A program made the position numbers and the translations under genes. This document shows positions 1 through 32,754 of a DNA stretch of 32,754 bases, piece after piece (within the stretch, counting starts at the first letter, position 1; every line of letters starts with the position of its first letter). This DNA comes from Candidatus Thorarchaeota archaeon (GTDB lineage Archaea > Asgardarchaeota > Thorarchaeia > Thorarchaeales > Thorarchaeaceae), in contig QMYR01000005.1 of assembly GCA_003662765.1 (NCBI GenBank), positions 1-32,754 of the forward strand, written 5' to 3'. The notes below the pieces were generated by a model that searched no databases, was not told the origin of the DNA, and saw only the letters and a list, made by a program, of their open reading frames with translations.

Positions 1-1118
<1,118 letters not shown>

Positions 1119-1433
1119 ATCGGACTGTACAGGTTCGGCAAGGTGAACGGACCGGAGGTTGAACCGGTTCGCTGCACAATCCAATGCACACGTACCACTT
1201 GGTGAAGTACAGGCTTGACGAGATGGCAGGGAAGCTCACCCCGTGTTTCCTGCACTGTTGAGCATATCTTAGACCTGAGGGGATTCTGGCACGCAGCTCG
1301 CGCCAGTCTATCTCACGTCCGCATCATATTCTCGCATCTGGAAATCAGGAGTCATCATCGCACGGGCAACGCCGCGAGCATCCGACCTGACACCGTTTGG
1401 ATGCGAGCCAAGACACTAGCGCGATTGATGCGA

Positions 1434-1447
1434 ATAAAAAGCTTTCC
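1434..1447 (-). promoter_or_regulatory. possible TATA element for the rRNA transcript
   Basis: Minus-strand AAGCTTTTTATTCGC, about 320 nt upstream of the 16S 5' end. A/T-rich in an otherwise mixed leader. Confidence 0.3.
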
Positions 1448-1674
1448 AAGGCGCTCAAAAACGTACAATTGGCGATTGCACTGAATAGTCACCGACTTGG
1501 TCGAACGGCATGTGTAGTCGATGTGCTCGTCACAACGCCATGATACGCGTTCGTTCCAACATCGACCAGCGATAATGATGTGTGTGCAAGACACGACCTC
1601 CTTCAGGCAAGCAGAGTTGTGAACAGTTGTCAATGTTGCCGCCGTCGGCTCTCTTAATATGGACGTAGTCCCAT

Positions 1675-4320
1675 GTGAGAATGCCAGCTGACACAGAACA
1701 GATTGAGGCAACTGTTGTGACCGACTTTCACGAGTACCTTGAGAGTCTGATGAGGGGCACCGCCCACGAGCTTGAGAACATTGTTGCGGGAGAACGAGAG
1801 TCGTTTACATTTCCTACGGCAAGGCCACAATGGGCACCACCACGCCACTATAATATCGACCATCTTCTGATGGACTGGAGGATGGACCTTGCAAACGAAC
1901 GAGTGGAGGCCCTCTCGCAACTCAGGATAACATCCATCGTACCCAAACTGAGGACTGTGAGGCTTCACATGGCCGAGCTGGACATCGAGTTCGTCAAGGA
2001 CGCTGACGGCCATGAACTGCGGTGGGATGCAAATCCCGATGAAACTACAATGAACGTATATCTGCATGCACCTCTATCGCAGGGTGAGAGCACCGAGCTC
2101 GTGTTCAAGTACGTGATTGACCATCCCAGGGGAGGACTGCACTTCACAAATCCGTGCCCGGAGTTTCCAGACATCGAGAGCAGCGCTTGGACACAAATGC
2201 AAGATGACTACGCAAGGTACGTGGTACCTGTCTATGACAATCCAAGCCACAAGTTTCCGGTGGAGATCATTGTCACTGTTCCCGCCGGCTATTTCGCCAT
2301 GAGCAACGGTTACCTGAAAGAGAGAAGAGAGAATGATGACGGCACTGTCACATTTCACTGGGTGCAGGAACAGCCAATTCCCGCATATCTCATGACCGTG
2401 GCGATTTCCGAGTATGTGGAGTACAAGGAGTACCTCGGCGACCTTGAGGTGAGCTACTACGCACACAAGAAGTGGGATCGAGAAACCGTCTACCGTTCGT
2501 TTGGCAAGACTCCAGCGATGATCAAATTCTTCGAGGAGAAGCTGGGCGTGAAGTATCCATGGGCGAAGTATGCACAGGTCACTGCTGCAAACTTCATCAT
2601 CGGCGGGATGGAAAATGTGAGTGCCACAACACAGACGGACGCCACTCTACATGACGAGAAGGCCCACAAGGACTACGACTCTGATGGACTGGTTTCCCAC
2701 GAGCTGGCTCATGCGTGGGGCGGGGACCTGACCACCTGCAGGACATGGACACATGGTTGGCTCAATGAGGGCTGGGCGACACAGATGCAGAACGAGTGGA
2801 AGCGGCACGACAAGGGCGAGGATGAGTATCTGTACGAGCAGTACGGCAAGCAGGTGGCATACTTCGAGGAGGACAAAAAGAAGTACAGAAGACCCATCGT
2901 CCAGAACGAGTGGGAGCGTGGCGGCGATGTCTTCGACAGGCACCTCTATCCCGGCGCTGCATGGCGGTACTATATGCTAAAGCATCTGGTTGGCGAGGAA
3001 CGATGGTGGACGATACTGGGGGAGTGGCTCAAGAGATATTCATTCAAGTCAGTCTACACACACGATCTTGAGGCGCTCTTCACCGAGATGACAGGGGAGG
3101 ACTTTGGATGGTTCTTCGAACAGTGGCTCTACAAGGCGGGCTATCCGGAGTGCAAGATCAAGTGTTCGTACGACTCTGAACTAGGCCACGCGTTGGTGAA
3201 GATTGAGCAGACACAGAAGAGTGATGATGGAATGACCCCCGAGGTCTTCAGATTTCCTCTTACTGTGGAGTTTGTCAATGATGATGACGAACGTACGAGA
3301 TACACCGTTCAGGTCACTGACCGCGTTCACAGCTTCTACTATCCCATGGGCAATAGGCCCAAGCAGATCATCATTGACCCGGACTACGCTGTCCTAATGG
3401 ATGCGGATATTGAGAAGCCTGAGCCCATGTGGATCGAACAGCTCTTGCATGGCACCAATATCATCCAGCGCATCAAGGCAGCACAGGCACTGGGAAAGAA
3501 ACCGACACCAAGGGCACTCTCAGCGCTCGGCACGGCGCTTGTCGAGGACTCATTCTGGGGGGTACAGGCAGAGGTCGCCAAGGTTCTCGGCTCCCTCAAG
3601 ACCAAGGCAGCCCTTGACGAGTTGCTCAAAGGGGTAGGTCTGCCGAACACAAGAGCCCGAACTGCCGTGGCAACCGCACTTGGTCAGTTTTACAAGAATG
3701 AGCGTGCCCTCAAGGCATTGGTAAAGATGCTTGACGATACAGAGAGCTACTTTGTGCCCTCTGCTGCGGCCACTTCAATCGGAAAGCTGCAACACGACAA
3801 GTCATTCGGCTTGCTCAGAGAACGCATGAAGACCACTCCATCAAGCTGGCACAATATCATAATGCAGGGATACCTCAATGGTATTGTGGAAACTGAGAGA
3901 GAGGAGGCAATAGACGTAGTCAGAGAGTACATGCCACCCGGCGTGGACGACTATCTGCGAAGAATCGTTCCACGGGCGCTTGCGCGGCTGGGCAAGAGGC
4001 ACAGGGACAAGCACCCTGAGATTCGCAGCGATATTGAGCGACTTCTAAGTGACAGATCGTATAGAGTGCAAGTGGCAGCTCTTCTGGCAGCGAAAGAGTA
4101 CGAGGATGCTGCCCTAATCCCGACCCTCAGCAAGATTGCTGACGCCGCTGTTGAATCGACCGTTGTCAGGTATGCAAGAGAAGCCATCAGGACTCTGAGT
4201 AAGAAGAAGGATAAGACTGAGCTGGAATCCATCAGAAAGAGCGTCGAAGAGCTAGAACAGGAGAACAGGGAGATAAAGGACAAGGTCGCGAAGATCGAGG
4301 CAATGATCAAGAAGGAGTGA
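1675..4320 (+). CDS. M1 family zinc aminopeptidase with C-terminal HEAT-like repeats
   Basis: 881-aa ORF with GGMEN, HELAHAWGGDLTTCRTWTHGWLNEGWA (HExxH-x18-E). C-terminal helical repeats (IKAAQALGKKPTPRALSALGTALVEDSFWGVQAEVAKVLG...). GTG start at 1675 or ATG at 1681; TATA-like CTTAATATGG at 1652-1661. Confidence 0.95.
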   Translation: MRMPADTEQIEATVVTDFHEYLESLMRGTAHELENIVAGERESFTFPTARPQWAPPRHYNIDHLLMDWRMDLANERVEALSQLRITSIVPKLRTVRLHMAELDIEFVKDADGHELRWDANPDETTMNVYLHAPLSQGESTELVFKYVIDHPRGGLHFTNPCPEFPDIESSAWTQMQDDYARYVVPVYDNPSHKFPVEIIVTVPAGYFAMSNGYLKERRENDDGTVTFHWVQEQPIPAYLMTVAISEYVEYKEYLGDLEVSYYAHKKWDRETVYRSFGKTPAMIKFFEEKLGVKYPWAKYAQVTAANFIIGGMENVSATTQTDATLHDEKAHKDYDSDGLVSHELAHAWGGDLTTCRTWTHGWLNEGWATQMQNEWKRHDKGEDEYLYEQYGKQVAYFEEDKKKYRRPIVQNEWERGGDVFDRHLYPGAAWRYYMLKHLVGEERWWTILGEWLKRYSFKSVYTHDLEALFTEMTGEDFGWFFEQWLYKAGYPECKIKCSYDSELGHALVKIEQTQKSDDGMTPEVFRFPLTVEFVNDDDERTRYTVQVTDRVHSFYYPMGNRPKQIIIDPDYAVLMDADIEKPEPMWIEQLLHGTNIIQRIKAAQALGKKPTPRALSALGTALVEDSFWGVQAEVAKVLGSLKTKAALDELLKGVGLPNTRARTAVATALGQFYKNERALKALVKMLDDTESYFVPSAAATSIGKLQHDKSFGLLRERMKTTPSSWHNIIMQGYLNGIVETEREEAIDVVREYMPPGVDDYLRRIVPRALARLGKRHRDKHPEIRSDIERLLSDRSYRVQVAALLAAKEYEDAALIPTLSKIADAAVESTVVRYAREAIRTLSKKKDKTELESIRKSVEELEQENREIKDKVAKIEAMIKKE

Positions 4321-4326
4321 TGGAAG

Positions 4327-4343
4327 GGCGGGTTGACCCCGCC
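4327..4343 (+). terminator. terminator-like hairpin after the aminopeptidase gene
   Basis: GGCGGG-TTGAC-CCCGCC, 6-bp stem starting 7 nt after the stop codon. Confidence 0.4.
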
Positions 4344-4398
4344 ATTCATCGTGGCAGAGGACGATTCTTCTGCCGCTTGCAGTCGTCGGTCTCTTCCA

Positions 4399-4947
4399 TC
4401 ATGATTGAATGCGACTGGCCCGCCCAATCTGGGCCAGCCCATGGACATCACCATCGATGAGAATGCGCCCCCTCATGAGCAGCACAGGACCATGGTCGTG
4501 AGTGTGTCGAACCGTGCCGCGAATCGATATAGTTGCATTGTTGCCATCTACGCCCGTCAAGTTTAGTCGGATGCCAAAGACGATGCGCCCGCGAAATCGG
4601 CCCTCGGTGGGACGACCAATCACTCCAATGCCTTCCACGACTGTGAGTTGAGTTTCGCCGATAGTGACAAGGCCGGAGGTCACATTCACATACGCGCGCT
4701 GGTCGCCCATACCCTGGACGCAGAACTCGAGGTGCATCTTGACAGGTGTCCACGTGCTCGACGGCTCTAGACCTTGGAACATACGGCCACGCGTATCAAT
4801 CGCGAATGTATCGCCTACAGAGATGCGGGTGCCATGTTCGGAGGCCTCAACATCTGTTGCAGCCACAGGCGCAGACATCACCGGCACCATCAGTATGAAG
4901 ATGAGCACCACGCCGCTGATGAGGATTAGTGTCTTGTGTGGTTTCAT
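4399..4947 (-). CDS. secreted/membrane-anchored hypothetical protein
   Basis: ORF with N-terminal hydrophobic signal (MKPHKTLILISGVVLIFILMVPVMSAPVAA). Start at the second Met preferred (ORF track start is 4971). TATA-like GCTTTATATTC lies just upstream. Confidence 0.7.
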   Translation of the reverse strand: MKPHKTLILISGVVLIFILMVPVMSAPVAATDVEASEHGTRISVGDTFAIDTRGRMFQGLEPSSTWTPVKMHLEFCVQGMGDQRAYVNVTSGLVTIGETQLTVVEGIGVIGRPTEGRFRGRIVFGIRLNLTGVDGNNATISIRGTVRHTHDHGPVLLMRGRILIDGDVHGLAQIGRASRIQS

Positions 4948-4973
4948 GGTGATGCGGGGAAGAATATGCACTG

Positions 4974-4986
4974 TTGAATATAAAGC
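4974..4986 (-). promoter_or_regulatory. TATA box for the 4399-4947 gene
   Basis: Minus-strand TGCTTTATATTCAAC, roughly 25-35 nt upstream of the preferred ATG. Confidence 0.5.
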
Positions 4987-5016
4987 AGGAATGAACGATG
5001 TGACTAGATGATTCGC

Positions 5017-5033
5017 CTATACGATTCGTATAG
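5017..5033. promoter_or_regulatory. perfect palindrome, candidate operator
   Basis: CTATACGA-T-TCGTATAG, 8-bp perfect arms, in the divergent intergenic region upstream of 5142-6052. Confidence 0.55.
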
Positions 5034-5141
5034 TAGATTCCTTCGCTTTTCCGATACATCACAGTATGAGTCAAATGCTGGATGATTCATACAGTCACGA
5101 TATAGACCGGAACAGACCGGGGACCTGACAGGCGGAACACC

Positions 5142-5762
5142 ATGCAGGATGCTCTTCTATCACTGATTCGGCTCGACCTCCTGCTTGAGATGATTGCAGG
5201 GGTCATGTCCCTAGCTATCAGCCACTTCGCAAACATGGCATTCAGAATGTCAGGACAGAAGAGGCTGTCTGATCTATCCACAGGATTCCTAGTTCTATCG
5301 GCGGCGATGTTTGGTCGGGTCATAGGTACATGGTACTTCGCCGTAACTGGAGGGTCAGGGCATCTCCTAGTGGTAATCGCCATTGCCTATGGCTCGATGA
5401 AGGTCATGGCATATCTCCTCTTTCTGATATCCACACGACCCACGAGAGGCGTGGAGATGGTCACAAATGGCAGTGGTCTGCTGTTGATGCTTGCACTCCC
5501 AATCCTGACTGACCCCAACCTCGACCTTGTTGCGATCATCGTCTTAATCATGGTTGTTCTTCAGTCAGTGATGAACTATGCGTCGGCACGTTCGAAGTAC
5601 ACGCTCTACGTCCTCATGGGGTTCCTCTTATTGCTATTGAGCCATATCGCGATTGTGGCCGCGCAGACAGACTTTGGCGGATATCTTGTGAGTCAGGTCC
5701 TTCAGTTTCTTGGTCTATCTACTCTGCTGATAATGACAATCAGGGTAGGTAAGGAAGAATGA
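5142..5762 (+). CDS. multi-pass membrane protein of unknown function
   Basis: 206-aa ORF with several hydrophobic segments. Stop overlaps the start of the following HTH gene. Confidence 0.75.
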   Translation: MQDALLSLIRLDLLLEMIAGVMSLAISHFANMAFRMSGQKRLSDLSTGFLVLSAAMFGRVIGTWYFAVTGGSGHLLVVIAIAYGSMKVMAYLLFLISTRPTRGVEMVTNGSGLLLMLALPILTDPNLDLVAIIVLIMVVLQSVMNYASARSKYTLYVLMGFLLLLLSHIAIVAAQTDFGGYLVSQVLQFLGLSTLLIMTIRVGKEE

Positions 5763-6052
5763 GGTCCAAGAAACCCTACCGCTCGAAGATGCGCATCCTA
5801 GCTGACATGATGCGTGCCATCTTGGAGGAGGGTGAGGGTGGTGCGGGACCAACGAGAATCCTGTACGGGGCAAACCTCTCTCATGACAGACTGAAGCAGT
5901 ATCTCGATGAGCTCATCGAGAAGGGTCTTGTGAGGGAGAATAACGTGGACGGTAACAGCCGCACGTATGTGCTGACAGATCGGGGGCGGGAGTTCCTGCG
6001 TGAGTTTGCAAAGATTGAACGCTTCGCACAGGCGTTCGGAATCGAGATATGA
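5759..6052 (+). CDS. winged-helix DNA-binding protein
   Basis: 97 aa; RMRAILEEGEGGAGPTRILYGANLSHDRLKQYLDELIEKGLVRENN...YVLTDRGREFLREF is typical of small archaeal winged-helix regulators (PF14947-like). Confidence 0.85.
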   Translation: MRSKKPYRSKMRILADMMRAILEEGEGGAGPTRILYGANLSHDRLKQYLDELIEKGLVRENNVDGNSRTYVLTDRGREFLREFAKIERFAQAFGIEI

Positions 6053-6059
6053 GTAGACA

Positions 6060-6070
6060 AGGTTTTAAAC
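6060..6070 (+). promoter_or_regulatory. TATA box of tRNA-Ala
   Basis: AGGTTTTAAACC about 30 nt upstream of the tRNA 5' end. Confidence 0.6.
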
Positions 6071-6097
6071 CGATGACACGGTGAGTGTGTCTGTCGT

Positions 6098-6174
6098 GGG
6101 CCGGTAGATTAGCCCGGTAGATCGCCTGGTTCGCATCCAGGAGGCCGCGAGTTCAAATCTCGCCCGGTCCACCA
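6098..6174 (+). tRNA. tRNA-Ala(CGC), CCA encoded
   Basis: Acceptor GGGCCGG/CCGGTCC with the G3-U70 alanine identity pair; anticodon arm CCTGG-TTCGCAT-CCAGG; T arm GCGAG-TTCAAAT-CTCGC; 3' ACCA. Confidence 0.95.
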
Positions 6175-6265
6175 ACATCCAACTCTTTTTCAACAACCAT
6201 ATGCTACGACTTGAAGAGGGAACGAGTCTGTCATAGACGATTGCAAGTACCGTGAGGAGTATGAC

Positions 6266-7045
6266 ATGGAGCCTCTATTGAGGAATCGATGGAATCGTAA
6301 TGCGGAAGCATATGCAGAGCTGATAGCAGGAACGGGCACACCATACCACCAGTCAATACTACTGCCAGCCATCGAACGCCTTGTTGGTGAAGTCATGGGT
6401 ATCCGAATTCTCGATGCGGGATGCGGAGAGGGATACCTGTCACGGCTCTTTGCAAGGCGTGGGGCAATCGTCACGGGAGTTGATGTGTCGGAGAAACTAG
6501 TTGAGATCAGCCGTGTGGTTGCACAGCAGGAGAACGTTTCTGTATCCTTCAGCGTTGGGGATGTATGTGACTTACGGGACTTTGCTGACTCCTCTTTCGA
6601 CGTTGTGTTGTCCAATCTCGTTCTTCTCAACATTCCCTGCCTGCAGAGAGCTCTAGCGGAGTTCTACCGAGTGCTCAGACCCGGAGGAATTGTAGTCTTC
6701 TCTATCGTTCATCCGGCATTCAACTTCTACGGCCCGGGGCGATGGGAACTTGGCGAGAGGAACCACAAGACAGGACGGAGAGTAGGAAAATGCTTCATCG
6801 TCGACAAGTACTTTGACGAGCGACCGTACGAACGGTTCTGGAAGCGCAGAGGGGGAGAGAGGTTCCCCGAGCCTATAACCTTCTACCATCGGACGATCAC
6901 GACCTATTTTGCTGCCTCACGTGAGGCAGGTTTCCAAGTGGACACGATTGAGGAGCCCCAACCTATGAATGATGACCCATTTTTCGAGCGAGAACGTCGT
7001 ATCCCGATGTTCATGGTATTCAGATTGAGGAAACCAGAAACATGA
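6266..7045 (+). CDS. class I SAM-dependent methyltransferase
   Basis: 259 aa; ILDAGCGEGYLSRLFARRGAIVTGVDVSEKLVEIS (motif I) and a LRPGGIVVFSIVHP segment. Confidence 0.9.
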   Translation: MEPLLRNRWNRNAEAYAELIAGTGTPYHQSILLPAIERLVGEVMGIRILDAGCGEGYLSRLFARRGAIVTGVDVSEKLVEISRVVAQQENVSVSFSVGDVCDLRDFADSSFDVVLSNLVLLNIPCLQRALAEFYRVLRPGGIVVFSIVHPAFNFYGPGRWELGERNHKTGRRVGKCFIVDKYFDERPYERFWKRRGGERFPEPITFYHRTITTYFAASREAGFQVDTIEEPQPMNDDPFFERERRIPMFMVFRLRKPET

Positions 7046-7488
7046 CAGACAAATCTGCAGAGAAGCATGTCATGACCGACGAACCGAGAGAATTCAATGT
7101 GGCCATCAAGTGGATAGAGGGGCCGTTTGGCGAGGTGATTGTGCCGGGCATGCCTACCATCAGAACAGGTATGCCCCCAACATACCATACACCAGAACAT
7201 CTTCTGGTGGCAGCCGTGATAACATGTTTCATGAACTCGTTTGTCTATTTCACAAGAAGGATGAGAATAGAGTTCGAGTCTTTCGAGGCTCACGGCCGAG
7301 GCGTGCTGGAACGCGTCGGGCGAAGCTTTGAGGTCGCACGGATTGATGTCAACGCCATGGTCAAGGTCGCAGATGAGGCACTGACAAAGAAGATTGAACG
7401 TGCTCTGGAGCTGGGAGGCAAGTACTGCTTCGTTGGAAATAGTCTCAAGTCCTCTGTGAAGTATGACTATGAGGTCGTTGTAGCATGA
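7042..7488 (+). CDS. OsmC family protein (paralog 1)
   Basis: 148 aa; PEHLLVAAVITCFMNSFVYF...ALELGGKYCFVGNSLK, both conserved Cys positions present. ATGA overlap with the preceding gene. Confidence 0.88.
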   Translation: MTDKSAEKHVMTDEPREFNVAIKWIEGPFGEVIVPGMPTIRTGMPPTYHTPEHLLVAAVITCFMNSFVYFTRRMRIEFESFEAHGRGVLERVGRSFEVARIDVNAMVKVADEALTKKIERALELGGKYCFVGNSLKSSVKYDYEVVVA

Positions 7489-7598
7489 TTCCGATGAAAC
7501 GGACGATAGTGGGGAATGGGAAGATTGAAGCATACTTGGACGCCCATGTGCCGTCCTGACAACTACTACAGAGTGGTCGACCATAATTGACAGGCGAA

Positions 7599-8105
7599 AT
7601 GACTCTCAAGCCCATCGGCACAATCAGAACGCCGTTTCCTGTAAATCGTGGTGTCCCAATCCAGTCAAGTATGTCCGATGCAATTGGCACAGTGGAGATA
7701 GATAAGGAGTATGTAGACGGTCTTGAGTCGTTGGACGAGTTCTCTCATGTGATTCTGATCTATTGGTTCCATAGAGCCCAGACGACTCGTCTCCGTGTGA
7801 AACCATACCTCGACGAGAAACCTCACGGTGTCTTTGCAACACGAGCACCAGCCCGTCCCAATCGGATTGGTCTCTCAATCGTCGAACTTATCAAAATCGA
7901 TGGCACTGAGATTGTCTTTAGGGGCGCCGATATGGTAGACGGCACACCTCTGATTGACATCAAGCCATTTGTTCCAGAGTTCGACAATCGCCTCAACGCA
8001 ACGTCAGGGTGGCTGGCCGAGCACCTTGCTGCTGGAAGCGGCCCGACACTGTCAGACGGCAGGTTCGAAACAGAGCGCGCAGAGCAACCCAAACGCTTTT
8101 CCTGA
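7599..8105 (+). CDS. trmO: TrmO-type tRNA (adenine-N6) methyltransferase (TsaA family)
   Basis: KPIGTIRTPF, LDEFSHVILIYWFHRA, GVFATRAPARPNRIGLSIVEL and GTPLIDIKPFVP are diagnostic. ATG at 7599; the ORF track uses TTG at 7587. Confidence 0.92.
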   Translation: MTLKPIGTIRTPFPVNRGVPIQSSMSDAIGTVEIDKEYVDGLESLDEFSHVILIYWFHRAQTTRLRVKPYLDEKPHGVFATRAPARPNRIGLSIVELIKIDGTEIVFRGADMVDGTPLIDIKPFVPEFDNRLNATSGWLAEHLAAGSGPTLSDGRFETERAEQPKRFS

Positions 8106-8135
8106 GCAACGAGTCCGCTGTTGGCGGTGAAACAA

Positions 8136-8573
8136 ATGAGCGACGAGTCGCATAGGTACGAGGTCAGAGTTGACTGGGATCACGACAGGATTGGCGACCT
8201 CATCATTGAGGGTAAGCCGACAATCCAGATTGCGACACCGCCAGAGTTTGAAGGCGGAGTTCCAGGTATCATATCACCAGAGGACTTGTTCGTGGCGGCT
8301 GCAGCCACATGTATGATGACGACCTTTGTCACGTTCTCCAAGAAGATGCGATTCGACTTCAAGGGATTCACATGTAAGGGCGTTGGCACGCTAGAGAGGG
8401 TGGAAAAGGGATTTCAGTTCACCCATATCCTGCTTGAAACGACGGTTGTAGTCGAATCAGAGGAATTGGTGCACAAGGCTGAGAGGGCGCTGGAGCTGTC
8501 CGGAAAGTACTGCCTTGTGACGAACAGCATGAAGTGCAAGGTTGACCACAAGAACAAAGTGGTAGTGGAGTAG
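8136..8573 (+). CDS. OsmC family protein (paralog 2)
   Basis: SPEDLFVAAAATCMMTTFVTFSKKMRF...ALELSGKYCLVTNSMK. ATG at 8136 preferred over the track start at 8121. Confidence 0.88.
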   Translation: MSDESHRYEVRVDWDHDRIGDLIIEGKPTIQIATPPEFEGGVPGIISPEDLFVAAAATCMMTTFVTFSKKMRFDFKGFTCKGVGTLERVEKGFQFTHILLETTVVVESEELVHKAERALELSGKYCLVTNSMKCKVDHKNKVVVE

Positions 8574-8579
8574 GCATGT

Positions 8580-11057
8580 CTACTCCTCGGAGGACGAGGG
8601 AAACCTCACAAAGAGCGAGTCCTTGCCCCCACTCTCGTATATCGGCACCTCATGGAATCCATTCGTGGTAGGACTGCCGAACCCGAGCTTCTCGATGCCG
8701 TGCATCGCCTTCAGGTCAGCTTCCCATGGGCGCAGACTCTTAGGGATGTAAGCCTCTGGTAGACCTTGGCGCAGGGAGATGTTGTTCTCTCGCTTGAATC
8801 GCCAGAAGGCACTATTAGTCTGCAACACTAGGTCTGTGAGCCCGCTCAGCTCAGACTTCCATTCATCCACGGGTATGGGATACTGCTCCCGATGAATGCC
8901 CTTCTTATTGTATAGCTCACGGTAGATTCTGTCAGTAATGAAAGGCGTCATGGGTGCCAAGGCCTTCAGAATCACTTTCAGGACCTCGTGGAGCACAAAC
9001 CATGCGGATTGCTGCTCAAGCTCAGAAAACTGGCCATCACTATTGAAGGCTCGTCCCTTGAGCATCTCAAGAACATGGTCTGCAAAAAAGCTCCAAGCGA
9101 ACCGCCGGAGCTCAATGGCGGGCTTGTGAAAGTCCAGTACCTCACACTCAGGGGTGATTGTTTCCAACATCTTGTTAGTTTCAGCCAGAATCCACTGATC
9201 AACTGGGGTCAGGTCTTTGAAGTCCATCCTCTCTGGAATGGGAAACATGGAGATGAACCGTGCGATGTTCCAGAGCTTAGTCATGAAACGGGCCACTCCA
9301 CCAAGACGCTCCTCCGAGAACCGGATGTCACTACCCAGCCCAGCCTCGAGGACTCCGAACAGACGCATTGCATCTGCACCATATTTCTCAATGAACGGCC
9401 CCGGAGGTGGAGAGTTGCCACGGGACTTGCTCATCTTCTCACCCTTTTCGTCCACCACATGCCCGGACACCCACACCTCCTTAAAGGCGGGCTCACCAAG
9501 AAGCTGATATGTCCGGAGCAGAGAATAATAGAGCCAGGTCCGCACAATCTCCTTGCCCTGCGGTCGAATCACATTACCAAAGGCCTTCTTGAATAGCTCC
9601 TCATCGCGAAGATACCCGATTATGTACAGCCCGCTGATCGATGAGTCCATCCATGTGTCGAAGGTTCGTTCTTCACCTCTGAAGCCCTCAGAGGCGCCGC
9701 ACTTGGGGCATTTGTCAAAGGGAGGATTCTCGCGCCAAGGCTGATAGTATCTCAGCTCTCCGGGTTCGGGCACCACGGCCTCACCGCAGGCGTTACAGTA
9801 CCATACTGGAATCTCGGTGCCGTAGTATCGCCTTCGACTGATAGGCCAGTCCACTGACACACGGTTTATCCAGTCAATCAGAATCTGTCTGTGAAAAGGC
9901 GGGAAGAAGCGGGTGTTGTTCGCAATCTCAAGCATCTTGTCTACAAACTCAGTCTGCTTGAGATAGAACTCGTCCATTGCTATGAACTCGATAGGGGTCT
10001 TGCTTCGCCAGCACAGGGGGACCCGCTGTATCGTTGGCTCCTGTTTGAATAGAAGACCCTTCTTCTTCAAATCCTCGATTATCCTCTTGCGGGCCTCAGC
10101 CACAGGAAGACCAGCATACTTGCCCGCCGCCTCCGTCATTGTACCATCTGGCGAAATTGCAGCTATGGGCTTCAGAGCGAAGTCGCGAAACGCCATTACG
10201 TCAGCCATGTCACCATAGCTGCACACCATCAATGCGCCAGTACCGAAGTCCATCTGTGCCGTCGGGCTCTCGATGATAGGCACCTCAAAGTCAAACAGCG
10301 GCACCTTCGCCTTCTTGCCCGCATATCCACGATAGCGCTCATCATCTGGATGAATGAACACGGCTCCACACGCGCATAGCAACTCTGGCCTAGTGGTGGC
10401 AATCTTGAGGGGTTCCATGCCCTCAACCTCGAAGTAGAGATAGTTGAGAGTGCTCTGACGCTCAGCATACTCCACCTCAGCGTCAGCAATCGTGGTTCTA
10501 CAATCAAAACACCAATTGTTTGGTCGATAGTCGGTGTAGATCAGACCACGATTCCATAGATCTATGAAGGTAGCTTGGGTCACAGCTCGATATTCAGGAC
10601 TGTCAGTTCGATAGCTGCCCTCGGGGTCGTAGGTGTTGAACCCAATTCCAAACCGCTTGAAGGCATCTATCACTTCCTTCTCGTAATGATCAAGCTGCTC
10701 TTTGCACTTGGCCACAAACTCCGCTCTTGGTGTGGTGTGCATGCTCATGCCGAACTCTTTCTCAACCCTCAGCTCCACAGGCAGACCGTTGCGATCTATT
10801 CCAAGAGGAAAGTTCACCTCCAAGCCCTGCATACGGCGATATCTTGCAATCATGTCAATCTGTGTGTAGTGAAGCATCTGACCCAGATGGACATGGCCTG
10901 ACAAGTATGGCGGAGGTGTATCAACACTGTAGATTATCTTCCCAGAGTTCGGATTGAACTCGTACGTCTTCTCTCTCAACCATGTATCAATGAGTTCCTC
11001 CTCCGCAGAGGGCTTCCATCGTTTGGAGGTGAGTCTGGGTTTGAACTTCTTTGACAA
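8580..11057 (-). CDS. valS: class I aminoacyl-tRNA synthetase, valyl-tRNA synthetase type
   Basis: 825 aa; HIGH-like VDTPPPYLSGHVHLGQ, KMSKS (EKMSKSRGN), zinc-binding WYCNACGE...CPKCGA and FDTWMDSSISGLY. TTG start; no ATG nearby. Confidence 0.88.
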   Translation of the reverse strand: MSKKFKPRLTSKRWKPSAEEELIDTWLREKTYEFNPNSGKIIYSVDTPPPYLSGHVHLGQMLHYTQIDMIARYRRMQGLEVNFPLGIDRNGLPVELRVEKEFGMSMHTTPRAEFVAKCKEQLDHYEKEVIDAFKRFGIGFNTYDPEGSYRTDSPEYRAVTQATFIDLWNRGLIYTDYRPNNWCFDCRTTIADAEVEYAERQSTLNYLYFEVEGMEPLKIATTRPELLCACGAVFIHPDDERYRGYAGKKAKVPLFDFEVPIIESPTAQMDFGTGALMVCSYGDMADVMAFRDFALKPIAAISPDGTMTEAAGKYAGLPVAEARKRIIEDLKKKGLLFKQEPTIQRVPLCWRSKTPIEFIAMDEFYLKQTEFVDKMLEIANNTRFFPPFHRQILIDWINRVSVDWPISRRRYYGTEIPVWYCNACGEAVVPEPGELRYYQPWRENPPFDKCPKCGASEGFRGEERTFDTWMDSSISGLYIIGYLRDEELFKKAFGNVIRPQGKEIVRTWLYYSLLRTYQLLGEPAFKEVWVSGHVVDEKGEKMSKSRGNSPPPGPFIEKYGADAMRLFGVLEAGLGSDIRFSEERLGGVARFMTKLWNIARFISMFPIPERMDFKDLTPVDQWILAETNKMLETITPECEVLDFHKPAIELRRFAWSFFADHVLEMLKGRAFNSDGQFSELEQQSAWFVLHEVLKVILKALAPMTPFITDRIYRELYNKKGIHREQYPIPVDEWKSELSGLTDLVLQTNSAFWRFKRENNISLRQGLPEAYIPKSLRPWEADLKAMHGIEKLGFGSPTTNGFHEVPIYESGGKDSLFVRFPSSSEE

Positions 11058-11196
11058 GTCCTTCAGTCTCCTTAGTACCAGCTGAGGATGTTCTGCTTCG
11101 GCTGGCGTCAGTCAATCATTCATCAATTAAGAGTTTCTGGCTAAGTGTGATTATCCTTGGCATCTATGCTCGCTGGTATCGATGACGAGTACAGGA

Positions 11197-11216
11197 GGGG
11201 GCCATTGCAGGCCCCC
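11197..11216 (-). terminator. strong hairpin downstream of the secreted-protein gene
   Basis: GGGGGCC-ATTGCA-GGCCCCC, 7-bp GC stem just past the 11225 end. Confidence 0.45.
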
Positions 11217-11224
11217 AGCTGGCA

Positions 11225-12076
11225 CTATCCGAAGACCTTCTTGCCAATGAGGAGACCCACAATCACACATGCGGGGGCAATCAATGCCACGTACATGAGG
11301 GGAATGTTGGTTTCGAGATTGAAACCAGTTGTTGGTGCAATGGGCGTTGTCACACGTTCAACTCTGAAGGTGGTCGTGGATTCAATTGTTAGGTTTGCAC
11401 GGCTCATAGACCTTGAGAAATCATAGCGCATGCTCGTCAAGACACCGTCATCGTCGTACTGTGCGGAGAGTTTGTAGGTATACGTACCATTCATCTCATA
11501 CTGCGTTTCCTCCACGCTCACCGTGATACTGAAGGAGAAGCGCCCGTCCGCCGCTGAATGTGTAAAGGTGCCCTGATCAACACAGCTGTTGTTCTCGGTG
11601 TCCGCCACAGCCTGGTTCCAGTTGGTCTCATGAGTGCTCCATATAGGATTCACGAAGAGGTAGTGGCCAGGATGATATGGGGAGTAATTTGGATGCAGAC
11701 CGAAGGCAGCTGACTCGGATCGGTTGTCCCCATCGCTATCAAAGGTCTGCAATGTCCAGTAGACCTTGTTATCTTGAAAGGCGACCGAGTCATTTACCTC
11801 GACATACATAGGATTGAGATAGAGAGCCCAGCCCTTGTAGTTGTACATGATCACGTCGTCGCCGCCCTGCTGCGATATATTCCAGACATGAACAACGAAC
11901 TCGCCATATACGTCGGATGTCACAAGGGGGCCATCATTCTGTTGCCAAGTCTGATCAAGCCAGTGGGCAACAAAACGATAGGTCTGTCCCGTGACTGCCG
12001 CCTTTCCGGTGGATGGCGCAATGACAATCATCGCGGCAATGACCACACATGCTACTCTGAGGACTCGAAGATTCAA
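11225..12076 (-). CDS. secreted protein with C-terminal transmembrane anchor
   Basis: 283 aa; N-terminal signal (LRVACVVIAAMIVIAPSTGKAA), C-terminal TM (MYVALIAPACVIVGLLIGKKVFG). TTG start. Confidence 0.75.
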   Translation of the reverse strand: MNLRVLRVACVVIAAMIVIAPSTGKAAVTGQTYRFVAHWLDQTWQQNDGPLVTSDVYGEFVVHVWNISQQGGDDVIMYNYKGWALYLNPMYVEVNDSVAFQDNKVYWTLQTFDSDGDNRSESAAFGLHPNYSPYHPGHYLFVNPIWSTHETNWNQAVADTENNSCVDQGTFTHSAADGRFSFSITVSVEETQYEMNGTYTYKLSAQYDDDGVLTSMRYDFSRSMSRANLTIESTTTFRVERVTTPIAPTTGFNLETNIPLMYVALIAPACVIVGLLIGKKVFG

Positions 12077-12120
12077 CTATAGATTCACCTCGTGAGAATC
12101 GTACCTTGAGGTGTGCGACT

Positions 12121-12132
12121 CCATATAAACAG
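12121..12132 (-). promoter_or_regulatory. TATA box for the secreted-protein gene
   Basis: Minus-strand CTGTTTATATGG, about 50 nt upstream of the TTG start. Confidence 0.5.
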
Positions 12133-12295
12133 TGAGTACGAGATTTCATGCCCGCTCGACTCTGCGTTCTGAATCGGTATGGCGCCGAATACTAAATCGA
12201 CATGTTTCGAAAATTCGAGAGGTCGGTCTATTCGGGAAAGCTTCTTTAGGCGCTGACCCGAGAGCTGCCCGGCTTGTAAGAGCAGGAGCAGGAAT

Positions 12296-12997
12296 ATGCG
12301 AGCAGTTCTGAAACTCGGAGGCTCACTCCTGTACAGCGACACGGGAGAGGTAAACCTGGAAAGGATAAGAGCCTACGCAGACACTTTGACGGACCTCATA
12401 CAGACGGGTCACAGGTTCATAGTCATAGTTGGGGGTGGCAGACCCGCTCGCGCATTTGTATCTGCAGCACGTGCCCTTGGCGCCAACGAGGCCCAATGCG
12501 ACTGGCTGGGAATCAAGACCGCAAGGCTCAATGCCGAGTTGTTCTGTGCAGCACTCGGCGACCTTGCATATCCCAAGGTTGTAGACTCACTTGACGAGCT
12601 GGAAACCGGATTCTGCACGGGGCGCGTTGTGCTAATGGGCGGATTGACTCCCGGACAGTCTACGAATGCAGTAGCGGCACTTGCCGCGGAGCTGGTCGGC
12701 GCAGATATGCTGCTCAATGCGACAAATGTGGACGGGGTCTACGATAAGGACCCGAAGTCACCGGATGCGAGAAGGCTCGACATGGTTTCTATCAGAGAGT
12801 TGGAGAAGATACTCTCGGGTGGAGGGACACGGGCTGGTGAGTATCGTCTGTTCGACCCCGTTGCGATAAGAGTTGTGGCCCGTTCAAGAATCAGAACCGT
12901 CATATTTGATGGCCGTGACCCTCAGAACCTTGCACGCATCATTAGTGGCGAGAGGGTGGGAACGATTATCGTCCACGAGGCTGAGAGAGTGACCTGA
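12296..12997 (+). CDS. pyrH: archaeal-type UMP kinase (amino acid kinase family)
   Basis: 233 aa; LKLGGSLLY, VIVGGGRPAR, MGGLTPGQSTNAVAALAAELVGADMLLNATNVDGVYDKDPK. Confidence 0.88.
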   Translation: MRAVLKLGGSLLYSDTGEVNLERIRAYADTLTDLIQTGHRFIVIVGGGRPARAFVSAARALGANEAQCDWLGIKTARLNAELFCAALGDLAYPKVVDSLDELETGFCTGRVVLMGGLTPGQSTNAVAALAAELVGADMLLNATNVDGVYDKDPKSPDARRLDMVSIRELEKILSGGGTRAGEYRLFDPVAIRVVARSRIRTVIFDGRDPQNLARIISGERVGTIIVHEAERVT

Positions 12998-13003
12998 GGA
13001 GGA

Positions 13004-13306
13004 GTGCACATCATGCGAAGGCTACTAGAGAAGATATTCAACTCGAAGGCGCAGACCCGTGTTGTTCAGCACTTCCTTGATAGACCAAAGGAATTCTTCA
13101 ACCTAAGCAGGATTGCAAAGGAAACCGGCTTGGCTCACTCGACCATCCATCGTGTTGTCCAGCCTCTCGTGGACATGGGTCTCATCAAAGAGATTAAAGT
13201 GGGAAGACAGATTCGTCTCTTCATTCTAGAGTCAGAGGATCCGAAGTCAAAGATACTCATGGAGTTCTACGATCAGATTAGACCATACCTTGAGGAAATG
13301 GTGTAG
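13004..13306 (+). CDS. winged-helix DNA-binding protein
   Basis: 100 aa; QHFLDRPKEFFNLSRIAKETGLAHSTIHRVVQPLVDMGLIKEIKVGRQIRLF. Starts with GTG at 13004 or ATG at 13013, after GGAGGAG. Confidence 0.85.
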   Translation: MHIMRRLLEKIFNSKAQTRVVQHFLDRPKEFFNLSRIAKETGLAHSTIHRVVQPLVDMGLIKEIKVGRQIRLFILESEDPKSKILMEFYDQIRPYLEEMV

Positions 13307-13343
13307 GCTCTATTTGCGTGAATGTGCGGTGCTCAAGGAAACT

Positions 13344-13353
13344 CCTATAAACC
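13344..13353 (+). promoter_or_regulatory. TATA box of tRNA-Leu
   Basis: CCTATAAACC about 30 nt upstream of the tRNA 5' end. Confidence 0.6.
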
Positions 13354-13379
13354 AACTCGGCAGAATAGCTTCCCAGTGT

Positions 13380-13490
13380 GCCGAGGTAGCCAAGTGGTCA
13401 ACGGCGGTGGACTCAAGATCCAGGACCACTCTCAGATGAGATATCCACTCTCGTAGGAGTTCACGAGTTCGAATCTCGTCCTCGGCACCA
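13380..13490 (+). tRNA. tRNA-Leu(CAA) with a 25-nt intron (13418-13442), CCA encoded
   Basis: Acceptor GCCGAGG/CCTCGGC + ACCA; anticodon stem GTGGA/TCCAC, loop CTCAAG|A; long variable arm CTCGTAGGAG; T arm ACGAG-TTCGAAT-CTCGT. The anticodon stem closes only if 13418-13442 is removed. Confidence 0.93.
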
Positions 13491-13610
13491 ATTCTCTCTT
13501 TCTTCACTCGTACTTGGTGCCATTATGATTGTCTGGAAAAAAAACGTGCGAGACTCTCACGTTGCCTCCAGCGCAAGAACCTCTCTCCTAGAGATTGCAG
13601 ACCGCGTAGG

Positions 13611-13627
13611 GGAGCGTGCAGCGCTCC
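13611..13627 (-). terminator. hairpin downstream of the microprotein ORF pair
   Basis: GGAGCG-TGCAG-CGCTCC, 6-bp stem, about 37 nt after the ORF2 stop on the minus strand. Confidence 0.35.
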
Positions 13628-13663
13628 TCCTCTTCGGCGGACTGTCGAACTGTCGGTCCAACC

Positions 13664-13771
13664 TCAGCCGCCTCGCACTGTTGTGAGGTAGGCATAGGCC
13701 AGTGCCTCGGTGGAGATGCGGCTGTAGACAACCCGGTATCTCCGGACTAGCTTGTAGTCAGCATCGCTCAT
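13664..13771 (-). CDS. candidate microprotein 2 (35 aa)
   Basis: MSDADYKLVRRYRVVYSRISTEALAYAYLTTVRGG*. Consensus SD GGAGGT with 7-nt spacer; ATGA overlap with ORF1. Absent from the supplied ORF track, apparently because of its length. Confidence 0.45.
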   Translation of the reverse strand: MSDADYKLVRRYRVVYSRISTEALAYAYLTTVRGG

Positions 13772-13869
13772 CGTGCAAACCTCCACGCAGCAGGGCGGTT
13801 CCACCTTGAAACGTTGCTCACCTCACGCGCCTTAGCGCCTGCATCCCGGAACTTCTTGAGTCGTGCCAT
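13768..13869 (-). CDS. candidate microprotein 1 (33 aa, basic)
   Basis: MARLKKFRDAGAKAREVSNVSRWNRPAAWRFAR*, downstream of a good TATA box (ATTATATAC, about 13901-13909). Confidence 0.4.
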   Translation of the reverse strand: MARLKKFRDAGAKAREVSNVSRWNRPAAWRFAR

Positions 13870-13900
13870 GGTACTTCACACGATACATGACACAGAGAGA

Positions 13901-13909
13901 GTATATAAT
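13901..13909 (-). promoter_or_regulatory. TATA box for the microprotein operon
   Basis: Minus-strand GCATTATATACTC, about 32-40 nt upstream of the microprotein 1 ATG. Confidence 0.5.
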
Positions 13910-13983
13910 GCGAAGCCACATTCAACGGTCACGACTTGTAGTCACGTGATGTGACCATTCTGTGGTGGACACGACCAGCATGC

Positions 13984-15696
13984 TCACTTCTTGAGGAAAC
14001 GAAACAGTTCGTCTAGGGAGCGGGTGTTTATGATGTCGTCTGCCTCAAGCCAACCACGACGAGCTTGGAACACACCGAAACGCATGTTGTGAAGTTCGGA
14101 TGTTCTGTGCGCATCTGTATTGATGGCGATTCGAATGCCCATTCGCTTGGCAAGTCTAAGGTGACCGGCGCCCAAATCCAATCTCTCCGGATAAGCGTTC
14201 AGTTCCATCGCCACACCACTACCTCGGGCAGCCTCAAATATGGCCTCGATGTCCACATCGTAAGCCGGACGTTTGAACAGCTTCCGACCAGTGGGATGGC
14301 CAAGAATGTGAACGTGTTTGTGTTCGATAGCGCGTATGATTCGTTCGGTCATTGTCGCGCGGCCCATTTGCATCTTGGAGTGGACAGAAACAGTCACGAC
14401 ATCTAGCTGGTACAGAACATCATCTTCGAGATCAAGAGTACCGTCTGGCAGGATATCCACCTCGGCCCCCTTCAGCACACGAACGTGCCATCTGCCCGAG
14501 CTGTTCAGGTCGTCGATCTCGTCGATGCGCCTGAGAATCTGTTCCTCGTCCATTCCCTTCGCGACTGTCAGGCTCTTTGTATGGTCGGCAATGCAAATGT
14601 ACTCATGGCCCAAAGCCTCAGCAGCTTCGACCATCTCCTCGAGCGTATTCACACCGTCAGAGTAATCTGTATGCATGTGCAGATCGCCGCGGATATCATC
14701 GAGTTCTACAAGGGAGGGAAGTCGTCCGACCTTTGCAGCCTCAATCTCGCCTTGGTCCTCTCTCAGCTCTGGTGGAATGAACTGCAGACCCAGTGACTGA
14801 TAGATTTCAGACTCCTCTGCTCCCGCAACAAGTTCTTCGCCCTTGAAAAGGCCGTACTCATTGAGTTTCATACCTGCACGCTGTGCAATGGTCCGGAGGT
14901 GTACATTGTGGTCCTTGCTACCAGTGAAATACTGAAGACCAGCCCCATAGCTCTCTATTGGAAGCAGCCGCAGGTCGACTTGGAGACCGTTGGTCAGGCG
15001 AATGGAGGTCTTCGTGTCACCGCGCAGCAGCACATCTGATACATCAGGATAGCTGACGAACGCGTCGGTAACATCGGTAGGCCGTTCACTTAGAACAAGA
15101 ATATCTATGTCACCGACGGACTCCTTTCTGCGACGGAGTGAGCCAGCCACGTCAATCCGGGTAACCGGAGCACTACTCTTCAGATGTTCCACGATGGCAT
15201 CGGCAATGGGTAGCGCCTCGGAGAGAAGAGTGCGACTCATCACACCACGCACGAGCGCGATACCCTCAGCGATTTGCGTGATGGTCTTGGGGCCTATTCC
15301 CCGTAGACCCTTCAGGTGACCCTCGTTGATGGCACGTTCGAGTGACTCGAGATCCGTGATCTTAAGACTCTCATACAAGAGCTTGATAGTCTTGGGGCCC
15401 ACACCGGGAATCGCTTCAAGTTCTTCGACCTTGACGGGAATTCGCTGTCGTAGTTTCTCTAGCGTCGACATCTTTCCAGTGGCGAGATACTCCTGAATCT
15501 GCTCTGCAATTGACTTCCCCACACCCGGGATCTCTGTCAACGCATCTCGAGCGGCAACCGCCTCTATGTCTTCACCCAATGCCTCGACAGAGCGTGCCGC
15601 CCGGGCAAATGCGCGGGGCTTGAACTTGTTCTTTCCCTCCACCTCAAGCAAGACGCTGATTTCATGAAGGAGCCTTGCTATCTCACGATTCTTCAA
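13984..15696 (-). CDS. polX: PolX family DNA polymerase with C-terminal PHP domain
   Basis: Two HhH motifs (LTEIPGVGKSIAEQI, LEAIPGVGPKTIKLL), nucleotidyltransferase GSLRRRKESVGDIDILV, PHP HMHTDYSDGVNTLEEM. TTG at 15696 overlaps the upstream stop (TTGA), so the 15723 track start is probably too long. Confidence 0.94.
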   Translation of the reverse strand: MKNREIARLLHEISVLLEVEGKNKFKPRAFARAARSVEALGEDIEAVAARDALTEIPGVGKSIAEQIQEYLATGKMSTLEKLRQRIPVKVEELEAIPGVGPKTIKLLYESLKITDLESLERAINEGHLKGLRGIGPKTITQIAEGIALVRGVMSRTLLSEALPIADAIVEHLKSSAPVTRIDVAGSLRRRKESVGDIDILVLSERPTDVTDAFVSYPDVSDVLLRGDTKTSIRLTNGLQVDLRLLPIESYGAGLQYFTGSKDHNVHLRTIAQRAGMKLNEYGLFKGEELVAGAEESEIYQSLGLQFIPPELREDQGEIEAAKVGRLPSLVELDDIRGDLHMHTDYSDGVNTLEEMVEAAEALGHEYICIADHTKSLTVAKGMDEEQILRRIDEIDDLNSSGRWHVRVLKGAEVDILPDGTLDLEDDVLYQLDVVTVSVHSKMQMGRATMTERIIRAIEHKHVHILGHPTGRKLFKRPAYDVDIEAIFEAARGSGVAMELNAYPERLDLGAGHLRLAKRMGIRIAINTDAHRTSELHNMRFGVFQARRGWLEADDIINTRSLDELFRFLKK

Positions 15697-16721
15697 GCGT
15701 AGGCCTCCCACTCCTTTGACCACGGATCGATTGAGCGTACCGTTTCAACGGCAGTAAGAATGTTTTCTTCAGGGGTGTCCACCGTGATGACACACCCGGG
15801 AGCAACTATGACCCCGCTCAATCCTGCGTTTCGGAGGGCCGAGAGGATCTGAGTTTCTACGGCATCACGGTCGCCAGTACGAAGAACACCGTTGTGGTCA
15901 ATTCCCCCAAGAACTCCCCGCCGGCTAATCTTTTTTCCCTCAGCTAGACTGAGAGCTGCACTCTGATCCTCCCAGCTAATCGCCGTCACACCAGGGACAC
16001 GTGAGATTGTGCGAAACCGTATCCGCTCTCCGGGCTCACGTGCATGCAGGTGAAACACTATGAAGTCAGCGCGACCGCGAACACGAGATATGAGTCTGAG
16101 CTGATACGGTAGGACGAATCGCTCATAGTGTTCGTCGTTGACCGAAGTTTCCGTGGAGTGTTGTGATGCGATGAATAGTCCGTCGGCACCGGCATCGAGT
16201 GTTGCATTTGCGAAGTCGGCCATGACGTTTGTGATAATCTCGAGCACTCGTTCCATGAGATTGGGATGTGTATCAAAGTAGTCTGTCACAGGCCCCTCAC
16301 ATAGTTTGTCAGCGACCATCGCGGGGTCGAAGACTGTCGCCATTGTGGGAACGCGGTCTTGTGCATACTCGTGGATGAGTTCCACTGCACGGACCTGTCG
16401 CCCGAATTCACCAGCATTGACGTCGACAGCCTCGAGAACCTCCCAGTCGCTCGCCTCCTGCACACGGCAGTTCTTGCATGTTGTTGAGCCTGAGATTGCG
16501 CCGTTATAGATGACCTCACACCCCCAATCGACCACAGGATAGCGCCCATGAAATGATATCTTCAACAGGTCGTGATTGAACCTGCGATGGAACGCAATCT
16601 CCGCCTCCGCAAGTCCCTCGGGTGTCCGATCATGTTGGGGGTGATGCTTCCAGACGGACACTGGCACAGTTTCAGCAAGATTCCCTAGCATCACTTCTCT
16701 GATAAGCTCGAACTTTGTCAT
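15693..16721 (-). CDS. uroporphyrinogen decarboxylase-fold (URO-D family) protein
   Basis: 342 aa; URO-D-like pattern DYFDTHPNLMERVLEIITNVMADFANATLDAGADGLFIAS, GVLGGIDHNGVLRTGDRDAVETQI, GVIVAPGCVITVDTPEENI. Lacks an N-terminal RQAGRY motif. Confidence 0.82.
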   Translation of the reverse strand: MTKFELIREVMLGNLAETVPVSVWKHHPQHDRTPEGLAEAEIAFHRRFNHDLLKISFHGRYPVVDWGCEVIYNGAISGSTTCKNCRVQEASDWEVLEAVDVNAGEFGRQVRAVELIHEYAQDRVPTMATVFDPAMVADKLCEGPVTDYFDTHPNLMERVLEIITNVMADFANATLDAGADGLFIASQHSTETSVNDEHYERFVLPYQLRLISRVRGRADFIVFHLHAREPGERIRFRTISRVPGVTAISWEDQSAALSLAEGKKISRRGVLGGIDHNGVLRTGDRDAVETQILSALRNAGLSGVIVAPGCVITVDTPEENILTAVETVRSIDPWSKEWEAYA

Positions 16722-16784
16722 GGCTGAGAAGGCAATGCCCCCTGACGATAAAGAGAGTTTCGTCGGGGAGCACCTGTCAGCGAG

Positions 16785-18032
16785 TCACTCAAAGAGATCC
16801 TTTGCAATACGGCTTAGGCGCGGCTCACTGTCAAGAACCTCTCCAATCTGCTTCCTACTTACGGCCAGCCTTATCTTCTTCGTACGACCATATCGCCCCT
16901 TCGAGATGACGGTAGTGTTGATAAGCCCCAACATGTCCAGCTCGGAGATCAGGTCAGAAACCCTGCGCTGTGTCAGAGTGTCCAGAGACAATGCTCGTGC
17001 AACCTCTGTGTAGACATTGAAACACTCACCTGTAAAGATGTCACGCTTGCCCTTCTTGGTGAGTGCATAGACTGCAAAGAGGACCGCCTTTGACTGCATT
17101 GGAAGTGTCTTGATGGCCTCAGAAACACTGTCACGCTCCAAGATCTTCTGTGCTTCTCGTACATGTTCCTGTGTGACCTTATCGTCACCTCGACGTTCTG
17201 CGAGCTCCCCAGCAGTCCTCAAAAGATCAAGGGCTCGACGTGCATCACCATGCTCCTGAGCCGCAAGGGCACCAACGAGGTTTATCACACCCTCATCAGC
17301 GATCACCCCATCGTTGAATGCTAGGGACACTCGTTGCTCAAGAATCCCTTTCAGCTCCACGGCGTTATAGGGTGGAAACACGACCTCTTCCTCACCAAGG
17401 CTGCTGAGTACGCGTGGGTCCAGCATCTCCTTGAACTTGAGGTCGTTGCTGATTCCAATGATGGAAATCCTGCTGTTCTTCAATTCCCCGTTCATCCGTG
17501 TGAGGCCGTACAGGATATCGTTGCCTTGGGTGACATCACGCTTGAGCAGACTGTCCACCTCATCGAGAACCACAACGAGAATGTTCGCCTCCTCGTCAAG
17601 CTTGTTCTTGAGAACACTGCGAATCTCGTCAGTGGGAAGACCAGTGAATGGCACCTCAGAACCATCGGGCATCCGTGCACCTATCTGCTCGCATAGGCTT
17701 CTCAGCACTCGGTAGTTAGTACCTACAATGCGGCAATTCACAAAGGCGCTCAAGGGGGGCCGGACGCTGCTGTCGGTCGCCTTGTCAATCAGTGCCTTGA
17801 GGACGTATTTCGCAACGACCGTCTTTCCTGTCCCAGTCTTCCCGTAGCAGAGGATATTCGATGGCGGGGCACCACGAAGCGCGGGCCCGAGAATGGATGC
17901 GATTCTGCTCATCTGTTCGTCACGGTACGGTAGCTTGTCAGGCACAAAGGTCGGTCTCAACGCGTTTCGGTTGCGGAAGATTGACTGGCCCTGCAGGAAC
18001 TTGTCGAAGAGTTTGTCAAGCGGTTTCTCCAA
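16785..18032 (-). CDS. cdc6: Orc1/Cdc6 replication initiator AAA+ protein
   Basis: Walker A CYGKTGTGKT, Walker B LVVVLDEVDSLL, C-terminal winged helix (TEVARALSLDTLTQRRVSDLISELDMLGLI). The track start is 18158; a TTG at 18032 is proposed because the upstream extension is low-complexity and coincides with ORB-like repeats. Confidence 0.93.
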   Translation of the reverse strand: MEKPLDKLFDKFLQGQSIFRNRNALRPTFVPDKLPYRDEQMSRIASILGPALRGAPPSNILCYGKTGTGKTVVAKYVLKALIDKATDSSVRPPLSAFVNCRIVGTNYRVLRSLCEQIGARMPDGSEVPFTGLPTDEIRSVLKNKLDEEANILVVVLDEVDSLLKRDVTQGNDILYGLTRMNGELKNSRISIIGISNDLKFKEMLDPRVLSSLGEEEVVFPPYNAVELKGILEQRVSLAFNDGVIADEGVINLVGALAAQEHGDARRALDLLRTAGELAERRGDDKVTQEHVREAQKILERDSVSEAIKTLPMQSKAVLFAVYALTKKGKRDIFTGECFNVYTEVARALSLDTLTQRRVSDLISELDMLGLINTTVISKGRYGRTKKIRLAVSRKQIGEVLDSEPRLSRIAKDLFE

Positions 18033-18218
18033 CTCAGCTTCACATCTCCACTGGAAGTCGTCGTTGTTTCCTCTGTATCCACTGGAGCCTGTGGAACCTG
18101 TGGAGATAAAGGCACGTATTACCAAGCAGTCTAGCTGACCAACAGGTGTTATCATCAAAAGTCATATCAACAATACGAGTGGCCACACGCGCCGTGACAT
18201 GGGAGAGGACACACCGCC
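18033..18218. promoter_or_regulatory. candidate replication origin region with ORB-like repeats
   Basis: TCTCCACTGGAAG (18045-18057; reverse complement CTTCCAGTGGAGA), TCCACTGGAG (18078-18087), CCTGTGGA x2 (18088-18095, 18097-18104), directly upstream of cdc6. Confidence 0.55.
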
Positions 18219-18845
18219 ATGAAACTCCGAGATTTGGAGATTGCACTCGAAACGATAGAGAGAAGGTCTGAGAGAGAGGTCACACTGGAGGACTATCCCA
18301 CGCCTGCGACCATTGCAGCAGCGATAATCTACGCCGCGCAGATGGAGCACGGGGACATCATTGACAAGGTCGTGTGCGATCTCGGATGCGGGGACGGAGT
18401 CTTTGCCATTGGTGCAGCCCTGATGGGTGCGCGTCGTGTTATTGGGGTCGATATACAATCCAAAGCCTTAAAGGTCTGCCAACGGAACTCGAAACTGCTC
18501 GGGACAGATGGCACGACAGACTGGGTCCTAGGGGAGGTTCCTTCTCTGGAGTTTAGAGAAACCATAGACACTGTGGTGAGCAATCCTCCCTTTGGGGTCA
18601 AGAAACGCGGAGCCGACCTAGTCTTCCTGAGGAAGGCACTGTCCATAGCCAGAGTGACGTACAGTATCCATCTGGCAGGTGAAAAGAACAGACAATTCCT
18701 GACGAGGAACGTCGAGAAACTCGGAGGAATCGTGACCCAGGTTGAAACGTTCGAGTTCCCGATTCGACGGCTGTTCGAGTTCCATAGAAAAGAGAAACAC
18801 ATGACAAAAGTGAATCTGTATCGAATCGAGATGAAAGAGAGGTGA
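18219..18845 (+). CDS. METTL5-like RNA/DNA adenine methylase
   Basis: 208 aa; DLGCGDGVFAIGAALMGARRVIGVDI, NPPFGVKKRGADLVFLRKAL and YSIHLAGEKN fit the METTL5 family. Confidence 0.88.
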   Translation: MKLRDLEIALETIERRSEREVTLEDYPTPATIAAAIIYAAQMEHGDIIDKVVCDLGCGDGVFAIGAALMGARRVIGVDIQSKALKVCQRNSKLLGTDGTTDWVLGEVPSLEFRETIDTVVSNPPFGVKKRGADLVFLRKALSIARVTYSIHLAGEKNRQFLTRNVEKLGGIVTQVETFEFPIRRLFEFHRKEKHMTKVNLYRIEMKER

Positions 18846-19606
18846 CAGAAGTGGCAGATGTCAAGAGCGGGGACATAGTGGTGCCTGGCGATCAACTGTG
18901 CGTGATTGAAGAGTTCTCTCCCAGTTTCGGCACCTATGAGGAGAATGGAATAGTGTATGCAGCCACCTCGGGCGAGGTTGCGGTAGACGTCAAGAGGCGA
19001 GAGATAAAGGTCGTTGATCCTGATGGCTCGGTACGGCTCGCTCTGCCAATACGGGGAGATGTCCTTCTTGGTGAGGTCATCAATGTGTACGATCAGCGAG
19101 CAGAAGTCAACATTGTCAGACGAAATGGAGTGGACATTCACAATCCCCTTGTGGGTGAGATTCACATTAGCAATGTAACAAGACGTTATGTGAAGTCTAT
19201 GTACGATGTTCTCAAGCCTGGCGACATAGTCCGGGCTAGGGCCCTGAACACACACACGCTACCAGTTCAGTTGAGCCTCGTTGGTCCAGAGTTTGGAGTA
19301 ATCTTTGCAAAATGCGGGAAGTGCGGCAATCCCTTGACAGTAACTACACACAATAACATGATCTGTTTGAAGTGCGAGAACAGAGAAACCCGTGAAACTG
19401 CCAATGATTATGGCCAGCGATTCGGCTTGGAACCGCGGCCTGACCTCGCACCGCGGAGGAGGATGACACGGGGGCCACCGAGAAGGGACAGACCGTCCAG
19501 ACCCGGCACGGGCAGAAGAGCCCCATCAAGACCTAGAGGTGATAGGCACTCACCACGAGGGAGGACATCAGGTCCACGCAGATCATCCATTAAGAGGAGA
19601 AGGTAA
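18842..19606 (+). CDS. csl4: exosome subunit Csl4 with Arg-rich C-terminal tail
   Basis: GDIVVPGDQLCVIEEFSPSFGTYEENGIVYAATSGEV, S1-like domain, zinc ribbon CGKCGNPLTV...MICLKCENRE. GTG start overlapping the upstream stop. Confidence 0.92.
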   Translation: MTEVADVKSGDIVVPGDQLCVIEEFSPSFGTYEENGIVYAATSGEVAVDVKRREIKVVDPDGSVRLALPIRGDVLLGEVINVYDQRAEVNIVRRNGVDIHNPLVGEIHISNVTRRYVKSMYDVLKPGDIVRARALNTHTLPVQLSLVGPEFGVIFAKCGKCGNPLTVTTHNNMICLKCENRETRETANDYGQRFGLEPRPDLAPRRRMTRGPPRRDRPSRPGTGRRAPSRPRGDRHSPRGRTSGPRRSSIKRRR

Positions 19607-19608
19607 TC

Positions 19609-19899
19609 ATGGAACCACGAGTCCTAGAGAGCAGCAGATACGAATTGAAGATTGAGATAGTGGGGGAGGGCCACTCCTTCTGCAACCTACTCCGTAAGAC
19701 CCTCTTAGAGGAGCCAGCGGTGGAGTTTGCGGGGTACAGCATTGACCATCCCCTTTTGGCAAATCCCGTGTTCACGCTCAGGACGAAGCGTCGACAGGCC
19801 AACGTTGTCTTGAGAGAAGCGTTGGAGAAAATGCTTGCACGTACGGAGGAGTTTCGCAAGAAGTTCGTGCAAGCGGTTTCTGACCACGAGGTCAAGTAG
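19609..19899 (+). CDS. rpoL: DNA-directed RNA polymerase subunit L (Rpb11 homolog)
   Basis: 96 aa; GEGHSFCNLLRKTLLEEPAVEFAGYSIDHPLLANPVFTLRT. Confidence 0.93.
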   Translation: MEPRVLESSRYELKIEIVGEGHSFCNLLRKTLLEEPAVEFAGYSIDHPLLANPVFTLRTKRRQANVVLREALEKMLARTEEFRKKFVQAVSDHEVK

Positions 19900-19972
19900 A
19901 CACTCTGGATTCCTGCGGGCGCGTGGTCGTTTGTGGCGGTCGCTGGTACATCATGAAACTGCACGAGAGATT

Positions 19973-20353
19973 ATGAATGACACGGGCCTAGCTCAGATTG
20001 GCGACACGCTTGTGAACCTATGCTATTCTGTGGCAAAGAGCCTAACCATCGGCAAGATGGTTGGGGAGAAGGTCAGGGACAGCGTTCTTGCCAAGGCCAT
20101 TCGATCAAATCCCATCTACGGGCAGATTGGAAGACGAACTGACGCGGGGGCCGCTGGCGATGCCTATGAGGCCATAATGGCATATCTCTGGCTCACGGGG
20201 CAGACAACCATAGAAGAGATCATCACGATTCTGAGGGGCAATCTTGTCATCGATGACAGGACGAGTAGAAAACGAGAAGCAGAGGCTGCGGCCTTGGCAT
20301 TTCAGAAGCTCTTGGAAACCATGGCCTCAAGACTTCCTAAAGAGTCGCAGTGA
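19973..20353 (+). CDS. ribonuclease III-like protein (archaeal small RNase III family)
   Basis: LAQIGDTLVNLCYSVAKSLTIGKMVGEKVRDSVLAKAIR...DAGAAGDAYEAIMAYLWLTGQTTIEE. ATG at 19973; the track start 19835 overlaps rpoL. Confidence 0.75.
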   Translation: MNDTGLAQIGDTLVNLCYSVAKSLTIGKMVGEKVRDSVLAKAIRSNPIYGQIGRRTDAGAAGDAYEAIMAYLWLTGQTTIEEIITILRGNLVIDDRTSRKREAEAAALAFQKLLETMASRLPKESQ

Positions 20354-20432
20354 TGTTCGCCTTATGCTACCGCGACGCAAGCCTTAATTTGAGGATTCAT
20401 CGCCACGAGGGCAACGCGCGAGGTTCTATGTC

Positions 20433-20762
20433 ATGGAGTTCTGCGATAAGTGTGGCGCGATGATGGTCCCAGTAACATCGGAGGATGGGACTCGCGTCCT
20501 GAAATGTCGTAGCTGCGGCCACACGAGAGAGTTGAAGGGCAATCTCAGGGTGTCACACAAGATTAAGAAGTCGCCGCGCGACAAGATTGTGGTCGTAGAG
20601 GATGACTCCATCCCGATGCCTGTCACAAAAGCCACATGTCCAAAATGTGGCAATAACGAGGCATACTATTGGACTGTTCAGACACGGAGAGGAGATGAAG
20701 GGGCCACCGAGTTCTACAGGTGTACTAGGTGCAAGTACACATGGCGCGAATATGGCGGCTGA
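20433..20762 (+). CDS. tfs: transcription factor S (TFS/RPB9/TFIIS-like)
   Basis: Two zinc ribbons, CDKCGAMMVP...LKCRSCGH and CPKCGNNEAYYWTVQTRRGDEGATEFYRCTRCKYTWREY. Confidence 0.95.
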   Translation: MEFCDKCGAMMVPVTSEDGTRVLKCRSCGHTRELKGNLRVSHKIKKSPRDKIVVVEDDSIPMPVTKATCPKCGNNEAYYWTVQTRRGDEGATEFYRCTRCKYTWREYGG

Positions 20763-21198
20763 GGGACCCGTGGACCTTTTTTACCATGTGCGCAATAGTA
20801 CGAGTGAGGTCTTTGCGGAGACGAGGTGGATGAGTGAAAAGTCTTTCAGAGCTAGACGCCCCTCACCACTGGTCACGATTCGTTCATTGAACAGTGATAT
20901 TGAGGGCCCCATTAGGATCATCGGACTGGTCGTCGAGGCACGACCAGGTACGGCCATTGTGCAGGACCTGATGGATGATGTGGACAGTGCTGGATCCATC
21001 CAAGTGATTGTCGAGGGGCAGCTCGAGGTGGAACACAAGTACATCCTAATTGGAGAAGTGACAGAGAAGAAGACGGACCACGGAAAGACTCTGATTCTCA
21101 ATGCTGATATCGCACACGATATCACCGATTTGGACATACGAGAGTTCAAGAGGACACTAGACCTAGAGAGAGAGGTACATTCATATCTAGTCCGGTGA
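20752..21198 (+). CDS. predicted OB-fold nucleic-acid-binding protein
   Basis: 148 aa from the ATG at 20752; GPIRIIGLVVEARPGTAIVQDLMDDVDSAGSIQVIVEG...KYILIGEVTEKKTDHGKTLILNADIAHDI is OB-like. Overlaps the end of tfs. Confidence 0.65.
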   Translation: MAAEGPVDLFYHVRNSTSEVFAETRWMSEKSFRARRPSPLVTIRSLNSDIEGPIRIIGLVVEARPGTAIVQDLMDDVDSAGSIQVIVEGQLEVEHKYILIGEVTEKKTDHGKTLILNADIAHDITDLDIREFKRTLDLEREVHSYLVR

Positions 21199-21362
21199 GG
21201 CATCTGCAACCAGAGGCAATCTATTTTAATTGGGGAACGCGTGATGATGAACCACATCCTCAGTGAGGAGGTCCGGCACAGACTGATACTGTTCGTGATG
21301 CGAATGGGTGATTTTCAACTGGATTCGGCTCATGAGCAATCAACTTGAACGGAGGAGCAGAC

Positions 21363-22118
21363 ATGTTTCACGCGACCCTTGATAGTACCAAGACCTGGAA
21401 ACAGATAGTGGATGCCCTTGCCACTCTTCTGACAGAGGTCAACTTCGTGATATCGGAAACCGGAATCTCGCTATGTCAGCTCGACTCGTCGAAAGCAGCA
21501 ATGATTGACCTCAAGCTCCCAGCGGGGGTATTCCAAGAATACACTTGCAAGGGCGAGCATGTTGTCTGTCTTGGTGTGGACGAGCTGGTCAGGATTAGCA
21601 AGAGAATGGCCGGTGATGACAGACTGGAGTTCAGCCTCGACGAGAAGACGCAAAGATTCGAGATTCGAATGATTGGCCAAGCTGACAGAAAGTTCAGTCT
21701 GATGCTCCTGACACCGCCGGACGAGGAGAGAAAGAGCAAGCCAATGCCATATGATGTTCGTGCGGAGATGTATGCGAACGCGTTCAAGCAGGCAGTCAAG
21801 GACATTGGGGTGGTTTCGGGGCACATCAAGATTCATGCAGACAAAGAGTCCCTGACCTTCACCGGCGAGGGCGGCATTGGTGAGGCCCAGGTCGTTCTCA
21901 AGATAGGCGATGAGTCACCATTGTATGACCTTCAGATGGAGAAACCGGCCACCGCAATGTACTCGCTCAGCTATCTGTCAGAGATCTCAAAGGCGATGTC
22001 AAGCGACAGTCTTGTGCTCCAGTTTGCGACAGACAAGCCGATTCAGATGGAGTTCTCTGTCGCCGAGGGCGGCGCTATCAAGTTCATTCTCGCCCCGCGG
22101 ATTGAGCGGAGGAGATAG
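21363..22118 (+). CDS. pcn: DNA polymerase sliding clamp (PCNA)
   Basis: 251 aa; MFHATLDSTKTWKQIVDALATLLTEVNF...LDSSKAAMIDLKLPAGVFQEY...LAPRIERRR. ATG at 21363. Confidence 0.96.
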   Translation: MFHATLDSTKTWKQIVDALATLLTEVNFVISETGISLCQLDSSKAAMIDLKLPAGVFQEYTCKGEHVVCLGVDELVRISKRMAGDDRLEFSLDEKTQRFEIRMIGQADRKFSLMLLTPPDEERKSKPMPYDVRAEMYANAFKQAVKDIGVVSGHIKIHADKESLTFTGEGGIGEAQVVLKIGDESPLYDLQMEKPATAMYSLSYLSEISKAMSSDSLVLQFATDKPIQMEFSVAEGGAIKFILAPRIERRR

Positions 22119-22234
22119 AAACCGTATTCAGAAGAAGAAAGCAGAGGTGGATGGACCTCACTCCGTCAGTGGGGAGTCCGCAGAGAAGGGGCCCCAGTCC
22201 TCATGTATAGAGTCCATCGGGAGCTGTCACCGTA

Positions 22235-23617
22235 ATGTCCTCAAGAGAACGGGAGAAACGGCAGAAGTTCCTACGCCTCATGTTCCAGCAGTACTACAGA
22301 AACCACGCTGCCGACATCGACACCCCTGACAGACTCCACATGCGAGAGTTCGCCTTGGAAACATGGGAGTACACTTGGCGTTGCACACGCCGGGCCGAAA
22401 CAGATGCCTCGGGTCAGACCGTATATGTGGGTTGTGGGAGAAAGGGAACTGCAATTCAAAGACCATCTGTCTGCCCCGTGTGCAACTCGCCCACAGTTAC
22501 GTCCACAAACTGGTCACGGCATCTTGGCTTCCGGACTGCAAAGGCCATGAGATCTGAGCTTGCAGCACGGGCCCCACATAGCGTCTATCACTCTGCTGCC
22601 TTCTACAACATCCCAGTAGCAAGAGACATGCAGGAGAAACAGTGGCAGGGCGCCGAGCTTGTCTTTGATATCGATGCAGACCACCTAGATGCACCCTGTA
22701 CGCAAGAACACGACAGCTGGGTGTGTGCGAATCCGAATTGCATGAAGACAGGTTGGGGAGAGCCTCCGGAACAGGGGTGCCCTTCGTGCGGTGGACTGGA
22801 GTTTCATAGACGAAAGTGGATCTGTGACAGATGTATGGACGACGCCCGGCGAAACACCCTGCGTGTCTACGATGAGTTCTTAGTGGGCGACTTTGGGATT
22901 GATTCCGACCAGATTGTCATCAATTACAGCGGGCATCGAGGATATCACATCCGTGTCAGGGATCCCCGCGTCTTCAAGCTAGACTCTGCGGCACGCGTCG
23001 AGATAGCCCATGAGATCACGGGTGTCGGTTTCGATGGGAATAGCGTTGTTGGAACCACACTGAACATTCCTCAAGCTCCTGCGCGGAGCCTTGCCGGATG
23101 GGGGGGTCGTGTTGTAGACGCCATCGTGAACTTGATACGGAATATCGACTCGTATGAGGGAGGGCAGCATTGGGTTTCGCGACTGAGAAGAAACAGGGAA
23201 GCTATCATTGCCGGACTGTTGAAGAACCCGCCCGAGTTCTGGAGGGGCGCAGGCATAAGTGTGAAGTCGTGGAGAGAGATAGCCACAGTCGCTGTGGCCA
23301 TGTACGGTGGCAAGATAGATGTGCCTGTGACTCATGATGTTCACAGGGTAATAAGACTCATCGGAAGTATCCATGGCAAGACCGGTTTTGTCGTTGCGAA
23401 ACTCACGAGAGAATCAATTGAGGACTTCGACCCATTTGCAGATGCACTTGCCTTTGGCGCGGATAATCTGCGTGTCAGGGTGCTGGGTGGTCTATTGGAG
23501 GTGCCAAGGTTTCGGATTGGTGATGAGTTATATGGGCCCTACGGCGACGAGGTCGTTGACCTTCCTATGAGTGCTGCCATGTTCCTGTTATGCAAGGGGG
23601 TTGCAGTTCTTGGCTGA
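22235..23617 (+). CDS. priS: DNA primase small subunit PriS
   Basis: ELVFDIDADHLDAPC (catalytic D-x-D), zinc knuckle WICDRCMDDAR, YSGHRGYHIRVRD, HDVHRVIRLIGSIHGKTGF. Confidence 0.95.
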   Translation: MSSREREKRQKFLRLMFQQYYRNHAADIDTPDRLHMREFALETWEYTWRCTRRAETDASGQTVYVGCGRKGTAIQRPSVCPVCNSPTVTSTNWSRHLGFRTAKAMRSELAARAPHSVYHSAAFYNIPVARDMQEKQWQGAELVFDIDADHLDAPCTQEHDSWVCANPNCMKTGWGEPPEQGCPSCGGLEFHRRKWICDRCMDDARRNTLRVYDEFLVGDFGIDSDQIVINYSGHRGYHIRVRDPRVFKLDSAARVEIAHEITGVGFDGNSVVGTTLNIPQAPARSLAGWGGRVVDAIVNLIRNIDSYEGGQHWVSRLRRNREAIIAGLLKNPPEFWRGAGISVKSWREIATVAVAMYGGKIDVPVTHDVHRVIRLIGSIHGKTGFVVAKLTRESIEDFDPFADALAFGADNLRVRVLGGLLEVPRFRIGDELYGPYGDEVVDLPMSAAMFLLCKGVAVLG

Positions 23618-24224
23618 ACTGAACTATGACAACATACGACGCATCTGGGAGAAGGAAATCAACTCGGAAGAACTTCAAGACCTAGATGATCTGACTATAG
23701 GGAAAATGGCAGAATATCTGTCGCACGTGAGGCTTGCTCTCACAGAAGTGCCAGCTGACAACAACCTGCAAGTAGAGATTTACACACGAGAGATTGAGAA
23801 TCTCGAGTACATGTTGACGGACCTCCTCAAGATTAGAATGAGAAAGATACTGGAAGCCGCACTTGCACAACAATCCCCTGCTGGGGTGATGACCATTGCA
23901 GAGGAGGAGTTTTACAATAGGGTTTCACGTGGAGTCAGTGCTCACGCCTCCTTCTTGGAATCCGTCCTCACCGGCAGCGTGTCCGTTGACACAGAGGTGG
24001 AGAGAACGACCGGTGGCGTAGCGGCCACAGATAATGGTGGTATGGAGTATGTGACCGTGATGTTCACACGGCCTATTGATACACCATTCATAGGACTGGA
24101 TGAGAAGACATATGGACCATTCGAGAGGGAAGATGTGGCTACAATCCCAGTTGCAAATGCGCAGGTGTGGCTACGTGATGGCACGGTCGTCAGGGTGGTC
24201 GCACAAGATGTGGAGCGCGATTAG
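23610..24224 (+). CDS. GINS complex subunit (Gins51/Sld5-like)
   Basis: N-terminal helical A domain (LNYDNIRRIWEKEINSEELQDLDDLTIGKMAEYL...TREIENLEYMLTDLLKIRMRKIL), C-terminal B domain. TTG at 23610 overlaps the priS stop. Confidence 0.83.
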   Translation: MAELNYDNIRRIWEKEINSEELQDLDDLTIGKMAEYLSHVRLALTEVPADNNLQVEIYTREIENLEYMLTDLLKIRMRKILEAALAQQSPAGVMTIAEEEFYNRVSRGVSAHASFLESVLTGSVSVDTEVERTTGGVAATDNGGMEYVTVMFTRPIDTPFIGLDEKTYGPFEREDVATIPVANAQVWLRDGTVVRVVAQDVERD

Positions 24225-24226
24225 AT

Positions 24227-24511
24227 ATGGAAACAGAGGACATTCTCCACCGTCTTCAAGACATACTGGATGCTGTTGAACAGAAACATGGAGAATGCGC
24301 CGAAGGATTCGAGCGATTTCAGGTGGCCCTCACCGAGGTCCTTCGTCTGTTGTCCACTGGAGAAGACACATTAAGGGAGCTTCACGGTAGTCCTGATGCT
24401 GTCAAGGGGTACATCCTGCGGGCACTCTCGTTGCTTCGTAGCCAGACAGACCAGATGTGGCAAGACATTGCAACAAGCATTGCCGCACTGTCTGAGGACC
24501 TTCGAAAATGA
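24227..24511 (+). CDS. small helical/coiled-coil hypothetical protein
   Basis: 94 aa, 2 nt after the GINS stop, strongly helical composition. Confidence 0.65.
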   Translation: METEDILHRLQDILDAVEQKHGECAEGFERFQVALTEVLRLLSTGEDTLRELHGSPDAVKGYILRALSLLRSQTDQMWQDIATSIAALSEDLRK

Positions 24512-24539
24512 TAAGAGCGTCGTGCAGGAGTGGAAACGC

Positions 24540-24740
24540 ATGAGAATGCAGCGACGGCTCATAATTGTAATCGCATGGATTGTCTGTGTGTGTCTTGCTC
24601 TATGGGGCGCCTTCAGGTACCCGCTGAACACACTTGAACCCGTGTATGTCGTGATGTACGAAACGGTTGTCATAGGCTGGATGTCGCTGCTAATGTCACT
24701 CGTCTACAAGAAGGGACTCCCAAGTCAATCAGAGAAATGA
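24540..24740 (+). CDS. small two-TM membrane protein
   Basis: MRMQRRLIIVIAWIVCVCLALWGAFRYPLNTLEPVYVVMYETVVIGWMSLLMSLVYKKG. Only the 3' part of the 24396 track ORF looks coding. Confidence 0.6.
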   Translation: MRMQRRLIIVIAWIVCVCLALWGAFRYPLNTLEPVYVVMYETVVIGWMSLLMSLVYKKGLPSQSEK

Positions 24741-24794
24741 ACAGGGCCTCTCAGAGCGAGCGAGAGGCGTTGTCGGCCGCCTGTTTTTCTGAAG

Positions 24795-24806
24795 CTTTTA
24801 ATACTG
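24795..24806 (+). promoter_or_regulatory. TATA box of the hdr operon
   Basis: AGCTTTTAATACT about 50 nt upstream of hdrC. Confidence 0.5.
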
Positions 24807-24852
24807 GCACGAATGTTGCAGTTCCGCCTAGCCAGACGGCGTCCGCAAAGGT

Positions 24853-25404
24853 GTGACGACGATGACAGAAACCGATGAGAAGGCTGGACCGCCGGTCACC
24901 TTAGTTGAGCCAATAGACATGTCGAAGCTGAATCGGGACTTTCGCCGAGAGATTCAGAGCATGCCTGACGGTGATGAGCTGAGTGCTTGTTTTGCCTGTT
25001 CCACTTGCACAGCGGCCTGCCCCATTGCAAACCAATGGAAGTACAAACCGCATCAACTGATTCGCATGATTCTATTGGGAATGCGAGAAGAGGTGCTTAC
25101 GTCTCGAGAGATATGGGAGTGCCTGACTTGTTTCCAGTGTCAGGAACGCTGCCCTCAGAATGTCAGGGTGACCGACATTCTGTTTGACTGCAAGAACCTT
25201 GCAGCAGAGGAGGGACACGTACCAGAGAACATCTTGGGGCTGGCCAAGGAACTGCTGGAAAAGGGGCAGCTCTATGTTGTCACAGCCGACTGGGAGAGAG
25301 AAGACCTTGATCTTGAGCCCGAGGTTCCAGGACTCTCCACAGACGAGTTCAAGTCCATCCTGAAGGGGACGCGTACTGGCAGGCTTGTGGGCGGTGATCA
25401 GTGA
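24853..25404 (+). CDS. hdrC: HdrC-like 4Fe-4S protein
   Basis: Two CxxCxxCxxxCP clusters: CFACSTCTAACP and CLTCFQCQERCP. GTG 24853 or ATG 24862. Confidence 0.93.
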   Translation: MTTMTETDEKAGPPVTLVEPIDMSKLNRDFRREIQSMPDGDELSACFACSTCTAACPIANQWKYKPHQLIRMILLGMREEVLTSREIWECLTCFQCQERCPQNVRVTDILFDCKNLAAEEGHVPENILGLAKELLEKGQLYVVTADWEREDLDLEPEVPGLSTDEFKSILKGTRTGRLVGGDQ

Positions 25405-25405
25405 G

Positions 25406-26272
25406 ATGCCGACATACAACCTCTACATGGGATGCAGTGTCCCAGCAAACTACCCCAACTACGAGGCTGCCACGCTGAAGGTCGCAGAAGCACTGGGAAT
25501 GGAACTCATCTATATGGAGGGAGTGGGATGCTGTGGCAGCCCGAATCTGAGGGCCATCGACTACTTCGGTTGGCTATTGGTCAATGCTAGGACGTTGGCG
25601 ATAGGTGAGAAGACGGGACATGATATCGTCACGCCATGCAATGGCTGCTTTGGCTCCTTGAAAGATGTCCTCTATCACCTCAAACATGACGAGGAAGACA
25701 TGAAAAAGGTGAATCAGGAGCTGGAGAAGTTCGGACTTGAGTTAAAGGGGACCGTGAGGGTCAGACATGTCATCGAGGCCATGTATACCGACATAGGTAT
25801 CGAGGAGATCGAGAAGAAAGTCACGCGACCTCTAGACGGTGTGAGGATTGCGATACACTATGGGTGCCATCTCCTGAGACCGGCTGACGTGACAGAGGTC
25901 ACACCCGATATCTTCGACGAACTGCTTCGTGTCACGGGGGCCACTGTTGTCGAGTATCCACTCTGGAAACAGTGCTGTGGTGCCACCGTCCTGCCGGTGA
26001 ACGAGCCTCTTGCGGTACGACTCGCACGGGACAAACTCAAGTCGATAAAGGATGCTGGTGCCGAGTTCATAATGGTCGTGTGTCCGGCCTGTGGAAACCA
26101 GCTCGACCTTCAGCAATTTGGGATTAAAGACACGTATGGAGAGGAGTACAACCTGCCTGTTCTGTTCTATCCCCAGATTCTCGCGTTGGCAATGGGAATG
26201 AGCGAAGATGACGTTGGACTAAGCATGAACCGGGTCCCAGCGGATCCGATACTTGATCATCTCACGGGATAG
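25406..26272 (+). CDS. hdrB: HdrB-like protein (two CCG domains)
   Basis: GVGCCGSPN, PCNGCFGSL, HYGCHLLRP, WKQCCGATV, CPACGNQLD. Confidence 0.93.
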   Translation: MPTYNLYMGCSVPANYPNYEAATLKVAEALGMELIYMEGVGCCGSPNLRAIDYFGWLLVNARTLAIGEKTGHDIVTPCNGCFGSLKDVLYHLKHDEEDMKKVNQELEKFGLELKGTVRVRHVIEAMYTDIGIEEIEKKVTRPLDGVRIAIHYGCHLLRPADVTEVTPDIFDELLRVTGATVVEYPLWKQCCGATVLPVNEPLAVRLARDKLKSIKDAGAEFIMVVCPACGNQLDLQQFGIKDTYGEEYNLPVLFYPQILALAMGMSEDDVGLSMNRVPADPILDHLTG

Positions 26273-26277
26273 GAGAG

Positions 26278-27540
26278 GTGAGGCAGGACGTGTCGGATCC
26301 GGTACTCATCATCGGAGCGGGCGTTGCAGGCCTGACCGCAGCAGTGGAGCTGGCCGACTCGGGCGTTAGGGTCGTGCTAGTGGAACAGAAGACGACAGTT
26401 GGTGGGAACGCACTTGATCTCTACAAGGCGTTTCCAACCGATGACTGTTTCTACTGTTTCGAGAGTAACAGGGACAGACCAGGCATTCGAAAGTGCTTCT
26501 ACAGGAGTGCTCTTCTTGATCAACCGAACATCGAGCTTCGAATCAATACGACTGTCAGCGAGATCTCTGGTGAACCCGGCAGGTTTGAAGTCAAGCTTGC
26601 CATAGGACCACAATATGTTGACCCCATCAAGTGCATAATGTGCGGCATCTGCATGAAACACTCGAATGCATTCGTTTTGATATCTCCGCAGTGCCAGCCA
26701 CAGGCTGTCGTCTACGATCCGACCAGAGCTGATGACGGCGTCCAGCGAGCAGCCGAGGAGTGCCCAACAAGGGCAATCAATCTGGACGCCAAGCCGGCAG
26801 AAGAAACCATCACCGTGTCCGACATCATCGTTGCCACAGGCTATCATGAGATGAAACCTGTCAACATGGACGAATACGGGTATGGGAAGTATCCCGACGT
26901 TGTGACTCAACTTGAACTCGCAAAGATGCTTGACCCCAATGGAGAAACTGGGGGTGCACTTCTAAGACCGTCTGACGGTGCGCCAGTCAGCCATGTTCTC
27001 ATGGTTCAGTGCGTGGGAAGCCGCGATGAGAACCACTACCCCTATTGTTCGAAGATCTGTTGTGTCTTCGCATTGAAACATGCAAACATCATTGCAATGG
27101 AACGTGAGAACATAGATGTCAGCGTTGTCTACATGGATATCCGTACCTATGACAGACACGAGCGATACTATCGTGATGCTAGGGTTGCAGGGGTGAATTT
27201 CATCCGTGGGCGCGTGCAGCGACTTGCCCCCTCTTCAGACGGTGGACTAGACGTGATTGTCTATGATTCTTTACTCGACAGGTACCTCAGACTCCATACG
27301 GACCTGTTTGTGCTCTCCTCTGCGCTGGAGCCACCGGAGGGAGGAAAGGGGATAATCAAGGCACTGGGACTGAAGTCCGCAAGTGGATTTGTCGCCCCCC
27401 ACGACCTCGCTCCCGAGGAAACTGTCGTGGCGGGTGATCATGTCTATGCATGTGGTACGGCTTTGGGTCCAGCCGAGGTTCCTGAGAGCGTGACTCAAGC
27501 GAGAGCGGTTGTTTCGAAGATACTTCAGAGCAGGAAGTGA
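26278..27540 (+). CDS. HdrA-like flavoprotein, QmoA type
   Basis: FAD-binding VLIIGAGVAGLTAAVELADSGVRVVLVEQ; LLRPSDGAPVSHVLMVQCVGSRDENHYPYCSKICC is QmoA-like; 420 aa; one CxxCxxC segment (KCIMCGICMKHSN). Confidence 0.88.
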   Translation: MRQDVSDPVLIIGAGVAGLTAAVELADSGVRVVLVEQKTTVGGNALDLYKAFPTDDCFYCFESNRDRPGIRKCFYRSALLDQPNIELRINTTVSEISGEPGRFEVKLAIGPQYVDPIKCIMCGICMKHSNAFVLISPQCQPQAVVYDPTRADDGVQRAAEECPTRAINLDAKPAEETITVSDIIVATGYHEMKPVNMDEYGYGKYPDVVTQLELAKMLDPNGETGGALLRPSDGAPVSHVLMVQCVGSRDENHYPYCSKICCVFALKHANIIAMERENIDVSVVYMDIRTYDRHERYYRDARVAGVNFIRGRVQRLAPSSDGGLDVIVYDSLLDRYLRLHTDLFVLSSALEPPEGGKGIIKALGLKSASGFVAPHDLAPEETVVAGDHVYACGTALGPAEVPESVTQARAVVSKILQSRK

Positions 27541-27547
27541 TCAAAGG

Positions 27548-29701
27548 ATGGGCGAGAAGTCAGCCGTGGTGTTGTGCAATTGTGGGAATACTCTGAAGCT
27601 TGACTACGACTTCCTGCAGACAGAGATCGGAAAGATGGATGGGGTTTCGTCGGTCATACTCCTCGAAACACTGTGTCAGGAGAACGGGCTCGCAAGGCTG
27701 AAGGACATAATCGAGGAGGCGGGTGGACGTGTGGTGATAGCGGCCTGTACCGCCCAGAAGCTTCGGCCGAGAGTCAACTATAGGATAGCTCAGGCTGGAA
27801 CAGACACATCCATGATTCAATATGTCAATATTCGTGAACACTGCGCTTGGGTGCATGAAAACACCGATGAGGCAACACGGAAGGCTCTCGACATGGTGAG
27901 GGGAGGAGTTGCGCTCGCAAACTTGGCAACCCCCTTGACAGTACAGACAAAGAATGTCAAGAAACATGTTACTGTAATCGGCGGTGGGATTGCAGGTATC
28001 GAGGCCGCCCTCAGCCTATCGGGGTTGGGATACGATATCACGTTGATTGAACTGAGCGACAGGCTGGGAGGCCATGTTGCAAACCTCCCTGTCGTTGCAC
28101 CTACAGGCAAGTCGGGTAGAGAAATACTTGACAGTCGGCTCAAGTCTTTGGAGAATGACAAGAGAATCACAGTGATGACCAGAACGCAAGTGAAGTTTGT
28201 TGAGGGTGAGATGGGAAACTTCACCGTTCACTACATCTGTGATGAGGAGGAGGGCACTCTTGATACATCTGCAGTAGTGATTGCCACAGGCTTCAAAGAG
28301 TTCAAGCCTACGATGATGGAAGAGTACAGGTACGGCAAGAACCCTGATGTGGTCACGCAATACGAACTGTCGGAAATGTTGACGAATGAAGATCTGAAGA
28401 GACCCTCAGACGGCGGACCGATCAAGGAGGTCGTCATGGTTCAGTGTGTTGGGAGCCGCTCGGAAGAATACAAGCGTGACTGCAGCAAGCTGTGTTGCAC
28501 CTTCGCCATAGACAATGCTCTTGAGATCCTCAAGAGGGTTCCCGATGCCCGTGTCAGGATTGTCTACATGGACATTAGAGTGCCGTTTGAACACGAGATT
28601 ATCTACAAGGAGTCGAGAGAGAAGGGAGTAGACTACATCAGAGGCCGGGTCGGCATGGTGTGGGAGGAAAACGGACAGACGCATGTCCGCATCTATGATT
28701 CACTTCTCGACCAGTACTTCGAAACCACACCTGACCTCGTCGTGTTGTCAGCTGCAGTGTTGCCCCCGGACGGACTATACGAGCTGTCAGAGAGCCTCGG
28801 ATATGCGATCGAGAGTGATGGCCACATCAAGGAACTCTACGGCAAGCTGCGACGAAACGAAACTCGCCGGAGAGGTGTTGTTGCTGTTGGGGCCGTCACG
28901 CGGCCACAGTTCGTCCATGAGGCTGTCACGGAGGCACAGGCAGGAGCACTCGTGATCCATAATGAGTTACAGGGTGGGGAGATAGAAGCCGTGGCACGCG
29001 GTGCGGTCTTGAATGTTGATGATTGCGTGGGTTGTAGCCTATGTGCCCAGCAGTGTCCTCGCGGCGTACCAATTATGATTGAACAGACAGATGCTGAAGA
29101 GAGCACCGAGAAGTTCCTGTTCAAGGCGTCTATCGACACCCTGAATTGCCATGCATGTGGTGTGTGTCAGAGCCTTTGCCCCTCGGGTGCCACCCAGCTC
29201 AACTTTCTCAGCAACGAGCAGCTGTGGGCCCAAATCGCGGCCACACTTCAAGATGCTGGGCCGGACTATCCAATCACACTCTGTTTCCACTGTGAGGAAT
29301 GTGCGGTGTCCACGATTGACATTGTGGGAATACGCAGGATGCAGTACCCCGCCAGCACCCGATTCATTCCCGTCCCTTGCGCAGGGCGCGTGAGTACAAT
29401 CGACATTCTAAAGGCCCTTGAACACGGTGCCAGTACAGTCATGATAGCGGCCTGCGAAACAGACCGCTGTCACATGGGTGGCACTGGAAACGAGGTCGCA
29501 CAGTCACAGGTAGATGTTGCTCGCGACATCCTCAACGCAATCGGCTGGAGGGGCGAGAGAGTGGACATGTTTCGAATGTTCAGTGCTGAGCCTGAGAGAT
29601 TCACAAGGGCCGTCGAGGAGATGGTCAGGCGAGCAAGGGAACTTGGGCCCACGCCCGTACACAGCGGCACGGCTGGAAGATGGATGGAGGTGACAGAATG
29701 A
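27548..29701 (+). CDS. HdrA-MvhD fusion, QmoB type
   Basis: FAD domain VTVIGGGIAGIEAALSLSGLGYDITLIE; two 4Fe-4S motifs (CVGCSLCAQQCP, CHACGVCQSLCP); C-terminal MvhD-like CFHCEECAVSTIDIVGIRRMQYP...FIPVPCAGRV...ACETDRCHMGGTGNE. Confidence 0.9.
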   Translation: MGEKSAVVLCNCGNTLKLDYDFLQTEIGKMDGVSSVILLETLCQENGLARLKDIIEEAGGRVVIAACTAQKLRPRVNYRIAQAGTDTSMIQYVNIREHCAWVHENTDEATRKALDMVRGGVALANLATPLTVQTKNVKKHVTVIGGGIAGIEAALSLSGLGYDITLIELSDRLGGHVANLPVVAPTGKSGREILDSRLKSLENDKRITVMTRTQVKFVEGEMGNFTVHYICDEEEGTLDTSAVVIATGFKEFKPTMMEEYRYGKNPDVVTQYELSEMLTNEDLKRPSDGGPIKEVVMVQCVGSRSEEYKRDCSKLCCTFAIDNALEILKRVPDARVRIVYMDIRVPFEHEIIYKESREKGVDYIRGRVGMVWEENGQTHVRIYDSLLDQYFETTPDLVVLSAAVLPPDGLYELSESLGYAIESDGHIKELYGKLRRNETRRRGVVAVGAVTRPQFVHEAVTEAQAGALVIHNELQGGEIEAVARGAVLNVDDCVGCSLCAQQCPRGVPIMIEQTDAEESTEKFLFKASIDTLNCHACGVCQSLCPSGATQLNFLSNEQLWAQIAATLQDAGPDYPITLCFHCEECAVSTIDIVGIRRMQYPASTRFIPVPCAGRVSTIDILKALEHGASTVMIAACETDRCHMGGTGNEVAQSQVDVARDILNAIGWRGERVDMFRMFSAEPERFTRAVEEMVRRARELGPTPVHSGTAGRWMEVTE

Positions 29702-31971
29702 GCAACGCAGCCACGCAGGAACGGCACATTCCTCCGAAACGCCAACGGATGCTGGACATGATTATGGTCCTCGGGGGCCTCAAGGAAGAGGCAGCAATTC
29801 CGCTGAGCCGCGTGAATGAGGAGATTAGACTACTCAAGGAAGAGCTGTCACCTCTCACAGCAGAGATTGTTGCATACCCGGAGAAGTACTTCCAAGAGTT
29901 TCTGACCGCAGTGGAGAGAGCAGGAATCATAGATCAGATCACGGACCCGTCTATCCTCTCAGAGGCCATCAACAATCTCGAGGCCGCCCTTAAGACGGGG
30001 GAGTCAGGCTCCCTGTCAACACTTCTTGGTCTACTTCGGGAGGCCGAGGCCAAACATCAAGATATGAGTGAGAAAACAGAGCCCCAACTTGATGCAGTCG
30101 ATGTTGCTAAGGTCATTGCGCCTCTGCCAGCGATCATCAGTCAGATAGAAACGGTCGTCGCCGAGTACGAGAAACAACGTGCCGCAGACGCGGAGGCTGC
30201 CGAAAATGAGCTGAAGGAGATAACAGAAATATTCGCCAATCTCGCCAACCGTGCAATGGAGGACCCAGAGAATGTTCTTGCAGAGCTTCAGAAACTGGGG
30301 TCCAAGACACGGTATGGGCCGTTTCTGAGAGCGGCAGCTCAATTGAAGCGAGGGCGACGGGAGGGCCGTATCCCTGATGACAGGTTTGCAATGCTCGTTG
30401 CCGAGAACATGGTCACCGAGATGCGCCGCGGCATCATCATGTTCATACTCAATCATATGGGATCAAGAACGGTTCCCCAGCTGGCTGAGCTCATGAAGAC
30501 AACCCCAGCCCTAGTCCAGCGCGCGATAATCACCATGATTCAGCGTTCTGATGTGGAGATAGTGGGTGTGGAGGGTGATGCACCAGTCTTTGCGCGTGTC
30601 CTAGGAGCGGTACCGGAGAGCACTCTTGCAATCAAACGAGTAGTGCAACAGTTCAGAAGCCTCGTGAAGACCGTTGATGAAACGACTGCCAAGATCCTCA
30701 ACGACGCTCTGAGTCGACTGTCCTCCGTATTGGAGCGGCTGCAACTGCTTGGAGAATACGACGAAACTAGGTTGGCTGATAGCGTCAAACAACTACGCGA
30801 GCTTGCGGACAAGGGTACAGAGGCTGCACTCAGCACTCCTGCCTCGATTGATACGGAACAACTGAAACTCTTAATATCCGCAGGTCTAGAGGCCTTTGCC
30901 CGATTCAGACTCAAGATCACGCTTGAGAAGGGCCCCAACCTTGTGAAGGGCACAAACGTATACGGCGAGAAACTTGACCCCGAGGTCTATGCACGCATAA
31001 TGGACACGTATCTGGACAATGAGATTGAGAGAGGCACAATTCTACTACTAATCAGAGAGCATGGGGCCATGACGGTCAAGGATCTTGCTGAGCGGACTGG
31101 AATCCCACCCGATCGCGTGCTGCAACACCTCCTAAGAATGAAACGCGATGAGCTGTTGACCATTGCAGGTGAAGCGCATGGGTACGTTCTGTATGATGTG
31201 CCAAGGACACCAAATGAGGCAGAGGTGGCCGTGCAGACGGTGACGGCTCTTGCATACGACCTTGCCCCTGCCATGAAAGAACTGGAAACCCTTGTCGAGA
31301 AACTCACTCCGAAGGACATTGGCAGACTTGTCAACACCATCGAAATCTTCTCCAAGTCGCGGGACAAGATGGCCAAGCTGAGTGTGGGCGGAGCGGTGGT
31401 GGCAGAGGACATTCTCACCAACATTGAGGGGAAAATCAAGTCCGCACTTGCCATGGCATACAGGACACGGGCCCGCATACCCAGTACGCGCCCCAAAGTG
31501 ACTATTGACGACCTCATGGATGTGGATGTGCCGACTGTCATGGATGAGTACCGCGACATGATGGGATATGCGCCGCTCCTCGGCTTCGGAACAATCAAGT
31601 GGGATCACTCCAAGTGCCTTGGCTGCAAGTCCTGTGAACTGGCATGCCCGGAGGATGCCATTTTCCTGAAACCAGTCATTGAAATCCCACAGTTCTTTGA
31701 GTTCAGTGAGGAGTCGCTGGAGAAGCTACCTGCTAACAAGGCATTGTTCTACCGGACCGTACGCAGTCTTGCAACGCGTCGGCCGACGGAGAATATCATG
31801 TTGCAGCATGAGGCACCGGGATTCGGGCACATAGAGGTGGACCTTTGGTTGTGTGTGGCATGCCGAACATGCGTGAGGAGATGTCCGGGCCCTGATGAGG
31901 GGGCCCTCGAGCTAGAACTGAAGTGGAGCCTGCCTGAGGTCGTCAGGCACATAGCAGCGGAGGCCGAATGA
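29698..31971 (+). CDS. large winged-helix x2 / helical / 2x[4Fe-4S] ferredoxin fusion protein
   Basis: 757 aa from the ATG at 29698. Two related wHTH-like segments, helical linkers, C-terminal CLGCKSCELACPEDA and CVACRTCVRRCPGPDEGA. ATGA overlap with the upstream gene. Confidence 0.85.
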   Translation: MSNAATQERHIPPKRQRMLDMIMVLGGLKEEAAIPLSRVNEEIRLLKEELSPLTAEIVAYPEKYFQEFLTAVERAGIIDQITDPSILSEAINNLEAALKTGESGSLSTLLGLLREAEAKHQDMSEKTEPQLDAVDVAKVIAPLPAIISQIETVVAEYEKQRAADAEAAENELKEITEIFANLANRAMEDPENVLAELQKLGSKTRYGPFLRAAAQLKRGRREGRIPDDRFAMLVAENMVTEMRRGIIMFILNHMGSRTVPQLAELMKTTPALVQRAIITMIQRSDVEIVGVEGDAPVFARVLGAVPESTLAIKRVVQQFRSLVKTVDETTAKILNDALSRLSSVLERLQLLGEYDETRLADSVKQLRELADKGTEAALSTPASIDTEQLKLLISAGLEAFARFRLKITLEKGPNLVKGTNVYGEKLDPEVYARIMDTYLDNEIERGTILLLIREHGAMTVKDLAERTGIPPDRVLQHLLRMKRDELLTIAGEAHGYVLYDVPRTPNEAEVAVQTVTALAYDLAPAMKELETLVEKLTPKDIGRLVNTIEIFSKSRDKMAKLSVGGAVVAEDILTNIEGKIKSALAMAYRTRARIPSTRPKVTIDDLMDVDVPTVMDEYRDMMGYAPLLGFGTIKWDHSKCLGCKSCELACPEDAIFLKPVIEIPQFFEFSEESLEKLPANKALFYRTVRSLATRRPTENIMLQHEAPGFGHIEVDLWLCVACRTCVRRCPGPDEGALELELKWSLPEVVRHIAAEAE

Positions 31972-32064
31972 CCAGCTTTCCAACAGCAGTATTCGGCCGG
32001 TTTGACGACTCAGGAATACCTCCAAGTGAATGGAGAACTCTATGACTTCAGGTGAGGAACCACT

Positions 32065-32754
32065 ATGATTGATTTCTCATTGACCGAGGAACAGAAGAAA
32101 CTCCAACTAAAGGCACGGGAGATTGCGCAGGAGTACATGATACCATATGCTCACTACTACGACAAGATAGGAGAATTTCCCTGCCCCATCATCGAAAAGG
32201 CATGGGAACCCGGACTCATGAACCTATGAATCCCAAAGGAGTACGGTGGACCCGGTCTTGGAGTGCTTGAGCAGTGCATTGTTGTTGAAGAGATGGCTGC
32301 CGGTTGTGCAGGGATGACCACCAGCATCTATGTCAACGGTCTCGGCGTCGAGCCCTCCTTGTAGCGGGAACGCATGAACAGAGGGAGAAGTATCTCAGAC
32401 CGTTGACAGAGGACCTCAAGTTCACCTCTTTCGCGTGCTCAGAGCTAGGCATGGGAAGCGATGTTGCAGGAATTCAGACCAGAGTGACACGGGACGGGGA
32501 CTACTATGTCATCAACGGAAGTAAGTTCTGGATCACAAGCGCTCCCTTTGCAGACAACTTTACAGTCTTTGCAACACTTGACCCCAAGCTGAGGTATGAG
32601 GGCCTCTGTGCATTCATCGTGGATGCTGATACACCTAGCCTCAAGGCTGGTCGACCCGTGGAGAAGATGGGGCATCGGGCCTCAACAACATCTGCAGTGA
32701 TGTTTCGTGACGTTAGAGTGCCAGCAGAGAATCTGCTGGGCAAAGAGGGGGATG
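32065..32754 (+). pseudogene. acyl-CoA dehydrogenase, disrupted (in-frame TGA and a frameshift) and truncated by the window end
   Basis: [24 protein letters not shown]...PGLMNL*IPKEYGGPGLGVLEQCIVVEEMAAGCAGMTTSIYVNGLGVEP then a frame change to LVAGTHEQREKYLRPLTEDLKFTSFACSELGMGSDVAGIQTRV...VINGSKFWITSAPFADNFTVFA. TGA 32227-32229; frameshift about 32355-32360. Confidence 0.85.

Follow-up and report, generated by a model that had tools for sequence, protein, structure and literature searches.

Does the row of short repeats in front of the initiator gene orc1/cdc6-1 of Thorarchaeia mark a chromosomal replication origin, does it serve as an operator of the initiator gene itself, or does it do both? 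The window, i.e. the whole analysed stretch of 32,754 nucleotides, belongs to contig C5 of a MAG of Thorarchaeota (2.32 Mb in 205 contigs, 87% complete). An earlier note had described ORB-like repeats upstream of cdc6 as a candidate chromosomal origin, and the repeats themselves are found exactly as quoted there: GGTTCCACAGGCTCCAGTGGATACAGAGGAAACAACGACGACTTCCAGTGGAGATG occupies 18043-18098 of the minus strand, in front of an orc1/cdc6 gene of the initiator type, and includes two copies of the core TCCAGTGGA; the variant CCTGTGGA is present twice with a spacing of 9 bp on the plus strand, which corresponds to CTCCACAGG followed by TTCCACAGG when read on the cdc6 strand. We suggest, with a probability of roughly 0.6, that the region represents a mini-ORB array (core YTCCANTGGAR together with half-sites) in the promoter and leader of thorarchaeal orc1/cdc6-1, which would be bound by Cdc6-1, would repress its own promoter and would perhaps also nucleate oriC. 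The features of the locus, listed in the direction of cdc6-1 transcription, are the following:

18219-18845, plus strand: small divergent methyltransferase gene, the conserved neighbour across the array
18106-18123, minus strand: conserved promoter element GGTAATACGTG-CCTTTAT, with a TATA-like CTTTAT and GTAATAC before it
18097-18105, minus strand: half-site repeat 1, CTCCACAGG (YTCCA-YTCCA with 9-bp spacing)
18088-18096, minus strand: half-site repeat 2, TTCCACAGG (YTCCA-YTCCA with 9-bp spacing)
18077-18087, minus strand: mini-ORB dyad A, CTCCAGTGGAT, equivalent of the central dyads in relatives
18067-18077 (limits approximate), minus strand: degenerate middle box, CAGAGGAAAC, aligned with the second central dyad of relatives
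18046-18056, minus strand: mini-ORB dyad B, TTCCAGTGGAG, the start-proximal box TTCnnnTGGAR, whose TGGA is invariant or nearly so in the alignment
16785-18032, minus strand: coding region of orc1/cdc6-1 (NF001625 equivalog plus Cdc6_C) with the proposed start codon TTG at 18030-18032 (TTGGAGAAACCGCTTGAC)

This TTG is the likely start of cdc6-1 since most aligned relatives begin with NTG-GAR at the same place and several of them have in-frame stops further upstream. A longer cdc6 frame (16785-18158, minus strand) reads through the array, and a coding explanation for the region was ruled out by in-frame stops within the array in relatives. On the cdc6 strand the order toward the gene is GGTAATACGTGCCTTTAT (the promoter element), the two half-site repeats, dyad A, the degenerate box, dyad B and the start, with 31 bp or about three helical turns between the two dyads.

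Taken in one window alone this array is weak evidence, being only modestly improbable. No other cluster of the window scores as high, yet 5 of 200 random sequences with first-order (dinucleotide) composition of the window equalled or passed this score, and by chance a window should contain 0.2 exact dyads. A search of the window's genome for the tandem pattern YTCCANNRGYTCCANNGGA with zero mismatches gave a single hit, namely this site; single dyads are not enriched genome-wide (8 sites versus 10 for the reversed control). It is conservation in the relatives, as judged from sequence comparison, that puts the array far beyond chance. In the family comparison 36 distinct regions upstream of cdc6-1 share its anatomy, and a model built on sequence only (R1) yields one strong match per genome, with E values of 2e-4 or better, in 36 of the 37 family genomes; the motifs are conserved in front of the orthologous genes, as an origin next to cdc6 had been expected to show. 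Every strong match in these 36 genomes lies directly upstream of cdc6-1 and none at another gene, and the sole failure (G017) concerns an assembly that contains the paralogue only and lacks cdc6-1. Thirty of the upstream sequences had been used for training of the model and their recovery is expected; the informative part is the uniqueness of the match together with the recovery of members left out of training, e.g., G018, G033, G027, G009 and G019. Where long flanks were available (19 loci), 16 exact dyads (YTCCANTGGAR) were counted; each falls within the 100 bp that precede cdc6, and none was found elsewhere in the approximately 7 kb around the gene. Secondary box clusters in two sampled chromosomes look like chance.

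The geometry of the array is regular as well. Distances from dyad to dyad are 11, 18-22 or 31-34 bp, though the number of dyads varies among genera, and therefore most dyads lie on one face of the helix. Over distinct spacing patterns the phasing amounts to R = 0.79 at a period of 10.5 bp, with periods of 10-12 fitting about equally well and with an optimistic p-value, since the statistic treats the patterns as independent despite their shared ancestry. The 9-bp arrangement of YTCCA-YTCCA half-sites was counted in 30 cases among the 36 distinct loci.

With respect to the gene, the array follows the conserved promoter element GTAATACGTnnCTTTAT and precedes the start codon, and its boxes begin just after the TATA-like element. 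Positions T3, A4, T6, A7 and C8 of the promoter element are invariant in 30 aligned sequences, and its strict pattern GTAWTACSTNNCYTTAT was matched in 10 of the 35 genomes searched, each time once and always at cdc6-1. The array overlaps the promoter and leader of cdc6-1 as these follow from a putative TATA box and a predicted transcription start. Directly before CTTTAT stands GTAATAC(G), which is conserved separately from the array and is replaced by its reverse complement GTATTAC in two relatives; it may represent a palindromic factor site. The spacing from TAATA to CTTTAT appears, by eye, identical in Lokiarchaeia.

A quite different way to read repeats in a leader is control at the level of RNA, in which CUCCA repeats would pair with a UGGAG close to the start codon. 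The context of the start codon is often (A/T/G)TGGA(G/A) and complementary to the YTCCA boxes, but the consensus fold reaches only -0.59 kcal/mol with four pairs and zero double-sided compensatory changes, and the strongest dyads have a centre of one base, which makes hairpins impossible. This explanation was rejected for want of covariation and we regard it as highly improbable. As no RNA structure is supported, the array most likely acts at the DNA level.

Which protein would bind there? The nearest solved structures to Cdc6-1 are 2v1u and 2qby_A, the latter being Sulfolobus Orc1-1; both are archaeal Orc1 proteins crystallised in the presence of origin DNA. The winged helix of Cdc6-1 retains QRRVS-x2-ISELDM and GRYG, whereas the paralogue encoded by cdc6-2 has SHTQVW and GRRG instead. 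It is known that the arginines contacting the ORB distinguish initiators from non-initiators (PMC9738581). Together with the retained residues this criterion makes the product of the adjoining gene, which has a winged helix of the initiator type, the likely binder, and direct binding of the array by Cdc6-1 is in our opinion very probable. At the paralogue cdc6-2 no ORB array was seen by eye in 20 loci.

Upstream of cdc6-2 we observed another element of about 73 nt (L010:1292-1363 (+), G000:C6; also L087-L106) with the layout GGCGAGTGATGA..ATGACCCCNATGAGTC-loop-GACGATGATATGGATCTTGAGT..GAGCTCGCC and a tRNA gene nearby in several loci. It is conserved in 19 of 19 family loci, with a version in family f4 that has another closing stem (GGGCGTTCA..TGAACGCCC), gives zero Rfam matches and looks like an unannotated small RNA of a C/D-box-like type.

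The full consensus of the archaeal ORB is CTTCCAGTGGAAACGAAAGGGGT, in which a G-string (AAAGGGG) on one side gives polarity (PMC4153887). Thorarchaeal boxes contain the dyad core TTCCAGTGGAA(A) or a close variant of it and, like archaeal ORBs, adjoin an orc1/cdc6-1 gene with a winged helix of the origin type. Unlike those, the boxes of the array are packed at distances of 11 or about 21 bp and with half-site repeats at 9 bp, and every one of them is found downstream of the promoter and ahead of the start codon. In 80 aligned dyads there is no conserved G run on either flank, and the best matches to the full consensus reach 57-86%. An assignment as full ORB with G-string was rejected on this ground; because the G-string is absent, the boxes are called mini-ORB-like.

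Lack of the G-string and packing at 9-11 bp, both unlike textbook ORBs, could also mean that the boxes merely resemble ORBs and serve another transcription factor, such as a cell-cycle regulator, as its operator, and the additional conserved GTAATAC element does suggest further factors at the cdc6-1 promoter. We consider this improbable: the dyad is identical with the ORB core (PMC4153887), the array adjoins the gene of the cognate initiator and no other gene, and a similar box is present at cdc6 in distant Asgard families. In Lokiarchaeia one such box (YTCnnnTGGAR) occurs in 19 of 28 cdc6-1 loci compared with 3.8% of random background segments, 53-94 bp before the homologous residue and downstream of the TATA box, and by eye several further cdc6-1 loci carry the same box with one change. 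Among other Asgard loci it was detected in 7 of 19 (background 4.6%), with three of the seven coming from one family and two from another.

Binding by Cdc6-1 leads back to the choice between operator and origin. According to the proposed mechanism Cdc6-1 would occupy several boxes side by side on one helix face, and, as the row of boxes extends from just behind the TATA-like element in the direction of the start codon, this occupancy would block initiation of transcription and hold the initiator level down, in a manner resembling DnaA at dnaA. For nucleation of the chromosomal origin (oriC1) the same Cdc6-DNA complex is the one candidate that was found; it may have this role, which is less certain than autoregulation. 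Judged from the sequence, a location downstream of the promoter and ahead of the start codon is no less compatible with an autoregulatory operator than with an origin; we rate autoregulation of cdc6-1 by the array as rather probable and origin activity as having even chances, and the two are compatible and can both be true.

The array could also be chiefly oriC1, with Orc1/Cdc6-1 binding the boxes, melting nearby DNA and loading MCM, while the location in a promoter would be incidental. We give this reading somewhat less than an even chance. Archaeal oriC1 is usually found beside orc1/cdc6-1 (PMC4010727, PMC2643942), and here several boxes of the ORB type, the one such cluster that these genomes yielded, lie beside such a gene, whose product has the winged helix of an origin-binding initiator. 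Furthermore, cdc6-1 and cdc6-2 lie at no great distance from one another, which in many genera amounts to about 40 kb according to genome coordinates, with the 16S rRNA and PCNA-PriS-Gins genes close by. Against it stands, besides the missing G-string, the result that no AT-rich unwinding element was found (intergenic AT content 0.495 versus a window mean of 0.469, and no consistent AT peak in relatives) and that within 6 kb upstream no inverted second set of ORBs or other conserved site cluster was found in 19 loci. Hence the proposal of a candidate origin stands only in part: conserved ORB-type dyads beside an initiator-type Orc1/Cdc6 gene are present, but G-string, AT-rich unwinding element and inverted flanking ORBs were not found. 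No mapped or predicted origin of Asgard archaea or Thorarchaeota was identified in the part of the literature that was searched.

By convention origins are sought at the minimum of the cumulative GC skew. In one sampled, N-gapped pseudo-chromosome (CP070761) cdc6 lies near the maximum, not the minimum (p ~0.05), and in the other (CP070658) there is no skew signal at cdc6. Both “chromosome” records (G022 and G024, respectively) contain many short N runs, whose lengths are often multiples of 100. They behave like scaffolds with gaps, which makes analyses depending on order unsafe on both. Within the window the skew flips at the divergence of cdc6 and the methyltransferase gene, but this flip goes with gene orientation and has several counterparts at other places of the window.

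On the divergent side of the array the genes for the small methyltransferase, Csl4, RpoL, TFS, PCNA, PriS and a Gins51 protein were recognised. PCNA, PriS and GINS had been named as flanking genes before, correctly; the PCNA-PriS-Gins cluster is well known and common among archaea (PMC2643942) and by itself is no origin marker. The window further contains a 16S rRNA gene (1-1116, minus strand), which is cut by the contig end and lies about 17 kb from cdc6, and a 108-nt tRNA at 13380-13487 that gave an Rfam match, was missed by ARAGORN and probably contains an intron.

Known systems resemble the array in different respects. The oriC of Thermococcales (in T. kodakarensis one ORB and several mini-ORBs, PMC5663688) also has short ORB-like repeats upstream of cdc6; those of T. 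kodakarensis lie outside the promoter, because they can be deleted with promoters and transcription starts kept (PMC5663688), whereas thorarchaeal boxes overlap promoter and leader. In oriC1 of Sulfolobus (ORB2-DUE-ORB3, PMC12141716) a gene for an Orc1-1-type initiator likewise stands beside the ORBs, but this origin depends on inverted ORBs at both sides of an AT-rich element (PMC12141716), an arrangement not seen at the thorarchaeal array, and also has a ucm. Mutated ORBs beside orc1-1 left the Orc1-1 level of Saccharolobus islandicus unchanged (PMC12141716); therefore, ORB-mediated autoregulation is not general. Initiator sites inside the initiator's own promoter are known from the DnaA boxes of dnaA (PMC8203912, PMC3936714), which we propose as the analogue in mechanism, although initiator protein and domain of life are different and autoregulation is shown for dnaA, while for cdc6-1 it is only inferred. 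Saccharolobus Orc1-2 (PMC9738581) exemplifies an Orc1/Cdc6 protein that binds its own promoter and works there as a transcription factor, as proposed here, but it is a non-initiator paralogue that recognises ANTTTC and drives the DNA-damage response (PMC9738581).

More speculatively, and in our estimation unlikely, Asgard archaea could have fused origin and initiator promoter into one phased mini-ORB array that has neither a G-string nor a separate AT-rich unwinding element, and on which a row of Cdc6-1 along one helix face would silence its own gene and mark the only origin. In any case the array is a concrete, family-wide origin candidate in the Asgard archaea, the group closest to eukaryotes, and its boxes are directly testable. 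If autoregulation proves true, it would show a way in which Asgard archaea may keep their initiator in check.

Follow-up and report, generated by a model that had tools for sequence, protein, structure and literature searches.

The window, i.e. the whole stretch of 32,754 bp that was analysed, belongs to a MAG of Thorarchaeota (Asgard archaea) and begins with an archaeal 16S rRNA gene (positions 1-1116, minus strand) that is cut by the contig start. Positions 16785-24224 are occupied by a replication island composed of Cdc6/Orc1, PCNA, the primase small subunit and a GINS-domain protein; assignment of the ORF at 23571-24224 as PriL was ruled out, since Pfam gave a GINS domain. Directly downstream lies an Hdr operon, whose position behind the replication island is kept across the Thorarchaeota family.

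The operon contains five genes on the plus strand, mostly overlapping or separated by gaps of a few bp, which were located by ORF calls and by Pfam and NCBIfam domains. An HdrC-like protein of 183 aa with two [4Fe-4S] motifs (24853-25404) is followed by an HdrB-like protein of 295 aa (25385-26272; TIGR03288, 279 bits) with two CCG domains. The third gene (26278-27540) encodes a short QmoA-like HdrA, consisting of an FAD domain with a reduced inserted ferredoxin and devoid of the N- and C-terminal HdrA domains, and the fourth (27509-29701) a QmoB-like HdrA-MvhD fusion of 730 aa, in which an N-terminal cluster domain, an FAD domain lacking the inserted ferredoxin and a C-terminal 2x[4Fe-4S] domain precede FlpD/MvhD at the C terminus. 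The top NCBIfam match of the HdrA-like proteins was HdrA2; for QmoB this was NF040770 (HdrA2-type), with a score of 486 bits that lies below the cutoff of the family. The fifth protein (763 aa, 29680-31971) is made of helical repeats with a pair of winged helices and ends in a 2x[4Fe-4S] domain, the wHTH and Fer4 domains being recognised by domain search. The gene order and the domains thus agree with those that an earlier note had read from this DNA.

The same note had placed an acyl-CoA dehydrogenase (ACAD) locus behind the operon. The association is real, and the ORF at 32304 is only a fragment: reading against intact orthologues showed that the frame of this MCAD-like ACAD starts at about 32065 on the plus strand and is interrupted by a TGA codon at 32227 and, near 32350, by a frameshift before the contig ends at 32754. 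The damage is due to mutation or to an assembly error.

No QmoC- or HdrE-like membrane gene was found in the cluster, and HdrC and HdrB are its first two genes, so that the proposed replacement of QmoC by soluble HdrCB holds. Likewise no hydrogenase catalytic gene is present in the cluster, as had been claimed; at other sites the genome does encode NiFe-hydrogenase-like proteins and an ETF. Neither Flx nor apr/sat genes were seen among the clustered genes.

Practically all Thorarchaeota loci of sufficient length showed the same gene order, and this recurrence shows that the arrangement is not due to chance. Orthologues of QmoA with 67-79% identity come nearly all from Candidatus Thorarchaeota, a few being labelled Lokiarchaeota or 'archaeon'. 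The most specific marker of the set is the fifth subunit, which 46 of the family's 47 genomes contain, the single exception being a 0.6-Mb fragment. Among the 227 Asgard genomes searched, long matches outside the family were given by only four (G128-G131), all other matches being domain fragments; within this collection the fifth subunit is therefore confined to Thorarchaeota and Helarchaeota-type genomes. In the four Helarchaeota loci the fifth-subunit homologue shows 23-26% identity, the order is QmoA-QmoB-subunit 5-HdrC-HdrB, and fused double HdrA proteins lie next to the cluster; no ACAD was recognised within the fetched flank of these four loci. Double HdrA proteins of this type, about 1,010-1,190 aa long, in which the first half is QmoA-like and the second is QmoB-like and has no insert, occur in Helarchaeota and in the window genome (L111:1636-8154, L113:1775-8259, L115:1146-7678, L010:5660-9223).

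Some loci depart from this pattern. In the single-contig genome G024 (contig C1) gene 5 and the ACAD lie apart from the other Hdr genes and an HdrB fragment is found elsewhere, a split that reflects a rearrangement or an assembly problem. An apparent loss of HdrC and HdrB in G001 was rejected as an artefact of the ORF caller at least for HdrB, which is present there. An unclassified archaeal cluster has the order HdrC-HdrB-QmoA-QmoB-HdrA(819 aa)-ferredoxin-HdrC-HdrB (L117:1621-10579); the similarity of its ferredoxin to the fifth subunit is limited to the C-terminal part of the latter. A plasmid collection gave three HdrA matches, all of them weak.

The linkage of the ACAD to the operon was evaluated in the 31 Thorarchaeota loci having at least 600 bp of downstream sequence. 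In 30 of them the ACAD is the next gene after gene 5, at a distance of 60-130 bp; in G015 (locus L105) the complex genes are present without an adjacent ACAD. The genes beyond the ACAD vary, the commonest encoding a cupin of 122-139 aa, which was observed in 20 Thorarchaeota loci one to four genes past the ACAD (e.g. L083, L084, L085). A functional link is suggested mainly by this contrast between a constant order up to the ACAD and a varied one past it. A scan for TATA-like sequences in the gap before the ACAD, with a match in one of 30 loci, seemed to speak against a promoter there; the pattern had missed a CTTATAC motif present in the gap of several loci, so that the ACAD may be co-transcribed with the operon or may be read from a promoter of its own.

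The ACAD orthologues are intact proteins of 399-413 aa, and the one tested scored 413-422 bits against MCAD, medium-chain ACADs being the closest relatives. The IYEGTSE motif with the catalytic Glu is invariant in the orthologues, the window copy ending before it, and the equivalent of MCAD Trp166 is kept. Glu212 of MCAD, an ETF contact, has no counterpart at the position aligned with it, an observation regarded as indecisive. Several further ACADs are encoded in the genomes of the family. ETF is present in most of them, at a separate locus in the three looked at closely, and the EtfA of the window genome finds its nearest counterpart in CarE of the caffeyl-CoA reductase-Etf complex. A pair of genes for EtfB and for a CarE-closest EtfA that carries a 2x[4Fe-4S] domain at its N terminus was observed at L151:8435-10426 (also L150), and no ACAD was recognised beside the L151 pair. 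Either or both of the CarE-like ETF and the Hdr complex may serve as partners of the ACAD of the Hdr locus.

At the other end of the set, the ten ligand cysteines of HdrB, comprising both noncubane-cluster Cys sets, are invariant in 38 of 38 sequences, and the eight cluster cysteines of HdrC in all 37 Thorarchaeota orthologues. The retention of all these ligands makes a disulfide- or thiol-type two-electron site at HdrBC plausible. As to its substrate, the earlier note had named Mcr and Apr as genes to look for: McrA was found in none of 35 genomes, the controls being positive, and no AprA match exceeded the cutoff in 35 genomes; DsrC was absent. With neither McrA to make CoM-S-S-CoB nor DsrC, no familiar disulfide substrate is at hand, and both a methanogenic CoM-S-S-CoB role and a DsrC-linked role are disfavoured.

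The comparison of the two HdrA-like proteins with methanogen HdrA showed that each retains what the other lacks. The N-terminal and C-terminal domains are missing from QmoA, in which the inserted ferredoxin region is retained; in QmoB the insert is missing, the N-terminal domain and the C-terminal ferredoxins are present, and MvhD forms the end of the protein. The structure model of QmoA superimposes on methanogen HdrA with a TM-score of 0.87-0.88. In the crystal structure of HdrABC-MvhADG, Cys197, one of the ligands of the N-terminal cluster, is supplied by the other HdrA copy, and complementary presence has been used as the criterion for heterodimeric HdrA in ANME (PMC9012536). The same complementarity was found here: in the alignment the Cys197 equivalent is kept in 39 of 40 QmoA sequences, which have no N-terminal domain, and in none of 37 QmoB sequences, where it is replaced by Glu, Gln or Asp and where the four N-terminal cysteines are kept throughout (37/37). 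In the window QmoA this residue is C60, which falls within a stretch (residues 51-77) modelled with low confidence. The complementary domains together with the Cys197-type ligand predict that QmoA and QmoB form an obligate asymmetric HdrA heterodimer, for which there is a precedent in ANME archaea. In a tree comparing them with methanogen HdrA structures, the QmoA and QmoB proteins of Thorarchaeota and Helarchaeota group together, apart from the methanogen structures, as the earlier note had anticipated.

Two residues, K409 and E356, have been proposed to separate bifurcating from non-bifurcating HdrA (PMC12054007). It was found that QmoA has Lys at the position of K409 and Ala at that of E356 (40/40), while QmoB has Asp and Ser, respectively (37/37). 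By this residue test, which is indicative and not a proof, the combination of Lys409 and Glu356 equivalents at the flavin occurs in neither protein. A paralogous HdrA half of the same genome keeps both Glu and Lys, and their loss is thus not general to the HdrA proteins of this genome. Moreover, the inserted ferredoxin of QmoA has four aligned cysteines in Thorarchaeota, one of two clusters being gone, as against eight in Helarchaeota. The bifurcating or confurcating character ascribed to the complex in the earlier note is consequently not borne out at the residue level, with the signature absent from QmoB and half kept in QmoA. Judged by these residues, classical bifurcation would not be the default reading, and the lysine retained in QmoA leaves room for it. 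Flavin sites without the complete signature favour a linear, non-bifurcating conduit.

The fifth subunit contains eight cysteines that are invariant across Thorarchaeota and Helarchaeota. A likeness to the C-terminal ferredoxin of HdrA is seen in its ferredoxin domain (36% identity and Z 9.3 against 8rvu_A) and suggests a stand-in for the ferredoxin lost from the C terminus of QmoA, a replacement that must be regarded as speculation. The two winged helices are similar to those of MarR/ArsR-type regulators. The model of the protein is weak overall (pTM 0.42), and matches were obtained for its domains but none for the whole fold; the best Foldseek hit was RPC62 of RNA polymerase III (E 1.5e-3), at a TM-score of about 0.1. 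In six loci, which represent a minority of the genomes, a GltD/NfnB-type domain (Fer4_20 and Pyr_redox_2) is inserted at the LGxxTRYG motif. In L081 the remaining protein is retained up to the end of the contig, and in the other five the segment after the insert is lost. Related GltD domains are also found in other reading frames of these genomes, many of 850-1160 aa. The presence of such a domain inside subunit 5 points to NAD(P)H on this side of the complex.

Taken together, these data support a cytosolic complex of the Hdr/Qmo type. Its formation, electron route, partner and direction, as we infer them, would be those of a soluble linear conduit in Thorarchaeota, composed of the asymmetric HdrA heterodimer, HdrBC and the winged-helix/ferredoxin subunit and working together with the ACAD, a reading to which we give an even chance (about 0.5). 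Electrons of pyridine nucleotides or ferredoxin would enter or leave at the side of the fifth subunit and MvhD and be carried by the C-terminal ferredoxins of QmoB and the heterodimer's FADs to HdrC and the two noncubane clusters of HdrB. The HdrB end would serve a thiol/disulfide or another two-electron partner, and would be tied to acyl-CoA/enoyl-CoA redox through the ACAD, directly or by way of the CarDE-like ETF. The enoyl-/acyl-CoA potential lies near -10 mV and that of NAD(P)H near -320 mV. A non-bifurcating version would therefore run towards enoyl-CoA reduction, and the flow favoured is from NAD(P)H or ferredoxin to the acyl-CoA or disulfide side; oxidation would need confurcation. Of the interpretation given in the earlier note, the Hdr/Qmo-type complex and its association with an ACAD thus stand, whereas bifurcation or confurcation is not supported.

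The Hdr complex might act on an unrelated disulfide and the ACAD be a mere neighbour using the unlinked CarDE-like ETF, which could serve an MCAD-like ACAD without any Hdr complex. The EtfB and CarE-like EtfA encoded elsewhere, the MCAD-like character of the ACAD with its Trp166, the 60-130 bp gap and the full set of disulfide-cluster cysteines in HdrB all agree with this, and we regard it as quite possible, if short of probable, given that adjacency persists in 30 of 31 loci while the downstream genes are reshuffled and that the familiar disulfide systems, DsrC and McrA-made CoM-S-S-CoB, are missing. At the opposite extreme the ACAD would exchange electrons directly with HdrBC, no ETF being involved, and the QmoA/QmoB core and the winged-helix subunit would provide the link to NAD(P)H. 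This we consider unlikely; if true, it would be a new electron route for acyl-CoA chemistry in anaerobic archaea. A Qmo-type role in sulfate reduction, in which QmoAB-HdrBC would feed APS reductase, is suggested by the same four-protein set, qmoAB and hdrBC without qmoC, documented in Desulfotomaculum (PMC3569383, PMC4759654), and is so strongly disfavoured by the AprA and DsrC searches and by a cluster free of apr/sat that it can practically be set aside.

Bifurcation or confurcation at the QmoA flavin would merge electrons from acyl-CoA and reduced ferredoxin onto NAD(P)+, or do the reverse. It remains rather doubtful: the lysine invariant in QmoA, the four-cysteine inserted ferredoxin, the MvhD and C-terminal ferredoxins of QmoB and the NAD(P)H module fused to subunit 5 in some genera would suit it, and against them stand the loss of the E356 equivalent from both proteins, the Asp at the K409 position of QmoB and the inserted cluster lost in Thorarchaeota but kept in Helarchaeota. 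The fifth protein, for its part, might be a redox-sensing transcription regulator of the operon and not a subunit. Its MarR/ArsR-like winged helices could be understood in this way, but a ferredoxin domain of the HdrA type, a reading frame overlapping that of QmoB and, in some genera, an inserted catalytic GltD/NfnB domain make a regulator decidedly unlikely.

The archaeal ancestor of eukaryotes was closely related to Thorarchaeota, whose handling of organic-acid electrons is relevant to syntrophy-based models of how eukaryotes arose; a single-locus Hdr/ACAD gene set that is near-universal among them offers a concrete target. The data also suggest that Hdr complexes have been put to use again where there is neither methanogenesis nor sulfate reduction, and perhaps no electron bifurcation either, which leads one to ask what disulfide or carrier is the partner of these HdrBC proteins.

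Several elements of this set have counterparts in known systems. HdrABC-MvhAGD of methanogens shares the HdrA fold, the HdrB/HdrC ligands and MvhD; in Thorarchaeota, however, HdrA is split asymmetrically, MvhAG is missing from the cluster, McrA is absent and the bifurcation signature is incomplete. HdrA2B2C2 of Methanosarcina acetivorans has the HdrA-MvhD fusion that is the best NCBIfam match of QmoB, to which Thorarchaeota add a shorter second HdrA, an extra subunit and the ACAD, their fusion being devoid of the inserted ferredoxin. In sulfate reducers FlxABCD-HdrABC and HdrL, an HdrA/glutamate synthase fusion, likewise have an NAD(P)H module feeding Hdr (PMC2702500, PMC4759654), whereas the Thorarchaeota module is fused to the winged-helix subunit, in some genera only, and Flx genes were not seen in the cluster. 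The QmoAB-HdrBC set of Desulfotomaculum and other clostridial sulfate reducers is alike in its short QmoA, HdrA-MvhD QmoB and soluble HdrBC without QmoC; it adjoins sat-aprBA, whereas the Thorarchaeota set has no APS reductase and is accompanied by the ACAD and the winged-helix ferredoxin subunit. In the tandem or fused heterodimeric HdrA of ANME the N-terminal domain and Cys197 are likewise lost from opposite copies (PMC9012536; classes in PMC12054007), and NfnB-like insertions are known in ANME-1 HdrA. In Thorarchaeota NfnB/GltD sits in a different subunit, there is no FdhAB partner, the signature Glu is lost in both copies and the complex is linked to an ACAD. Hence neither HdrBC in the place of QmoC nor tandem complementary HdrA pairs are new. 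No description of the winged-helix ferredoxin subunit was found in the Hdr/Qmo literature compared, and this subunit, its NfnB/GltD fusion in some genera, the constant link to an ACAD and the overall combination are what is new in the Thorarchaeota set.
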